Source: an uncultured Flavobacteriales bacterium (GTDB lineage Bacteria > Bacteroidota > Bacteroidia > Flavobacteriales > BACL11). Taken from it: a stretch of 64,000 nucleotides of DNA. Below the pieces are notes generated by a model. The model was given only the letters and a program-made list of their open reading frames with translations. It was not told where the DNA came from and did no database searches. The stretch covers positions 1 to 64,000 of the forward strand of contig CAJQRK010000027.1 in NCBI GenBank assembly GCA_905612305.1, in the 5' to 3' direction. A program made the position numbers and the translations under genes. This document shows, piece after piece, positions 1 to 64,000 of the stretch (position 1 is the stretch's first letter; each line of letters begins with the position of its first letter).

Positions 1-1245
1 ATTTTTTTTCCCTTTTTGGGCTAAAATGTATTTCCCGTTTAAAAGGTTATTTTCAGATAGCTGAAAATCTTCAGTAATTTTTTTCTTATTTATACTTACC
101 GCATTAGATTGTATCATTCTTCTTGCCTCTCCTTTACTTTCAAATACAGCTGTTTTTTCAGCAAGTACATCTAAAATTCCAGCACTTAAATCTTCCTTTT
201 TCATTTCAAATTGTGGTACGCCTTCAAATACAGAAAGAAAAGTATCTTCATCCAAACTTTTTAAATCATCAGCAGTAGATTGACCAAACAAAATAGAAGA
301 TGCTTTTATTGCCATGTCTAAGTCTTCAGCAGAATGCACTCTTGTAGTTACTTCATCAGCAATGGCTCTTTGCAAAACTCTTAAATGAGGAGTTTCATCA
401 TGCTCGGTAATTAGTTTTTCAATTTCCTGCTGATTTTTTAGCGTAAATATCTTAATGTAATTTTTAGAATCTTCATCTGATGCGTTTAGCCAAAACTGAT
501 AAAATTTATAGGATGATGTTTTTACTTTATCTAACCAAATATTTCCGCTTTCTGTTTTCCCAAATTTGCCGCCATCTGCTTTTTCAATTAGAGGAGTTGT
601 TATAGCAAAAGCTTGTCCCTCTCCTTTTCTTCTTATGAGCTCTGTTCCGGTTACTATATTTCCCCACTGATCAGATCCACCTAATTGGACTTTGCAATTT
701 TTGTTTTCCCAAAGCCAGTAAAAGTCGTACCCTTGCACCAATTGGTAGGAAAATTCAGTAAAACTCATTCCGGTTTCTAGCCTTGACTTTACTGAATCTT
801 TTGCCATCATATAATTTATCGAAATGTGTTTTCCTACATCACGGATAAAATCCAAAAAGTTTAAATCTTTAAACCAATCGCAATTATTAACAACTTCTGC
901 AGAGTTAGCTCCACAATCAAAATTCAAAAATTTTTCTAATTGTTTTTGAACAGCATTTAAATTATGGCTTAGTGTTTTTTCATTTAGCAAATTACGCTCC
1001 TTACTTTTCCCTGAAGGGTCACCCACCATTCCGGTAGCTCCTCCGACTAAAGCAAAAGGTTTGTGTCCGCATCTTTGCAAATGCACTAAAATCATTATTT
1101 GAACTAAACTTCCAATATGCAGGGAATCGGCAGTAGGATCAAACCCAATATAGGCAGAGGTCATTTCTTTCTGAAATTGATCTTCCGTACCTGGCATGAT
1201 ATCTTGTATCATCCCTCTCCATTTCAATTCTTCTGCAAAGTTCAT
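1..1245 (-). CDS. tyrS: Tyrosyl-tRNA synthetase (3' end cut by window edge)
   Basis: Charges tRNA-Tyr with tyrosine in the cytoplasm. It is absent from the ORF track because its stop codon lies outside the window. I translated it from an ATG at 1245: 415 open codons, beginning [11 protein letters not shown]. The class I signature is visible as DSLHIGSL, with tyrosine-site residues in GGSDQWGNI and the KMSKS-equivalent loop as [13 protein letters not shown]. An S4 RNA-binding domain closes the visible part ([16 protein letters not shown]). E. coli TyrS is 424 residues, so only a few residues should be missing. It is divergent from the SDR gene at 1333. Confidence 0.96.
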
Positions 1246-1300
1246 TTTATAAATTTTTCTCAAAAATAGACAAATTATTAAATCTAAGCTATAATATCTA

Positions 1301-1328
1301 TTGTCTATAATCTAATCTACTATCTTTG
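1301..1328 (+). promoter_or_regulatory. Bacteroidota-type promoter for the SDR gene
   Basis: TTG at 1301-1303, a 17-nt spacer and TATCTTTG at 1321-1328 match the TTG/TAnnTTTG consensus. The ATG is only 4 nt after the -7 box, so the transcript would be leaderless or nearly so. Confidence 0.6.
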
Positions 1329-1332
1329 GCCT

Positions 1333-2337
1333 ATGATATTTGTTACCGGAGGAACCGGACTTGTTGGTTCTCATATTTTACTAAGATTAGCCAAAGAAGG
1401 AATGCCTTTTAAAGCTTTAAAAAGAGAGACATCATCCCTTCAGATTTGCGAAAATGTATTTTCTCATTATGCTGCAAAGGATTTATTCGCAAAAATTAAT
1501 TGGGTAACAGGAGATGTGAATGACATTCCTTCTTTAGAAAAAGCAATGGAGGATTGTAGTAGGGTATTGCACTGTGCAGCTATAGTTTCTTTTCATCCTG
1601 CCGAGGAAGAGTTGATGCGAAAAGTAAATATTGAAGGGACGGCCAATGTTGTGAATGTTGCGCTTTCCAAAGGGATAAAAAAATTAGGGTATATTAGTTC
1701 TATTGCTGCATTGGGGCGTAATTCTACTGTTGGGATTGTTGATGAAGAATGTTATTTTAAAGCTACAAAATTGGATAGTAATTATGCACTTACCAAATAT
1801 TATGCCGAGCAAGAAGTTTGGCGCGCCAGCCAGGAGGGTCTTGATGTTGTGATTGTGAACCCCTCTGTAATTTTGGGCCCTGGCAATTGGGATAAAGGAA
1901 GTTCACAAATTTTTCAGAAAATACATTCGGGTTTAAAATTCTACACTACTGGAAGTACAGGTTATGTGGATGTAATGGATGTTGCTAATTCCTTAGTGGA
2001 CTTATTATTGAGTTCAGTAAAAAATGAACGCTTTATTGTTAATGGCGCTAATTTAAAATATCGAGATTGTTTTGATGGGATAGCGATAGCATTAGGGAAA
2101 CCAAAGGCCAGCATAAAAGTTACTCCATTTTTAAAAGAATTAGCTTGGCGCTTTGAGGCAATTCGCTCTTTTATTACATCAAAAATACCTTTACTGACTA
2201 AGGAAACGGCTAATAGTGCTATGACGGATGGAGCTTATTCTACTAAAAAAATAAAAAAAGAAATTGATTTTCAGTTTACTGAAATTGAAACTACTGTTCA
2301 AAAATATGCTAATTGGTTTCTTACGGATTTAAAGTAG
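1333..2337 (+). CDS. NAD(P)-dependent epimerase/dehydratase (extended SDR)
   Basis: An oxidoreductase of the extended short-chain dehydrogenase family, closest in style to dihydroflavonol-4-reductase/3-beta-HSD-like proteins. The nucleotide-binding glycine motif is at the N-terminus (TGGTGLVGSH). A conserved Asp-containing segment follows (VTGDVNDIPSLEKAM), and the catalytic YxxxK is YALTKYYAEQE near residue 155. At 334 aa the length is normal for the family. The substrate cannot be read from sequence. Its 3' end overlaps the convergent DUF4296 gene by 17 bp. Confidence 0.85.
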   Translation: MIFVTGGTGLVGSHILLRLAKEGMPFKALKRETSSLQICENVFSHYAAKDLFAKINWVTGDVNDIPSLEKAMEDCSRVLHCAAIVSFHPAEEELMRKVNIEGTANVVNVALSKGIKKLGYISSIAALGRNSTVGIVDEECYFKATKLDSNYALTKYYAEQEVWRASQEGLDVVIVNPSVILGPGNWDKGSSQIFQKIHSGLKFYTTGSTGYVDVMDVANSLVDLLLSSVKNERFIVNGANLKYRDCFDGIAIALGKPKASIKVTPFLKELAWRFEAIRSFITSKIPLLTKETANSAMTDGAYSTKKIKKEIDFQFTEIETTVQKYANWFLTDLK

Positions 2338-2662
2338 AACGCTCGTTAGTTAGTTGCTCTAAAACATCAGTATAAATTTCTTCTAATTTTTCTGGATTTT
2401 TAGCATAATAATCTAAGGATTTGCTAAAAGTAGTATCAGTAATATCATGTTTCTTATATATTGCCTGATAACTATTTGCTAAATTTTTTTTTGCATTTTC
2501 TAATCCTTCGCTTTTGTTTAGCTCAAAAGCGGCTTCTTCTAAATGGATTTCTTTAAGCATATTTGTAAATTCTGTTTCTGATAAAATTTCAGTTGGTATT
2601 TCTATTTTAGGAGCGGTACATGCCAGTAATAAAATACTTAATAGTAACATAATAATTTTCAT
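2321..2662 (-). CDS. DUF4296-type lipoprotein
   Basis: A small exported lipoprotein of about 113 residues. The ORF track begins 20 codons earlier, but I prefer the internal ATG at 2662. It places a clean lipoprotein signal (MKIIMLLLSILLLACTAP, lipobox LLAC) at the N-terminus. The mature part is helical and charged (SETEFTNMLKEIHLEEAAFEL, ending near LEEIYTDVLEQL), as in the Bacteroidota DUF4296 family. Function is unknown. It is convergent with the SDR gene and their 3' ends overlap by 17 bp. Confidence 0.75.
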   Translation of the reverse strand: MKIIMLLLSILLLACTAPKIEIPTEILSETEFTNMLKEIHLEEAAFELNKSEGLENAKKNLANSYQAIYKKHDITDTTFSKSLDYYAKNPEKLEEIYTDVLEQLTNERSTLNP

Positions 2663-2697
2663 TTTACAAAGATAGTTTTTAAGCAAGTAAAAAAATG

Positions 2698-2705
2698 TAT
2701 ATTTG
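2698..2705 (+). promoter_or_regulatory. -7 box (TATATTTG) before the Cys-rich lipoprotein
   Basis: TATATTTG lies 31 nt before the ATG at 2737. No exact TTG stands at the expected upstream distance, so only the -7 element is supported. Confidence 0.4.
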
Positions 2706-2736
2706 CGCCAATTATTAATCAAACAAAATATTTAAG

Positions 2737-3033
2737 ATGAAAAATTTAATTTACCTATTTGCAGCAGTTATTATGTTTGCATTTACCGCATGTGGAGGTG
2801 GAGATACTGCAACTGAAGAAGCTGTTCCAGCTGCTGAAGAAGTTGTTATTGATGCTGCTGTTGAAGAAGTTGCTGAAGCTGTAGGCTGCCAAGTTGAAGG
2901 GGGTGCTTGTTTAGAAGATCACTCTTGTTGTGCTGCAAAAGCTGTTGCTGCTTGTTGTTGTGGTGACGAAACTTGTGATGGATCTTGCCATGGAGATGCC
3001 GCTGAAGCAGAAGAAGCTCATACTCACGAATAA
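2737..3033 (+). CDS. Small cysteine-rich, acidic lipoprotein
   Basis: 98 residues. A lipoprotein signal (lipobox FTAC at residue 19) is followed by an Ala/Glu/Val-rich stretch. The second half carries nine cysteines, among them SCC, ACCC and TCDGSC, and a His-containing tail (AEEAHTHE). The Cys/His content suggests metal binding or redox buffering at the cell surface or periplasm, but that is inference and I recognise no named family. It is followed directly by a strong terminator, so it is probably monocistronic. The overlapping ORF at 2930-3151 is a frame shadow. Confidence 0.75.
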   Translation: MKNLIYLFAAVIMFAFTACGGGDTATEEAVPAAEEVVIDAAVEEVAEAVGCQVEGGACLEDHSCCAAKAVAACCCGDETCDGSCHGDAAEAEEAHTHE

Positions 3034-3053
3034 GAATTCTTATTCAGAGAAAT

Positions 3054-3086
3054 TAAAAAAAGGCATCCATTTGGGTGCTTTTTTTA
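3054..3086. terminator. Bidirectional intrinsic terminator
   Basis: GCATCC/GGGTGC stem (one G-T pair) with ATTT loop, flanked by A7 on the left and T7 on the right. It can serve both the lipoprotein gene and the convergent dihydroorotase gene. Confidence 0.8.
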
Positions 3087-3090
3087 GTTA

Positions 3091-4422
3091 TTATCTTTCA
3101 AAAGTGAGTCGCATTCCTCTACTGGTTTCATCAAAGCAACCATATTCATAAGCAATATGCCCATTTACTAAAGTGTGCGTAATTTGAGCATTAAATATTT
3201 CTTCTTCAAAAGGAGACCAGCCACATTTATACAAAAGATTTTTTTTGGTTACCTTCCAAGGGTTGTTTAAATCAACCAAAACTAAATCAGCAAAATAGCC
3301 TTCACGAATAAACCCTCTGTTTTTAATCTGGAAACAAATAGCTGGGTTATGACACATCTTTTCTACTAGTTTTTCTAGGCTTATTTTTCCTTGATTAGCA
3401 AAAGACAACATAGCAGGCAAAGCGTGTTGTACTAAAGGGCCTCCTGAAGGGGCATTAAAATAAGTGTTTGACTTTTCTTCCAAGCTATGTGGGGCATGGT
3501 CAGTTGCAATCACATCTAATTGATCATCTAATAAAGCTTTTAATAAAGCCTCTTTGTCTGATTGCTTTTTTATGGCAGGATTCCATTTTATAAAAGTTCC
3601 TTGTTGAGTATAGTTGCTTTCATCAAACCAAAGGTGATGAATGCAAACTTCTGCCGTAATACGTTTTTCTTTTAAGGGTAATTTATTGTCAAAAAGCACA
3701 ATCTCTTTTTCAGTTGAAATATGAAAAACATGCAAACGCGTATTGTGTTTTTTAGCCAATTCCACTGCCATTGATGATGACTTATAACAAGCTTCAACAC
3801 TTCTAATATTTGGGTGTTCAGAAATTGGAACCTCTTCACCAAATTCCATTTTTGCCTTTTTGATATTTTCCTGAATGATATTTTCATCTTCACAATGCAC
3901 CGCAATCAACATAGGAGATGTAGAAAAAATTTTTTCTAATACCTTCTTATTATCCACCAACATATTTCCTGTTGAAGAGCCCATAAATATTTTTATTGCT
4001 CCTACTGTTTTTGGATTTGTTTTTAATACTTCTTCCAAATTATCATTGCTTGCTCCCATAAAAAAAGTGTAGTTAGCAATAGAGTTTTGGGCGGCAATTT
4101 GGTATTTATCCTCTAATAATTTTTGAGTAAGTGTTTGCGGATCAGTATTTGGCATTTCCATAAAGGACGTAATCCCTCCAGCTACTGCGGCCTTACTCTC
4201 GGTATAGATATTGGCTTTGTGGGTTAGTCCAGGCTCACGAAAATGTACTTGATCATCAATTACCCCTGGCAGTAAATGCAACCCTTCTGCATCAATTATT
4301 TTATCTGCGTTAACATTTATTTCAGCATCAATTTTCTTGATTACTTTATCTTCAATTAATACATCTGATTGATAAATATCCCCTTCATTTACCAATTTTG
4401 CATTTTTAATAAGTGTTAGCAT
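3091..4422 (-). CDS. pyrC: Dihydroorotase (class I amidohydrolase type)
   Basis: Should catalyse cyclisation of carbamoyl-aspartate to dihydroorotate in pyrimidine synthesis. At 443 aa it has the typical amidohydrolase landmarks. The first metal site is LLPGVIDDQVHFREPG, the substrate loop contains EMPNTDP, a lysine lies in GAIKIFMGSS, and downstream His/Asp ligands occur in VHCEDE, HVFHIST and ATDHAPHSLEEK. The usual DxHxH is DDQVH here, so the first metal His is replaced by Gln. I believe this is common in Bacteroidota members of the family, but cannot verify it here. It lies 3 nt after the glycosyltransferase gene. Confidence 0.88.
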   Translation of the reverse strand: MLTLIKNAKLVNEGDIYQSDVLIEDKVIKKIDAEINVNADKIIDAEGLHLLPGVIDDQVHFREPGLTHKANIYTESKAAVAGGITSFMEMPNTDPQTLTQKLLEDKYQIAAQNSIANYTFFMGASNDNLEEVLKTNPKTVGAIKIFMGSSTGNMLVDNKKVLEKIFSTSPMLIAVHCEDENIIQENIKKAKMEFGEEVPISEHPNIRSVEACYKSSSMAVELAKKHNTRLHVFHISTEKEIVLFDNKLPLKEKRITAEVCIHHLWFDESNYTQQGTFIKWNPAIKKQSDKEALLKALLDDQLDVIATDHAPHSLEEKSNTYFNAPSGGPLVQHALPAMLSFANQGKISLEKLVEKMCHNPAICFQIKNRGFIREGYFADLVLVDLNNPWKVTKKNLLYKCGWSPFEEEIFNAQITHTLVNGHIAYEYGCFDETSRGMRLTFER

Positions 4423-4425
4423 TAT

Positions 4426-5157
4426 TTATCTTTTCCAGCTCATAAAGAAACTTTTGAGCTTCATTTGAATCACTCCAATTACAGCCTCAAAGAAAATTCC
4501 TCCACTCATTTTCGATTCTCCTTCGGTTCGATCAGTAAAAATTACAGGTACTTCCACTAGCTTAAATCCATACTTCCAAGCCTTGAATTTCATTTCAATT
4601 TGAAAAGCATAACCGACAAATTGGATTTTATTAAAATTGATAGTTTCCAAAACAATTCTTTTATAGCATTTAAAGCCAGCAGTAGAATCATGAATAGGCA
4701 TCCTTGTAATAAATTTCACATATTTTGATGCAAAAAAGGACATCAAAAGTCGCATCATTGGCCAGTTTACAATATTTACTCCTTTTACATAACGAGAGCC
4801 GATAGCAACCTCTCCTTCTTCTTGTGCATTGGCATTGTACAGTCTAATTAAGTCGTCAGGATTGTGTGAAAAGTCAGCATCCATTTCAAAAATAAATTGA
4901 TATTCTTTCTGAAGAGCCCATTTAAATCCATGAATGTAAGCCGTCCCTAATCCTAATTTTCCTTTGCGTTCTTCAATATGTAATTGGGAAGGAAATTCAG
5001 ATTGTACATTTTTTACAATAGTTGCCGTACCATCAGGGGAACCGTCATCAACAATAAGAATATGAAATGATTTTTCCAAAGAGAAAATCTTACGAATTAT
5101 CTTTTCAATGTTTTCCTTTTCGTTATAGGTTGGTATGATGATTAAGCTATCTGACAT
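4426..5157 (-). CDS. Polyprenol monophosphomannose synthase-like glycosyltransferase (GT2)
   Basis: Transfers a sugar, typically mannose, from a nucleotide donor to a polyprenyl phosphate at the membrane face. At 243 aa it is the single-domain DPM1 type without C-terminal membrane helices. Features are IIPTYNEKENI at the N-terminus, IVDDGSPDGT, then the donor-binding metal motif in FEMDADFSHNPDDL. GYAFQIEMKFKAW and FTDRTEGESKM are typical of the family C-terminal half. It sits between acs and pyrC on one strand. Confidence 0.9.
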   Translation of the reverse strand: MSDSLIIIPTYNEKENIEKIIRKIFSLEKSFHILIVDDGSPDGTATIVKNVQSEFPSQLHIEERKGKLGLGTAYIHGFKWALQKEYQFIFEMDADFSHNPDDLIRLYNANAQEEGEVAIGSRYVKGVNIVNWPMMRLLMSFFASKYVKFITRMPIHDSTAGFKCYKRIVLETINFNKIQFVGYAFQIEMKFKAWKYGFKLVEVPVIFTDRTEGESKMSGGIFFEAVIGVIQMKLKSFFMSWKR

Positions 5158-5192
5158 GTCTGCAAAAATAATGAAACAAAATTAGTAATGAT

Positions 5193-7088
5193 TTATTGTG
5201 CAGTTATTTTAATTTCCTCTACCACAGTTGGGTCTAAAAGAGTGCTGATATCTCCTAAATTATCGCTTTCTCCAGCTGCTATTTTTCGTAAAATCCGTCT
5301 CATTATTTTCCCTGAACGCGTTTTTGGTAAGCCATTTACAAATTGAATTTTATCTGCTTTGGCAATTGCTCCCACTTGTTTTGTCACCAAATCATTTATT
5401 TCTTTGCGTAAACTATCGCTATTTTCAGGAGTATTATGACAAATTACATAAGCATATATCCCATTTCCTTTAATCGGATGTGGATAGCCAACAATGGCAG
5501 TTTCACAGACATTTTTGTGCTGATCCATAGCGCTTTCAATTTCAGCAGTGCCTAAATTATGCCCTGAAACAATCAACACATCATCTACTCTTCCGGTAAT
5601 ACGATACATGCCATTTTCATCATGTAAAGCTCCATCTCCTGTAAAGTATTTATTTGCAAATACTGAAAAATAGGTATCCTTAAATCGTTTATGATTACCA
5701 TAAATAGTACGTGCTATTGATGGCCACGGGTATTTTATGCAAAGCCTTCCCTCTACGGAATTTCCTAATATTTCATTCCCTTTTTCATCTACTAGGCAAG
5801 GTTGAATTCCAGGAAGAGGAAGAGTTGCAAAAGTTGGCTTTGAGGGAGTTACTCCTGCCAAATTAGAAATCATGATTCCTCCTGTTTCAGTCTGCCACCA
5901 AGTATCTACTATTGGGCAATTATCTTTTCCGATTTCTGAGCCATACCAATGCCAAGCATCTTCATTTATAGGCTCTCCAACTGTTCCCAAAATTTTTAAG
6001 GAAGACAAATCATAAGGATTTACAAACTCCATGCCTTTTGCTTCCAAAGCACGAATGGCTGTTGGGGCGGTATAAAATATATTGACCTTATTTTCTTCTA
6101 CTATTTGCCAAAACCTTCCCGCATCCGGATAAGTTGGAATTCCCTCAAAAATCAGTGTAGTTGCCCCGGATAAAAGTGGTCCGTAAACTATGTAAGAATG
6201 ACCTGTTATCCAGCCAATATCGGCAGTACACCAATAGACATCTCCTTCAGTATATTGAAAAACATTGCGGAAAGAATATTCTGTATATACCATATAGCCA
6301 GCAGTAGAATGCTGAATTCCTTTGGGTTTTCCGGTAGAGCCGGAGGTATACAAGATAAATAGAGGATCTTCAGAATCCATAATTTCTATAGCACAACCTG
6401 CACTTGCCTTTTGCATTTCATTATGCCACCAAACATCTCTTCCTTTTTGCATTACTATCTTACTTTTTGTTCGCTCCAACACTATGCACTTTTCAATAGA
6501 GGATGTATTTTTCATAGCCTCATCTGAAATGTCCTTTAAGGCAGTAATTTTTGCACCTCTGAACCCTCCATCAGCAGTAATGAGGATATTACAAGTTGCA
6601 TCATTTATCCTATCTGCTAATGCTTTGGCAGAAAATCCTGCAAATACAACTGAGTGAACCGCTCCTATTCGAGCACAAGCCAAAACAGCAATTACCAATT
6701 CAGGCACCATGGGCATATATAGGCAGATTCTATCTCCCTTTTTAACCCCATTATTTTTTAGCACATTGGCAAATTTACAGACTTCAGTATGCAATTTTTT
6801 ATAGGACAAGCGTCTGCTTTGTTCGTTTGGATTATTGGCAATCCATTTTATTGCTGTTTGATTACCTCTTTGTTCTAAATGTCTATCTAAACAATTTTCG
6901 GTTATATTAAGCTTTCCTCCTTCAAACCATTTTACTTCTGGTTTTGTAAAGTCCCATTGCAACACAGTGTCCCATTTTTTCTGCCAAGTGAAGTTATTGG
7001 CTTTTCCTTCCCAAAATTGTTCAGGGGCATTGATGCTTTTAGCATATTCAGTTTTGTATTCTTCAAATGATGTAATGTTCTTTTCCAT
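5193..7088 (-). CDS. acs: Acetyl-CoA synthetase
   Basis: AMP-forming ligase that activates acetate to acetyl-CoA. At 631 aa it is close to the usual 650. The AMP-binding P-loop is LYTSGSTGKPKGIQHS. Further family motifs are TVGEPINEDAW, VDTWWQTETGG, YFTGDGALHDENG and the C-terminal catalytic lysine in KTRSGKIMRRILRK, which is the usual site of regulatory acetylation. It leads a likely acs-GT2-pyrC transcript and has a well-formed promoter. Confidence 0.96.
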   Translation of the reverse strand: MEKNITSFEEYKTEYAKSINAPEQFWEGKANNFTWQKKWDTVLQWDFTKPEVKWFEGGKLNITENCLDRHLEQRGNQTAIKWIANNPNEQSRRLSYKKLHTEVCKFANVLKNNGVKKGDRICLYMPMVPELVIAVLACARIGAVHSVVFAGFSAKALADRINDATCNILITADGGFRGAKITALKDISDEAMKNTSSIEKCIVLERTKSKIVMQKGRDVWWHNEMQKASAGCAIEIMDSEDPLFILYTSGSTGKPKGIQHSTAGYMVYTEYSFRNVFQYTEGDVYWCTADIGWITGHSYIVYGPLLSGATTLIFEGIPTYPDAGRFWQIVEENKVNIFYTAPTAIRALEAKGMEFVNPYDLSSLKILGTVGEPINEDAWHWYGSEIGKDNCPIVDTWWQTETGGIMISNLAGVTPSKPTFATLPLPGIQPCLVDEKGNEILGNSVEGRLCIKYPWPSIARTIYGNHKRFKDTYFSVFANKYFTGDGALHDENGMYRITGRVDDVLIVSGHNLGTAEIESAMDQHKNVCETAIVGYPHPIKGNGIYAYVICHNTPENSDSLRKEINDLVTKQVGAIAKADKIQFVNGLPKTRSGKIMRRILRKIAAGESDNLGDISTLLDPTVVEEIKITAQ

Positions 7089-7107
7089 AGGTTATTTCTA
7101 ATTCTGT

Positions 7108-7137
7108 CAAATATATAATTTTTTAAGATTTTGGCAA
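7108..7137 (-). promoter_or_regulatory. Bacteroidota-type promoter for acs
   Basis: On the minus strand, TTG (7135-7137), 19-nt spacer and TATATTTG (7108-7115), about 20 nt before the acs ATG. Confidence 0.6.
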
Positions 7138-7191
7138 TATCATGTGTTGTAGTTTTTGTATTTTAGCATTTGTAATTTAAAAACAAAAAAT

Positions 7192-8112
7192 ATGAAAAAA
7201 ATATTACTACTAATTATTACTTCTTTTGCGATAAATTTAAACGCGCAGATGGTTACTTGTACTGAATTATTTATTTCAGAATATATTGAAGGCCCTGCAC
7301 AGAACAATGCGATTGAAATTTATAACCCTACAAATTCATCCATTAATCTTGGTGGATACACTATAAATAGATATAGCAATGGAGCAAGCTCTGGACCTGA
7401 ATCATGGCAATTAGGAGGGGTAATTGCTTCTGGGCAGGCAATTGCAGTTGGTAACGGGCAATTAGATTCAATTGACCTAGGAACTTATTGGTCTGTTCCT
7501 GTAGACCCTGTCTTTTTTTCTTTGCTTGATTATCATTGTAATGGTGATTATAATACAAATTCAACATTTTATTTTAATGGAAATGATGCAATGACTTTAG
7601 AAAAATCTGGAAATATTATTGATATTTTCGGTAAAGTTGGAGAGGATCCAGGAAACGCTTGGACTGATGATGCAACTGCAGGATATACTGATGCAAATGG
7701 TGGGACTTGGTGGACAAAGCGTCAAACTTTGGTGAGAAAATCTTCTGTAAAAAAAGGGGTCATCACGAATCCTATTTTATTTAACCCTACATTAGAGTAT
7801 GATTCATTGCCAGATGCAACTTATAGCGGAATGGGTTCTCACACTTGTGATTGCATTAGCATTGGTACTAGCATAGATGAGAATGCAATTTCGTATGTTA
7901 TGTATCCTAATCCTGCAAATATTGGGAGTACAGTTACAATAAATTCAAATGCAAAAATTGAGAGTATTGATGTTGTAAATATTTTAGGAGAAAAAGTATT
8001 TACTCAAATCTCAAATAAAATTCTTACTACTAATTTAGCAAGAGGAACTTACATTATTAATATTCGATTTACTGATGGAAGAATTATTAATAATAAGTTA
8101 ATTATTGAATAA
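7192..8112 (+). CDS. Secreted lamin-tail domain protein with T9SS sorting domain
   Basis: 306 residues from the ATG at 7192. The ORF-track start, 12 codons earlier, would bury the signal peptide MKKILLLIITSFAINLNAQ. The first domain is lamin-tail-like: LFISEYIEGPAQNNAIEIYNP followed by NLGGYTINRYSNG. The C-terminus is a type A T9SS sorting domain (MYPNPANIGSTVTI, ILGEKVF, ARGTYIINI, KLIIE), so the protein should be exported by the type IX system. Lamin-tail domains often accompany extracellular nucleases or phosphatases, but no catalytic domain is visible here. It ends in a terminator before the receptor gene. Confidence 0.88.
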   Translation: MKKILLLIITSFAINLNAQMVTCTELFISEYIEGPAQNNAIEIYNPTNSSINLGGYTINRYSNGASSGPESWQLGGVIASGQAIAVGNGQLDSIDLGTYWSVPVDPVFFSLLDYHCNGDYNTNSTFYFNGNDAMTLEKSGNIIDIFGKVGEDPGNAWTDDATAGYTDANGGTWWTKRQTLVRKSSVKKGVITNPILFNPTLEYDSLPDATYSGMGSHTCDCISIGTSIDENAISYVMYPNPANIGSTVTINSNAKIESIDVVNILGEKVFTQISNKILTTNLARGTYIINIRFTDGRIINNKLIIE

Positions 8113-8135
8113 TTAAATAAGTATAAACAATGAAG

Positions 8136-8163
8136 ATGCTGATGGAAACATCAGCATTTTTTT
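8136..8163 (+). terminator. Intrinsic terminator after the lamin-tail gene
   Basis: Perfect 9-bp stem ATGCTGATG/CATCAGCAT with GAAA tetraloop, then a T run. Confidence 0.88.
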
Positions 8164-8176
8164 CGGATTAAGATAT

Positions 8177-10984
8177 ATGAAAAAGGTAAGCGTTCTATTA
8201 GTTGGAATTTTATTAAGCATGGCGTCTTTTTCCCAAACTACTTTAAGTGGAAAAGTGGTTGATGCTAATACAGGAGAATCCTTAATTGGCGCAACTATTG
8301 TTTATGGTAAAGGAATGGGGACAGCTACTGATATTGATGGAAACTATACTATTCCAATTCATTCAGGAGAAAGAAGCATACAAGTTTCTTATGTGGGCTA
8401 TAAAGCAATAAATAAAGTGATAGTAATTGGAAATAAGCCTCAAGTTTTGGATTTTAAACTAAAAACCATCTTGCTAAATGAAGTGCAAGTAGTAGCTGAT
8501 ATCGCTCGCGACAGAGAAACTCCTGTTGCCTTTTCAACTATTCCTATTAAAAAGATTCATGAGGAATTGGCATCACAAGATATTCCTATGATACTTAATT
8601 CTACTCCAGGGGTTTATGCTACACAAAGCGGTGGTGGTGATGGAGACGCTAGAATTACAATAAGAGGTTTTAATCAGAGAAATGTAGCCGTAATGATTGA
8701 TGGAATTCCAGTGAATGATATGGAAAACGGATGGGTATATTGGTCCAATTGGTTTGGTTTGGATGCTGTAACTTCAAAGATTCAAGTACAAAGAGGTCTT
8801 GGAACTTCAAAAATTGCTATTCCGTCAGTTGGTGGAACAATGAATGTTTTAACAAAAGGAACTGGAAATATAGCAGAAGGAATAATAAAGCAAGAAGTTG
8901 GATCATTCGGGAAATCAAGAACATCATTGGGTTATAATTCAGGAAGATTAGAAAATGGCTGGGGCTATACTTTGGCTGGATCTTATAAAAAGGGAAATGG
9001 ATTTGTGGATGAGACTTGGAGTGAAGGATTCTTTTATTATGCGAAAATTCAAAAAGAATTAGGAAATCATATTTTGAGCTTATCAGCTATGGGGGCTCCA
9101 CAAAAACACGGACAAAGATCTTATAAAAGTGATATAGCAACTTACGACACTTCTTTTTCTCGTTCATTAGGAGATACTTCTAATTTTTCTGCAAGAATTG
9201 TAAATAAAGGAATTGCCTTTAATAAGCATTGGGGTTATTTAGATAGATGGACTATTAATTCAAGCGGAGACACAATTCATGCTAATGAAACATTGAATAC
9301 TAAACAAAATTATTATCACAAACCTCAGTTTTCATTAAGAGATTTCTGGACAGTGAATGATAAGTTTTATGTTTCAAATATTTTTTATGCTTCCATTGGG
9401 CATGGTGGCGGAACAGGATTAAGTGGCAATACAGAGAATTATGAAGAAAGAGGGCAATATAATTTACAAGAGGCTTATAATTCCAATAGTAATAATATTG
9501 ACGCTTTGTATTCTGATGTTGAAAATAAAGCAGGAACTTACCTAAGAAGTTCCATCAATAATCATTTTTGGTATGGCGGGTTAACAACTTTAAATTATCA
9601 AAAAACAGATGAAATATCAATTTCTGGAGGATTGGATATACGTTATTATAAAGGGCAGCACTATCGTGAGGCATATGATTTATTAGGAGCAGATTATGCT
9701 ATTGATAATACTAATGGGATGCAAGAATCTCAGGTAAAAAGAGTAGGAGATAAGCTTGGTTATCATAATGAAGGACTGGTAAAGTGGAGTGGTGTTTTTT
9801 ATCAAGTAGAACATAATGATGGAGTTATAAGTACATTTTTAAATATTTCAGCTTCTAATTCAGCATACAAAAGAATTGATTATTTCAGAAAGAAAGATTT
9901 AGTTCTTGACGACACTACTTATCATGAAGTATTAGGGACTTCTGTTGCAACTGAACTTGAATTTAATGATAATGGAACTTTAATTGGAGCACATAAAACA
10001 ATGATTGAAGATACCATTTGGCATAACGGGAAAGCTTACACTATGAATTCAGATGAAGCAAAATTAGCTGAAACTAACTGGAAATGGATAAGAGGTTATA
10101 CAATAAAGTCAGGCGCAAATATTAATTTGGATGAATATAACAATGTGTTTTTTAATGTAGGATATATTTCAAAAGCACCAAGATTTAATAATGTATATTA
10201 TTATGACAACTCACTATTTAGAAATATCAAAAATGAAGAAGTAAAAGCAGTTGAAGGAGGATATTCTTATCGCTCATCATTATTTTCAGCTAATGTAAAT
10301 GCTTACTATACTGCCTGGCAGAATAAACCATCAAATGGGGGCGTTACAGTTACGGTGGATGATGTTCCATATAGAGCAAATATAAACGGAATGGATGCAT
10401 TGCATAAGGGGGTTGAAATGGATTTTTCATATAGAATTTTAAACAATCTAAGTGTTGAAGGCTTGCTCTCATTAGGTGATTGGCAATGGACATCTGCAGA
10501 TACTGTGAGGTTTTTGGATGATAATAATAATCCGATTACTGATGACTTTGGCAATGAGATAATTGCAAGTTTTGATGCTGATGGTGTGCATGTTGGAGAT
10601 GCTGCACAAACGCAATATGGTTTGAGCGTAAGATATGAACCAACATATGAATCATATATAAAGTTAAGAGGAACCTATTTTGATAATTACTATGCTGATT
10701 TTGATCCATTATCATTAAATGGAGCCAATGCTGGTAGAGAAAGCTGGAAAATCCCAGCATATCAATTAGTAGATTTGCATTGTGGATATAAGTTCAAATT
10801 ATCAGATAAGAATAAATTAGATATACGATTTAGTGTATTGAACTTACTGGATGAAATATATATTTCAGATGCTCAGAATAATGACCCTTATAATGCAAAT
10901 TATCAAGATTTTGATGCTAAATCGGCAGGTGTATTTTTTGGTTTAGGAAGAAGATTTAATCTATCGGCAAAATTCAGTTTTTAA
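8177..10984 (+). CDS. TonB-dependent outer membrane receptor
   Basis: 935-residue outer membrane importer. After a signal peptide (ending ASFSQ) comes a carboxypeptidase-regulatory-like domain (LSGKVVDANTGESLIGATI). The plug follows (STPGVYATQSGGGDGDARI, IRGFNQRNVAVMIDGIPVND), then a long beta-barrel ending in an aromatic residue (RFNLSAKFSF). Barrel-forming repeats and GLGRRFNL are as expected. It lies between two T9SS-exported proteins and has a 19-nt gap to the downstream enzyme gene, so it may import products they release. The substrate is unknown. Confidence 0.93.
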   Translation: MKKVSVLLVGILLSMASFSQTTLSGKVVDANTGESLIGATIVYGKGMGTATDIDGNYTIPIHSGERSIQVSYVGYKAINKVIVIGNKPQVLDFKLKTILLNEVQVVADIARDRETPVAFSTIPIKKIHEELASQDIPMILNSTPGVYATQSGGGDGDARITIRGFNQRNVAVMIDGIPVNDMENGWVYWSNWFGLDAVTSKIQVQRGLGTSKIAIPSVGGTMNVLTKGTGNIAEGIIKQEVGSFGKSRTSLGYNSGRLENGWGYTLAGSYKKGNGFVDETWSEGFFYYAKIQKELGNHILSLSAMGAPQKHGQRSYKSDIATYDTSFSRSLGDTSNFSARIVNKGIAFNKHWGYLDRWTINSSGDTIHANETLNTKQNYYHKPQFSLRDFWTVNDKFYVSNIFYASIGHGGGTGLSGNTENYEERGQYNLQEAYNSNSNNIDALYSDVENKAGTYLRSSINNHFWYGGLTTLNYQKTDEISISGGLDIRYYKGQHYREAYDLLGADYAIDNTNGMQESQVKRVGDKLGYHNEGLVKWSGVFYQVEHNDGVISTFLNISASNSAYKRIDYFRKKDLVLDDTTYHEVLGTSVATELEFNDNGTLIGAHKTMIEDTIWHNGKAYTMNSDEAKLAETNWKWIRGYTIKSGANINLDEYNNVFFNVGYISKAPRFNNVYYYDNSLFRNIKNEEVKAVEGGYSYRSSLFSANVNAYYTAWQNKPSNGGVTVTVDDVPYRANINGMDALHKGVEMDFSYRILNNLSVEGLLSLGDWQWTSADTVRFLDDNNNPITDDFGNEIIASFDADGVHVGDAAQTQYGLSVRYEPTYESYIKLRGTYFDNYYADFDPLSLNGANAGRESWKIPAYQLVDLHCGYKFKLSDKNKLDIRFSVLNLLDEIYISDAQNNDPYNANYQDFDAKSAGVFFGLGRRFNLSAKFSF

Positions 10985-11003
10985 TAAATAAAATATAAAA
11001 AGA

Positions 11004-13127
11004 ATGAAAAAAATAACAACATTAATTTTTGCAACTTTATTCAGTGTCGTAGGGTTTTCACAGGCGAATATTGCAGCTGCAAGAGCTCAAGGAGTAGGAT
11101 CAACTGTAACGATTACTGGAGTTGTAACTAATGGAGATGAACTTGGTCCAATTCGATACATTGAAGATGCAACAGCAGGATTAGCATTATATGACCCAAC
11201 TATTTTAAGTGGAGTTGTAAGAGGAGATGAGGTTACTGTTAGTGGAATTCTAGTTGATTATAATGGACTTATGGAAATGACTCCTGTTAACACAACTACA
11301 ACAAATTCAAGTGCTAACTCCGTTTCCCCACAACTGATTACACCAATACAAATTGGAGAACTAACAGAATCAGAACTTATACAAATTAATAATGTAATTT
11401 TTAATAGTGGAGGATCTTTGTTTACGGCAGGGACGCATGATTTTACTTCTAATGCAGAAATAGGCAAAGTATACATAAGATTGGGTAGCCCGCTAGAAAA
11501 CTCATTAATTCCTATGGGCCTAGTTACGTTAATAGGAATATCTTCACAATACACTTTTTCAACCCCAGCCAATGATGGCTACCAAATTCTCCCAAGAGAT
11601 TCATCTGACATTATACAAACAGGGGCTTTAATATTTACTTCTGCGGTGTCGCAAACTAATATTACAACAACAAGTTTTGATTTATCTTGGAGTGTTTCAG
11701 ATTCCTCCACTACTAATTGTAATTATGGATTATCTACTTCATTAGGAACTCCTATAAATAATATAGGAAATAGCCTGACACACACCGTAAATTTAACAGG
11801 ATTACAGCCTGCTACTTTTTATTATGTGGAGTGCTATTCTGTAAATGGAAATGATACAGCTTTTTCAAATGTTGGAATTTATTCTACTGCATCTAATTCC
11901 TCAGGGCTTATTCGCCCTTATTTTAATCATTCTGTAGATGTATCAGTATCCACTGGCGTTGATGCTCAAAACATTACCACCACTTTTAATGATACGATTA
12001 AAGCGTATATGGATTTAGCTCAAAACACATTGGATATTTGTGTGTATAATGCTTCAGATGCGACTATTGCTACTGCCATCAATGACGCTTATAATAGAGG
12101 AGTTGTAGTGAGATATATTGCGGATGATGATGTAACAAATATAATGTTAAGTAGTTTGGATCCAAATATTCCTATTGTGTATCGTGATCCTGCTCCGGCA
12201 GGAATTATGCATAATAAATTTATTATTGTAGATGCAAATTCAACCAATAATTCTTGGGTAATGGGCGGCTCAACAAATTGGACAAATCCTTCAAATTTAT
12301 TCAATGATTACAACAATCTTATTTTTATTCAGGATGAAGCAATTGCAAAAGTATACACTTTGGAATTTGAAGAGATGTGGGGGGGGGTTTTTGGACATAA
12401 TAAGTTAGATAATACCCCTCATAACTTTAAAGTTAATGGGAAAGATGTTGAAGTGTATTTTTCTCCTTCAGACCAAACAACCTCACGTATTTCAGAATTT
12501 ATTAATGAGGTAGATTATACCTTAGAATTTGGGATTTTAAGTTTTACTAGAGATGATCTTGGACTTGCTGTAATTGCAAAAGATGGCGAATTTGGAGTAA
12601 ATGTAAGGGGGATAGTTGAGCAAGAAAATGTTACCGGCAGTGAATTTGCAGAGTTAATAGCTGCAGGGGTCAATGTTAAATCCCATACGGGAGTTACTTA
12701 CCAGCTCCACCATAAATATGCTATTGCTGATGCAAATGCAATTGCTTCTGATCCAACAATATTAACAGGCTCTCATAATTGGAGTAGTAATGCAGAAAAC
12801 AATTCTGATGAGAATACAATTGTTATTCATGATGCTACTATTGCTAATATCTATTTGCAAGAATTTACAGAGCGTTTTAACGAGTTAGGATCTTCTGGAA
12901 TTGATGAATTGATTAATGTAGAAGTATCCGTTTTCCCAAATCCATCAGCAGGAAAAGTGGAGGTAAAAAGCGACTTATTTATTCAGCAAATTAATTTGTA
13001 TGCAGTAGATGGAAAATTAATTACAACAACAACTGATGCCATTTTAGATATTAAAACAAAAGGCATTTATTTTATTAAGATAATTACTGAACAAGGAATT
13101 TCAGTTAAGAAAATAGTGATTGAATAA
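11004..13127 (+). CDS. T9SS-exported phospholipase D-fold enzyme (two HKD motifs)
   Basis: 707 residues. Signal peptide (VVGFSQ), then an OB-fold-like segment with GSTVTITGVVTNGDELG and a lamin/nuclease-associated look. A fibronectin III-like domain follows (TSFDLSWSVSDSSTTNCNYG). Two phospholipase D half-sites are present: MHNKFIIVDANS with GSTNWTNPSN, and HHKYAIADANA with GSHNWSSNAENNSDEN. Both keep the HxK(x4)D pattern, so an active phosphodiesterase (nuclease or phospholipase) is likely. The C-terminus is a T9SS type A domain (VFPNPSAGKVEV, GIYFIKI). A G9 run (near 12379-12387) lies inside the gene. Confidence 0.88.
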   Translation: MKKITTLIFATLFSVVGFSQANIAAARAQGVGSTVTITGVVTNGDELGPIRYIEDATAGLALYDPTILSGVVRGDEVTVSGILVDYNGLMEMTPVNTTTTNSSANSVSPQLITPIQIGELTESELIQINNVIFNSGGSLFTAGTHDFTSNAEIGKVYIRLGSPLENSLIPMGLVTLIGISSQYTFSTPANDGYQILPRDSSDIIQTGALIFTSAVSQTNITTTSFDLSWSVSDSSTTNCNYGLSTSLGTPINNIGNSLTHTVNLTGLQPATFYYVECYSVNGNDTAFSNVGIYSTASNSSGLIRPYFNHSVDVSVSTGVDAQNITTTFNDTIKAYMDLAQNTLDICVYNASDATIATAINDAYNRGVVVRYIADDDVTNIMLSSLDPNIPIVYRDPAPAGIMHNKFIIVDANSTNNSWVMGGSTNWTNPSNLFNDYNNLIFIQDEAIAKVYTLEFEEMWGGVFGHNKLDNTPHNFKVNGKDVEVYFSPSDQTTSRISEFINEVDYTLEFGILSFTRDDLGLAVIAKDGEFGVNVRGIVEQENVTGSEFAELIAAGVNVKSHTGVTYQLHHKYAIADANAIASDPTILTGSHNWSSNAENNSDENTIVIHDATIANIYLQEFTERFNELGSSGIDELINVEVSVFPNPSAGKVEVKSDLFIQQINLYAVDGKLITTTTDAILDIKTKGIYFIKIITEQGISVKKIVIE

Positions 13128-13140
13128 ATAGTTAATAGTG

Positions 13141-13176
13141 CATTAAAAAAGCCCACTTAATAGTGAGAGTTTTTTC
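13141..13176. terminator. Weak terminator-like hairpin between convergent genes
   Basis: CACT/AGTG with TAAT loop, flanked by A6 and T6. The stem is imperfect and looks decayed. Confidence 0.35.
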
Positions 13177-13178
13177 GT

Positions 13179-14513
13179 TTACATTTCAAAGGATTCCATA
13201 AATTTTGTTGTATAATTTCCTGCTCGGAAATTTTCATCCTTCATTAGTTTCTGATGAAAAGGAATTGTTGTTTTTACTCCCTCAATAATAAATTCATCTA
13301 ATGCTCTTTCCATTTTTGCAATTGCCTCCTTTCTTGTTTGTGCAACTGTAATTACTTTTGCAATCATTGAGTCATAAAATGGAGGAATCATATAGTTTGC
13401 ATAAACATGTGTATCAATTCTGACTCCGTGACCCCCTGGTGCATGAAAGTTAGTTATCAGCCCAGGGCAAGGCCTGAAATCATTTTCAGGATCTTCCGCA
13501 TTAATTCTACACTCAATAGCATGCAATTTAGGATAATGGTTTTTCCCAGATATTTCAATTCCAGCAGCCACTTTAATCTGTTCTTGTATCAAATCATAAT
13601 CGACTACCTCCTCAGTAATTGGGTGCTCTACTTGAATACGCGTATTCATTTCCATAAAGAAAAAATCTCTGTGCTTGTCAACTAAAAACTCAACAGTCCC
13701 AACTCCTTCATATTTTACTGATTCAGCAGCCATAATAGCAGCTTCCCCCATTTCTTCTCTCAATTTTTTAGTCATAAACGGAGAAGGAGTTTCTTCAGCT
13801 AATTTTTGATGTCTTCTTTGAATTGAACAATCTCTTTCAGAAAGGTGTGCGGCTTTTCCTGTACGGTCACCAATAATTTGAATTTCAATATGCCTAGGAT
13901 CTTCAATGAATTTTTCCATATACATGCCATCATTTCCAAAGGCCGCTTTTGATTCTTGACGCGCACTATTCCAAGCATCTTCTAAATTTCCCTCATCCCA
14001 AACCAAACGCATTCCTTTCCCTCCCCCACCTGCGGTTGCTTTAAGCATTACAGGATAACCAATTTCTATAGCTAATTTTTTGCAAGTTTTAAAATTAGGG
14101 ATTATACCTACAGAACCTGGGATAGTTGGAACACCAGCTTTTTTCATTGTTTCTTTGGCAGAAGCTTTGTCTCCCATTCCATCAATCATTTCAGCAGATG
14201 CTCCAATAAATTTAATGTTATTCTCACTGCAAATTTTTGAAAAATTAGAATTTTCAGCCAAGAATCCATAGCCAGGATGGATAGCATCAGCATTAGTAAT
14301 TTCAGCAGCTGCAATAATATTAGGAATCTTTAAATAGGATGCGGAGCTTGCTGCGGGACCAATACAAACAGCCTCATCAGCAAATCGGACATGTAAACTA
14401 TCTTTGTCAGCTGTAGAATAAACGGCCACAGTTTTTATTTCCATCTCTTTACAAGTGCGGATAATACGCAATGCAATTTCTCCTCTATTGGCTATTAGGA
14501 TTTTCTTAAACAT
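13179..14513 (-). CDS. accC: Biotin carboxylase subunit of acetyl-CoA carboxylase
   Basis: ATP-dependent carboxylation of biotin on AccB, the first step of fatty acid synthesis. 444 aa, full length. Visible are the N-terminal [17 protein letters not shown], the glycine-rich ATP loop [14 protein letters not shown], the metal/ATP-grasp segment [19 protein letters not shown] with its catalytic arginine, and the family C-terminal domain (YDSMIAKVI). It is the last gene of the yceD-rpmF-plsX-fabH-accB-accC run, 22 nt after accB. Confidence 0.96.
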
Positions 14514-14535
14514 AATAAATACTTTTAAGGATTAA

Positions 14536-15030
14536 TTATGATGGATCAACCAAAAATAATTCTTGGTTAAACTCAATTGGAGTAGAGTCATCCACTAAAA
14601 CTTTTATGATTTTACCTGAAATCTCTGATTCAATTTCGTTAAATAACTTCATTGCTTCAATAACACACAAAGTATCTCCTTCTTTAATAGTATCACCCAC
14701 ACTTACAAAAGGCGGGCTTTCAGGTGATGTTGAACGGTAAAAGGTGCCAATCATTGATGCTTTAATTGTAATATAATTTGAATTTTTATCTGCTACAGGA
14801 GAAGCTGCACTTTCCACAACCGGTGCAGCTGAAACAATAGGGGGCGGCGTCATAACTTGTGCTGGTCCTTGATGAATAATAGTAGTGGCTTCATTTTCAT
14901 CTGCATCTCCTCTTTTCTTTTTTGTAGGAGATTTTATAGAGATTTTAATGTTATCTATCTCTAAACTTACTTCAGTTGCCCCTGATTTAGCAACAAATTT
15001 TATAAGTTCTTGAATGTCTTTTAAATCCAT
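14536..15030 (-). CDS. accB: Biotin carboxyl carrier protein
   Basis: Carries biotin between the carboxylase and transferase halves of acetyl-CoA carboxylase. I use the ATG at 15030 (MDLKDIQELIKFVAKSGATE), giving 164 aa. The ORF-track start would overlap fabH and add a non-homologous leader. The order is an N-terminal helical region, an Ala/Pro/Val-rich flexible linker, and a biotinyl domain with the modification site EAMKLFNEI. The 31-nt gap to fabH fits co-transcription. Confidence 0.94.
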   Translation of the reverse strand: MDLKDIQELIKFVAKSGATEVSLEIDNIKISIKSPTKKKRGDADENEATTIIHQGPAQVMTPPPIVSAAPVVESAASPVADKNSNYITIKASMIGTFYRSTSPESPPFVSVGDTIKEGDTLCVIEAMKLFNEIESEISGKIIKVLVDDSTPIEFNQELFLVDPS

Positions 15031-15061
15031 ATTTAAAATTTTATTTATAATACAAAAGTAA

Positions 15062-16063
15062 CTATTTCTTTGAATCGTAAGCCCATTTAATAAAAATTGA
15101 ACCCCACGTAAATCCCCCCCCAAAAGCAGCAAGGATAATATTATCGCCTTTATTCAGTTGATTTTCCCATTCCCATAAGCATAAGGGAATAGTTGCATTG
15201 GTGGTGTTTCCATATTTTTCAATATTTAACATTACTTTTTCATTTCCTACTCCCATTCTTCTAGCAGTAGCCTCTATTATTCTTTTATTTGCTTGATGAG
15301 GGACTAGCCACGCCACATCATCAGCTGATAAATTATTATTAGTCATTATTTCCCCCGATACATCAGCCATACTTTTTACAGCTGCCTTAAAAACAGGTTG
15401 TCCATCTTGAAAAATAAAATGTTCTTTAGCGTCAATTGTTGCGTGAGATGCAGGCTTTACAGACCCTCCAGCTTTTAGATGTAAAAATTCTCCCCCAGAA
15501 CCGTCACTTCTTAGTATTGCATCCTGTATGCCTAATCCATCTTTATTAGGCTCTAATAATACAGCTCCAGCTCCATCTCCAAAAATAATACAAGTGGATC
15601 TGTCAGTATAATCAACAATAGATGACATTTTATCTGCTCCAACAACAATTATTTTTTTATACGTTCCTGTTTCAATAAATTTTGAAGCAGTGGATAATGC
15701 AAATAAAAACCCTGAACATGCTGCCATTAAATCATATGCAAATGCATTTATTGCACCTACTTTATCTGCAATAATACAAGCTGTGGACGGAAAAATCATA
15801 TCAGGAGTAGCTGTTGCGCAAATAATTAAATCAATATCTGCCGCTGAAGTATTGGTTTTTTTTAATAATCCTATTATTGCTTGCGCCCCAAGGTCAGAAG
15901 ATCCCTTGCCTTCTCCCTTTAAAATTCTTCTCTCTTTAACTCCAGTTCTTGAAGTAATCCAGTCATCATTAGTGTCAACTAAAGTTTCTAACTCTTTATT
16001 AGTTAATATATAGTCAGGCACATATCCTTGAACCCCTGTTATTGAAGCATTTATTTTCCCCAT
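15062..16063 (-). CDS. fabH: 3-oxoacyl-[ACP] synthase III
   Basis: Condenses acetyl-CoA with malonyl-ACP to start fatty acid chains. 333 aa with the Cys-His-Asn triad in AACSGFLFAL, VPHQANKRI and YGNTTNATIP. The C-terminal FGGGFTWGS is typical. The start codon overlaps the plsX stop by one base (TAATG), which suggests translational coupling. The Gly-rich segment is coded by a run of eight G. Confidence 0.96.
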   Translation of the reverse strand: MGKINASITGVQGYVPDYILTNKELETLVDTNDDWITSRTGVKERRILKGEGKGSSDLGAQAIIGLLKKTNTSAADIDLIICATATPDMIFPSTACIIADKVGAINAFAYDLMAACSGFLFALSTASKFIETGTYKKIIVVGADKMSSIVDYTDRSTCIIFGDGAGAVLLEPNKDGLGIQDAILRSDGSGGEFLHLKAGGSVKPASHATIDAKEHFIFQDGQPVFKAAVKSMADVSGEIMTNNNLSADDVAWLVPHQANKRIIEATARRMGVGNEKVMLNIEKYGNTTNATIPLCLWEWENQLNKGDNIILAAFGGGFTWGSIFIKWAYDSKK

Positions 16064-17001
16064 TAGTTGAGATGATTTTTTATTTTACTTGTCAATCCTG
16101 CCTCTACGACATCTTTGGTTAAAGTAATCATATTTTTTATTGCAATTTCATTTGAAATTCCGTGTCCTACAATTACGGTTTTGTTAAGCCCTAAGATAGG
16201 AGTCCCCCCATAATTTTCGTAATTAAATCTTTTGAAATACTCATCAAGCAATCCTCTTTTTTTTATAATTGAATAGATTCCTTCCGCCTCTTTTAATACT
16301 ATATTTCCTGTAAAACCATCACAAACAATAACATCAGTTTCTGAATCAAAAATAGCTCTACCTTCAATATTACCAATAAAATTATAATCAGGATTATTTT
16401 CCATCATACTATAAGATGCTTGGCTTAGCATATTCCCTTTTGTTTTTTCTTCTCCCAGATTTAACAGACTCACTTTTGGCTTTTTAATTTTACAAACATG
16501 TTCTGAAAAGAGTGAGCCAAGGATTCCAAACTGATACAATATATCAGGTTTGCAATCAGCATTTGCTCCAACATCCAATAAAACAGTAACACCACCATCT
16601 TCTCTTGGGATTAGTGAAGAAATTGCTGGGCGTAATATACCAGGTATTGCTTTTACAGAATAATAACCTCCTACAAACATGGCTCCAGTATTTCCTGCAG
16701 ATGCAAAGCCATCAATAAGCCCTTTAGACAAATATTCAAAGCCTTTTGCTATACTTGAATTTGGTTTTGATTTAAATGCTTTTGTTGGGTGTTCCCCCAT
16801 AGATATAACATCCTTACAATCAATAATTTCAAAATTATTCTCCAAGGTATTATGATGCTGTAATTCAAAAAGAATTTCAGTTTTTCTTCCAAATAAAACT
16901 ATTTTAGTATCAGATGGGAGTTCATTCAGAGCTAGAATAGCTCCATGAACAGTTTTTTGAGGAGCATAATCTCCTCCCGTAATATCAATTCCGATTCTCA
17001 T
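16063..17001 (-). CDS. plsX: Phosphate acyltransferase PlsX
   Basis: Makes acyl-phosphate from acyl-ACP for phospholipid synthesis. 312 aa. Conserved features are RIGIDITGGDYAPQKTVHGA at the N-terminus, VISMGEHPTKAFKSKPNSSI, SAGNTGAMFVGG, LLDVGANADCKP and VCDGFTGNIVLKEAEG. Placement between rpmF and fabH is the classic bacterial order. Confidence 0.96.
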   Translation of the reverse strand: MRIGIDITGGDYAPQKTVHGAILALNELPSDTKIVLFGRKTEILFELQHHNTLENNFEIIDCKDVISMGEHPTKAFKSKPNSSIAKGFEYLSKGLIDGFASAGNTGAMFVGGYYSVKAIPGILRPAISSLIPREDGGVTVLLDVGANADCKPDILYQFGILGSLFSEHVCKIKKPKVSLLNLGEEKTKGNMLSQASYSMMENNPDYNFIGNIEGRAIFDSETDVIVCDGFTGNIVLKEAEGIYSIIKKRGLLDEYFKRFNYENYGGTPILGLNKTVIVGHGISNEIAIKNMITLTKDVVEAGLTSKIKNHLN

Positions 17002-17052
17002 AAAAAGTTTGCAGTTTAAAACGGGATAAAACTACAAAAATCTATTAAAGCA

Positions 17053-17238
17053 CTATACAGATACTTGCTTTTCTATTGCTTGTTTCCCCCTATAAGTACC
17101 ACATTCTTCACAAACTCTGTGATATTGAACGGGAGTGCTACAGCTAGGACATGAGTACATAGTAGTAGCAGAAGCTTTATAGTGAGTTCTTCTTTTGTCT
17201 CTTCTAGTTTTAGAAATTTTTCTTTTAGGATGTGCCAT
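17053..17238 (-). CDS. rpmF: 50S ribosomal protein L32
   Basis: 61-residue ribosomal protein. MAHPKRKISKTRRDKRRTHY is the L32 N-terminus. Four cysteines in two pairs (CPSC, CEEC) make a zinc-ribbon (C+ form). It follows yceD by 13 nt and precedes plsX, the usual coupling of ribosome and lipid synthesis genes. Confidence 0.96.
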   Translation of the reverse strand: MAHPKRKISKTRRDKRRTHYKASATTMYSCPSCSTPVQYHRVCEECGTYRGKQAIEKQVSV

Positions 17239-17251
17239 TTTCTTTCTTTTA

Positions 17252-17770
17252 CTATTTTATTTTTAAATTTTTTAATGCATCCCACCTAGGGTCAGATGTC
17301 GTTTCTTGTTTTACAGTATATTTTTCTATCAAATTCACCATCTCTTCATTGCAGGTTACTTCTCCCAAATCATTTAAGGGATGTTGTCGTTTTTTAGGTA
17401 AATTTAAAATAATTAATTCAAAGATTAATTGCTGTAAATCAATTGAATTTTCACTTTTTTTAATGTAAAAAATCTCGTCAGTTGATGTTAAATCTTCATT
17501 AGTTATTTTGATAATTACATTTGTTTCTGCAGTAATATTAACTGAAATTTCTTCCGTGCAAATATCGCATAATAGCTTATTTATTTTACCGTCAATAGTA
17601 AGAGTTAATGCTAATTTATCGCCATCTTTATCTAGTAAAGCAGCAGCAATAATTTCAGCATGTTCCACATCTGACAATGTAAATGCTTCAAAGAACTGGT
17701 CCTTTATTTCAAATGAAAAAGAGTTTTTACCATTAGTAATTTCTCCTAACTTTATCTTATATCCATTCAT
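17252..17770 (-). CDS. YceD/DUF177 family protein
   Basis: 172 aa, first gene of the fatty-acid initiation run. Members of this family (called YceD or DUF177) sit upstream of rpmF across bacteria and influence 23S rRNA or L32 biogenesis. A single CxxC pair is visible (LLCDICTEEISVNI), followed by an acidic stretch (ITNEDLTSTDEIFYI) and PLNDLGEVTC. The assignment rests mainly on gene position plus these landmarks. Confidence 0.88.
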   Translation of the reverse strand: MNGYKIKLGEITNGKNSFSFEIKDQFFEAFTLSDVEHAEIIAAALLDKDGDKLALTLTIDGKINKLLCDICTEEISVNITAETNVIIKITNEDLTSTDEIFYIKKSENSIDLQQLIFELIILNLPKKRQHPLNDLGEVTCNEEMVNLIEKYTVKQETTSDPRWDALKNLKIK

Positions 17771-17793
17771 TACGCCTGAATTTTAAAGGGACG

Positions 17794-17801
17794 CAAATGT
17801 A
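17794..17801 (-). promoter_or_regulatory. -7 box (TACATTTG) for the yceD-accC operon
   Basis: Minus-strand TACATTTG lies about 23 nt before the yceD ATG, in the 60-nt gap after pdxA. No exact TTG stands at the expected distance; CTG at a 16-nt spacing is the nearest match. Confidence 0.45.
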
Positions 17802-17830
17802 CAAATTTATTCGTATTCAGTTCCCTAAGT

Positions 17831-18880
17831 TTACTTTCTTGTTGTAAAGGCTAAAGGATTGCTAGTAATCTCTTTAAATTCCGCTCTTTTTTTAAAAATA
17901 TCGCATGCCATAAATATAGCTTCACGAAATGATTGTTCGTTTGCCTCCCCTTTTCCAGCAATATCGATAGCTGTTCCGTGCACAGGTGAGGTGCGTACAA
18001 TATTTAAACCTGCAGTATAATTTACTCCCTCCGAAAAAGAAAGTGTCTTAAAAGGGGTTAGTCCTTGGTCATGATACATGGATAATATCCCATCAAATGA
18101 AGATAAATTTTTAGGAGTAAAAAAACTATCAGCAGGATAAGGTCCAAAAGCCATAATGCCATTTTCTTTCAATTTTTTTATTGAAGGAATAATGATTTCA
18201 CTTTCTTCAGAACCGAGCATTCCTTCTTCCCCAGCATGAGGGTTAAGCCCAATAACCGCAATCTTTGGTTTTCTGATACCAAAATCAGTAATTAAGGACT
18301 GATTAAGTTGTTCTGTTTTTGAAATAATCTTATCAGAAGTAATAGCTGTTTTTACTTGTTCTAAAGGAATATGTCCTGTAACAAATGCTATTTTCATATT
18401 CTCACTTACCATGATCATTAATGATTTGCCTTCAAAAGTTCCTTGTAAAAACTCAGTATGCCCCACAAATCCACTTATTTCTTCCTGAATTGAAGCTTTG
18501 TTGATAGGGGCAGTTACCAGTACACTAACCTCTTCTTTTTTTAAAGCATTGCAGGCTAATTTTATGGATTGAAAAGCATATTTTCCTGAAGTAGCTGTTG
18601 CTGCACCAAATTTAATTTCAATATCTTCTTCCCAGCAATTTAAAACATTAACCTTATTTGTTTTTGCTTCTGAAATATTATTTATAGTATGAAAAGTAAA
18701 ATCTTGTAATTCAATTGCTTTGCGGTGAATAGAGGTCACTTTATTTGAACCAAAGACAATTGGAGTGCAGAAATCCATCATTCGAGTATCTTTAAAAGTT
18801 TTAAGAATCACTTCCATTCCTATTCCGTTCAAATCCCCAATAGAGATTCCTACTTTTATTTTTTGTACTTTCTCGTTCAT
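17831..18880 (-). CDS. pdxA: 4-hydroxythreonine-4-phosphate dehydrogenase
   Basis: Oxidises 4-phosphohydroxythreonine in the DXP-dependent pyridoxal phosphate pathway. 349 aa. Conserved features are VGISIGDLNGIGMEVILK at the N-terminus, VTAPINKASI, the metal-binding His in GHTEFL, GLNPHAGEEGMLG and YHDQGLTPFK. It directly abuts the pepA stop, so the two are co-transcribed. Confidence 0.96.
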   Translation of the reverse strand: MNEKVQKIKVGISIGDLNGIGMEVILKTFKDTRMMDFCTPIVFGSNKVTSIHRKAIELQDFTFHTINNISEAKTNKVNVLNCWEEDIEIKFGAATATSGKYAFQSIKLACNALKKEEVSVLVTAPINKASIQEEISGFVGHTEFLQGTFEGKSLMIMVSENMKIAFVTGHIPLEQVKTAITSDKIISKTEQLNQSLITDFGIRKPKIAVIGLNPHAGEEGMLGSEESEIIIPSIKKLKENGIMAFGPYPADSFFTPKNLSSFDGILSMYHDQGLTPFKTLSFSEGVNYTAGLNIVRTSPVHGTAIDIAGKGEANEQSFREAIFMACDIFKKRAEFKEITSNPLAFTTRK

Positions 18881-20302
18881 TTAAGCTCTATTTTTTATGA
18901 ACTGATATAATAATCTTACTCCCATTCCTGTAGCTCCTTTACCTCTATATCCGTATTTTTCTTTTACAAAAGTAGATCCTGCAATATCCAAATGAATCCA
19001 AGGATAATCAGCAAAATGAGCCAAGAATTTTCCAGCAGTGATAGCTCCACCAGCTGGACCTCCTAAATTCTTAATATCTGCAACATCAGATTTTATTAGT
19101 TCGTTATAATCCGACCAAAATGGCATTTCTGCTAATCGCTCGTGTGTTTTTTCTCCAATTGCTTTTAAATTTTCGTGTTCTTTCTTAGCTCCTTCATGCA
19201 TACTTACAATTCCGTAATGTCCAATCGCAGCTGCAGCTGATCCTGTTAAAGTGGCCAAATCAATTACTAGTTCAGGATTGTACTTTTTCGCAAAACTGAG
19301 TGCATCAGCCAAAACTAATCTACCTTCAGCATCAGTGTTTAAGACTTCAACAGTTGTGCCATCATGCATAGTAATTACATCTCCTGGGGCGTAAGCATTT
19401 CCTGATGGTCTATTATCAGTTGCAGGCAATAACGCAATAATATGTTTATCTAATTTATTGGCTGAAATGGCTTGCATAGCACCAATAACTGTACCAGCTC
19501 CTCCCATGTCAACTTTCATCATATCCATAGAGTTTGCCGTTGGTTTTAAACTTAACCCTCCAGTATCATATACAATTCCTTTCCCAACTAAAATGATAGG
19601 TTGTTTGTTGGTAGAATTCTTAGGATTCCACTCTATAATCGTGAAAGTGGGTTCGTCAATGCTTCCTTTATTTACCGCCAATAACCCTCCCATTTTTAAG
19701 GACTCAATTTTCTTTTTATTGAAAACTGTAGTTTTAAATCCGTTTGTTTTTCCTGATTTCACGGCAGCCTCTGCCAAATCCTTAGCAGTTAAATGTGAAA
19801 AAGGCTCGTTAATTAAATTTCTAGTAAAATAAACGGCATCTACAATATTTTGCAATTCTTCCACATCTTTTGTCTTAATTGTTTTTTCTAAATAGATTGA
19901 TTTTAATTTATGTGCTTTAGGATCTGTTTTATGTTTGGTAAAAGTATAATTAGAAAGAGCCATTCCTTCTGTAACTGCAAGAATTTCTTTTTGATTTCCT
20001 TTAACATCAATAATCATTACCGCTGCTTCATCTTTTAAGCTTTCTTGTAGTTGATCCCCTAATAAGCGTAAACATTCAAAATGTTTATTTGTGTCTTTTT
20101 CCTCTTTTGGATTTACAATAAATATAAGTCGCGTATATTGATTTATCGCAACAATCTCTTTTTTATCATCCCATTGTTTTTTGATAAAAGCAAGTTCTGA
20201 CTTGGAGAGATCAAAAGAAGAAAAATTGCTTTTTTTATCGCAAAAAAGGATTAAATTATCTTGATCAGAAAATGCCTGTTTTTTTTTGATTATAGTCTTC
20301 AT
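18881..20302 (-). CDS. pepA: Leucyl aminopeptidase (M17 family)
   Basis: Two-metal cytosolic aminopeptidase. I start at the ATG at 20302 (MKTIIKKKQAFSDQ), 8 codons inside the ORF-track entry, which avoids running into the promoter gap with mqnC. The catalytic half carries VGKGIVYDTGGLSLKP, KVDMGGAGTV and the M17 signature NTDAEGRLVLADAL. The final HLDIAGSTF and GATGMGVRLL are typical. 474 aa, normal length. Confidence 0.95.
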   Translation of the reverse strand: MKTIIKKKQAFSDQDNLILFCDKKSNFSSFDLSKSELAFIKKQWDDKKEIVAINQYTRLIFIVNPKEEKDTNKHFECLRLLGDQLQESLKDEAAVMIIDVKGNQKEILAVTEGMALSNYTFTKHKTDPKAHKLKSIYLEKTIKTKDVEELQNIVDAVYFTRNLINEPFSHLTAKDLAEAAVKSGKTNGFKTTVFNKKKIESLKMGGLLAVNKGSIDEPTFTIIEWNPKNSTNKQPIILVGKGIVYDTGGLSLKPTANSMDMMKVDMGGAGTVIGAMQAISANKLDKHIIALLPATDNRPSGNAYAPGDVITMHDGTTVEVLNTDAEGRLVLADALSFAKKYNPELVIDLATLTGSAAAAIGHYGIVSMHEGAKKEHENLKAIGEKTHERLAEMPFWSDYNELIKSDVADIKNLGGPAGGAITAGKFLAHFADYPWIHLDIAGSTFVKEKYGYRGKGATGMGVRLLYQFIKNRA

Positions 20303-20311
20303 AATATTGTG

Positions 20312-20319
20312 TAATTTTG
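20312..20319 (+). promoter_or_regulatory. -7 box (TAATTTTG) for mqnC
   Basis: TAATTTTG lies 23 nt before the mqnC ATG in a 40-nt divergent gap. No TTG at ideal spacing. Confidence 0.45.
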
Positions 20320-20325
20320 AAGCCA

Positions 20326-20333
20326 CAAAACTA
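20326..20333 (-). promoter_or_regulatory. -7 box (TAGTTTTG) for pepA
   Basis: Minus-strand TAGTTTTG lies 23 nt before the pepA ATG. With the facing mqnC box it makes two promoters whose transcripts overlap in a 40-nt gap. Confidence 0.45.
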
Positions 20334-20342
20334 AGTAATTTT

Positions 20343-21464
20343 ATGGACAGTAAGCAGTTGATAGGTAGGGCATTGAAAAAAGAGTTTTTATCAGCAGATG
20401 AAGGTCAGTTTTTGTATGAAAATGTACCTACTGCAGATTTGATGTGGGCAGCAAATGAGCTCAGACAAATGCAAATTCCCGGTAATGTAGTTACTTGGCA
20501 GATTGATCGTAATGTAAATACGACTAATGCTTGTACGGCTAACTGCAAATTCTGTAATTTTTTCCGCCATCCGAAACATGAAGAGGTGTATGTAACCGAT
20601 GCGGAAACGTATAAACTTAAAATAGAAGAAACGATAAAATATGGTGGGGATCAACTGCTTTTGCAAGGAGGTCATCACCCAGATTTAGGATTGGATTATT
20701 ACACCAAATTATTTAAGGATCTGAAAGCCCTTTATCCAGATATTAAATTGCATGCTCTTGGGCCTCCAGAGGTTGCGCACATTTGTAAAATTGGACGATA
20801 TACTCATCTGGAAGCTTTAACTGCTTTGAAAGCGGCAGGAATGGATAGTATGCCAGGAGCAGGAGCAGAGATTTTAAGCGATAGAGTAAGGCGATTAATT
20901 TCCAAAGGAAAATGTACGGGGCAGGAGTGGTTGGATATTATGAAAGTTGCTCATCAAATTGGGTTAACTACATCAGCAACTATGATGTTTGGACACATAG
21001 AAACCATTGAAGAGCGCTTTGATCATTTGGTAAGAATTAGAGAAGTTCAAGCTCAAAAGCCTGAAGGAAAAAATGGATTCTTGGCATTTATCCCTTGGCC
21101 ATTTATGGATGACGGAACACTTTTGCAAAGAGTGAAGGGAATTAATAACAACACTTCAGCTGACGAATATATGCGTATGATAGCGATTTGTAGAATTATG
21201 TTGCCAAATATTAAAAACATTCAAACTTCTTGGCTTACAGTTGGAGCTGACACAGCACAACTTACTTTGCATGGAGGAGCAAATGATATGGGTTCTATTA
21301 TGATTGAAGAAAATGTAGTTTCGGCAGCAGGAGCACCACACCGATTTACCGCAAATAGCATACAGGAATGCATAAGAGATGCAGGATTTGAACCCCAACT
21401 CAGAACCCAATTATATATAGAAAGAGAGATTCCAGAAATGGAAGAACAATTAATAGATTATTAA
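20343..21464 (+). CDS. mqnC: Cyclic dehypoxanthine futalosine synthase (radical SAM)
   Basis: Radical SAM enzyme that cyclises dehypoxanthine futalosine in the futalosine route to menaquinone. 373 aa from the ATG at 20343; the ORF-track start adds 19 residues from the pepA promoter region. The 4Fe-4S motif is CTANCKFC. The family-specific segment MPGAGAEILSDRVRRLISKGKCTGQEWLDIM resembles MqnC more than MqnE. QTSWLTVGADTAQLTLHGGANDMGS is also diagnostic. It is followed by ribE with a 1-nt gap. Confidence 0.9.
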   Translation: MDSKQLIGRALKKEFLSADEGQFLYENVPTADLMWAANELRQMQIPGNVVTWQIDRNVNTTNACTANCKFCNFFRHPKHEEVYVTDAETYKLKIEETIKYGGDQLLLQGGHHPDLGLDYYTKLFKDLKALYPDIKLHALGPPEVAHICKIGRYTHLEALTALKAAGMDSMPGAGAEILSDRVRRLISKGKCTGQEWLDIMKVAHQIGLTTSATMMFGHIETIEERFDHLVRIREVQAQKPEGKNGFLAFIPWPFMDDGTLLQRVKGINNNTSADEYMRMIAICRIMLPNIKNIQTSWLTVGADTAQLTLHGGANDMGSIMIEENVVSAAGAPHRFTANSIQECIRDAGFEPQLRTQLYIEREIPEMEEQLIDY

Positions 21465-21465
21465 A

Positions 21466-22053
21466 ATGTTTACAGGAATTATAGAGCAATTAGTAAAAGT
21501 AATTTCCTTGGAGAATCAAGGGGGTAATTTGCATATTTCCTGCAAATCAGCCATTACTCAAGAGCTGAAGATTGATCAATCTGTGGCGCATAATGGTGTG
21601 TGTTTAACGGTAGTTGACATTAAGGATGAAGTGTATACGATTACTGCCGTTAAAGAGACTTTGGATAAAACTAATCTTTCAGAATTACAAGTTGGGAATA
21701 TAATTAATATAGAAAGATGTATGAAATTAGGAGATAGATTTGATGGACATATGGTGCAAGGGCATGTGGATCAAACGGCAACATGTACTCATATTAAAGA
21801 AGAAAAAGGCTCTCATGTATTTAGTTTTAAGCATAAGGAATCTGATAATATGACTGTGGAAAAAGGTTCAGTGTGTGTGAATGGAGCAAGTTTAACAGTT
21901 GTGAATTCTAAAGATACTTCATTTTCAGTAGCCATTATACCTTATACTTTTGAGCATACTAATTTTCAAACTCTGAAAATTGGCGATGCGGTAAATATTG
22001 AATTTGATATTTTAGGAAAATATATTTCAAAGATGTTTATGCGGGATTTATAA
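21466..22053 (+). CDS. ribE: Riboflavin synthase, alpha subunit
   Basis: Dismutates two lumazine molecules to riboflavin. 195 aa, two tandem barrel domains: MFTGIIEQ at the N-terminus, VAHNGVCLTVVD in the first half repeated as VCVNGASLTVVNS in the second. DGHMVQGHVDQTA lies at the junction and EFDILGKYI near the end. It starts 1 nt after the mqnC stop, so the two vitamin genes are probably co-transcribed. Confidence 0.95.
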   Translation: MFTGIIEQLVKVISLENQGGNLHISCKSAITQELKIDQSVAHNGVCLTVVDIKDEVYTITAVKETLDKTNLSELQVGNIINIERCMKLGDRFDGHMVQGHVDQTATCTHIKEEKGSHVFSFKHKESDNMTVEKGSVCVNGASLTVVNSKDTSFSVAIIPYTFEHTNFQTLKIGDAVNIEFDILGKYISKMFMRDL

Positions 22054-22291
22054 AGCAGAGAAGTTCGAATCCTGCTACTATATATTTTTATTTAGTTACT
22101 ATGCTTAGCATAATACTTCTTTTAGTAAAGAACAGTAGCTTTGATTAAAGATAAATATTTGCAAGCAAAGTAATATAAGTAGTAGTTTTTTTAATCTATT
22201 GTTTTAAAGTCTAAACATAGTCATAACCTTCTTGCTATTAACAGTTTAATAACTGTCTCTCCTAAATAAAGCTTGTTGTTTGATGCGAATT
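22054..22291. other. Intergenic relic region with tRNA-like fragment and orphan repeat
   Basis: No gene is visible in this 238-nt gap. At 22058-22080 it holds a tRNA T-arm-like piece (GTTCGAATCCTGC). At 22161-22191 it has an exact copy of the first part of the esterase gene at 61746-61776. Both look like decayed remnants. Confidence 0.5.
22161..22208. repeat. Orphan copy of an esterase start/signal-peptide segment
   Basis: 22161-22191 is identical over 31 nt to 61746-61776. 22192-22208 then matches 61785-61801 with one mismatch. The 8 nt between these blocks in the other copy, which include the esterase ATG, are missing here. Confidence 0.75.
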
Positions 22292-23269
22292 TTACTTCTC
22301 TAACAATTTGAATAAATCATCCAAATTAGGAGAGAGAATCATTTCGATTCTTCTATTTTTGCTTCTGCCTTCTGTAGTTTTATTTGTGGCTAATGGTATA
22401 AATTCAGCCCTACCTGCAGCAGTTAATTGCAAGGGGTCCATTGAGGGGTTTTTTAATAAAACTTTTACGACATTTGTTGCGCGCATCACGCTCAAATCCC
22501 AATTGTCTTTTATCAAACCACTCCCACTTAAAGGAATGCTGTCAGTATGCCCCTCTACCAAAATATCCAAATTCTTTTGTGAAGCTAAGGCAGCTGCTAA
22601 TTTGTTAAGTGCAGCAACTCCACCGCTATTTACTTCATATTTTCCAGAAGCAAAAAGTAAATCTTCTTCTAAGGAGATATATACTTTTCCATTTTTCTGA
22701 ATTACAGTTAAACCATCTCCCTCCAATCCTATTAATGCTTTGGAAATAGATTGTTTCAAGGCAGTCACCATAGAATCTTTCTTGTTGATGATATCTTCTA
22801 ATTCTGTTACTCTTGTTGAACGCACCTCTAATTCTTCTTCTTTCAGACTTAAGGAATTTGATAATTTGTTCAATTCATCTTCTTTATCAAAAAGTGCCAA
22901 TTGAGCTTGTTCTAATTGTTTCAAAAGCTTTTTAGTTTCTTTAGCTTTGTTTGCCATGTAACTACTATTCTTAGACGTCAATAAATCATACGCGTCACTC
23001 AACTGATTATATTTGGATTGCAAAATAGTTAAGGACTTTCCATTCTGCAGAGAATCATTTCTTAAATCAGCAATTTGTGCTCGTAAAGCGACAATAGTTC
23101 CTTCACTTTCTTCCAATTTACCATTAAGGGAAAGCTCCTTCTTTTCAGCTGAAATTAAAGCTGATTTTGCACTTTCATGTTCAGCGATTAATGTATTATA
23201 AATTTTTGGAGTTACACAAGCGCTCAATGCTAATAGTAATGTGCTAATGTATAAAATAGACTTTCCCAT
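22292..23269 (-). CDS. OmpA-family lipoprotein with coiled coil
   Basis: 325 aa from the ATG at 23269, which gives a clean lipoprotein signal MGKSILYISTLLLALSAC. The ORF-track start adds 8 residues. A long coiled-coil region (SLKEEELEVRSTRVTELEDII and neighbours) precedes an OmpA C-terminal peptidoglycan-binding domain: LVEGHTDSIPLSG, NWDLSVMRATNVV, GRSKNRRIEMIL. It probably anchors the outer membrane to the cell wall. It stands alone, with relic DNA downstream. Confidence 0.9.
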   Translation of the reverse strand: MGKSILYISTLLLALSACVTPKIYNTLIAEHESAKSALISAEKKELSLNGKLEESEGTIVALRAQIADLRNDSLQNGKSLTILQSKYNQLSDAYDLLTSKNSSYMANKAKETKKLLKQLEQAQLALFDKEDELNKLSNSLSLKEEELEVRSTRVTELEDIINKKDSMVTALKQSISKALIGLEGDGLTVIQKNGKVYISLEEDLLFASGKYEVNSGGVAALNKLAAALASQKNLDILVEGHTDSIPLSGSGLIKDNWDLSVMRATNVVKVLLKNPSMDPLQLTAAGRAEFIPLATNKTTEGRSKNRRIEMILSPNLDDLFKLLEK

Positions 23270-23363
23270 TTTGAAAATTTTTAATTTTCTCAAAATTACA
23301 AAGGAAAAAAAAGAAAAAATAACTGGTAAAGAATACTTTTCAACAGGAAAAGATGAAAAGAAA

Positions 23364-23783
23364 TTAACGCATCCAATAGCCTTCTATCCAAACAAAGCCA
23401 CCTAAGCGAACTTCCCAGAATCCAGGCGCCCAATGATATCCTCTTCTTTGGCGTTTCCATTTTCCTTTTATCCAAATGTAATCTCTATAAAAGCTGCTCC
23501 ATTTCCAGTGCCCTTCTACCCAAATATAATTTCTTCTGACACGATTAGGATGCTTTTCAATTACCTTTGGTCTGTTTGGCTTTACCACAACTACTCTAGA
23601 TGGATGACGATGTGTTGAATGATTTTTAACAGCCACTCCTTTATGCCTATTGGATTTTTTACTCACTACTTTTTTAGTAGAATCATTATGTTTTGACTTT
23701 ACCATAACCTGTGCAAAACTGCTTTGTGGCATAAATAAAGTGGCTCCAAAAAGGAGGATGAAACTAAAAATTATTTTTTTCAT
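23364..23783 (-). CDS. YXWGXW repeat protein
   Basis: 139-residue exported protein. The signal peptide (ending SSFAQ) is followed by a very basic, His/Lys/Val-rich middle. Four aromatic repeats follow: YIWVEGHW, YIWIKGKW, YHWAPGFW and FVWIEGYW. This matches the YXWGXW repeat family, whose role is not established. The high positive charge may suit binding to lipopolysaccharide or other anionic surface polymers (inference). Divergent from the DUF502 gene. Confidence 0.85.
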   Translation of the reverse strand: MKKIIFSFILLFGATLFMPQSSFAQVMVKSKHNDSTKKVVSKKSNRHKGVAVKNHSTHRHPSRVVVVKPNRPKVIEKHPNRVRRNYIWVEGHWKWSSFYRDYIWIKGKWKRQRRGYHWAPGFWEVRLGGFVWIEGYWMR

Positions 23784-23849
23784 AGCGATATTTTTTAAAG
23801 ATTAGTACTTTTATGACTTCAATTCAAACGCAAACTAAAGTTTAAAAGT

Positions 23850-24401
23850 ATGAAAAAAATTATCAACTATTTTTTACAAGGGCTATTATACATAGTGCCT
23901 GTATCTGTAACGCTTTATGTAGTATACTGGGCATTCAATAAAATTGATAGTATTTTACGTTTTCAATTCCCAGGCTTAGGTCTTATTGTAATTATTGCAA
24001 CGATTACTTTAATTGGCCTTGCGGGTTCTGTCATTATCGCAAGCCCTATCAATTCTTTTTTTCAAAAGTTATTAAAAAAAGCGCCTTTATTAGAAACTAT
24101 CTATAGTTCAATGAAGGATTTGACGGGAACTTTTGTAGGAAAAAAGAAAGGATTTGAGCAGGCGGTGCTTATTAAATTATATGAAAACTCAACAATTGAA
24201 CGTATTGGTTTTATTACCAATGAAGATTTAAGTTCATTGGGGATAAAGAGCGGTAAAATTCTGGTTTATTTGCCACACTCCTATGCATTTTCAGGTCAAC
24301 TTTTTGTAGTAGATAGATCTTACATTACTCCTATTGATCGATCTTCCTCCGAAATAATGAAATTAATCGTTTCTGGTGGAATTACTGAAATAGAAAAATA
24401 A
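23850..24401 (+). CDS. DUF502 family membrane protein
   Basis: 183 aa inner membrane protein of unknown function. Two hydrophobic helices lie near residues 8-28 and 40-65 (GLLYIVPVSVTLYVVYWAF; GLIVIIATITLIGLAGSVII). A family-typical cytoplasmic or periplasmic domain follows, with PLLETIYSSMKDLTGTF and KILVYLPHSYAFSGQLFVV. Its last residues (EIMKLIVSGGITEIEK) reappear at the end of the truncated ispG copy at 27000-27067, marking it as one end of a tandem duplication. Confidence 0.88.
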   Translation: MKKIINYFLQGLLYIVPVSVTLYVVYWAFNKIDSILRFQFPGLGLIVIIATITLIGLAGSVIIASPINSFFQKLLKKAPLLETIYSSMKDLTGTFVGKKKGFEQAVLIKLYENSTIERIGFITNEDLSSLGIKSGKILVYLPHSYAFSGQLFVVDRSYITPIDRSSSEIMKLIVSGGITEIEK

Positions 24402-27000
24402 ACTAAATTTGGAGCATTAAAATTCATATTATGAAAACAACTATCCTTTATTTATTTGCATTTATGTTCAGTATTTCTGTATTTGCAGGCGACACTACAA
24501 CTGTAAGAATTCATAACCATACTGATATGACTTGGTACGGAAATTATGATGAGTGGGGTGTACTGCCAGATGCCACCAAAGAATACCAAAAAGTTTATTT
24601 GCATTATACTATGGGCTGTGCAACCGGAGGCTGTTCAGATTGGGATTATACTTCACAAATTTTTGTACGCCACAGAACTGGAGCAATTGATTCAACATTA
24701 AATACAGCTCCTTCTTTTACCGTAAATGGAAACACTCTAGACACTGTATTTTTTTCTTACAGTCCTGTATATATTTATTCTTGGGATAGCATTAATAATA
24801 TTCTAGATTCAATTACTTCAGATACATTAGAAATTATTCAATTTAACGACCCTAATAATCCTACAACCGCAACAGGAACACTTATTGTATTTACATCAAA
24901 TATAAATGTCTTTAGCTTTAATTCTCTAGGAGTTATTATTGACACAACTTATTTTTCTGCTGACACCTCTTGGCTTGTAAATTATTATAGTTGGTATGCT
25001 CCTTATGATGTAATTGAAAATTATGAATTAGCTAGAGTAATCACTCCTTACGGAAGTATGCTGGCTAACAACTGGGAATTTACAACTACATTTGATATAA
25101 CAGATTTTGTGCAAATTATGAGAGATTCTGTAGAAATTAGATGCCATTATAGCGGCTGGTCATCTGGTTTTAGTGCAACACTAGATTTTCAATTTATTGA
25201 AGGGACTCCGCCTAGAGATGTTATAAAAGTTGAAAATATCTATTCTGGTGGTTATAACTATTCCACCTCAACTGATTTTGAAAATACTAAGTTAGTGCCT
25301 AAGAAATTTTTAATTCAGCAAAATAGTGCAGGGGCAATGGTAAAAATGGTGTCCACTGGTCATGGATTTGACAACAATATAAATGCTGCAGAATTCAAAC
25401 CCATTAACTATTTTGTAAAGGTTGATGGGGCGCTTACTCATACTCAATACAATTGGGATGCAGATTGTGGCGAGAATCCAATTTATCCGCAAGGAGGAAC
25501 TTGGATTTACGACAGAGCAAATTGGTGCCCAGGCAAAAGAGCCCAAGCCTTTGATCATGAAATAACCCCTCAAATTACTACAGGGGATTCTATTGAAATA
25601 AATATTGATTTTCAATCTTATTCTTGGAGTGGAACACAAACTCCTTCTTATATAATCGAATGTCAATTATTCCAATATGAAGATGCTAATTTCAATAATT
25701 CTGCTGAAATAGTAGATGTTATTAAACCCTCAAAAAAAGATGAATACAGTAGAAAAAACCCGATTTGCGGAAACCCATTAATTATAATTAGAAATTACGG
25801 CAGTAATCCGCTTACATCCTTAGATATCGAATATAAAGTTGTCGGTGGAACAACACATAATTTTAATTGGACAGGAAATTTAGCTTTTTTAGAAAAAGAA
25901 GAAGTAGAACTGCCTAACCTAAGCAACTGGGCGGGAAGTGAAAATACTTTTGAAGTATCGCTTAAAAACCCTAATGGCCAAGCAGATGATTATGACGCAA
26001 ACAACACTATGCAATCAGAGTTTGAAGCAGTTCCAGAATATCCTGAAACTTTTGCGCTATGGCTACAAACAAATAATGGAGTTATTGGAGGTATTTCTGA
26101 AACTTCATGGGACTTTCTTGATCAAAACGGAAATATTTTTCTTGCGAGCGGAGGATTAAATCCAAACACACAATTTCGAGATACTTTGAGTTTTTTGCCT
26201 GGCTGTTATACATTTATTGTGAGTGATACTGATGAAGATGGGTTGGACTTTTGGGCAAATAATGATGGAGGCGGAATGGTTCGATTTAGAGAAATTGGAG
26301 CGTCTTGGTTAAAATCATTTAATGCTGATTTCGGTACAAATATTGTACATCAATTTACTGTTGGTTCTGGACAGGGCATGACTATCCAAAATAAACTTGA
26401 AAATTGGAATATCTATCCAAACCCAACTAATGATAAATTTATAATTAAAGGACTTTCTGAAGGAGAAACACAAATCATAATCAATGATAATGTTGGAAAA
26501 TCAGTATTTAATACAACTATTCCCAAAACAGGGTTTATCACTAAAAACATTGATATTAGTCATTTAGATAATGGTATTTACATCATCCAAATATCAAATA
26601 AAACGACTACAATTACTAAAAAAATAGTAAAACAATAAATGAAGTATTGTAATAGTTTAACAACATTTTCTCGTTTTAAAACGAGAGAAGTAAAGGTTGG
26701 CGATTTAGGCTTTGGAGGCAACAATCCAATTCGCATACAATCCATGACCATTACCGATACCATGGATACTATTGCTACCGTGGAGGAATCCATAAGAATG
26801 ATAGAGGCAGGTTGTGAGCTTGTGCGTATTACTGCACCAAGTCAAAAAGAAGCCAAGAATTTACAAAACATAAAAGATGAGTTAAGAAAAAGAGGATATA
26901 ATACTCCTATTGTTGCTGATATTCATTTCACGCCTAATGCGGCTGAAATTGCAGCTCGTATTGTAGAAAAGGTAAGGATAAACCCTGGGAACTATGCTGA
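24351..27000 (+). repeat. Tandem duplication unit A
   Basis: Runs from the DUF502 3' end through PNGase F-like copy 1 to codon 120 of the truncated ispG. Unit B (27001-30916) has the same order. The break joins ispG to DUF502 across a shared GA. Confidence 0.8.
24431..26638 (+). CDS. PNGase F-like T9SS-exported protein, copy 1
   Basis: 735 aa. Signal peptide MKTTILYLFAFMFSISVFA. The N-terminal part has a cysteine-bearing segment (GCATGGCSDWDYTSQIFV). The central part resembles the peptide-N-glycosidase F C-terminal domain: ARVITPYGSML, FDITDFVQIM, LDFQFIEGTPPRDVI. A conserved PQGGTWIYDRANWCPG block follows. A ligand-binding-like C-terminal module (TDEDGLDFWANNDGG) and a T9SS type A domain (IYPNPTNDKFIIKG) end it. 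It may remove N-glycans or act on glycoproteins outside the cell, but catalytic residues were not confirmed. Its TAA stop abuts the ATG of the ispG fragment. Confidence 0.82.
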   Translation: MKTTILYLFAFMFSISVFAGDTTTVRIHNHTDMTWYGNYDEWGVLPDATKEYQKVYLHYTMGCATGGCSDWDYTSQIFVRHRTGAIDSTLNTAPSFTVNGNTLDTVFFSYSPVYIYSWDSINNILDSITSDTLEIIQFNDPNNPTTATGTLIVFTSNINVFSFNSLGVIIDTTYFSADTSWLVNYYSWYAPYDVIENYELARVITPYGSMLANNWEFTTTFDITDFVQIMRDSVEIRCHYSGWSSGFSATLDFQFIEGTPPRDVIKVENIYSGGYNYSTSTDFENTKLVPKKFLIQQNSAGAMVKMVSTGHGFDNNINAAEFKPINYFVKVDGALTHTQYNWDADCGENPIYPQGGTWIYDRANWCPGKRAQAFDHEITPQITTGDSIEINIDFQSYSWSGTQTPSYIIECQLFQYEDANFNNSAEIVDVIKPSKKDEYSRKNPICGNPLIIIRNYGSNPLTSLDIEYKVVGGTTHNFNWTGNLAFLEKEEVELPNLSNWAGSENTFEVSLKNPNGQADDYDANNTMQSEFEAVPEYPETFALWLQTNNGVIGGISETSWDFLDQNGNIFLASGGLNPNTQFRDTLSFLPGCYTFIVSDTDEDGLDFWANNDGGGMVRFREIGASWLKSFNADFGTNIVHQFTVGSGQGMTIQNKLENWNIYPNPTNDKFIIKGLSEGETQIIINDNVGKSVFNTTIPKTGFITKNIDISHLDNGIYIIQISNKTTTITKKIVKQ

Positions 27001-27067
27001 AATAATGAAATTAATTGTTTCAGGTGGTGTTACTGAACTAGATAATTCATCAGAAGAAATTTTATAA
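26639..27067 (+). pseudogene. Truncated ispG copy fused to a DUF502 tail
   Basis: 142 codons. The first 120 match the intact IspG at 30555 with only five amino-acid differences (about 96% identity). At 26999-27000 the frame passes into a copy of the DUF502 3' end (EIMKLIVSGGVTELDNSSEEIL) and stops. It lacks most of the TIM barrel and the whole iron-sulphur domain, so it cannot be a working IspG. Around 32 base differences in 360 are mostly silent, and the last 68 nt before the junction are identical. Start and stop signals are intact, so it may still be translated. Confidence 0.85.
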
Positions 27068-30000
27068 TATGAAAAAACTATTTTACTTTTTAATATCACT
27101 GTTTTTAATGACAGAGGTTACGGCTCAAAACCCAGGAGATACAATTACTGTACAAACCTTTATTCATGATGCATGGACTGATGGATCTGGCAATTCAACA
27201 GGTAGTGGCGCAAGAGATACCATAGCTTATTTTCCAAATGACACGAATTTAACTTTTGAAAAAATAATTATGTCTTATAATATGAGGTGTAAAGATAATA
27301 ATAGTAATAATCCTGGAGGGAATTCAAGAATTGGTTGCGGGGCATGGGACTATAGTTGCCAAACATATATACACGACTCAACAAGAATTGATTCTATTTT
27401 ATCTAAGCAGGCAAGCCATACTATCTCATCTTTTTCTGGTAACATTTATAATTATTCTTTAAGTCCAGTTTATAATTATTACCAATTTCAGCAGCAAACC
27501 GCTTTAATCAATTTAACTATTTCTGAAGACACTATTCATATAGGGAATGGGGCAGACTCTCTTAATTTTGTAATTGCAACAGAGCAAAATTCGCATAAAT
27601 CTCAGTTTTTGTATAAAGCAAATGAGTTGGCTGCATTAGGATTGTTAAATGACACCATCAATGCTCTTTCGCTAAATGTTCTAAGTGGTAGTCAGACAGC
27701 AAATTTCTTAACAATAAAATTAAAGTTGACTACTGATAGTGTGTTAGGTAATATCAACCCTCATATAAATGGATTTACGGAAGTTTACAATGCAAATACA
27801 CTACTTAATAGTGGAGTTAACCGATTCCAATTCATAAATGATTTTGTTTGGGATTCAGTATCCAATATTATAGTGGAATTCTCAATAACAAATTCAACCA
27901 ATGGAAGTGCAACTTTGATTGAAGGAGAGCAAACAAACAATAATTTAGGATTGTTTTCAAATGATGCAAATCATATAACTGTAAATTCTGCTGAAAGTAT
28001 TGATCTTCCAACTACTACAATGAACAGTATTTCTAATGAAATTACTGTTTCATTTTGGATAAATGGGAATGCAAATGTATTGCCCCAAAATACTACACTA
28101 ATAGAAGGATATGATGCTAATAATTACAGAACTTTAAACATTCACTTTCCATGGAGTAATGGCAGAATGTATTGGGATTGTGGAAATAGTGGGACCTCAT
28201 CTTGCGATAGAATTGACAAAGCAGCATCTTTAAGTGAATATACTGATGGATGGAGTCATTGGGCATTTACAAAAAATGCAACTACAGGAGATTTGAAAAT
28301 ATACAGAAATGGTGTATTGTGGCACTCAGGAACTGGACATACCAGAACAATAGATATTGCAACATTAAAATTAGCAAGTCAGGGTAATGCTAATGGATGG
28401 TTTTGGGATGGACATATTAAAGAGGTAAGAATATTTGATAAAGAACTTTCTATAGCAACTATAAATGATTGGATGATAAAACGAATTAATAATTCACATC
28501 CTGATTATACAAATTTAGTTGCTCATTATCCTTTAAATGAGGGTATAGGGACAACATCGCTAGACAATACAATAAATCAACAAATTGCAACTTTTAGCGG
28601 AAATGTTAATTGGAATTATACCAGAGGAAATGCAATAGGTCAGTTTTTTACAGAAGTAAATTCCCGACCAAATATTAACTTTTACCAAGGTCAATATTCT
28701 TTAACTTTAACTACTGATACCATTTTAGATTCATTAATTGCTAGCGCAAATACTGTTACACAATACGCAATAGTGCCCAATTATGGAATTTTACAAAATG
28801 ACAGTATTGCTACTATTTCTACTAACACTTATTGGGAGGCATTGTCTTATTTATTTGATGCAAATGGGAATATGTTAAGCGTAGATTCTGTAAGTATTGA
28901 TGGGTCAATTTCTATTACTGATTTAACCTATTATAAACGTTATCCCATGGCTTTTCAAATCATGTCATTTGTTACTCCCTACGGTATGGGGGTAGATTTT
29001 GGGGCTACTGGCAAAACCTGGTATTTTGATGTTACTGATTATGCTCCTGTATTAAAAGGAAATAAACAAATTACAATGAGTGGTGGTGGACAATGGCAGG
29101 AGGATATGGATATTAAATTTTTATTTATTGTAGGAACTCCTACTAGAGATGTATTAGAGATGCAGCAAATTTGGAGGCCACAATCTAAAGGATATAGTAC
29201 TATTATGTCAGATGATGCATTTGAAGCAAGATCTCATGCTTTATTGTCAAATGCCACTTCTTTTAAACTAAGAACCTCTATTACGGGACATGGACAAGAA
29301 GGAGAATTCATTCCAAGAACTCATACTTTAAATTTAGATGGTTCAAATCCTTCTACCTATAGTTGGCAAGTATGGACGGAATGTGCCGACAATCCTATTT
29401 ATCCACAAGGAGGCACTTGGATTTACGATAGAGCAGGATGGTGTCCAGGTAAAGCAACGGATTTAAGAGAGGATGATATTACCCCATTTGTTACTCCAGG
29501 CCAATCACATATTTTTGATTATGGAATAGATGGAGCTTCTGGATCCTCAAATTATTGGGTGAATTGTCAATTAGTAAGTTATGACGACCCTAATCACTCT
29601 TTAGATGCTGCTATTATTGATATTCTATCTCCTACCAATCAAATACTACACGTGCGAACTAATCCTCTATGTTCAAAACCTAAAATTACAATACAAAATA
29701 CTGGAAATACAACATTAACTTCATTACAAATTGAATATTGGGCTAATGGAGCTACATCACATGAAATGTATCAATGGAATGGAAATCTTAATTTTCTTGA
29801 AAAAGAAGAGGTTGAATTGCCTGACCCCGCTTCTTTATGGGGTAATATAGCTGCCAATAATAATATATTTCATGTTATAATTTCGTTGCCTAATAATGCA
29901 ACTGATCAGTATTATTTTAATAATATTATGAGTTCTACTTTTGAATCTGCTCCTACATATCCAAATACCTTTACGTTATGGTTTCAAACAAATAGTGGGG

Positions 30001-30916
30001 TGGTAAATTCTTCAACTCAAGTTTCCGAATCTTCATGGGAATTCTTTGATAATAATGAGAACTCAATATATGCTAGTGGTGATTTAATCTCAAACACACA
30101 ATTTAGAGATACGCTAACCTTTGATAATGGCTGCTATGTTTTTAAAATCACTGATACCGATGATGATGGATTCGATTTTTGGGCAAATAATGATGGAGGA
30201 GGAATGGCTAGATTTCGTGAGATTGGAGCAAGTTGGCTAAAATCTTTTGATGGTGATTTTGGGAGATTTATTCATCATGAATTTAGAGTAGAAAGCAACT
30301 CATCATCTATTGAGCAAGAGAATTATAATGTAAATATTTACCCTAATCCATCTAGAGATGACATAATAGTAAGTGGAGATTTATCGATATTTTCCAAATT
30401 TTCAATTGTAGATAATTTAGGAAAAGTTCTACTTACGGAGCAGATAAATAAAAATTCAGTCTCACAAAAAATAAATATTAAATCTCTTGCAAAAGGAATT
30501 TATTTTATTGAAATTGATAATGGTAAAATTATTAGAAAAATAGTAAAACAATAAATGAAATATTGTAATAGTTTAACGGAGTTTTCTCGTTTTAAAACAC
30601 GAGAAGTAAAGGTAGGCGATTTAGGATTTGGAGGAGGCAATCCAATTCGCATACAATCCATGACCATAACGGATACAATGGATACCATTGCTACTGTTGA
30701 GGAATCAATACGAATGATAGAAGCAGGTTGTGAGCTTGTGCGTATTACTGCTCCTAGTAAAAAGGAGGCTCATAATTTACAAAACATAAAAGATGAATTA
30801 AGAAAAAGAGGATATAATGCTCCTATTGTTGCTGATATTCATTTCACACCTAATGCGGCTGAAATTGCAGCTCGTATTGTAGAAAAGGTAAGGATAAACC
30901 CTGGGAACTATGCTGA
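27001..30916 (+). repeat. Tandem duplication unit B
   Basis: Begins with a DUF502 3' fragment, then PNGase F-like copy 2 and the first 120 codons of intact ispG. It is longer than unit A mainly because copy 2 carries an extra internal domain. Confidence 0.8.
27069..30554 (+). CDS. PNGase F-like T9SS-exported protein with LamG insert, copy 2
   Basis: 1161 aa paralogue of the gene at 24431. Signal peptide MKKLFYFLISLFLMTEVTAQ. The N-terminal cysteine segment is RIGCGAWDYSCQTYI. Unlike copy 1 it carries a LamG/concanavalin-type domain around residues 305-475 (EITVSFWINGNANV, WSHWAFTKNATTGDLKIYRNG, GHIKEVRIFDKELS). Shared blocks resume with MSFVTPYGMGVDFG, FDVTDYAPVLKG, FIVGTPTRDVLE, PQGGTWIYDRAGWCPG and FWANNDGGGMARFREIGASW. 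T9SS type A domain at the end (IYPNPSRDDIIVSG). The inserted domain suggests glycan binding. Its stop abuts the ispG ATG. Confidence 0.82.
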   Translation: MKKLFYFLISLFLMTEVTAQNPGDTITVQTFIHDAWTDGSGNSTGSGARDTIAYFPNDTNLTFEKIIMSYNMRCKDNNSNNPGGNSRIGCGAWDYSCQTYIHDSTRIDSILSKQASHTISSFSGNIYNYSLSPVYNYYQFQQQTALINLTISEDTIHIGNGADSLNFVIATEQNSHKSQFLYKANELAALGLLNDTINALSLNVLSGSQTANFLTIKLKLTTDSVLGNINPHINGFTEVYNANTLLNSGVNRFQFINDFVWDSVSNIIVEFSITNSTNGSATLIEGEQTNNNLGLFSNDANHITVNSAESIDLPTTTMNSISNEITVSFWINGNANVLPQNTTLIEGYDANNYRTLNIHFPWSNGRMYWDCGNSGTSSCDRIDKAASLSEYTDGWSHWAFTKNATTGDLKIYRNGVLWHSGTGHTRTIDIATLKLASQGNANGWFWDGHIKEVRIFDKELSIATINDWMIKRINNSHPDYTNLVAHYPLNEGIGTTSLDNTINQQIATFSGNVNWNYTRGNAIGQFFTEVNSRPNINFYQGQYSLTLTTDTILDSLIASANTVTQYAIVPNYGILQNDSIATISTNTYWEALSYLFDANGNMLSVDSVSIDGSISITDLTYYKRYPMAFQIMSFVTPYGMGVDFGATGKTWYFDVTDYAPVLKGNKQITMSGGGQWQEDMDIKFLFIVGTPTRDVLEMQQIWRPQSKGYSTIMSDDAFEARSHALLSNATSFKLRTSITGHGQEGEFIPRTHTLNLDGSNPSTYSWQVWTECADNPIYPQGGTWIYDRAGWCPGKATDLREDDITPFVTPGQSHIFDYGIDGASGSSNYWVNCQLVSYDDPNHSLDAAIIDILSPTNQILHVRTNPLCSKPKITIQNTGNTTLTSLQIEYWANGATSHEMYQWNGNLNFLEKEEVELPDPASLWGNIAANNNIFHVIISLPNNATDQYYFNNIMSSTFESAPTYPNTFTLWFQTNSGVVNSSTQVSESSWEFFDNNENSIYASGDLISNTQFRDTLTFDNGCYVFKITDTDDDGFDFWANNDGGGMARFREIGASWLKSFDGDFGRFIHHEFRVESNSSSIEQENYNVNIYPNPSRDDIIVSGDLSIFSKFSIVDNLGKVLLTEQINKNSVSQKINIKSLAKGIYFIEIDNGKIIRKIVKQ

Positions 30917-32468
30917 TAAAAAGAAATTTGAAGAATTAGAATACACTGATGAAAGTTACATTGCAGAACTTGTAAGAATAAAAGAGAAATTTATTCCTCT
31001 TGTAAGAATTTGTAAAGAGCATGGGACTGCTATGCGAATAGGAACCAATCACGGCTCGCTTTCCGACAGAATATTGAGTAGATATGGAGATACTGCTAAG
31101 GGGATGGTGGAGTCGGCTATGGAATTTTTACGTATTTGCCAAGATGAAGATTATCATGAAATTATCCTTTCCATGAAAGCGTCTAACACCAGAGTAATGG
31201 TGCAGGCCTACCGATTGTTGGTAGCGGAAATGATAAAAGAAGGCATGAATTACCCCCTTCATTTGGGAGTAACAGAAGCTGGTGAAGGAGAGGATGGAAG
31301 AATAAAATCGGCAGTAGGAATTGGAACACTTTTAGCAGATGGAATAGGAGATACCATCCGAGTTTCCCTTACGGAAGCTCCAGAATACGAAATCCCAGTT
31401 GCTCAAAAACTACTAACTCATTTTGAGGGGATTGAAAGACATGAAAAGATAGAAGAAATAATAAACAACCCGCTACACTCTTTTGATTATGCAAGAAGAG
31501 AAACTGTTGAAGTTTTAAATTTAGGAGGAGGAAATGTTCCTGTAGTGATAGCTGATTTCTGCCTAAAAGAAGAAATTACGCCTGCCTCCTTTTTTGCTTT
31601 GGGATATAACTATTCTGTTCCATTGGATAAATGGCATATTTCCGATATGGCGGCCGATTATGTTTTTGCAGGCAATAATGATGTAAATTTTGAAGTTCCA
31701 GGAACTTTAGGAGTTATTTTCAATTATCAAAAATGGTTAACACGCAAAAAGGGATATCCTTTTTTAACCATAAATGATTATTTAGACGAAACGGAACTAT
31801 CCAAGAAACTTAATGTAGTTTATGTTTGTCTTTCAGAATTATCTGAAGAGTTATACGATAAATTGAAAGGTGACAAAACAGCTGTTTTGATGATAGATAC
31901 TTACAATGAAAACGGATTGGCAGAACAGAGAAAACTCTTTACTGAGCTTATGACAAATAATATTAAGACTCCGGTAATAATTGGGAGATCTTATGTTGAT
32001 TTGTCAGAACAGCAATTACAACTTTCAGCAAGTTCTGATTTTGGAGCTTTGCTTTTAGACGGATTAGGAGATGGTATTTTTATTGCAGCAGAAAATTGCG
32101 GTTCGTCCCAATCTATAAATTCTTTAGCATTCGGTATTTTACAAGCAAGTAGAACAAGAATTTCTAAAACGGAATATATTTCTTGCCCGAGTTGCGGAAG
32201 AACTCTTTTTGATTTACAAGAAACCACTGCAAAAATCAGAAAAGAAACCAATCATTTGAAAGGAGTTAAAATTGGAATTATGGGTTGTATTGTAAATGGC
32301 CCTGGAGAAATGGCGGATGCTGATTATGGTTATGTTGGAACAGGAAAAGGGAAAATTACCCTTTACAAACAACAAACAGTTGTAGAGAAAAATATCCCTG
32401 AAAGTGAAGCGGTAAATGCATTAATTAGCCTTATAAAAACACATGGAGATTGGGTAGAGAAAAACTAA
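30555..32468 (+). CDS. ispG: 4-hydroxy-3-methylbut-2-enyl-diphosphate synthase (long form)
   Basis: Converts MEcPP to HMBPP in the MEP isoprenoid pathway using a 4Fe-4S cluster. At 637 aa this is the long three-domain type with an insert between barrel and cluster domain, as in Bacteroidota, chlamydiae and plants. Barrel features are [26 protein letters not shown] and [13 protein letters not shown]. Cluster ligands lie in [13 protein letters not shown] and [19 protein letters not shown]. It has 4 bp of overlap with the convergent purT. The upstream gene stop and this ATG are adjacent (TAAATG). Confidence 0.96.
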
Positions 32469-33625
32469 TCTACCTTTATTTGAGAGGCAACTTCTTTGGC
32501 TTTACTCACTAAGTCGGCAACCTCTTCATTTCCATATGCAAGAGCAACGGCCATTCTTCTGTAAGGGCGTGTAATTGGCTTTCCGAAAATTTTAAAATCT
32601 GTATTTATAAAATTTGCTGCTGCTTCTAATCCTAAAAAAACAGGTAATTCTGCACCTTCTTTTTTGGCTAATACTACGGCTGAAGCTCCGTTTCTAACAA
32701 GTTGAATATCCATTACAGGTATTCCTAAAATAGCACGAGAATGTAATTCAAATTCAGTAAAATTTTGTGTTCCAGCCAATGTTACCATTCCTGTGTCGTG
32801 TGGTCTTGGTGAGAGTTCAGAAAAATAAACTCCATCTTTCCCAATAAAAAATTCTACTCCCCAAATTCCACTACCTCCTAAAGCTTTGGTCACTTTATTA
32901 GCTATCTCTTCGGCCTCTTTTAAATGCCCTTCCTGCATAGTCATAGGCTGCCAACTTTCTTGATAATCTCCTCTTTCTTGTCTGTGTCCGATAGGTGGGC
33001 AAAAAAGCGTATTTCCATTATTTTGAGTAAGTGTTAAAAGTGTAATTTCATAATCAAAATCAATAAATGCTTCTACAATTACTTCCATCAAATCCCCTCT
33101 TGAACCCTCAATAGCATAATTCCATGCTTTCTCAATATCAGCTTCTGTTTTTATAACTGATTGTCCCTTACCTGAACTTGACATTAGAGGCTTTACCACA
33201 CAAGGCATTCCTGTAAATGCTACTCCTTCTTTTAGCTGATGATAAGATGTTGCGTATTTGTATTTTGCGGTTTTAACCTTTAAATCAATAGCTGCCAAAT
33301 CCCGTATTGCCTTACGATTCATAGTGAAATTTGCAGCCTTGGCTGATGGAATTACTGTAAAACCTTGTTTTTCATAATCGTAAAAGCGTTCTGTTCTAAT
33401 ACTCTCTACTTCTGGCACTATAAAATCAGGCTGATGCTTGGCAACAATTCTATCTAATTCCGCTCCATCTAACATATTGATTATCTCAAACTCATGCGCA
33501 ACTTGCATAGCGGGAGCGTTCTCGTAATTATCCACTGCAATTACATATTGGCCTAATCTTTGCATAGCAATCACCACCTCTTTGCCTAGCTCTCCTGATC
33601 CTAATAAAAGTATTTTCTTTCTCAT
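32465..33625 (-). CDS. purT: Formate-dependent phosphoribosylglycinamide formyltransferase
   Basis: ATP-grasp enzyme that formylates GAR with formate in purine synthesis. 386 aa from the ATG at 33625 ([20 protein letters not shown]). The ORF-track start at 33730 is wrong, because its first 35 residues are a translation of tRNA-Ser. Motifs are [69 protein letters not shown] and [15 protein letters not shown]. The start is 24 nt after the tRNA 3' end with no terminator between, so it may share the tRNA promoter. Confidence 0.96.
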
Positions 33626-33649
33626 GAATGAAAAATAGTAAAATAGTTG

Positions 33650-33736
33650 CGGTGAGGAAGGGATTCGAACCCCCGAAACGGTTTCCCGTTTACACGCTTT
33701 CCAAGCGTGCGCCTTAAGCCACTCGGCCACCTCACC
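33650..33736 (-). tRNA. tRNA-Ser (GGA)
   Basis: 87 nt. Acceptor GGTGAGG/CCTCACC closes. Anticodon stem CACGC/GCGTG encloses loop TTGGAAA, anticodon GGA (codons UCC/UCU). A long variable arm (ACGGG-AAA-CCGT) is as expected for Ser, and the T-arm carries GTTCGAATC. Discriminator G; CCA is not encoded. Confidence 0.96.
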
Positions 33737-33746
33737 AATTGGGCGG

Positions 33747-33754
33747 CAAATCTA
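33747..33754 (-). promoter_or_regulatory. -7 box (TAGATTTG) for tRNA-Ser
   Basis: Minus-strand TAGATTTG ends 10 nt upstream of the mature tRNA 5' end. The -33 element is not clear. Confidence 0.5.
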
Positions 33755-33759
33755 AAAAA

Positions 33760-34758
33760 TTACTTGGAAACCTCCCCCCTCAAATCAGTTTGGAATAATT
33801 GCTTGATTTTGTCATTACCTATCTCTTGTCCTAATAAAAACATCAGCTTAGTAATTGCGGCTTCCGTAGTCATATCTTTGCCACAAATAACGCCTGCTTT
33901 CTCAAAAGGTTCATTCGTTTCATATTGTCCTCTTACAGCCTCTCCATGCAAACATTGACTAATGTTCATGATAATTTTTGCCTGCTGTATTCCTTGGCTG
34001 AGCAGGCTTGTAAACTCAGGGTCAGTGGATGCATTTCCTGCTCCAAAACTTTCAATAACTATTCCTTTAGCACTATTGAGAATAGCCTCAATAGTTGCTA
34101 GTTTTATACCTGGAAATAGTTTCAGAATAGCTACATCATCTGAACAATTTTTATGAACGACTAATTCCTTATTTTGCTTTTTTTGTAATACTGATTTGTA
34201 CTTAATATTCACTCCAGCTTCTGCCAAAACAGGGTAATTAGGTGATTCAAAAGCTTCAAAATGTTCTGTATTTACTTTTACCGTTCGATTTGCTTTGTAC
34301 AATTGATCTTCAAAATAAATACACACCTCACTTACTTTTCTACTTGCCGCAATCTCCACTGCCGTGATGAGGTTTTCTTTGGCATCACTTCTTCTTGAAC
34401 CAATAGGAATTTGTGAGCCTGTGAAAATTACAGCCTTATTCAAATTTTCTAACATAAAACTAAAGGCAGATGCCGTATAAGCCATAGTGTCGGTGCCATG
34501 CAGAATTACAAAACCATCATAATTAGCATAATTATTTTCAATAATTTCGGCTATTTCTACCCAAATATTGGGGTGCATATTACTGGAATCAATTGGGTTT
34601 TTTATACTTATGTTTTCTAAATCTAATTCTTCACTTTTCAGCTCAGGAATGGCTTTAAGCAAGCCATCAAAATTGAAAGGAACTAAAGTATTTTTTTCTT
34701 TATCTCTTACCATACCTATGGTTCCACCTGTATATACTAATAAGATTTTCTGTTTCAT
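33760..34758 (-). CDS. ansA: L-asparaginase, type I
   Basis: Hydrolyses asparagine to aspartate and ammonia. 332 aa without a signal peptide, so cytoplasmic type I. The nucleophile threonine lies in LLVYTGGTIGMVRD, and the second catalytic motif is VILHGTDTMAYTASAF. GSQIPIGSRRSDAKENL and IVIESFGAGNAS are family blocks. The start overlaps the tatD stop by 4 bp (ATGA type), which supports coupling. Confidence 0.93.
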   Translation of the reverse strand: MKQKILLVYTGGTIGMVRDKEKNTLVPFNFDGLLKAIPELKSEELDLENISIKNPIDSSNMHPNIWVEIAEIIENNYANYDGFVILHGTDTMAYTASAFSFMLENLNKAVIFTGSQIPIGSRRSDAKENLITAVEIAASRKVSEVCIYFEDQLYKANRTVKVNTEHFEAFESPNYPVLAEAGVNIKYKSVLQKKQNKELVVHKNCSDDVAILKLFPGIKLATIEAILNSAKGIVIESFGAGNASTDPEFTSLLSQGIQQAKIIMNISQCLHGEAVRGQYETNEPFEKAGVICGKDMTTEAAITKLMFLLGQEIGNDKIKQLFQTDLRGEVSK

Positions 34759-35528
34759 AAGTCGAATAATTGTTTAGCATTTTTAGTAGTAATACGAGCC
34801 ACTTCCGAAAGTTCAATAGTATGAATTTCTGCTAGCTTTTCGGCAATATTCACAATGTATTTGCTTTCATTTCTTTTTCCCCTGAAAGGTGTTGGAGCAA
34901 GGTAAGGAGCGTCTGTTTCCAATATCAAATGTTGGATATCAATCTTCTTGATTGTTTTGTCTAATCCTGAATTTTTAAAAGTCAGCACTCCCCCAATTCC
35001 TAAATAAAAACCATCTAAATTAATAACTCTTTGTGCATCTGTAGTGTTTCCTGTAAAGCAATGAAAAACACCTCTTAAATTTTTATCATTTAGCTTTTCA
35101 ATGATTTCTATAGCTTCAGTAAAAGAATCACGCACATGAATAGCAATTGGTAAAGTATAGTGTTTGGCCCATTCAATTTGCTGAATAAAGGCTTTTTTTT
35201 GGATTTCAAGCGTGGATTTATCCCAATGCAGATCCAAACCAATCTCCCCAACAGCAATATACTTCCCTGTCGCTAATTCTTGCTGAACATGTTGCAGTTC
35301 ACTAGTTGAGGTTTCCGCTTTTACATCACATGGATGTAAGCCCATCATAGCAAAACAATTATTAGGGAATTCAGCACATAAATTGTTTATCCCTTTAGTA
35401 TATTCACTAGAGATATTAGGCAGTAGAATAGTGTTTACCCCCGCACTAATAGCTGCTTTTACTACTACCGTTCTATCTTGATCAAATTCAGAACTGTATA
35501 AATGGCTGTGGGTATCAATTAATTTCAT
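34755..35528 (-). CDS. tatD: TatD family metal-dependent DNase
   Basis: 257 aa TIM-barrel hydrolase of the TatD/YcfH family (DNA quality control or RNA processing in other bacteria). Metal ligands are DTHSHL at the N-terminus, GEIGLDLHW (Glu), PIAIHVRDS, GVFHCFTG and LETDAPYLAP. It precedes ansA, overlapping by 4 bp. Confidence 0.94.
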   Translation of the reverse strand: MKLIDTHSHLYSSEFDQDRTVVVKAAISAGVNTILLPNISSEYTKGINNLCAEFPNNCFAMMGLHPCDVKAETSTSELQHVQQELATGKYIAVGEIGLDLHWDKSTLEIQKKAFIQQIEWAKHYTLPIAIHVRDSFTEAIEIIEKLNDKNLRGVFHCFTGNTTDAQRVINLDGFYLGIGGVLTFKNSGLDKTIKKIDIQHLILETDAPYLAPTPFRGKRNESKYIVNIAEKLAEIHTIELSEVARITTKNAKQLFDL

Positions 35529-35533
35529 GATGA

Positions 35534-35541
35534 CAAAATTA
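35534..35541 (-). promoter_or_regulatory. -7 box (TAATTTTG) for tatD-ansA
   Basis: Minus-strand TAATTTTG ends about 5 nt before the tatD ATG, suggesting a very short leader. No clear TTG element. Confidence 0.4.
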
Positions 35542-35566
35542 GGATAATTTCTTTAGTTTTACACCT

Positions 35567-36523
35567 GTGCAAAAACCATTAAAAATATTAGTTGTTAGAT
35601 TTTCCTCAATTGGCGATATAGTACTGACTAGTCCTGTAGTTCGTATGCTAAAAAAACAATTGAATGCACAGGTGCATTTTCTTACTAAATCAGCATATGT
35701 TTCAATTCTTAAAAACAATCCTTATATTGATTCAATTTATCAAATTGATAATTCTATAAATGAGGTTATTGCTAATTTAAAAAAGGAAAATTATGATTAC
35801 GTAATTGACTTGCATCATAATTTTCGCACACAAATTTTGAAATTTAGATTGGGCGTTCCTTCAAGAAGCTTCAACAAGCTAAATGTGGAAAAGTTCATGC
35901 TAAATACCTTTAAAATGAATAGTTTGCCTGAAATACATATTGTAGATAGATACTTAGCTACCGTAACCAATTTAGGTGTAAAAAACGACAATGAGGGTCT
36001 AGATTTTTTTCTTTCAGCGGCTGATAAAGTGGAATTAAGTTTATTCCCAAAAGAGTATATCTCTTTTGTGATTGGAGGGCAACATTCCACTAAAATTCTG
36101 CCCAACAATAAAATAATTTCAATTATCAAAAAGATAGAAAAACCTGTTTTGTTAATTGGCGCCTCTAAAGATGCGATAAGAGGAGAGCAAATAATTGACC
36201 AAACTGAGAATACAATAAATACGTGCGGAAAATATTCGCTTTTACAATCTGCTTTTCTCATTCAGCAAGCCCAATCAGTAATTACCCACGATACCGGAAT
36301 GATGCATATTGCAGCGGCTTTTAAAAAGAAAATTTATTCAGTTTGGGGAAATACAGTTCCCGCATTTGGGATGTATCCTTATAAGGCAGATGTGAATTCT
36401 AAAATAATTGAGGTGAAGGATTTAAATTGCCGTCCTTGCTCCAAAATTGGGTATGATAAATGCCCAAAAGGACATTTTAAATGCATGCAAGAAATTGATG
36501 AAAATTTATTTTTAAGCGAATAA
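35567..36523 (+). CDS. Glycosyltransferase family 9 (heptosyltransferase-like)
   Basis: 318 aa. The start is GTG; no ATG precedes the conserved N-terminus KILVVRFSSIGDIVLTSPVV, which must be included. The donor-site region has ITHDTGMMHIAAAFKKKIYSVWGNT. The cysteine-rich end (LNCRPCSKIGYDKCPKGHFKCM) is common in Bacteroidota GT9 proteins. Probably adds a core sugar to lipopolysaccharide, in keeping with kdsB nearby. Its 3' end overlaps the convergent thioesterase by 12 bp. Confidence 0.88.
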   Translation: MQKPLKILVVRFSSIGDIVLTSPVVRMLKKQLNAQVHFLTKSAYVSILKNNPYIDSIYQIDNSINEVIANLKKENYDYVIDLHHNFRTQILKFRLGVPSRSFNKLNVEKFMLNTFKMNSLPEIHIVDRYLATVTNLGVKNDNEGLDFFLSAADKVELSLFPKEYISFVIGGQHSTKILPNNKIISIIKKIEKPVLLIGASKDAIRGEQIIDQTENTINTCGKYSLLQSAFLIQQAQSVITHDTGMMHIAAAFKKKIYSVWGNTVPAFGMYPYKADVNSKIIEVKDLNCRPCSKIGYDKCPKGHFKCMQEIDENLFLSE

Positions 36524-37021
36524 TGCTTTTAGTTCAGTAGCATCTTTTGTTTCCATTTTACCAGATAATATTAATGATAATTGCTTTCTTCTTAACGCTC
36601 CATCATATCTGATTTTCTCTAATTCAGTCTCAGGAGCTACTGCAGAAACCTTGATAGGCCTCCCCATATTATCGACTGCTACAAAAGTGTAAATTGCTTC
36701 ATTGCATTTTGTTTTCTTTCCAGAAAGAGTATCTTCAATCCATACATCAATAAATATCTCCATAGATGATGAAAAGGCTCTAGAGATATTTGCCTCCAGA
36801 GTAACAATACTGCCTTTAGGAATTGGGTGTTCAAAAGAAACATTATTTACAGATGCGGTTACACATGTTCGGTTACAATGTCTATGCGCAGTAATTGCAG
36901 CGGCAATATCCATCCAATGCAGCAGCCTTCCTCCCATCAAATTATTAAGATTGTTGGTATCGTTAGGCAATACAATTTCAGTTAAAATTGCTCTTGACTC
37001 TTTTGGGTTTTTTGTTATCAT
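36512..37021 (-). CDS. Acyl-CoA thioesterase (hotdog fold)
   Basis: 169 aa, YciA/BACH-like. Characteristic are PNDTNNLNNLMGGRLLHWMDIAAAI with the catalytic Asn/Asp region, VNNVSFEHPIPKGSIVTLEA, and NEAIYTFVAVDNMGRP. Hydrolyses fatty acyl-CoA; chain-length preference is not readable. It follows the SPOR gene by 3 nt. Confidence 0.9.
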   Translation of the reverse strand: MITKNPKESRAILTEIVLPNDTNNLNNLMGGRLLHWMDIAAAITAHRHCNRTCVTASVNNVSFEHPIPKGSIVTLEANISRAFSSSMEIFIDVWIEDTLSGKKTKCNEAIYTFVAVDNMGRPIKVSAVAPETELEKIRYDGALRRKQLSLILSGKMETKDATELKALFA

Positions 37022-37024
37022 TAT

Positions 37025-38005
37025 TTATTTTGTAAGTAACCAAGCAGAAGGATTTTCTTTTTTTATTTCCTTGAGTGCTAAAATGGCATCCTCTTTATTT
37101 GCAAACGAATTATAACTTACTCTCCTAAGATTTTCTCCTTCAACAATCTCAGTATTGTAATTCCATTTCTTCAATTTTGCTACCATTTTATCTGCATTTT
37201 TTTGCTCAGAAAAAGCTCCTGCAATAATGTAAAAAGTATGTTGCTGTATGATTATTGGGGTAGCTACTTCTTCAGCTATTGGCATTTCAATAATTTTAGG
37301 AGATTCAATAATCTCAATATTTCTTATTGGAGTAGGCTCATAAGGTTTGGCCATGATAATTGGACTTGTCTCTTCAATTTTTTCAGTTGTTGAAAAAGGA
37401 TTTAAGGTAGCCATTTGAGCATATATATTATTAATTCTATCTTGTTGAGAAATGCTTAAATAGGAGAGCGCGACTAAAGGAATAATTACGGCTGCTGCTC
37501 TTAAAAATACCCTTGGATTTCTATTCTGAGTACGAATGCTTTGTATCGTGGAAACTATTTTTTCCTCCACCTCATTGACTCTGGATATTGCTTTATTATG
37601 AGTTGCTTTCATGCCAAAGGCATCTAAACTATAATTGTTAGCGTTATCTTGTAAAAAGATGATATTTCTTTCTTTACCTAAAGTGAATAAACCAATTTTG
37701 TAAATGCGTAATACTTTTGAACTATGTAGCTTTGTTGAAATTTGAATTGCAAAATCTACTACTTCATTTTTTGCTGAATCGTGACTTATATTTTCTTGAT
37801 TTGAAATATGAGTAATCAATAATCCATCATTTGTTTTTAAATTTGCATTAAAAAGAATTTGCTTAGAAGGGGGGCTTAATATCCCAGTAATTTTATTCAA
37901 TTTGGCAGATTGTGGGTTGCCTACAAAACCGCCAAAATTAGGAAGGATTACACAATCGTGCAAAAATAAGAGTTCTGAAATATAATGTTCAACTGGTTTA
38001 TTCAT
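37025..38005 (-). CDS. HU/CCDC81-like plus SPOR domain membrane protein
   Basis: 326 aa from the ATG at 38005 (MNKPVEHYISELLFLHDCVI). The ORF-track start would overlap kdsB. The N-terminal 130 residues match the bacterial HU-CCDC81-type module (VILPNFGGFVGNPQSAKL, IGLFTLGKERNI). One membrane helix lies near residue 170 (AAAVIIPLVALSYLSI). A Pro/Glu/Ile-rich stretch follows, then a SPOR domain (FYIIAGAFSEQKNADKMVAKLK). SPOR binds denuded glycan strands at division septa, so a cell-envelope role is likely. An N-terminal cytoplasmic DNA-binding-like fold joined to a periplasmic SPOR is notable. Confidence 0.85.
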   Translation of the reverse strand: MNKPVEHYISELLFLHDCVILPNFGGFVGNPQSAKLNKITGILSPPSKQILFNANLKTNDGLLITHISNQENISHDSAKNEVVDFAIQISTKLHSSKVLRIYKIGLFTLGKERNIIFLQDNANNYSLDAFGMKATHNKAISRVNEVEEKIVSTIQSIRTQNRNPRVFLRAAAVIIPLVALSYLSISQQDRINNIYAQMATLNPFSTTEKIEETSPIIMAKPYEPTPIRNIEIIESPKIIEMPIAEEVATPIIIQQHTFYIIAGAFSEQKNADKMVAKLKKWNYNTEIVEGENLRRVSYNSFANKEDAILALKEIKKENPSAWLLTK

Positions 38006-38024
38006 GGGAACAAAACTAAGAAAT

Positions 38025-38738
38025 TTATCCCAGTTTAGCTTTGATTTTCTCAATATCCTCCGGAGTGTCTACTGACAAAGATTCAAAGGTAGTAATTCCT
38101 ACTTTAATTTTACAGCCATTATCAAGCCACCTGAGTTGTTCTAGTCGTTCAGTTTTTTCGTTTTCTGAAGCTGGAAATTTGCAAATCTCAGTAAGGGTTT
38201 GTGCACGATACCCATAAATACCTATGTGCTTGTAATAAGTTTGATTAGGATTGATTTGAGAAATTTTTCTGAAGAAACTTTGAGCAATTTTGTCTGTATC
38301 AAAAATTATTTTTGGACTAGTGATATCGGTTATTATTTCCTTATCCTCAATCTTTTTAGCTAATGTAGCAATGCTTACTTTTTCTGAAGAAAATAAAGAA
38401 ACTATTTGGTCAATTTGTTGAGGGTTAATATAAGGCTCATCACCTTGAATATTAATAGCAATATCATATTTAGTTTCTAAGGATTGGATAGCTTCATTGC
38501 ACCTATCTGTTCCTGAAAGATGAGTTGTTGCGGTCATTAGGGCTTTGCCTCCAAAACTTATTACATGATTGAATATCCTTTTATAATCAGTTGCGACAAT
38601 AACTTCAGAAAGTGAATTAGCTTTTTTACACTGCTCATATACTCTTTGGATCATGCTTTTGCCTAAAATATCAGCTAAGGGCTTGCCCGGAAAACGACTG
38701 GACGCATAGCGAGCAGGAATAATGCCAATTGCTTTCAT
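38025..38738 (-). CDS. kdsB: 3-deoxy-manno-octulosonate cytidylyltransferase
   Basis: Activates Kdo as CMP-Kdo for the lipopolysaccharide inner core. 237 aa. Conserved blocks are IGIIPARYASSRFPGKPLADI, QRVYEQ, INIQGDEPYINP, KHIGIYGYRA and RLEQLRWLDNG. It lies one base after the TonB receptor stop and 19 nt before the SPOR gene, in one transcriptional run. Confidence 0.96.
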   Translation of the reverse strand: MKAIGIIPARYASSRFPGKPLADILGKSMIQRVYEQCKKANSLSEVIVATDYKRIFNHVISFGGKALMTATTHLSGTDRCNEAIQSLETKYDIAINIQGDEPYINPQQIDQIVSLFSSEKVSIATLAKKIEDKEIITDITSPKIIFDTDKIAQSFFRKISQINPNQTYYKHIGIYGYRAQTLTEICKFPASENEKTERLEQLRWLDNGCKIKVGITTFESLSVDTPEDIEKIKAKLG

Positions 38739-38739
38739 T

Positions 38740-41136
38740 CTATATCTTTAAGGCCAATTGCATAGCAAAAGTTCTTGGAGACATCATGGTGGCTGGCCTT
38801 GTCATATATTCTCGATTCAATAGGTTATTAATAATAAAACCAATTCTGGCTGTTTTGGTTATTTGGTATCCAGCCCTTAAGTCAATAATAAAATCTCCGT
38901 CTTTAAATTTTTCTCTAGCAGCATTAATTCCGGGGATCATTCCATTATCTCCTCCAATGAAATCTTCAGTAAATATCTTATCAACATTTGTCATAAAACT
39001 ATTATAACGCACACTCCCCCCTAAAGAAGTTTTTTTATATACGACTTCAATATCTGCTTTGGCAATATGTTTGTAGCGGTATTTTAACATAGTAGAATCT
39101 GAGCTACTATTGTTATAAGTGATAGATTGATCAACTATTGTACTGTTAGTAAGTGTGTCTCCATGCTTAATTCCATATGCATAAACTGAGTTTGGGCTAA
39201 GGGATATTGGACGCATATAGGTATAGCCTGCTATTACATTTATGGTAAAATTAGGATTTATTTCTCCCTGTCCACTTATACTTAATTCCAGTCCGCTAAT
39301 TTGTGTCGCCCCCACATTTATTGATTTAAATCCTACACCACCAAGTGGCTTTTCAGGACCACCCCATTGCCCAAAAGAGAATTCCATCATATCATCATAT
39401 TGCATCAAAAATGCTGCAATATCAATATAGCCCATCCATTTTCCTGTTTTGACTCCTTGTTTTATTCCAATTTCGCTACTCCATCCGCCTTCTGGCTCTA
39501 GCTCTGGATTAGGATAAATTTCTAACCCTCCCTGATTGGCTGAGATAAATAATTCTGCCATTGAAGGGAAACGAAATCCTTGCCCCCATGAAGCTCTCAT
39601 ATAAGTCGCTTCAGCTAATTGATAATTAAGCCCCGTTCTGAACACAGGTTTACTAGCATAAAAATCAGTAATCCATTCACCATTAATAAAGTGCTTGTCA
39701 TCTGAATGTAAAGCAAAACTTTCATATCTAGCCCCTAATGAAATATTTAATCGATTCCATTTTTTATCCAATTGCGTATAAAGGGAATGATTTGTTTTGT
39801 AGTTTTTCCCATTAAATAAATCCGAATTGGCATACACCTTATTATTAGTTGTACCAATAGTGATTCGTAAATTATATTCTTCTATTTTTTTTTGCCATTG
39901 ATAGTCAGAATAATAAGTTTCAGATTCATTATCCTCATTATTATCAACTCCCTTAGTGCTATTATCATTAACTACTTTTAAATATCGCGTTCGTAAAGAA
40001 TGCCTGTTATTGCCAGTTATATATGTGACAAAAGGATCAACATTATAAGTGTCTCCATTTGTATTTGTAATTTCTCCATTTAAAGGAATATATGCCTGAT
40101 CCAAACCATTCCAGATAATTGCACTGCCCGTTGTTTGAAATAAGAAATTAGCATTTAACCCATATGATAAGCCTTCAATCTTTTTGCTTTTATATGCTGA
40201 ATTTAGATTGAATCTTTTTCGATCGGTTATTTCACCTTGTCTAAAACCATCATCTTTAAAGATATTTCCTCCAATTGAGAAGTCTAAATTATTTAGTTTC
40301 ATGGATTGTAAAAATTCAATTCCTTTAAAAGCTCTTCTTTTTTCTCCATTCCAATTAAGTATTTCTCTTTTGGGTTTATCAATTAGGCCAAAGTGCATAT
40401 TTACCTTAGTATATCCTGGATATTTATTTTTATCAATGTCTTTTTGACTAGGGAAGGCGGTCCGCACATTAATCACTCCATTTAAGGCAGAAGAACCATA
40501 AAGCGCAGAAGACGCTCCTTTAATTACTTCAATTTGATTAATGTTTTCGGTTGCAATTAAGTTCCATTGAGCCTGTCCTGCATCTCCAGAAATTAAAGGC
40601 ATATCATCAACCATTACTAACACCCTTGTTCCCGCTCCAAAGCTCCAGCCACTTCCTCCTCTAATATTTGCTTGTCCATCAGTAATATTTACTCCAGGAA
40701 TTTGATCCATAACGGTTTCTATCTGAGTTGTATTTTTATTTTCAATAAGGGCTGGCTTTATTACCTCCATGGATACGGTAATTTCTTCAATTCTTTGCTC
40801 AAATCTTCCAGCAGAAACTACTACTGTGCCCAATTGCTCACTAGTTTGTGCTAATGAGATGTTTATTGTTTTATTTTCTCCTTCATTTAATGCGATTTCT
40901 TTTACTATGTCTTCATATCCAATGTACCGGAAGGTTACTTTTTGTGCGCCAACAGCTGCTTTGAGGTTGTATTTCCCAAATACATCTGTTGCAGTTCCGC
41001 TCCCATTGCTAAGTATTATATTTACCCCAATAAGCTCTTCATTATTGGTGTTATCAGTTATGGTTCCATTTATATTTTGTCCATAAAAAGTGAAACTACA
41101 GGATATAACTGTAAGTAGTGTAAAGAATGGTCTCAT
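38740..41136 (-). CDS. TonB-dependent receptor
   Basis: 798 aa outer membrane receptor. Signal peptide, then a carboxypeptidase-regulatory-like domain (INGTITDNTNNEELIGVNIIL). Plug motifs are MDQIPGVNITDGQANIRGGSGWSFGAGTRVLVMVDDMP and IEVIKGASSALYGSSALNGVI, where the last segment is the classic BtuB/FepA-like plug end. The barrel continues to MQLALKI. The substrate (metal, siderophore or vitamin) is not identifiable. Being directly upstream of kdsB is unusual for a receptor. Confidence 0.92.
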   Translation of the reverse strand: MRPFFTLLTVISCSFTFYGQNINGTITDNTNNEELIGVNIILSNGSGTATDVFGKYNLKAAVGAQKVTFRYIGYEDIVKEIALNEGENKTINISLAQTSEQLGTVVVSAGRFEQRIEEITVSMEVIKPALIENKNTTQIETVMDQIPGVNITDGQANIRGGSGWSFGAGTRVLVMVDDMPLISGDAGQAQWNLIATENINQIEVIKGASSALYGSSALNGVINVRTAFPSQKDIDKNKYPGYTKVNMHFGLIDKPKREILNWNGEKRRAFKGIEFLQSMKLNNLDFSIGGNIFKDDGFRQGEITDRKRFNLNSAYKSKKIEGLSYGLNANFLFQTTGSAIIWNGLDQAYIPLNGEITNTNGDTYNVDPFVTYITGNNRHSLRTRYLKVVNDNSTKGVDNNEDNESETYYSDYQWQKKIEEYNLRITIGTTNNKVYANSDLFNGKNYKTNHSLYTQLDKKWNRLNISLGARYESFALHSDDKHFINGEWITDFYASKPVFRTGLNYQLAEATYMRASWGQGFRFPSMAELFISANQGGLEIYPNPELEPEGGWSSEIGIKQGVKTGKWMGYIDIAAFLMQYDDMMEFSFGQWGGPEKPLGGVGFKSINVGATQISGLELSISGQGEINPNFTINVIAGYTYMRPISLSPNSVYAYGIKHGDTLTNSTIVDQSITYNNSSSDSTMLKYRYKHIAKADIEVVYKKTSLGGSVRYNSFMTNVDKIFTEDFIGGDNGMIPGINAAREKFKDGDFIIDLRAGYQITKTARIGFIINNLLNREYMTRPATMMSPRTFAMQLALKI

Positions 41137-41163
41137 ATATTTACTCGGTAGTTGTTAATATGA

Positions 41164-41171
41164 CAAATATA
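41164..41171 (-). promoter_or_regulatory. -7 box (TATATTTG) for the receptor-kdsB run
   Basis: Minus-strand TATATTTG lies 27 nt before the receptor ATG; -33 element not convincing. Confidence 0.4.
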
Positions 41172-41196
41172 AAAATTTGAATGAAAGTGAGTGTAG

Positions 41197-41616
41197 ATGA
41201 AAAGAAAAATCAAATAGCCCCTTCTTTAATCGAGGGGGGTGGGATAAAATTGGAAAGAAATTATTAGCTTATTTTGGTAGCGCTAAAGCAATTTTTTTAA
41301 GTTCAAAATTAGATTTGGAAAAAGTAGATGGGATAGGAAAAGTATTGGTTAATTCCATTATTAATGCAAATGTACTATCGGAAGCCGCAGAAGAACTGCA
41401 GTTTATAGAGGAGCAAGGAATTCAGCCGTAGATTTTTATTGAACTAACCCCTGACGAGAAAAAAATAATTGATTTGCTTGTCGAAAAGGAATGACATATT
41501 GATTTGATAGTAGAAAGTTTGGATTGTGGGTTTTCAAAGTCGGCAAATGAATTGTTGCAAGCAGAATTTAAAGGCCTAATCATTTCTTTGTCTGGTAAGA
41601 TTTATAAGAAGAATAT
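41197..41616 (+). pseudogene. dprA: Decayed dprA (DNA processing protein) with deleted core
   Basis: Reading the frames by eye gives an N-terminal DprA piece (QIAPSLIEG, then after a frameshift at a G-rich run GKKLLAYFGSAKAIF and VDGIGKVLVNSIINAN, EELQFIEEQGIQP). The C-terminal winged-helix piece follows directly (ELTPDEKKIIDLL, HIDLIVESLDCGFSKSANELL, FKGLIISLSGKIYKK). Two in-frame stops interrupt it (TAG after GIQP, TGA before HIDL). The whole Rossmann-like DNA/RecA-binding core, normally some 200 residues, is missing. The ORF-track entry at 41504-41716 is its tail. This fills the 560-nt gap between the receptor and gdhA. Confidence 0.85.
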
Positions 41617-41625
41617 ATTTTTTTT

Positions 41626-41654
41626 TTGCTTTTTAGAAAAATACTATACATTTG
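41626..41654 (+). promoter_or_regulatory. Bacteroidota-type promoter for gdhA
   Basis: TTG (41626-41628), 18-nt spacer, TACATTTG (41647-41654), 42 nt before the ATG. The spacing is ideal. Confidence 0.75.
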
Positions 41655-41690
41655 CCCAAAATTTAGAAATAAAACTTTTAATCAATATAA

Positions 41691-43031
<1,341 letters not shown>

Positions 43032-43063
43032 CTATTAGTATTGAGATTTTAGATATTAAACTT

Positions 43064-43089
43064 AAAGGAGGCTTTTGCCTCCTTTTTTT
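43064..43089 (+). terminator. Intrinsic terminator after gdhA
   Basis: AAAGGAGGC/GCCTCCTTT stem with TTTT loop, then T run. The 3' arm overlaps the -33 element of the kbl promoter. Confidence 0.88.
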
Positions 43090-43104
43090 ATTTGTGTATT
43101 TTTG
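43075..43104 (+). promoter_or_regulatory. Bacteroidota-type promoter for kbl
   Basis: TTG (43075-43077), 19-nt spacer, TATTTTTG (43097-43104), 19 nt before the ATG at 43124. Confidence 0.6.
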
Positions 43105-43123
43105 CTCTTCCAAAAATTACATT

Positions 43124-44320
43124 ATGTTAGGAAAATTCCAAAAGCAATTGCAAACTGAATTAGCAACCATTAAGGATGCTGGTTTGTATAAAAAAGAAAG
43201 AATAATTACTAATCCTCAAGGAGCAAGCATTCGAGTAAGTACTGGTGAAGAGGTATTGAATTTTTGTGCTAATAATTATTTAGGGTTATCCTCTCATCCG
43301 GATGTAATTCAGGCAGCAAAAGATGCTTTAGAGACTCATGGTTACGGGATGTCATCTGTGCGTTTTATTTGTGGGACACAAGACATTCATAAAAACTTAG
43401 AAAAAAAGATTTCTGAATTTTTAGGCATGGAGGACACTATCTTATATGCAGCTGCTTTTGATGCAAATGGGGGGGTATTTGAACCTTTGTTTAATAAGGA
43501 AGATGCGATTATTTCTGACTCTTTAAATCATGCGTCTATTATTGATGGAGTGAGGTTGTGTAAGTCGGAACGGTATCGTTATGCAAATAATGACATGGTA
43601 GATTTGGAAGCGCAATTGATTAAGGCACAAGATCAAAGAAATAGAATAATTGTTACGGATGGGGTATTTTCTATGGAGGGTTCTTTTGCGCAATTGGATA
43701 AAATTTGTGATTTGGCAGAAAAATATGATGCCTTAGTAATGGTAGATGATTCTCATTCCACAGGTTTTGTAGGCAAAACTGGTAGAGGAACACACGAACA
43801 CTGTGATGTGATGGGCAGAGTAGATATTATCACTTCTACTTTAGGAAAGGCTTTGGGTGGTGCAATGGGTGGTTTTACTTCAGGTAAAAAAGAAATTATT
43901 GATATGTTACGCCAAAGATCTCGTCCGTATTTATTTTCAAATTCATTGGCACCAGCTATAGTTGGGGCGGCTTCAAAAGTGATTGACATGTTAAGTACAA
44001 CTACAAATCTAAAAGATAAATTAGAAGAAAATACAAGTTATTTTAGAGCTAAAATGACTGATGCAGGTTTTGATATTAAAAAAGGCTCACATCCTATTGT
44101 GCCAGTTATGCTGTATGAGGCAAAATTATCTCAGCAAATGTCAGAGAAATTATTGGCTGAAAGAATATATGTAATTGGCTTTTTCTTTCCTGTTGTAGCA
44201 GAAGGTCAAGCTAGAATAAGGGTGCAAATTTCAGCAGCTCATAGTCGTGAAAATTTGGATAAAGCCATAGCAGCTTTTACTAAGATTGGAAAAGAGCTAA
44301 AAGTGATTGTTAATATATAG
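43124..44320 (+). CDS. kbl: Glycine C-acetyltransferase (2-amino-3-ketobutyrate CoA ligase)
   Basis: PLP enzyme of threonine breakdown, giving glycine and acetyl-CoA. 398 aa from the ATG at 43124; the ORF-track start lies upstream of the promoter-proximal leader. Landmarks are [71 protein letters not shown] and the PLP lysine in [15 protein letters not shown] related alpha-oxoamine synthase role cannot be fully excluded, but the [15 protein letters not shown] block fits kbl. Confidence 0.94.
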
Positions 44321-44331
44321 TTAATATTATT

Positions 44332-44360
44332 TTGCAGAATTATAAAAAAGTGTAATTTTG
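44332..44360 (+). promoter_or_regulatory. Bacteroidota-type promoter for rplM-rpsI
   Basis: TTG (44332-44334), 18-nt spacer, TAATTTTG (44353-44360). Confidence 0.75.
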
Positions 44361-44364
44361 CGAA

Positions 44365-44378
44365 CCTTTTACAAAAGG
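44365..44378 (+). promoter_or_regulatory. Leader hairpin before rplM
   Basis: CCTTTT-AC-AAAAGG folds just after the expected transcription start. Its 3' arm AAAAGG is the only purine-rich stretch before the GTG start, so folding could limit ribosome access. Confidence 0.4.
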
Positions 44379-44395
44379 ACTAAAACATATATATT

Positions 44396-44851
44396 GTGGA
44401 TACATTAAGTTACAAAACATTATCAGCAAATAAAGAAACAGCAAGCAAACAGTGGTTTGTTGTTGATGCTGAAGGACAGACTCTTGGAAGAATGGCTTCA
44501 AAAATTGCCAAAGTTTTAAGAGGAAAATACAAGACAAATTTTACTCCTCATGCTGATTGTGGTGATTATGTAATTATCACTAATGCAGGTAAAATTGTAA
44601 TGACAGGAAATAAGATGAAAGATAGAAAAATATTTTCTCACACAGGATATCCTGGTGGACAAAAGAGAATTTCTCCTGCTGAAATGCTAGCAAAAGATGA
44701 GACTTCTGTTGTAAGGCATGCAGTTAAAGGGATGTTGCCTAAAAATAAATTAGGGGCAGCTATCTTGAGAAACTGTTATATATATGCAGATGCTGAGCAT
44801 GATCAAGAAGCTCAAAAACCAAAAGATCTTAACTTAAACGACTTGAAATAA
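44396..44851 (+). CDS. rplM: 50S ribosomal protein L13
   Basis: 151 aa. The start codon is GTG (44396), giving the Bacteroidota-typical MDTLSYKTLSANKE. Family blocks are WFVVDAEGQTLGRMASKIA, LRGKYKTNFTPHADCGDYV, SHTGYPGGQK and RHAVKGMLPKNKLG. It forms the standard pair with rpsI, 3 nt downstream. Confidence 0.96.
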   Translation: MDTLSYKTLSANKETASKQWFVVDAEGQTLGRMASKIAKVLRGKYKTNFTPHADCGDYVIITNAGKIVMTGNKMKDRKIFSHTGYPGGQKRISPAEMLAKDETSVVRHAVKGMLPKNKLGAAILRNCYIYADAEHDQEAQKPKDLNLNDLK

Positions 44852-44854
44852 ACT

Positions 44855-45241
44855 ATGGAGAGAATTCACACAATAGGCAGAAGAAAAGCATCAGTTGCTA
44901 GAATATATATGTCAAAAGGGAAGGGAAATATTACTGTAAATGGAAAGGATTTTAAAGAATATTTTCCTGTTGATACTATGCAGTATAAGTTAGAGCAACC
45001 TTTTAAGATTACTGATCTTGCTGGAAAGTTTGATGTAAAAGTAAATGTTAACGGTGGCGGGACTACTGGTCAAGCTGAGGCTATTCGGTTAGCAATCTCA
45101 AGAGCGCTTTGCGAATTAGATCCTGAAAATAGAGTATCATTAAAACCTGAAGGAATGCTTACAAGAGATTCAAGAGTTGTTGAACGTAAAAAACCAGGAC
45201 AGAAAAAAGCAAGAAAGAAATTCCAGTGGGTTAAAAGATAG
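44855..45241 (+). CDS. rpsI: 30S ribosomal protein S9
   Basis: 128 aa. [14 protein letters not shown] at the N-terminus, [20 protein letters not shown] in the centre and the conserved basic tail [17 protein letters not shown], which reaches the P-site tRNA. Confidence 0.96.
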
Positions 45242-45264
45242 AGCAATACAAATTATTAATAAAT

Positions 45265-45315
45265 GTTTAGCATCTAAACTGTTAGGACAAGTAAATAATA
45301 ACTTCTACCTAGCAG
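45265..45315 (+). promoter_or_regulatory. Candidate structured leader of rpsB
   Basis: In the 101-nt gap before rpsB, GTTTAG-CAT-CTAAAC makes a 6-bp hairpin. An 8-bp stem, CTGTTAGG (45279-45286) with CCTAGCAG (45308-45315), follows. Structured rpsB leaders bind S2 for feedback in other bacteria; here that role is inference. Confidence 0.4.
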
Positions 45316-45342
45316 TTGCTTAACGAAAAAAAGAAAGTAAAC

Positions 45343-46170
45343 ATGTCAAGAACAAACTTCCAAGAATTATTACAAGCAGGTGTACACTTTGGACACCTTA
45401 AGAAAAAGTACAACCCAGCTATGGCTCCTTATGTATTTATGGAAAAAAATGGGATTCATATCATTGATTTGAATAAAACTGTAGCAATGGTAGAGGATGC
45501 TGCTGCAGCAATGAAACAAATTGTACGATCAGGTAAAAAGATTTTATTTGTTGCTACAAAAAAACAAGCGAAAATCGTAGTTGCTGAAACTGCGGAATCT
45601 TTAAATATGCCTTACATTACTGAGAGATGGCCTGGAGGTTTATTGACTAACTTTGCTACTATCCGTAAGTCAATCAAAAAAATGCAAATTATTGATAAAA
45701 TGAAAGAGGATGGAACATTTGAGACTTTATCAAAAAGAGAGAGATTGCAAATTAACAGACAAAGAGCTAAATTAGACTTGAATTTAGGATCTATTGTGAA
45801 AATGACAAGAATGCCTGAGGCTATTTTTATTATTGATGCTAATAAGGAGGGCATTGCCTTAGCTGAAGCAAATAAATTAGGTATCCGTTCATTTGCAATG
45901 AATGATACAAATACAAATCCTTCACAAGTTAGTTTCCCTATTCCCGCTAATGATGATGCTTCAAAATCAATTGAATGTATCTTATCTATAGTAAGTAAAG
46001 CAATCGCTGAAGGGCTAGCAGAGCGAGATGCAGATCAAGATAAAAAAGCTGAAGAAAAAAAGGAAAAAGCTAAACAAATAGCTGAAGGATTAGAGAAAAA
46101 AGCATCTGATCAGGATGAAAAATCTGATGAGAAAATGGGAAAAGCTAAAAAAAGAATTGAACAAAAATAA
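45343..46170 (+). CDS. rpsB: 30S ribosomal protein S2 with duplicated charged tail
   Basis: 275 aa from the ATG at 45343 (MSRTNFQELLQAGVHFGHLKKK). The ORF-track start adds 9 residues from the leader. S2 blocks are YNPAMAPYVFMEKNGIHIIDL, ERWPGGLLTNFATIRKS and PIPANDDASKSIECIL. The last ~50 residues are an acidic/basic extension in which a ~25-residue unit (IAEGL...EKAK) occurs twice. Leads the rpsB-tsf pair. Confidence 0.95.
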   Translation: MSRTNFQELLQAGVHFGHLKKKYNPAMAPYVFMEKNGIHIIDLNKTVAMVEDAAAAMKQIVRSGKKILFVATKKQAKIVVAETAESLNMPYITERWPGGLLTNFATIRKSIKKMQIIDKMKEDGTFETLSKRERLQINRQRAKLDLNLGSIVKMTRMPEAIFIIDANKEGIALAEANKLGIRSFAMNDTNTNPSQVSFPIPANDDASKSIECILSIVSKAIAEGLAERDADQDKKAEEKKEKAKQIAEGLEKKASDQDEKSDEKMGKAKKRIEQK

Positions 46171-46198
46171 ATATAAATTTTTTAAGAAGAGTTAGAAG

Positions 46199-47164
46199 AT
46201 GGTAGATATTAAAGCGGCTGATGTAGCCACGTTAAGAAAGCAAACAGGTGCAGGCATGATGGATTGTAAAAATGCATTAGTTGAGGCTAATGGTGATTTT
46301 GATGCTGCAATTGGGGTATTAAGAAAAAAAGGACAAAAAGTAGCAGCTAAGCGTGCTGATAGAGATGCTAGTGAAGGAATTGCGATTACTAAAATAAATA
46401 TTGATAATACAGCAGGAGTTGCTATTGTTTTAGCATGTGAAACTGATTTTGTTGCAATTAATACGTCATTTAAAGAATTAGCAAATCAGTTTGTTGATAT
46501 TGCTTTAAATCATGCGGATAAAGATGCTTTTTTAGCAGCTGCTTTTGGAGGCATGACAGTTGCCGAGAAGTTAACTGAACAAACAGGTGTAATTGGTGAG
46601 AAAATTGAAATATCAGGCTTTGAAAGAGTTGAGGCTGCTTATGTTGGTACTTATACTCATGGATCTAAAATTGCTGTTTTAGTAGGGCTAAATAATTCAG
46701 TTGATAATGCTGAGATGTTGTCAAAAGACTTAGCTATGCAAGTTGCATCTATGGGAGCATCAACTTTATCTTACAAGGATTTTGAGCCTGCTTTTGTCGC
46801 TTCAGAAACTGAGGCGAGAATTGCTGTTATTGAGAAAGATAATATTGAATTAGCAAGGTTAGGAAAAACACTTAAAACTGTGCCTCAATACATTTCAATG
46901 TCACAATTAAGTGATGAAGTTATGGCACAAGCTAAAGCTGATATTCAAAGTCAATTAAAAGCTGAAGGTAAGCCAGAACAAATTTGGGATAAAATTGTTC
47001 CTGGAAAAATTGAAAGATTTACTTCTGATAATACAACTCTTGATCAAGAACAATGTTTATTGGATCAGAATTTTATTAAAGATGAAAACAAAAATGTTGC
47101 CGAATACATCAAATCATATGGTGATGTAGCGGTAAGTGATTTTAAAAGGGTAGCTTTAGGCTAA
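46199..47164 (+). CDS. tsf: Elongation factor Ts
   Basis: Nucleotide exchange factor for EF-Tu. 321 aa, rather long with the extended dimerisation region. The N-terminal UBA-like signature is LRKQTGAGMMDCKNALVEANGDFDAAIGVLRKKG. The core contains CETDFVAINTSFKELA and HGSKIAVLVGL, and the AMQVASMGAS block follows. A strong terminator follows. Confidence 0.96.
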   Translation: MVDIKAADVATLRKQTGAGMMDCKNALVEANGDFDAAIGVLRKKGQKVAAKRADRDASEGIAITKINIDNTAGVAIVLACETDFVAINTSFKELANQFVDIALNHADKDAFLAAAFGGMTVAEKLTEQTGVIGEKIEISGFERVEAAYVGTYTHGSKIAVLVGLNNSVDNAEMLSKDLAMQVASMGASTLSYKDFEPAFVASETEARIAVIEKDNIELARLGKTLKTVPQYISMSQLSDEVMAQAKADIQSQLKAEGKPEQIWDKIVPGKIERFTSDNTTLDQEQCLLDQNFIKDENKNVAEYIKSYGDVAVSDFKRVALG

Positions 47165-47185
47165 TTTTAAAATAAAAGTTATCTT

Positions 47186-47217
47186 AAAAAGCCATCCTTT
47201 TAGGGTGGCTTTTTTTG
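47186..47217 (+). terminator. Intrinsic terminator after tsf
   Basis: GCCATCC/GGGTGGC stem with a short T-rich loop, A5 before and T7 after. Confidence 0.88.
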
Positions 47218-47245
47218 TTTATAAAAATCTAAACTGCTCTTTCTT

Positions 47246-47272
47246 TTGCTTGGGCTGAATTTCTTATCTTTG
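47246..47272 (+). promoter_or_regulatory. Promoter for pyrH-frr
   Basis: TTG (47246-47248), 16-nt spacer, TATCTTTG (47265-47272), 19 nt before the ATG. Spacer slightly short. Confidence 0.5.
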
Positions 47273-47291
47273 AATAAATTTTAATACGATT

Positions 47292-47999
47292 ATGCAATAT
47301 AAAAGAATTCTTTTAAAATTAAGCGGAGAAGCTTTAATGGGAGATGGAGAATATGGTATCGACTCTAAAGTTTTAAGCAGATATTCTGCTGATATTCATT
47401 CTATTGTGCAAGAAGGAATAGAGCTAGCAATAGTAATTGGAGGAGGCAATATATATAGAGGAATACAGTCAGAAGGAGCTGGATTTGACAGGGTTCAGGG
47501 TGATCATATGGGAATGTTAGCCACCATAATTAATGGGATGGCTCTACAATCGGCTTTGGAATCACTAGATATTGAAACTAGGCTACTTACTGCGATAAGA
47601 ATGGAACAAGTTGCAGAGCCTTATATTAGAAGAAAAGCAATGCGTCATTTGCAAAAAGGAAGAGTGGTTATTTTTGGTGGGGGTACAGGTAATCCGTATT
47701 TTACTACTGATACTGCGGCAACTTTGCGTGCAATTGAAATAGAGGCAGATGTTATTTTAAAAGGGACAAGAGTGGATGGAATATACACTGCAGATCCTGA
47801 AAAGGATGCAAGTGCAACTAAATATGATACTATTACATTCGATGAGGTATTTCAAAAGAAATTAAGTATTATGGATTTAACAGCCTTTACCCTTTGTCAA
47901 GAAAATAACTTACCAATTAAAGTGTTTAATATGAATATTAAAGGTAATTTGGCTAAAATATGTAAGGGTGAAAATGTAGGGACGCTCGTTAATTTTTAA
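47292..47999 (+). CDS. pyrH: UMP kinase
   Basis: Phosphorylates UMP to UDP. 235 aa of the amino-acid kinase fold: [71 protein letters not shown] and [14 protein letters not shown]. Upstream of frr, the standard bacterial order. Confidence 0.96.
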
Positions 48000-48025
48000 T
48001 TAGATTGAATAATAAATAAATTAGT

Positions 48026-48589
48026 ATGACCGAAGAAGTAGATTTTCAATTAGATATTGCAAAAGAACAAATGCAGGAAGCAATTATGCATCTTGAAAAT
48101 GTTTTGGGTAAAATTAGAGCAGGAAAAGCAAACCCTCAAATGTTGAGAACTGTAATGGTGGATTATTATGGCGTTTCTACTCCGCTTGCTCAAGCGGCTA
48201 ATGTTTCTACTCCTGATGCTCAAACTATTTCTGTACAGCCTTTTGATAAAAGTTTAATTATTGAAATTGAACGAGCTATTATAGATGCTAACTTAGGGTT
48301 TATCCCTTCCAATAATGGGGAAAGAGTAATTATTAATGTGCCGCCTTTAACTGAAGACAGAAGAAGAGGTCTGGCTAAACAAGCCAAAGTTGAAATTGAA
48401 AATACTAAAGTGAGCATCAGAAATGTAAGGCAAAAGGTTAACGATGAAATGAAAAAATTAGGTAAAGATGGTCTTTCAGAAGATTTAGTAAGAGGGGCTG
48501 AAGAAAGTGTTCAAGAATTAACCAATACTTATTCATCCAAAATAGATGTTATCTATACTGCAAAAGAAGTAGATATTATGACGGTTTAA
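48026..48589 (+). CDS. frr: Ribosome recycling factor
   Basis: Splits post-termination ribosomes with EF-G. 187 aa. LRTVMVDYYGVSTPLAQAANVSTPDAQTI, QPFDKSLIIEIERAI and PPLTEDRRRGLAKQAKVEIE are highly conserved blocks. Confidence 0.96.
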   Translation: MTEEVDFQLDIAKEQMQEAIMHLENVLGKIRAGKANPQMLRTVMVDYYGVSTPLAQAANVSTPDAQTISVQPFDKSLIIEIERAIIDANLGFIPSNNGERVIINVPPLTEDRRRGLAKQAKVEIENTKVSIRNVRQKVNDEMKKLGKDGLSEDLVRGAEESVQELTNTYSSKIDVIYTAKEVDIMTV

Positions 48590-48610
48590 GAAGAGAAAAA
48601 GAAAAATATT

Positions 48611-48637
48611 AAAAGGGCTTATTGCCCCCCTTTTTTT
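48611..48637 (+). terminator. Intrinsic terminator after frr
   Basis: AAAAGGGC/GCCC stem with TTATT loop, then C-rich and T7 run. Confidence 0.75.
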
Positions 48638-48699
48638 ATTGTTATACTACTGCTATATCCTTTAAAATTGAAGTATTTTAGCCTAAATTATTTATAAGT

Positions 48700-51069
48700 A
48701 TGTGGAATTTTATTTCCAGATTGATCATCAGATACAGAATCCTTATTATTGTTGTAATTGTAGGTATTACTGCTTTTATGTTGCATTCTGCATCTGGAGT
48801 GCGGATGACGTATTCTATGGCTAAAATATTACCAGAAGATCATCCTGTTTATTTGGATTATTTAAAGTTTCAGGAAAAATATGGTCAGCAAAATATTATA
48901 GCAATAGCTATTGAAGATGCGAATTTGAATGAGATATCGCATCTTAAAGATTGGGCTGAAGTAAGTAATAAGATAAAGCATATTTCAGCAGTTGAGCAAG
49001 TAGTTTCAATAACTGAACTTCCTTTATTATACAAAGATACTTTAGAAAAAAAGTTTTATACAGAGATTTGGTATGATTCATTGATAACAACTCAAGATGA
49101 ATTAGATATTGCATTTAACTCATTTTTAGCACAACCTTTCTACAAAGGGCTGTTAACGAATGAAAAAAATCATGCTACTGCTCTAATGATAAAGCTTGAT
49201 AATGAAGTGCTTTTAACTCCAGAAAGGAAGGATGTAATCCTGTCAATTAAAGCAATTACGGATGCCTATTCCGAAAAATATAAGGCTGAAATTTATTATT
49301 CAGGACTTCCTTATATCAGAACGGTTCACTCTATAAAAGTAAAACAGGAAATATTAATTTTTATTATTCTTACCTTACTAATTACTTCATTTATTTTATT
49401 TCTATTTTTTCGCTCGTTTAAAGCAGCTATAGCATCCATGATTGTCGTAATTGTTGGTGTAATTTGGGCTTTTGGAACGATAGCTTTATTTGATTATGAG
49501 ATATCAATTCTGATGGCTTTGGTGCCCCCAGTACTTATTGTTATAGGTATCCCAAATTGTATTTTTATGATTAATAAATTCCATAATGAGTTTAAAGAGC
49601 ATAATAATAAAGTATTAGCATTAAAAAGAATGGTGCTTAAAATAGGTAATATTACTTTGTTAACTAACTTAACTACAGCATCTGGCTTTGCGGCCTTTAT
49701 ACTAACAAAAAGCCAAACATTACAGGAATTTGGAATCATAGCGTCTATTAATATTTTAGGTATTTTTCTATTGTCATTATTTATCATTCCTATATTTTTC
49801 AGCTTTTCTAATCCTCCAAAAAAGCGTCATACACAGCACCTTGATAAAAAATGGATAAAAAATTTAGTTGCCTATCTGGTATTTTTAGTGCAGTATAAAA
49901 GAAAACAAATATATTTCGCAACAGCTTTGCTTATTATTCTTGGGATTTTTGGAATTATTAATGTAAAAACTACTGGTAATCTGACTGATGATTTGCCTAA
50001 AGATCAGGAATTATATCAGGACTTGAAATTCTTAGAACAAAATTTTGGTGGAGTAATGCCACTTGAGTTTTTGATAGATACAAAAAAGAAAAATGGATTA
50101 TTAAAATCTTATAATTTAAAGAAGATTGAGGCGTTATCTAATATTCTTTCTAGTTATAAGGAGTTTTCAGAACCCATTTCTTATATTGATGTATTGAAGT
50201 ATAGTAAGCAAGCTTTTTATAATGGAGATACCGCCTATTATTCATTGTCAAATAATCAAGAACAAAGAATAATTTTAAGTTATTTAAAAAATAGTTCTGA
50301 TGGTTTAGGTGATTTGCTAGTGGATTCGTTAAAACAAGAAGCAAGAATAAGTTTACGAATGGCAGATATTTCTACTTCAAAAATGGATAGTATTTTTGAT
50401 GATTTGAAACCTAAGATTGATGCAATCTTCTCTCCAAAGAACTATGACATTACTGTTACTGGATCAAGCATAGTCTTCTTAAATGGAACTAAATTTCTAA
50501 TTAAGAATTTAATTATAAGCTTATTATTGGTGATAGTTCTTATTTCAATATTTATGGCCTGGATGTTTAATTCTTTCAGAATGGTAGTGATATCCATTAT
50601 ACCTAATTTAATCCCATTACTGCTTACTGGAGCAATTATGGGGTATTTTGGTATTGCTCTCAAGCCTTCAACAATTCTAGTATTTAGTATTGCGTTTGGT
50701 ATTTCGGTTGATGACACTATTCACTTTTTAGCCAAGTATAGACAGGAGTTAATTGCTAATAATTGGCATATCAAAAAATCAGTTTTAGCCGCCTTAAAAG
50801 AGACAGGAGTAAGTATGTTTTATACTTCAGTTGTTTTATTCTTTGGTTTTTTTATCTTTATAGCCTCTGATTTTGGAGGAACAGTAGCACTTGGTTTATT
50901 AGTTTCAATTACATTGTTATTGGCAATGTTGGCAAATTTATTATTGCTTCCAGCACTTTTATTATCCTTAGAGCGCATTATTAATTATGAGGCATTTCAA
51001 GAGCCATTATTAGACACATTTGATGAAGAAGATATTGAATTGAATGAACTTAAAGTAAAACGAAAATAA
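48700..51069 (+). CDS. RND superfamily (MMPL-type) exporter
   Basis: 789 aa inner membrane transporter. An N-terminal helix ([20 protein letters not shown]), a large periplasmic domain, then a helix bundle ([20 protein letters not shown] and following) occur in two similar halves. The second half starts near residue 405 ([19 protein letters not shown]). Intramembrane charged motif [19 protein letters not shown] near residue 670 is typical of the proton relay. Probable cargo is a lipid or hydrophobic molecule, but this is inference. 2 nt separate it from rmlA. Confidence 0.88.
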
Positions 51070-51071
51070 AA

Positions 51072-51932
51072 ATGAAAGGAATAATTTTAGCAGGAGGTTC
51101 GGGCACTCGCTTGCACCCTTTAACTTTGGCAATAAGTAAGCAGATGATGCCTATTTATGATAAACCCATGATTTATTATCCATTGTCTACTTTGATGTAT
51201 TCGGGGATAAATGAGATATTAATCATTTCTACTCCACATGATTTACCACTATTCAAAAAACTGTTAGGAGATGGTAGTAAATTAGGTTGTCGTTTTGAAT
51301 ATAAAGTACAAGAAGTGCCAAATGGTTTAGCGCAAGCATTTGTATTGGGAGAAGAATTTATTGGAGACGATAAAGTATGTTTAGTTTTGGGTGACAATAT
51401 TTTTCAGATGAAGATAAAGACCTTGGCTTCATGTAAAGATGTAGAAGGGGGGATTATTTTTGGATATCATGTTAACGATCCTGAAAGATATGGTGTGGTT
51501 GATTTTGATAAAAATTTCAAGGCTTTATCATTGGAAGAAAAGCCAAAAAATCCAGAATCTAATTATGCAGTTCCAGGGCTTTATTATTATGATAATTCTG
51601 TAGTGGAAATAGCTAAGAATATACGGCCCTCTGCACGTGGTGAGTATGAGATTACAGATGTAAATAAAGAATATCTAAGACAAGGAAGATTGGATGTGAA
51701 AGTTTTAGGTAGAGGTACCGTTTGGTTGGACACAGGAACCTTTTCATCTTTAATGCAAGCCAATCAATACGTGCAAGTAATTGAAGAAAGACAAGGTAGA
51801 AAAATTGGATGTATTGAGGAGGCTTCTTACAGAATGGGCTATATTAATTATGAGCAACTGTTAGCAGTAGCCGAACCCCTTAGAAAAAGCGGGTATGGTG
51901 AGTATTTGGTAAAATTGGCCAATAAAAAGTAA
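51072..51932 (+). CDS. rmlA: Glucose-1-phosphate thymidylyltransferase
   Basis: First step of dTDP-rhamnose synthesis. 286 aa. [39 protein letters not shown] is diagnostic; [23 protein letters not shown] and [19 protein letters not shown] follow. No rmlBCD is in the window. Its stop overlaps the next ATG by one base. Confidence 0.95.
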
Positions 51933-52897
51933 TGCAAAATTTAGAACAGTTACAATTACTAATTAACGAAGAACTAGCAAAGATAAATTACCCTAATAGT
52001 CCTAAACAGCTTTATCAGCCCATTCAGTACGCGCTAGAATTAGGAGGCAAAAGAATGCGTCCAATGTTAATATTATTGGCTCATCAATTATTTAATGATG
52101 ATTTAATCAAAGCTATTTCTCCCGCTCTTGCAATTGAGGTTTTTCACAATTTCACCCTACTGCATGACGATATAATGGATAATGCGCCAATAAGAAGGGG
52201 TAAAAAAACTGTACATGAAAAATGGAATAAAAATATAGCTATTTTATCGGGTGACGTTATGATGATTCAAACTTATCAATTGATGCTGAAAGTTGATTCA
52301 GATATTTCCAAAGATATACTTGATATATTCAGTAAAGCCGCCACCCAGGTTTGTGAAGGGCAGCAGTGGGATATGGATTTTGAAACTCAAAATGATGTAC
52401 CGCTTTCTGATTACATGAAAATGATTGAAAATAAAACGGCTGTACTTTTGGCGGCATCTTTACAAATTGGTGGAATAACAGCTAATACATCTAAGGAAAA
52501 TCAAAATCATTTATATCATTTTGGACTAAATATGGGAATTGCCTTTCAATTGAAAGATGATTTGTTAGATGCTTTTGGAAATCCAGATGAATTTGGGAAG
52601 CAAGTGGGGGGGGATATAATTGCAAACAAAAAAACTTTCCTTTATTTGAAAGCGCTTCAGCTAGCAAATGATAAGCAAAAGGAAAGTTTAGTTAATTCTT
52701 TCGAAACACAAGAGCAGACCGAGCAAAAAGTGATTGGAGTAAAAACCATATTTACCGATTTGGATATTCCAAAATACACCAAAGATATGATGAAGGCTTA
52801 TTACACAAAAGCTATGAAGCATTTGGATGCTATTGATTCTGATAATAAAGCACCATTAATTGCATTCTCCAAAAAATTAATGGATAGGATTTCATAA
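51932..52897 (+). CDS. Polyprenyl diphosphate synthase
   Basis: 321 aa trans-prenyltransferase. The first Asp-rich motif is LLHDDIMDNAPIRRGKKTVH (DDxxD), the second is FQLKDDLLDAFGNPDEFGKQVGGDI. GGKRMRPML binds IPP. Chain length is not determinable; in this context it supplies farnesyl/geranylgeranyl or quinone side chains downstream of the IspG pathway. Confidence 0.93.
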   Translation: MQNLEQLQLLINEELAKINYPNSPKQLYQPIQYALELGGKRMRPMLILLAHQLFNDDLIKAISPALAIEVFHNFTLLHDDIMDNAPIRRGKKTVHEKWNKNIAILSGDVMMIQTYQLMLKVDSDISKDILDIFSKAATQVCEGQQWDMDFETQNDVPLSDYMKMIENKTAVLLAASLQIGGITANTSKENQNHLYHFGLNMGIAFQLKDDLLDAFGNPDEFGKQVGGDIIANKKTFLYLKALQLANDKQKESLVNSFETQEQTEQKVIGVKTIFTDLDIPKYTKDMMKAYYTKAMKHLDAIDSDNKAPLIAFSKKLMDRIS

Positions 52898-52974
52898 AGA
52901 ACGTAAATCAGCCAAGAAATTTAGAAAAATCAGTTACGGTAGAGTAAGTGGGATAGTTTAGGTTGATCTCTAAT

Positions 52975-54501
52975 TTAAAATGAATTTATTGCTTTTTGCA
53001 CAAACTCATCTTCTTGACTCAAGATACTGTAATATATATCATTATCCCATAGGTTACGAGCAATGCTAGCTTTGATTAAGTTTTTAAAGTAATGCAATTC
53101 AACATCACCTAATTTCATTTTAAAATTGGCATCTTTTTGCTGTGCAAATTCTGCATACTTTAGGTAAATACCCTCCATATCTATCTGCTTATGATTGCTG
53201 ATATTTTTCTTTTTCAAATTTTCGCTTTGCTTTAAGCAGAACTCACTCAGCCAACCTTTACTTATCATTATATTGACTTGCAAATAGCTAAGGGTGGTAT
53301 CTCTTTTTATGATTATATCAGGTGTAATTCCTCCACCTCCATATACGGTTCTCCCTTTTTTTGTAGTAAATTTCAGGCTATCAGGAAATTCAGTTTTTTC
53401 TTTCCGTGTATATTGTTCTAAATAATAATCTTTCTCATTCTTTCCATAATCTTTTTGTATGCACCTACCTGATGGGGTGTAATACCTTTGGGTAGTTAAC
53501 CTGATTGCCGAACCATCATTCATAGGGATTTGTTCCTGTACTAATCCTTTTCCGAATGATCTTCTTCCTATAATGATTCCCCTATCATTATCCTGTAAAG
53601 CTCCACTTACTATCTCAGATGCAGATGCTGATCCTTCATCAATTAGCGTAATCACTTGTGTATTTTCTAGCCGGCCTTTTTTGCTGGCAAAAGTTTCTTT
53701 TCTACTTCTCTTTCTTCCTTCTGTAAATACTATTAGTTCCCCCTCTCTTAAAAATTCATCACAGATCTGATTAGCTATGTGTAAGTATCCCCCTGGGTTT
53801 CCTCTAAGGTCAAGGATGAGTTTTTCCATGCCGTCTTTTTGCAGGAAGTTAACCTTCATCATCATTTCATCATAAGTAGTAGCAGAAAAGCGGTTTACTT
53901 TTATGTAACCAATATTATCTTTCAGTATGATTCCAACATCCACACTATATAAAGGGATGGCATCTCTAGTAATAGAAAAAGGCATGAGTGCTATTTGCCC
54001 TCTTCTTTTTATTGTGATGTTTACTATACTTCCTTTTTCCCCTCTCAGTCGCTTTATCACTCCTTCATTTTTTATACTAGTACTAGCTACATTTTCCTTT
54101 TCTACATTTATTATTCTATCTCCTGATTGTATTCCTAATCTTTCTGATGGCCCTCCTGAAATAGCAGAAATCACTACTATGCTGTCTTCAATAATATTGA
54201 ATTGCACGCCTATTCCACTAAAACTCCCCTGCATATCCTCCTCTAGAGCTTGGTATTTTTTTATGGGTATGTAGGCCGAATGAGGGTCCAGCTCATTTAG
54301 GACTGCATTTATAGTTTTATCTTCAAAATCAGCTGTGTTTATAGTGTCAACATAATGGTCTTGAATAAGATCAAGGATGCCATTTATTTTGGTATTTACT
54401 GAGTTATTGTGAAGGGTGTTGCTATTATTTATACTGCCTATTAATACCCCCGCAATGATAAGAAGGGCGTAGACCAGGGGTTGGAATCTTTTTTTTTGCA
54501 T
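52975..54501 (-). CDS. C-terminal processing peptidase (S41)
   Basis: 508 aa envelope protease. An N-terminal membrane anchor/signal helix (PLVYALLIIAGVLIGSI), then a PDZ domain (GIGVQFNIIEDSIVVISAISGGPSERLGIQSGDRI). The S41 core contains LRGNPGGYLHIANQI, the catalytic Ser in DEGSASASEIVSGAL and the Lys in GRRSFGKGLVQEQI. Start overlaps the dCMP deaminase stop by one base. Confidence 0.94.
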   Translation of the reverse strand: MQKKRFQPLVYALLIIAGVLIGSINNSNTLHNNSVNTKINGILDLIQDHYVDTINTADFEDKTINAVLNELDPHSAYIPIKKYQALEEDMQGSFSGIGVQFNIIEDSIVVISAISGGPSERLGIQSGDRIINVEKENVASTSIKNEGVIKRLRGEKGSIVNITIKRRGQIALMPFSITRDAIPLYSVDVGIILKDNIGYIKVNRFSATTYDEMMMKVNFLQKDGMEKLILDLRGNPGGYLHIANQICDEFLREGELIVFTEGRKRSRKETFASKKGRLENTQVITLIDEGSASASEIVSGALQDNDRGIIIGRRSFGKGLVQEQIPMNDGSAIRLTTQRYYTPSGRCIQKDYGKNEKDYYLEQYTRKEKTEFPDSLKFTTKKGRTVYGGGGITPDIIIKRDTTLSYLQVNIMISKGWLSEFCLKQSENLKKKNISNHKQIDMEGIYLKYAEFAQQKDANFKMKLGDVELHYFKNLIKASIARNLWDNDIYYSILSQEDEFVQKAINSF

Positions 54502-54932
54502 TATAAATTTTTCTTATCAAATTCTACTACTTCTACTCCTGCTTCATTTAAGAAATCTATGCCAGAAACGTCCTTGTATTTATTGATGTATACCAAGCGT
54601 TTTATTCCCGCCTGATGCACCAGTTTGCTGCAATCTTTACATGGTGACATTGTAAGATATACAGTTGCACCACTACAATTGTGTGTAGAGCTTGCTGTTT
54701 TTAGTATGGCATTGGCCTCAGCATGCAATACATACCAATGTGTTTTTTCATTTTCATCTTCACAGCAATTTTCAAATCCTGATGGGGCTCCATTGTATCC
54801 ATCAGAGATGATCATTCTATTTTTTACTATTAGCGCTCCTACTTGTTTGCGTTTGCAGTGTGATAATTTTGCCCATTCAAGCGCCATTCTTATGTAGGCC
54901 CTATCGTATTTTTCTTGTTTTTTATCAGTCAT
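54501..54932 (-). CDS. dCMP deaminase
   Basis: Zinc enzyme that makes dUMP for thymidylate synthesis. 143 aa from the ATG at 54932 (MTDKKQEKYDRAYIRMAL); ORF-track start adds 8 residues. Zinc ligands and catalytic Glu in HAEANAI and PCKDC; NGAPSGFENC contacts substrate. The SHCKRKQVGALIV block fits the ComEB-like type. Confidence 0.94.
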   Translation of the reverse strand: MTDKKQEKYDRAYIRMALEWAKLSHCKRKQVGALIVKNRMIISDGYNGAPSGFENCCEDENEKTHWYVLHAEANAILKTASSTHNCSGATVYLTMSPCKDCSKLVHQAGIKRLVYINKYKDVSGIDFLNEAGVEVVEFDKKNL

Positions 54933-54996
54933 AAATTTGTAGAAATGAGAGCGCAAGATACAAAAAAGCCCTCAATTTCTTGAAGACTTCTTAATG

Positions 54997-55078
54997 TACC
55001 CAGAGCCGGGCTCGAACCGGCACGAGTTACCTCATTGGTGTTTGAGACCAACGCGTCTACCAATTCCGCCACCTGGGC
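54997..55078 (-). tRNA. tRNA-Leu (CAA)
   Basis: 82 nt. Acceptor GCCCAGG pairs with TCTGGGT (two wobbles), discriminator A. Anticodon stem TTGGT/ACCAA with loop CTCAAAC, anticodon CAA. A long variable arm (GAGGTAACTC) fits Leu, and the T-arm carries GGTTCGAGCC. Confidence 0.95.
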
Positions 55079-55088
55079 AAGTGGACTG

Positions 55089-55096
55089 CAAAAATA
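55089..55096 (-). promoter_or_regulatory. -7 box (TATTTTTG) for tRNA-Leu
   Basis: Minus-strand TATTTTTG ends 10 nt before the tRNA 5' end, the same distance as at tRNA-Ser. Confidence 0.5.
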
Positions 55097-55166
55097 TAAG
55101 TTTGTAGCAATTCCATCCGCTTTTCACTAAAAAATAAAAACTTTAGCATACTTAAACCCGAAAGTG

Positions 55167-55174
55167 TATATTTG
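55167..55174 (+). promoter_or_regulatory. -7 box (TATATTTG) for prs-rplY-pth
   Basis: TATATTTG lies 25 nt before the prs ATG; -33 element weak. Confidence 0.5.
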
Positions 55175-55199
55175 CACCCCTTTTTAAAGAAGGTAAATC

Positions 55200-56138
55200 A
55201 TGGAAAGACCTATTAAGTTTTTTGCAGGAAATAATACTAAGCACTTAGCTCAGCAAATTGCTAATGCTTTTGGGGCTCAACTAAATACATCTTCAATTGT
55301 TGAGTTTTCTGATGGCGAATTTGAACCATCTTTTGATGAAACAGTAAGAGGGGCTGATGTGTTTCTAATACAATCCACCACACCTCCATCTGATAATTTA
55401 ATGGAATTATTACTAATGATTGATGCGGCAAAAAGAGCTTCAGCTGCCAATATAATTGCATTAATGCCTTATTTTGGTTATGCGCGTCAGGATAAAAAAG
55501 GAAAACCAAGAGTACCCATAGGAGCAAAATTAGTTGCTAATTTATTATCTGCAGCTGGAGTTGATCGTATCATGACTATGGATTTACATGCTGATCAAAT
55601 TCAAGGGTTCTTTGAAGTGCCTGTGGATCATTTATATGCTTCTGAACTTTTTATTCAGGACATTAGAGATCTTGATTTACCAAATTTAGTAATTGCATCT
55701 CCTGATATGGGAGGAACAAAAAGAGCGAATGCTTATGCCACAATCTTGAAATCAGGAGTGGTTATCTGCTATAAAGAGCGCAAGCAAGCTAATGTTATTA
55801 GTGATATGAAAGTACTTGGGGATGTTGCGGGAAAGGATGTTGTTATTATTGACGACATGGTGGATACCGGAGGAACTCTTACAAAAGCGGCTGATTTAAT
55901 GATTAAAAATGGAGCAACAACTGTAAGAGCTTACTGTACGCATGGTGTTCTTTCCGGTTCAGCTTATGAAAAATTAGACAAATCAAATATTGAGGAATTA
56001 GTGATTACAAACACCATTCCTAAAACACATAATAGCAACAAAGTAAGAGAAATTTCAGTTGCCCCCTTCTTTGCTCAAACCATTACTTCAGTAGTTAAAA
56101 ATGAGTCTATTAGCGATAAATGGAAAAATAACAAATAA
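55200..56138 (+). CDS. prs: Ribose-phosphate pyrophosphokinase
   Basis: Makes PRPP for nucleotide and amino-acid synthesis. 312 aa. FAGNNTKHLAQQIA, FSDGEFEPSFDETVRGADVFLIQS, PYFGYARQDKKGKPRVPI, MDLHADQIQGFF and the PRPP loop VVIIDDMVDTGGTL. Followed by rplY in the common prs-rplY-pth order. Confidence 0.96.
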   Translation: MERPIKFFAGNNTKHLAQQIANAFGAQLNTSSIVEFSDGEFEPSFDETVRGADVFLIQSTTPPSDNLMELLLMIDAAKRASAANIIALMPYFGYARQDKKGKPRVPIGAKLVANLLSAAGVDRIMTMDLHADQIQGFFEVPVDHLYASELFIQDIRDLDLPNLVIASPDMGGTKRANAYATILKSGVVICYKERKQANVISDMKVLGDVAGKDVVIIDDMVDTGGTLTKAADLMIKNGATTVRAYCTHGVLSGSAYEKLDKSNIEELVITNTIPKTHNSNKVREISVAPFFAQTITSVVKNESISDKWKNNK

Positions 56139-56168
56139 TTCAGAATTAATAATCAAATTTAAATAAAA

Positions 56169-56843
56169 ATGAAAACACTAGCAATTAGCGTAAAAGAAAG
56201 AAAGAATGTTGGGAAAACTAACACTCGTGCGTTAAGAAATCAGGGTAATGTACCATGTGTACTTTACGGGGGAGAAAAGCAAGTGACTTTCTATGCTCAT
56301 GAAAATGACTTTAGAAAAATTGTGTATACTCCAGATGTATTTATTGTTGAATTGAACGTTGATGGCGCTAAAACAAGAGCTATTATGCAAGATATTCAAT
56401 TTCATCCAGTAACAGATAAAATATTACACATTGATTTCTTAGAGGTATTTGATAATAAACCAATCACGGTTTCAATCCCAGTTATCTTAAATGGTATTGC
56501 TATAGGAGTTAAAGATGGTGGTAACTTAATGCTCAGAAGAAGTAAGATTATTACTAAAGGGTTAATAAATAATTTACCTGACGCAATTGAGTTAAATATT
56601 GAGCATTTAAAAATTGGTATGTTTACTTATATCAAAGATGTTAATATTGAAGGGTGTGAGTTTTTAGCTCCTAGCAATTCTGTTATTGTTGGCGTTAAAA
56701 CAGCTAGAGCAGCCATTGAAGAATTAGTTGAGGAAGAAGAAGGGGGTGCTGAAGGAGAAGAAGGTGCTGAAGGAGAAGCGGCAACAACTGACGGTGGATC
56801 AGAAGCGTCAAAAGCAGAAGAAGGGGCTCCAAAACCTGAGTAA
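56169..56843 (+). CDS. rplY: 50S ribosomal protein L25 (CTC type)
   Basis: 224 aa, the long general-stress form with a C-terminal beta domain that binds 5S rRNA. ISVKERKNVGKTNTRALRNQGNVPCVLYGGE at the start, HIDFLEVFDNKPITVSIPV in the middle. The last ~40 residues are Glu/Gly/Ala-rich (EELVEEEEGGAEGEEGAEGE) and low-complexity. Confidence 0.95.
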   Translation: MKTLAISVKERKNVGKTNTRALRNQGNVPCVLYGGEKQVTFYAHENDFRKIVYTPDVFIVELNVDGAKTRAIMQDIQFHPVTDKILHIDFLEVFDNKPITVSIPVILNGIAIGVKDGGNLMLRRSKIITKGLINNLPDAIELNIEHLKIGMFTYIKDVNIEGCEFLAPSNSVIVGVKTARAAIEELVEEEEGGAEGEEGAEGEAATTDGGSEASKAEEGAPKPE

Positions 56844-56845
56844 TA

Positions 56846-57409
56846 ATGAAATACTTAATCATAGGATTAGGTAACCCTGGTGCTGAGTATGAAAATACAA
56901 GGCACAATATAGGATTTAAAGTGTTGGATAAACTTGCGAGTTTATCCAACACTTCTTTTTTTACTGACAGATATGCTGATGTTGCTGAAATAAAGTTCAA
57001 AGGGCGTATTTTGGTGTTAATAAAACCCAATACCTTTATGAATTTGAGTGGGAAGGCCGTAAACTATTGGATTCAAAATGCTAAAATTGATGCAGTAAAT
57101 ATGTTAGTTATTACAGATGATATATCATTACCCTTTGGAGTATTACGCATGCGTAAAAAAGGATCCGATGGTGGTCATAATGGGTTAAAAGATATCCAAG
57201 CAGTTTTAGGAAATAGTAATTATCCTAGGTTGCGTTTTGGGGTAGGGGATGATTTTACAAGAGGAAATCAAGCTAAATATGTATTGGATAATTTTTTGGA
57301 TGAGGATTATTCCACTATTGATAATCGTATGGAAATGGCCGTAAAAATGATACAAGCATTTGCGACTATAGGTATTGGACGCACTATGTCGGATTTTAAT
57401 GGAAAATAA
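56846..57409 (+). CDS. pth: Peptidyl-tRNA hydrolase
   Basis: Releases peptides from peptidyl-tRNA. 187 aa. YLIIGLGNPGAEYENTRHNIGFKVLD contains the catalytic His. PNTFMNLSGKAVNYW, VITDDISLPFG and KGSDGGHNGLKDI follow. Codons 25-37 encode a perfect 16-bp inverted repeat (56919-56954) without changing the expected protein length. Confidence 0.95.
   Translation: MKYLIIGLGNPGAEYENTRHNIGFKVLDKLASLSNTSFFTDRYADVAEIKFKGRILVLIKPNTFMNLSGKAVNYWIQNAKIDAVNMLVITDDISLPFGVLRMRKKGSDGGHNGLKDIQAVLGNSNYPRLRFGVGDDFTRGNQAKYVLDNFLDEDYSTIDNRMEMAVKMIQAFATIGIGRTMSDFNGK
56919..56954. repeat. Perfect 16-bp inverted repeat with TGCG loop inside pth
   Basis: Arms 56919-56934 and 56939-56954 pair fully around TGCG, and the next bases are C then seven T. 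In RNA this is a terminator-like hairpin in the early pth coding region. Confidence 0.9.
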
Positions 57410-57443
57410 ATAACATCAAATATCTTTTTATTATTTAAATATT

Positions 57444-57451
57444 TAAATTTG
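57444..57451 (+). promoter_or_regulatory. -7 box (TAAATTTG) for tRNA-Cys
   Basis: TAAATTTG ends 12 nt before the tRNA 5' end; -33 element unclear. Confidence 0.5.
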
Positions 57452-57463
57452 CACTCGCAAAAA

Positions 57464-57534
57464 GGTATCGTGGCCGAGTGGCTAGGCAATGGTCTGCAAC
57501 ACCATCTACAGCGGTTCGAATCCGCTCGATACCT
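57464..57534 (+). tRNA. tRNA-Cys (GCA)
   Basis: 71 nt. Acceptor GGTATCG/CGATACC, anticodon stem ATGGT/ACCAT with loop CTGCAAC (anticodon GCA), T-arm GCGGTTCGAATCCGC, discriminator T as needed for Cys. CCA not encoded. Confidence 0.97.
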
Positions 57535-57540
57535 CAAAAA

Positions 57541-57572
57541 ATGCTTGTTAGAAATAACAAGCATTTTTTTTT
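57541..57572 (+). terminator. Intrinsic terminator after tRNA-Cys
   Basis: Ten-bp stem ATGCTTGTTA/TAACAAGCAT with GAAA loop and T9. Confidence 0.92.
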
Positions 57573-57579
57573 ATATTTG
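57572..57579 (+). promoter_or_regulatory. -7 box (TATATTTG) for the T9SS type B gene pair
   Basis: TATATTTG directly after the terminator T run, 19 nt before the ATG at 57599. No TTG at proper spacing. Confidence 0.4.
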
Positions 57580-57598
57580 CCCATATTAATTTTTATGT

Positions 57599-58678
57599 AT
57601 GCAAAAAATAAAACCCTTTATAATAATTATAATTTTGCTTTTATCTTTAACCGTAAAAGCACAATGTAATTATAATCTTGATAATTATTCTTATATTGAT
57701 TGTTATGGTGATAATACAGGAGTGATTGATGTTACTATAAGTCCTAATACAAGTTATTGGTGGACAGGCGAAGGAGGATTTAACTCTACTTCATCAAGTT
57801 TAAATAACTTATTAGCTGGAGATTATATTTTGCATATTATGCGTAATTTAATTCCTGGAGACACAAGCTCATCACTTATTTGTTATGCATTTGATACTTT
57901 AACAATTAAACAAACTATTGAATTTTCAGCTAGTTTTGTGCTTTCTAATATGTGTAATGTAAATGATTCAGCAGATGTTGTTACAACAATTTTTGGAGGG
58001 ACACCACCATATACAACTTTATGGAGTACTGGCGATACGTCAAGAAACACAACCAATCTGGCTCAAAATTCTGGATCACCCTATACGCTTACAATTACTG
58101 ATAAGAACAATTGCATGAATGATCATTATTTGACAGTAAATACCACCTTAGCAATGATTCCATTTATGTCTTCTACGGGTGTAATTTGTAAAGATGATAA
58201 TAGCGGATCTGCTAGCGTTTTTGTTACTCAAGGAACCTCTCCCTTTCAATTTCAATGGTCAACATTACCACCCGTTACAGAAAATGGATTGGAATCTAAG
58301 ATAGATGGATTGTATCCTGGAACATATGCGGTGATGATTATTGATGATATGGGTTGTATTACTCAGGCTACGATTGATGTAAAATCAGATCCCTCAATTT
58401 GTTTAACAATATATAAAGCATTTTCGCCAAATGATGATGCTGTTAATGAATTTTGGGAGATAGAAAATATAAATTTATATCCAGAAGCATTAGTTTTAGT
58501 GTATGATAGAAACGGAAGTCAGGTATACAGAAGAAGAAATTATGAGAATGCAGAAGGACAAGCTTTTGGAGGAAAAGATCAACAGGGAAGAGAATTACCC
58601 TCAGGAACTTATTACTATGTGATTGACTTGGAGAATGGGGATAAAGTATCTCAAGGGACCGTAACAATTGCAAGGTAA
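57599..58678 (+). CDS. Gliding-motility-type protein with T9SS type B sorting domain
   Basis: 359 aa. Signal peptide MQKIKPFIIIIILLLSLTVKAQ. Two SprB-like repeats (DCYGDNTGVIDVTI ... GDYILHI; CKDDNSGSASVFVTQGTSPFQFQWS ... PGTYAVMI) precede the type B C-terminal domain: YKAFSPNDDAVNEFWEIENI, LVYDRNGSQVYRR, LPSGTYYYVIDL, KVSQGTVTIAR. Should be exported by T9SS and held at the cell surface. It ends in a 1-base overlap with the PorP/SprF gene. Confidence 0.9.
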   Translation: MQKIKPFIIIIILLLSLTVKAQCNYNLDNYSYIDCYGDNTGVIDVTISPNTSYWWTGEGGFNSTSSSLNNLLAGDYILHIMRNLIPGDTSSSLICYAFDTLTIKQTIEFSASFVLSNMCNVNDSADVVTTIFGGTPPYTTLWSTGDTSRNTTNLAQNSGSPYTLTITDKNNCMNDHYLTVNTTLAMIPFMSSTGVICKDDNSGSASVFVTQGTSPFQFQWSTLPPVTENGLESKIDGLYPGTYAVMIIDDMGCITQATIDVKSDPSICLTIYKAFSPNDDAVNEFWEIENINLYPEALVLVYDRNGSQVYRRRNYENAEGQAFGGKDQQGRELPSGTYYYVIDLENGDKVSQGTVTIAR

Positions 58679-59589
58679 TGAGAAAAATAATTGTAATTTT
58701 TTGTATAGTAACAGCAGTTGTTGCAAAGGCACAACAAGAACCAATTTTTACCCAATACTATGTAAACGATATGATCTTTAATCCTGCAATTTCTGGCAGT
58801 AAAACCTATAATTCTTTTATCATTCAAACTAGAAAGCAATGGCTAGGATTTGACGGAGCACCATTAACCACAAACATATCTTATCATGGGGCACTAAATA
58901 ATCGTTCAGCAATTGGAGGATATTTAATGTTTGATAAAGCATATCCATCTACGCAAGGAAGCTTACATTTAAATTATGCATATCATATTCCTTTAGATTA
59001 CGAAAGGGTGTATTTCTCATTTGGCTTAGGGGCAAAATTAATGTACTATAATTTAGATTTTAATGAAGGAGAATTGCCGCCTGGACAAGACAATGCTTTT
59101 TCAACAAATGCGTATGACAAATTATTAGGAGATGCATCATCTGGCGTATATCTTTATGGCAGGAATTTTCATCTAGGATATTCAGTTACTAACTTGTTAC
59201 AATCGTCATTTAAAACTCCAGTGAATACAAGCTTTCCTAATTTGGAACTTAGAAATTACTATGGAATGGGGGCGTATAGGTTTGAAATAATAAATAATGA
59301 TTGGCAATTAGAGCCTTCTTTTTTAGTAAGAAAAATGGAGAATCGTCCTACTGTTTTAGATTTCTCAACAAGAATATTTTATTTTGAAACTACTTGGGGA
59401 GGATTCACATATCGAAATAATGGCACTTTAGTTTTCTGTTTTGGTTTTGGTTTTGGCAGTACGCATTTCTCTTATTCATACGATCATACTTTTACAGGCG
59501 AGATACAGCAATATACTTATGGTACACATGAAATTGGTATTGCATTTCGGATTGAAAGACTTGCCTCAAAAAGGCATATAGGTTTCTGA
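58678..59589 (+). CDS. Type IX secretion system PorP/SprF family membrane protein
   Basis: 303 aa outer membrane beta-barrel. Signal peptide ending AKAQ, then the family start QEPIFTQYYVNDMIFNPAISGSK, RKQWLGFDGAP and LGGYLMFDKA-like segments (IGGYLMFDKAYPSTQG). PorP/SprF proteins pair with type B T9SS substrates and aid their surface attachment. The overlap with the upstream type B gene fits that partnership. Confidence 0.93.
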   Translation: MRKIIVIFCIVTAVVAKAQQEPIFTQYYVNDMIFNPAISGSKTYNSFIIQTRKQWLGFDGAPLTTNISYHGALNNRSAIGGYLMFDKAYPSTQGSLHLNYAYHIPLDYERVYFSFGLGAKLMYYNLDFNEGELPPGQDNAFSTNAYDKLLGDASSGVYLYGRNFHLGYSVTNLLQSSFKTPVNTSFPNLELRNYYGMGAYRFEIINNDWQLEPSFLVRKMENRPTVLDFSTRIFYFETTWGGFTYRNNGTLVFCFGFGFGSTHFSYSYDHTFTGEIQQYTYGTHEIGIAFRIERLASKRHIGF

Positions 59590-59599
59590 GATTATTAAG

Positions 59600-60001
59600 A
59601 TGAGAAAAATAGAACATATTGGTATCGCCGTAAAGAATATTGAAGTGTCAAATAAAGTATTTGCTACTATTTTTGGGAAAGAAAATTATAAAGCTGAAAA
59701 AGTAGAATCAGAAGGAGTGGTAACCTCTTTTTTCCAGATTGGAGAAAGTAAAATTGAGTTAGTAGCCGCAACAAGTCTAGATAGCCCTATTGCAAAATAT
59801 TTGGGAAAAAATAGAGAAAGTCTTCATCATATTGCTTTTGCTGTTGAAGATATTGAAAAAGAAATGAAACGCTTGCAGAATGATGGCATCAGAACCTTGA
59901 ATGAGAATCCAAAAAAAGGAGCCGACAATAAACTAATTTGTTTTTTACACCCCAAGGATACTAATGGTGTTCTTATTGAGCTCTGTCAGGAAGTAAAGTA
60001 G
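59600..60001 (+). CDS. mce: Methylmalonyl-CoA epimerase
   Basis: 133 aa VOC-fold enzyme. Metal ligands in MRKIEHIGIAV, LHHIAFAVEDIEKE and GVLIELCQE; KIELVAATSLDSPIAKYLGK is typical. Links propionyl-CoA or succinyl-CoA metabolism. Its 3' end overlaps the HAD pseudogene by 29 bp. Confidence 0.92.
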   Translation: MRKIEHIGIAVKNIEVSNKVFATIFGKENYKAEKVESEGVVTSFFQIGESKIELVAATSLDSPIAKYLGKNRESLHHIAFAVEDIEKEMKRLQNDGIRTLNENPKKGADNKLICFLHPKDTNGVLIELCQEVK

Positions 60002-60592
60002 CAATTTCTTCTCCATTTTTTAAGTGATGAGTTTTTATCCCTAGTTTATTTGCACCATCAATATGCTGAGGGGAACCATCAATAAAAAATACCTTCTGTG
60101 CTTTTAAATTTTGTTCCTCTAGTATATATTCGAATATAGCAGCATTAGGTTTGCGCAAACCTACTTCATGCGACAAATACATTTTGTCAAATAAATTACA
60201 GAATTTTTTCCATTGCACTTTTACTATTTTCTTTTTAAAAGCATCAATATGAATAGCATTAGTATTGCTGAGCAGGTAAATTGAATACTCCTTTTTTAAA
60301 GATTTTATTATTGCCAAACGATTCTCAGGCAAATCCAGCAACATAGTATTCTAAGCTTCTGACACTCTATTAATACTAGCATTATTTGTTTATTGTTGTA
60401 ATTCCGAAAGAAATTTTTTGGCAGTTATATCGCCAGTTTCAATTTGATTAAACAAATTAGCTTGCACTTTTTTGGAATAAAAAGCAGATGCATTTTTTAC
60501 TCCTAATTTTGAAAGGAAACTATGGTATTTTGGTAGTTAATGTTGAGGATGACAGCTCCTAAATCAAAAATAATAGCTTTGATGTTTTTCAT
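59973..60592 (-). pseudogene. Broken HAD-superfamily phosphatase
   Basis: From an ATG at 60592 the minus strand reads MKNIKAIIFDLGAVILNINYQNT, the usual HAD start, then stops. Shifting frame gives SKLGVKNASAFYSKKVQANLF and IETGDITAKKFLSELQQ, then TAA, then NNASINRVSEA, then TAG (where Trp is expected). The frame then continues into the ORF at 60344 (TMLLDLPENRLAIIKSL, YLLSNTN, GLRKPNAAIF, VFFIDGSPQHIDGA). One frameshift and two stops make it non-functional, although the 123-codon remainder is open. Confidence 0.88.
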
Positions 60593-60625
60593 TCTGCAAA
60601 CTTGCAAATTATTGAACAATTTTGA

Positions 60626-60633
60626 TAGTTTTG
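60626..60633 (+). promoter_or_regulatory. -7 box (TAGTTTTG) for the CAU tRNA
   Basis: TAGTTTTG lies 17 nt before the tRNA 5' end; -33 at 21-nt spacing is uncertain. Confidence 0.45.
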
Positions 60634-60650
60634 CATTGCTTTTTTAAGCA

Positions 60651-60724
60651 GGGCCCATAGCTCAGCTGGTTAGAGCACTTGACTCATAATCAAGGGGTCG
60701 TTGGTTCAAGCCCAACTGGGCCCA
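60651..60724 (+). tRNA. tRNA with CAU anticodon (Ile2 or Met)
   Basis: 74 nt. Acceptor GGGCCCA/TGGGCCC, discriminator A. Anticodon stem CTTGA/TCAAG with loop CTCATAA. GACTCATAATC and GGTCGTTGGTTCAAGCC resemble the lysidine-modified tRNA-Ile2, but elongator Met cannot be excluded by eye. Not the initiator, since the acceptor is fully paired. Confidence 0.94.
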
Positions 60725-60725
60725 C

Positions 60726-60754
60726 AAAAAACCCACTCATATGAGTGGGTTTTT
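60726..60754. terminator. Bidirectional terminator between tRNA and esterase
   Basis: Palindrome ACCCACTCATATGAGTGGGT flanked by A-run and T-run; serves both convergent units. Confidence 0.88.
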
Positions 60755-60756
60755 AT

Positions 60757-61779
60757 TTATTTAAGAATGATTTTCTTCTCAACTGTACCGTCATCATAGA
60801 TGTAAAAGAGAGGTCTGTTTTTAGATTTTTCAGTATTTCTTCCTAATAAGTCAATTACTTTTGACAACCTCTTTTCATTTATAGTATTTTCAATCGTAGC
60901 TGTTGATGAGTTAATTAATCCGTTAATATCATATCTAGAAAAGAACTTCCAGATTTCAGTAGAAGCATGAATATCCATATTTCCCCATACTCCAGGCCAA
61001 TCATGATCTCCACCATATATTCTAAAATGTTCTGTTGTAATAGAATTCTCACCTCCATCAAATACAATATGTTCAGCAGTACTCCAGTCACCTAAAACCA
61101 AATCCGGAATAATCGTTGTGTCAGCAATTAGATTACAATTGTTATAATCTGCCCAATACTGAAGAACATCATAAATGGATTCTGTCCATGTTGGATCTCC
61201 AATATATGGTACTGTTTGATCACTAGTTCCATGGATTTGTAAAATAGGAGTAGGATGTTGAGGATTGCATGCGTTGTATGTTTGTGGAGTCATTGATCCT
61301 GTTACAGATGCAATAGCAGCTATTTTATCACTTGCTTGACAAGCAAGTAGAAAACTCATATATCCTCCGTTAGACATTCCGGTACTATATACTCTTGTAT
61401 CATCAATATTATATTCATTTGAAATAGAATCCAATAAACTGATACTGAAACCAACATCATCTGTTGTGCTTCCAGTAGTCCATCCACCAATATTCCAATG
61501 AGTTGTTCCCTGAAATAGGGTTCCTTGTGGATACACAACAATGAAACCTGCAGTATCTGAAATATAATTGAAATTAGTATAAGACATGACTGTACTTGCA
61601 TTAGAAGTGTAACCGTGAAAACAAAACACTAAAGGAATAGGAGTATTTACATTATACGAACTTGGAATATGTATAATATAATCTCTCTGCATGTTATCAT
61701 GTATTATACTTTTATTTAGAGTTTGTTGCCCAAACCCAATCATAGGCAAGCAAAGTAATATAAGTAGTAGTTTTTTCAT
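60757..61779 (-). CDS. Secreted esterase (PHB depolymerase/CE1-like)
   Basis: 340 aa alpha/beta hydrolase. Signal peptide MKKLLLILLCLPMIGFGQ. Oxyanion region PLVFCFHGYTSNAS, VYPQGT, nucleophile elbow STGMSNGGYMSFLLAC, Asp region HGTSDQTVPY and catalytic His in YGGDHDWPG. A C-terminal tail (KVIDLLGRNTE ... YIYDDGTVEKKIILK) resembles the end of T9SS type A domains without the YPNP part. May act on feruloyl or acetyl esters or polyesters. Last gene of a receptor-DUF4249-esterase operon. Confidence 0.88.
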   Translation of the reverse strand: MKKLLLILLCLPMIGFGQQTLNKSIIHDNMQRDYIIHIPSSYNVNTPIPLVFCFHGYTSNASTVMSYTNFNYISDTAGFIVVYPQGTLFQGTTHWNIGGWTTGSTTDDVGFSISLLDSISNEYNIDDTRVYSTGMSNGGYMSFLLACQASDKIAAIASVTGSMTPQTYNACNPQHPTPILQIHGTSDQTVPYIGDPTWTESIYDVLQYWADYNNCNLIADTTIIPDLVLGDWSTAEHIVFDGGENSITTEHFRIYGGDHDWPGVWGNMDIHASTEIWKFFSRYDINGLINSSTATIENTINEKRLSKVIDLLGRNTEKSKNRPLFYIYDDGTVEKKIILK

Positions 61780-61801
61780 TTAGTTAATCTATGGTTTTAA
61801 A
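61746..61801. repeat. Signal-peptide cassette matching 22161-22208
   Basis: The start of the esterase gene and the end of the preceding gap contain the 31-nt and 17-nt blocks also found at 22 kb. Here the copy is intact and in use. Confidence 0.75.
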
Positions 61802-62739
61802 TAAATTTGCTGTGCATTAGTTGATATTAAAACTCCTAAGCCATTCTTCACATTAGTATATACTGGAATAACCTCACCTCCAAATATACTCAACTCGCCT
61901 TTTTCACTATGATCTCCTAATGAATTATAATAACTATAAGTATCATCACTAAAAGTTGAGAACTCAATAATAATAGTATCACAATAAGCGTACTTAAGAT
62001 CTGATTGAACATCTAATGTGATTGTTTTTTGCTGACCATTAAACAAAGCATCATTAAAAACAACTCTATGACCAGAAAAGGTGTACCCTTCCCAAGGAAT
62101 ATCACCAGGAAATGAAGGGTCATTTGACATCATATGTGCATCTCCTCTATATCCCAACTCATGATCACCATCCTCATCTCTCCACTCTTTAGTGCAGGAA
62201 GAAAATACTTTTAGTCGGTAATAGTTCTGCTGATTAGCATTATCGTCAAAGCTAAAAGTCAATCCTATTTTATCTTCATGTGAAGTTGTGTCTACATCAA
62301 TATTATATACAGTAATATCATCCGGAATAAATGTTTCTGCTGAAATTGAGTTGTAATCCGAATGATTCACTTCCACCCTATAAGTTGAATTATGATCAGG
62401 AATGTAGTCGCTTTTGTAATAATACATTGCTAATGAATCGACATTATAATCATCATAATTCACATATATTAAATTTGTCATATCTGGCAATAAAGAATCT
62501 ATAAACTGATTTCCCTTATAAAGCAAAACATTGGCATTATTAATAAATGAAGGAACTGCATCGGAGAAAGCCCCTACCGAATGAGAGATAACTACTCGAG
62601 CATTAGTGTCAGTATCCAACAAACCATTTAAAACTAAAACAGGTTCATGTGGCGGAATATCTAAATCAATAACTGTTTCCATGTCACAGGAAACTATAAA
62701 CAAACTAAATAGGATAATAGGAAATATAATATTTTTCAT
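61789..62739 (-). CDS. DUF4249 family lipoprotein
   Basis: 316 aa. Lipoprotein signal MKNIIFPIILFSLFIVSC, then the family start METVIDLDIPPHEPVLVLNGLLD, VVISHSVGAFSDAV and repeated beta-strand segments to STNAQQIYLKP. DUF4249 proteins are surface partners of TonB-dependent receptors, apparently in the manner of SusD. The 2-nt gap to the upstream receptor supports this. Confidence 0.9.
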   Translation of the reverse strand: MKNIIFPIILFSLFIVSCDMETVIDLDIPPHEPVLVLNGLLDTDTNARVVISHSVGAFSDAVPSFINNANVLLYKGNQFIDSLLPDMTNLIYVNYDDYNVDSLAMYYYKSDYIPDHNSTYRVEVNHSDYNSISAETFIPDDITVYNIDVDTTSHEDKIGLTFSFDDNANQQNYYRLKVFSSCTKEWRDEDGDHELGYRGDAHMMSNDPSFPGDIPWEGYTFSGHRVVFNDALFNGQQKTITLDVQSDLKYAYCDTIIIEFSTFSDDTYSYYNSLGDHSEKGELSIFGGEVIPVYTNVKNGLGVLISTNAQQIYLKP

Positions 62740-62741
62740 AA

Positions 62742-64000
62742 TTAAAATTGTATTCGGTAAGAAATTGAAGGAATTATAGGGAAAAGTGAAACTTGTTTTG
62801 CAACCCTTTGATTATCCTCATAAGCAAGATAAGCAAAGAAAGGATTTTTTCTATTATATACATTATATGCCCCTAAAGATAGTGTGCTATCCCATTTTTT
62901 TCTTTTCTTATGCTTATTAATCCCAAAGTCTAATCTATGGTAGGCCGGTAATCTTGTTGAATTTCTATTACCATAAGATTCAACAAATTCAACAGACATT
63001 TGTTCATTATAGGGCTTAGTATGAGGCATCCCAACATAAACTCCTTGGGGGAAAGTAATAGCATTGCCTGTACCATACACCCAAGTAGCTCCAACATCCC
63101 ACTTCTCATTAAACTTATGCGATACTACCAATGAAAAATCGTACCTTCTATCATATTTATAGGGATACCACTCTCCAAAATTAATATTATCGAACCTTCT
63201 ATTCGACCAAGAAAGGGTATAGCCAATCCAACCGGTAGTCTTACCTTTCTTTTTTTGTAAAAAGAGTTCTACTCCATAAGATTCTCCTTCTCCACCTGTT
63301 TCTACAGCATTCTCCCAAGCTTCAGTACTTTCCAAATTAGAGTACCCCGCCTTGTAAGTAATTAAATTACCCATAGTTTTATAATAGCCTTCTAAGCTCA
63401 GCTCATAAGCCCCTTGAAATAAAAGAGTACTGATGCTCCCCGCCCATTGTTCAGATTTTTGGGAAGGCACACTGTCAATAGCTGGCACCCAAATATCACT
63501 CGGAAATCCTACTGAAGAATTAGATAGTAAATGAATATTCTGTTGCATCTTGGCATATGATGCTTTTATCGACCAATCTTCATTCAGTAAATATCTAGCT
63601 GACACTCTAGGCTGAAGACTGAAATTAGTTTTATTGTTGATCTTATCCAATAAACCAATATTTGCTGATGATGTGTTATTTGCTAATGAATAATAACCAA
63701 TATGCAACCCAATATTTGCTTTTAATCTACTTGTAATTTTTACATTATCTTCCACATAAAAAAACATTTCATGAACATTTGTGTTGCCAGAAAAGTTTAG
63801 TGTAGTGTCTAAAGAAAAATTCTGACTTGTATCTTCAGACACAATAGAAATATTTTGATTTATCTCTCCTGGAAAAAAATGATGATACGTATACGATGTC
63901 CCAAATTTAATATCATGATTAGGATTTAGCATATAATCAAAGTCTATTCTTCCACCAAGATCTTCAATTCCTGCTAGATAATCAAAATTAATAGCTGTAT
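62742..64000 (-). CDS. TonB-dependent receptor, C-terminal part (cut by window edge)
   Basis: The ORF-track entry begins at an internal Met at 63932, but the frame stays open to the window end (TAINFDYLAGIEDLGGRIDF), so the gene continues beyond 64000. 419 visible codons of barrel sequence: KANIGLHIGYYSLANN, VGFPSDIWVPAIDSV, SYGVELFLQKKKG, WIGYTLSWSNRRF, YDRRYDFSLVVSHKFN, RLPAYHRLDFGI, ISYRIQF at the end. The WVP...QS and GVELFLQKK blocks are typical of the DUF4249-associated receptor class. Plug and TonB box lie outside. Confidence 0.9.
   Translation of the reverse strand, partial: TAINFDYLAGIEDLGGRIDFDYMLNPNHDIKFGTSYTYHHFFPGEINQNISIVSEDTSQNFSLDTTLNFSGNTNVHEMFFYVEDNVKITSRLKANIGLHIGYYSLANNTSSANIGLLDKINNKTNFSLQPRVSARYLLNEDWSIKASYAKMQQNIHLLSNSSVGFPSDIWVPAIDSVPSQKSEQWAGSISTLLFQGAYELSLEGYYKTMGNLITYKAGYSNLESTEAWENAVETGGEGESYGVELFLQKKKGKTTGWIGYTLSWSNRRFDNINFGEWYPYKYDRRYDFSLVVSHKFNEKWDVGATWVYGTGNAITFPQGVYVGMPHTKPYNEQMSVEFVESYGNRNSTRLPAYHRLDFGINKHKKRKKWDSTLSLGAYNVYNRKNPFFAYLAYEDNQRVAKQVSLFPIIPSISYRIQF

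Follow-up and report, generated by a model that had tools for sequence, protein, structure and literature searches.

What is the role of a TonB-dependent receptor (TBDR) whose gene lies between the genes of two secreted surface proteins, and which substrate do the three products share? This question is raised by positions 7192-13127 of the window, i.e. the stretch of 64,000 nucleotides analysed here, which comes from an uncultured Flavobacteriales bacterium (contig CAJQRK010000027.1). The three genes of this trio are all located on the plus strand, separated by gaps of 64 and 19 bases, and are enclosed by two housekeeping genes on the minus strand. The features are:

5193-7088, minus strand: acs, upstream flank of the trio
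7192-8112, plus strand: LTD gene, encoding a T9SS-exported lamin-tail-domain (LTD) protein of 306 aa
8132-8161, plus strand: intrinsic-terminator-like hairpin between the LTD and TBDR genes (13-bp stem, GAAA loop, T-run, -17.4 kcal/mol)
8177-10984, plus strand: TBDR gene, encoding a TonB-dependent outer-membrane receptor of 935 aa
11004-13127, plus strand: PLD gene, encoding a T9SS-exported predicted nuclease of 707 aa
11058-11639, plus strand: tandem OB-fold-like N-terminal domain of the PLD protein (AlphaFold2, Foldseek and DUF5689 in relatives)
11904-12911, plus strand: tandem PLD (HKD) catalytic domains (Pfam, alignment of relatives and predicted structure)
12210-12233 and 12708-12731, plus strand: HKD motifs
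13179-14513, minus strand: accC, downstream flank of the trio

A sequence-only reading of this DNA had proposed two T9SS-exported proteins on either side of a TBDR, and the open reading frames and their Pfam and NCBIfam domains bear this out. Our analysis adds that the PLD protein has a tandem OB-like (DUF5689-type) domain at its N-terminal end, and that a terminator-like hairpin lies 3' of the LTD gene. The LTD and PLD proteins have signal peptides, with hydrophobic N-termini ending in AQ/SQ, and C-terminal sorting domains of T9SS type A cargo (PF18962/TIGR04183), both above the curated cut-offs. Given these signals, both proteins should sit on the outer face of the outer membrane. The T9SS translocon SprA was found in 11 of the 14 genomes of the window's genus, including all four near-complete ones, and a 5'-nucleotidase in 13 of the 14. 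The window's own genome bin (1.33 Mb, 75% complete) yielded neither SprA nor a 5'-nucleotidase, and there is no 5'-nucleotidase gene around the window's trio. Since both are present in the genus, their absence from the bin is likely due to missing sequence.

The LTD protein consists of a Lamin Tail Domain (residues 24-148, E 1.7e-14) and a T9SS type A sorting signal (residues 237-305, E 1e-7). Its best NCBIfam match was the N-terminus of the extracellular nuclease ExeM (E 1e-18). However, the ExeM model NF033680 matched in the LTD part only, with 66.9 bits against a cut-off of 1300, and a Pfam domain search found no EEP domain; hence, the protein is not an ExeM with LTD and EEP on a single chain. 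The receptor has a CarbopepD_reg_2 extension (residues 23-105, E 6e-17) and a TonB Plug (PF07715; residues 112-220, E 6e-14). No Pfam barrel model matched its C-terminal part, whose length and C-terminal Phe fit a barrel. It is closest to receptors of other Flavobacteriales MAGs. Receptors elsewhere in the order with E-values of 1e-80 to 1e-130, mostly over the first half only, were set aside as other receptors; they are not accompanied by an LTD gene. A SusD-like gene is absent from the trio, and none was recognised among the listed neighbours of the relatives' loci, so that the locus does not classify as SusCD, PUL or PUS.

In the PLD protein, the OB-like domain is followed by Fn3, the tandem PLD catalytic domains and the sorting signal (residues 643-706); Pfam reported two PLDc_2 stretches (E 1.4e-35) plus fn3. 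Both HxKxxxxD motifs that define the PLD superfamily are intact (HNKFIIVD and HHKYAIAD), as had been noted from the sequence alone. Their H, K and D are invariant across 35 aligned relatives, and the sites are intact in all full-length PLD relatives. The best NCBIfam family was the nuclease NucT (E 2e-18), and among PDB sequences the catalytic domains matched best with MitoPLD/Zucchini (mitochondrial cardiolipin hydrolase) and also with the endonuclease 1byr. The predicted structure of the tandem PLD part (pLDDT 91.5) matched phospholipase D (nearest 7e0m) as well as the exonucleases PLD3/PLD4 with ssDNA, and the fold therefore does not settle the substrate. The OB-like domain was predicted with a pLDDT of 93 and a pTM of 0.88. 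Its best Foldseek matches in the PDB were HIN-200 DNA-binding domains, which are tandem OB folds, YgiW and RPA. These matches were partial, with a whole-domain TM below 0.5, and we therefore claim OB-like modules but no homology to HIN. DUF5689 scored above the Pfam cut-off in relatives L106, L136 and L152, in the PLD proteins of the close relatives G030, G045 and G048, and in Endonuclease I versions of the locus (see below); for the window's own PLD protein the Pfam search did not report it, and the choice-of-anchor J part is absent. The LTD, OB and PLD domains are all very acidic (pI 4.0-4.4). Nucleic-acid binding by simple charge is thus unlikely, and metal ions or specific contacts would be needed. 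Taken over motifs, families and relatives, the prediction that the PLD protein is a nuclease hydrolysing phosphodiester bonds in DNA and/or RNA outside the cell is strongly supported.

We surveyed 52 genomes of the window's family, and found the trio in the same order in about 34 genomes with the PLD form and in six with an Endonuclease I form. We also analysed 80 public loci from a species-level genome collection, which were picked solely by receptor similarity and in which genes were called afterwards. An LTD gene upstream and a nuclease gene adjoining the receptor were present in 65 of these loci (36 PLD and 29 Endonuclease I). The other 15 mostly ended at a contig end, or had only the N-terminal domain of the nuclease before that end; in one complete locus the third gene encoded an OB-type T9SS protein only (L125), L178 lacked both partners and L185 lacked the nuclease. 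In 77 public loci the upstream side of the receptor gene was uncut, and 74 of them had an LTD gene there. In contrast, 23 control loci with less similar receptors had an LTD gene in none and Endonuclease I in three. The association of LTD protein, TBDR and nuclease is far beyond chance. Its hosts include Flavobacteriales, Bacteroidales, Saprospiraceae and Crocinitomicaceae, with Brumimicrobium oceani (L155) as one cultured carrier from the environment, and the trio is old within Bacteroidia. Whether the three genes occur together elsewhere had been put forward as a check of the sequence-only reading; they do so across Bacteroidota, with order and orientation kept.

One complete genome labelled Glaciecola amylolytica THG-3.7 (CP034120.1; L171) has an LTD-TBDR-Endonuclease I-5'-nucleotidase locus. 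It also has a full SprA gene, and the record therefore looks like a mislabelled Bacteroidota genome. Horizontal transfer to Gammaproteobacteria was ruled out by SprA and by the position of the receptor among Crocinitomicaceae-like ones on the tree. In three loci (L104 4015-5670, L105 1338-6461 and L107 5096-10756), LTD domains (71% and 58% identical) or OB domains (75%) of this system were found within large surface proteins that also contain SprB, Omp28, fasciclin or BNR domains; either the domains were shuffled recently or the assemblies are chimeric. Three Flavobacteriaceae-like loci (L203, L204 and L206) have a related receptor, followed by a lipoprotein-like protein of 372-566 aa, without a Pfam match in L204, and an Endonuclease I protein. 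These loci may represent the same principle in a parallel form that relies on a lipoprotein.

The main evidence on the substrate comes from the third gene. In the six family genomes without the PLD gene, its position is occupied by the gene of a 713-aa T9SS Endonuclease I protein (PF04231, Endonuclease_1, E ~1e-27), which has no similarity to the PLD protein save the sorting signal. Among these six, G047 is a member of the same genus as the window, and its locus is likewise flanked by acs and accC. The E-H motif of Endonuclease I was present in 47 of 49 sequences. On a tree of 85 receptors, the PLD or Endonuclease I label changed ten times, of which at least six changes were forced by supported branches; within the window's family, the label changed three times, and at least twice. 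Accordingly, the PLD gene is replaced in place, repeatedly and non-orthologously, by an unrelated Endonuclease I gene. The OB-like domain is common to PLD versions and, in other lineages, to Endonuclease I versions, which implies that the domain stays while the catalyst changes. Furthermore, the LTD is fused to the nuclease in L123 and L175, and additional Endonuclease I genes occur in L130 and L167. In 14 public loci, a pair of 5'-nucleotidase genes (a PF02872 lipoprotein and a PF00149 protein) lies directly downstream. Two phosphodiesterases of unrelated families with nucleic acid as a common substrate have thus been swapped, and this, together with the downstream 5'-nucleotidases, points to nucleic acid and not to phospholipid. 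The sequence-only reading had left the choice between DNA, RNA and phospholipid; with the LTD/OB-nuclease fusions as further evidence, the reading is supported and its choice narrows to nucleic acid, phospholipid being disfavoured.

The hairpin behind the LTD gene recurs in the relatives. A terminator-like hairpin was found in 29 of 88 gaps between the LTD and TBDR genes, where shuffles gave an expectation of two. Between the TBDR and nuclease genes, 2 of 82 gaps had one. When only gaps of at least 35 bases were considered, these counts became 27 of 53 versus 2 of 21. The LTD-TBDR hairpins of different loci are unrelated in sequence. We expect the hairpin to raise LTD transcripts above those of receptor and nuclease. 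A candidate hairpin 3' of the PLD gene was no better than shuffles and was rejected.

We propose that the trio is probably a nucleic-acid utilisation locus, with a probability of roughly 0.7. The surface nuclease would cut extracellular DNA or RNA at its tandem PLD sites, with the OB-like domains in front, and in many relatives the unrelated Endonuclease I, encoded at the equivalent position, would take over this task. The LTD and OB domains would hold the nucleic acid. The LTD protein, probably made in excess via the hairpin, may hold the polymer or dock on the receptor, and would thus correspond to the SusD of sugar loci. The TonB-driven receptor would bring the oligonucleotides or nucleotides so released into the periplasm. 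Afterwards, a 5'-nucleotidase could free phosphate and nucleosides; some relatives encode it next to the trio, and genomes of the window's genus at another place. In this way, bacteria with small marine genomes would gain phosphate, nitrogen and nucleobases. DNA and RNA outside cells are major reservoirs of phosphorus and nitrogen in water and sediment, and the literature searched holds no description of how Bacteroidota bring nucleic-acid breakdown products in. The trio names a testable receptor family for nucleic-acid fragments and a likely role for LTD and DUF5689 domains, and with its exchangeable nucleases it could serve as a gene marker for nucleic-acid foragers.

We read the trio as a form of TonB-dependent utilisation locus, and its combination of LTD protein, TBDR and nuclease is new in the literature searched. 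The sequence-only reading knew of no described system with this set, and our search of openly accessible, published papers likewise found none. Izemoplasmatales are a wall-less, TonB-free lineage, unlike the hosts of the trio. They do have DNA-degradation loci that resemble it in clustering LTD, nuclease and uptake genes: a large protein with LTD, nucleic-acid-binding and nuclease parts is encoded together with probable nucleoside transporters (PMC8289736). The same study names sediment Bacteroidota among the main DNA degraders, and never mentions TonB. The phosphate utilisation systems of Flavobacterium (PUS, PusCD loci) also cluster TonB-dependent outer-membrane uptake genes with phosphoesterases and serve organic phosphorus scavenging (PMC8115612). 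However, they comprise SusC/SusD pairs and periplasmic phosphatases or phosphodiesterases, whereas the trio has an LTD protein, no SusD and a surface nuclease. Flavobacterium LTD-Endonuclease I fusions (EndA1/EndA2) are induced by phosphate depletion and listed as orphan genes (PMC8115612). ExeM of Shewanella and Vibrio (NF033680; PMC6085458) also combines an LTD with a nuclease outside the cell; the trio differs in that its LTD is a separate protein, its catalyst is PLD or Endonuclease I, export is by T9SS and a TBDR lies in between. In Riemerella anatipestifer, a TBDR-like gene (RA0C_RS04915) adjoins a gene for a DUF5689 surface protein (RA0C_RS04920), and each is essential for transformation (PMC8459023). 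This pair resembles the trio in that a TBDR-like barrel adjoins a surface protein with DUF5689, or in the trio a putative DUF5689-type domain, and in the probable nucleic-acid cargo. In contrast, its receptor is only remotely related, its partner has a choice-of-anchor J part and no catalytic domain, and there is no LTD gene.

The Riemerella pair suggests another use of the trio, namely DNA uptake for natural transformation, in which the receptor imports strands for ComEC, the surface proteins present the DNA, and the nuclease nicks or trims it. The order of TBDR and then DUF5689 is the same here, with the nuclease inside the DUF5689-type protein; one locus (L268) has the Riemerella pair type beside an EEP nuclease gene; and TonB mutants of Riemerella are also non-transformable, one perhaps through iron (PMC8383284). 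Yet the Riemerella-type receptor, where detected, matched at E 1e-18 to 1e-38 only, while other receptors in those genomes reached 1e-80 or better, which also rules out that the window's receptor is its ortholog. Moreover, a strong nuclease with downstream 5'-nucleotidases suits degradation better than uptake of intact DNA, and we consider transformation unlikely. It is about equally improbable that the nuclease acts on biofilm, slime or trap DNA and that the receptor has a different role and is merely co-transcribed. Non-nutritional roles are credited to LTD nucleases such as ExeM (PMC6085458), but throughout Bacteroidia the receptor is wedged between both surface genes, and nucleotidases join the locus.

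Two further explanations appear very unlikely. T9SS signals suffice for export, both neighbours of the receptor carry them, and other T9SS cargo has no such partner, all of which argues against a receptor that acts as export or assembly factor for the two proteins, like Oar for PopC in Myxococcus. A TBDT needed for protein secretion is nevertheless known (PMC6434023). Scavenging of phospholipid, by a surface phospholipase D and a receptor for head groups or phosphatidate, would agree with the PLD fold and with 7e0m as the closest structure. It has little to commend it given that the sequence relatives are NucT, Nuc and Zucchini/MitoPLD, that 29 public loci and six family genomes encode an Endonuclease I instead of the enzyme, and that an OB-like domain and 5'-nucleotidases are present.

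Within nucleic-acid utilisation, cutting is well supported, and the LTD protein as surface partner and the import of fragments by the receptor are inferred. A bolder version is possible, although we rather doubt it: a Bacteroidia-wide TBDR family might actively transport oligomers of DNA or RNA through the outer membrane, the LTD protein acting as its SusD, and the Riemerella transformation receptor would be a distant cousin that applies the same principle to intact DNA. If true, this family would help to explain how nucleic acids pass the outer membrane of Bacteroidota; among the genes found by the transformation screen in Riemerella, none belonged to a known uptake machinery for the outer-membrane step. 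Across loci L262-L276 (e.g. L268 8953-14660), the Riemerella-type pair of a TBDR and an M949_1556-family DUF5689 lipoprotein often has a divergent Exo_endo_phos_3-type nuclease gene adjoining it.

Beyond acs, at 3091-5157 of the window, lie genes for a dihydroorotase (NF006688, E 7e-220) and a DPM1-like glycosyltransferase. About 34 of 97 receptor loci have these two genes as neighbours of the trio, upstream and divergent in Flavobacteriales, and downstream and codirectional in Bacteroidales; none of 23 loci of other receptors has them. They are probably old synteny and not parts of the system; a pyrimidine link is less likely.
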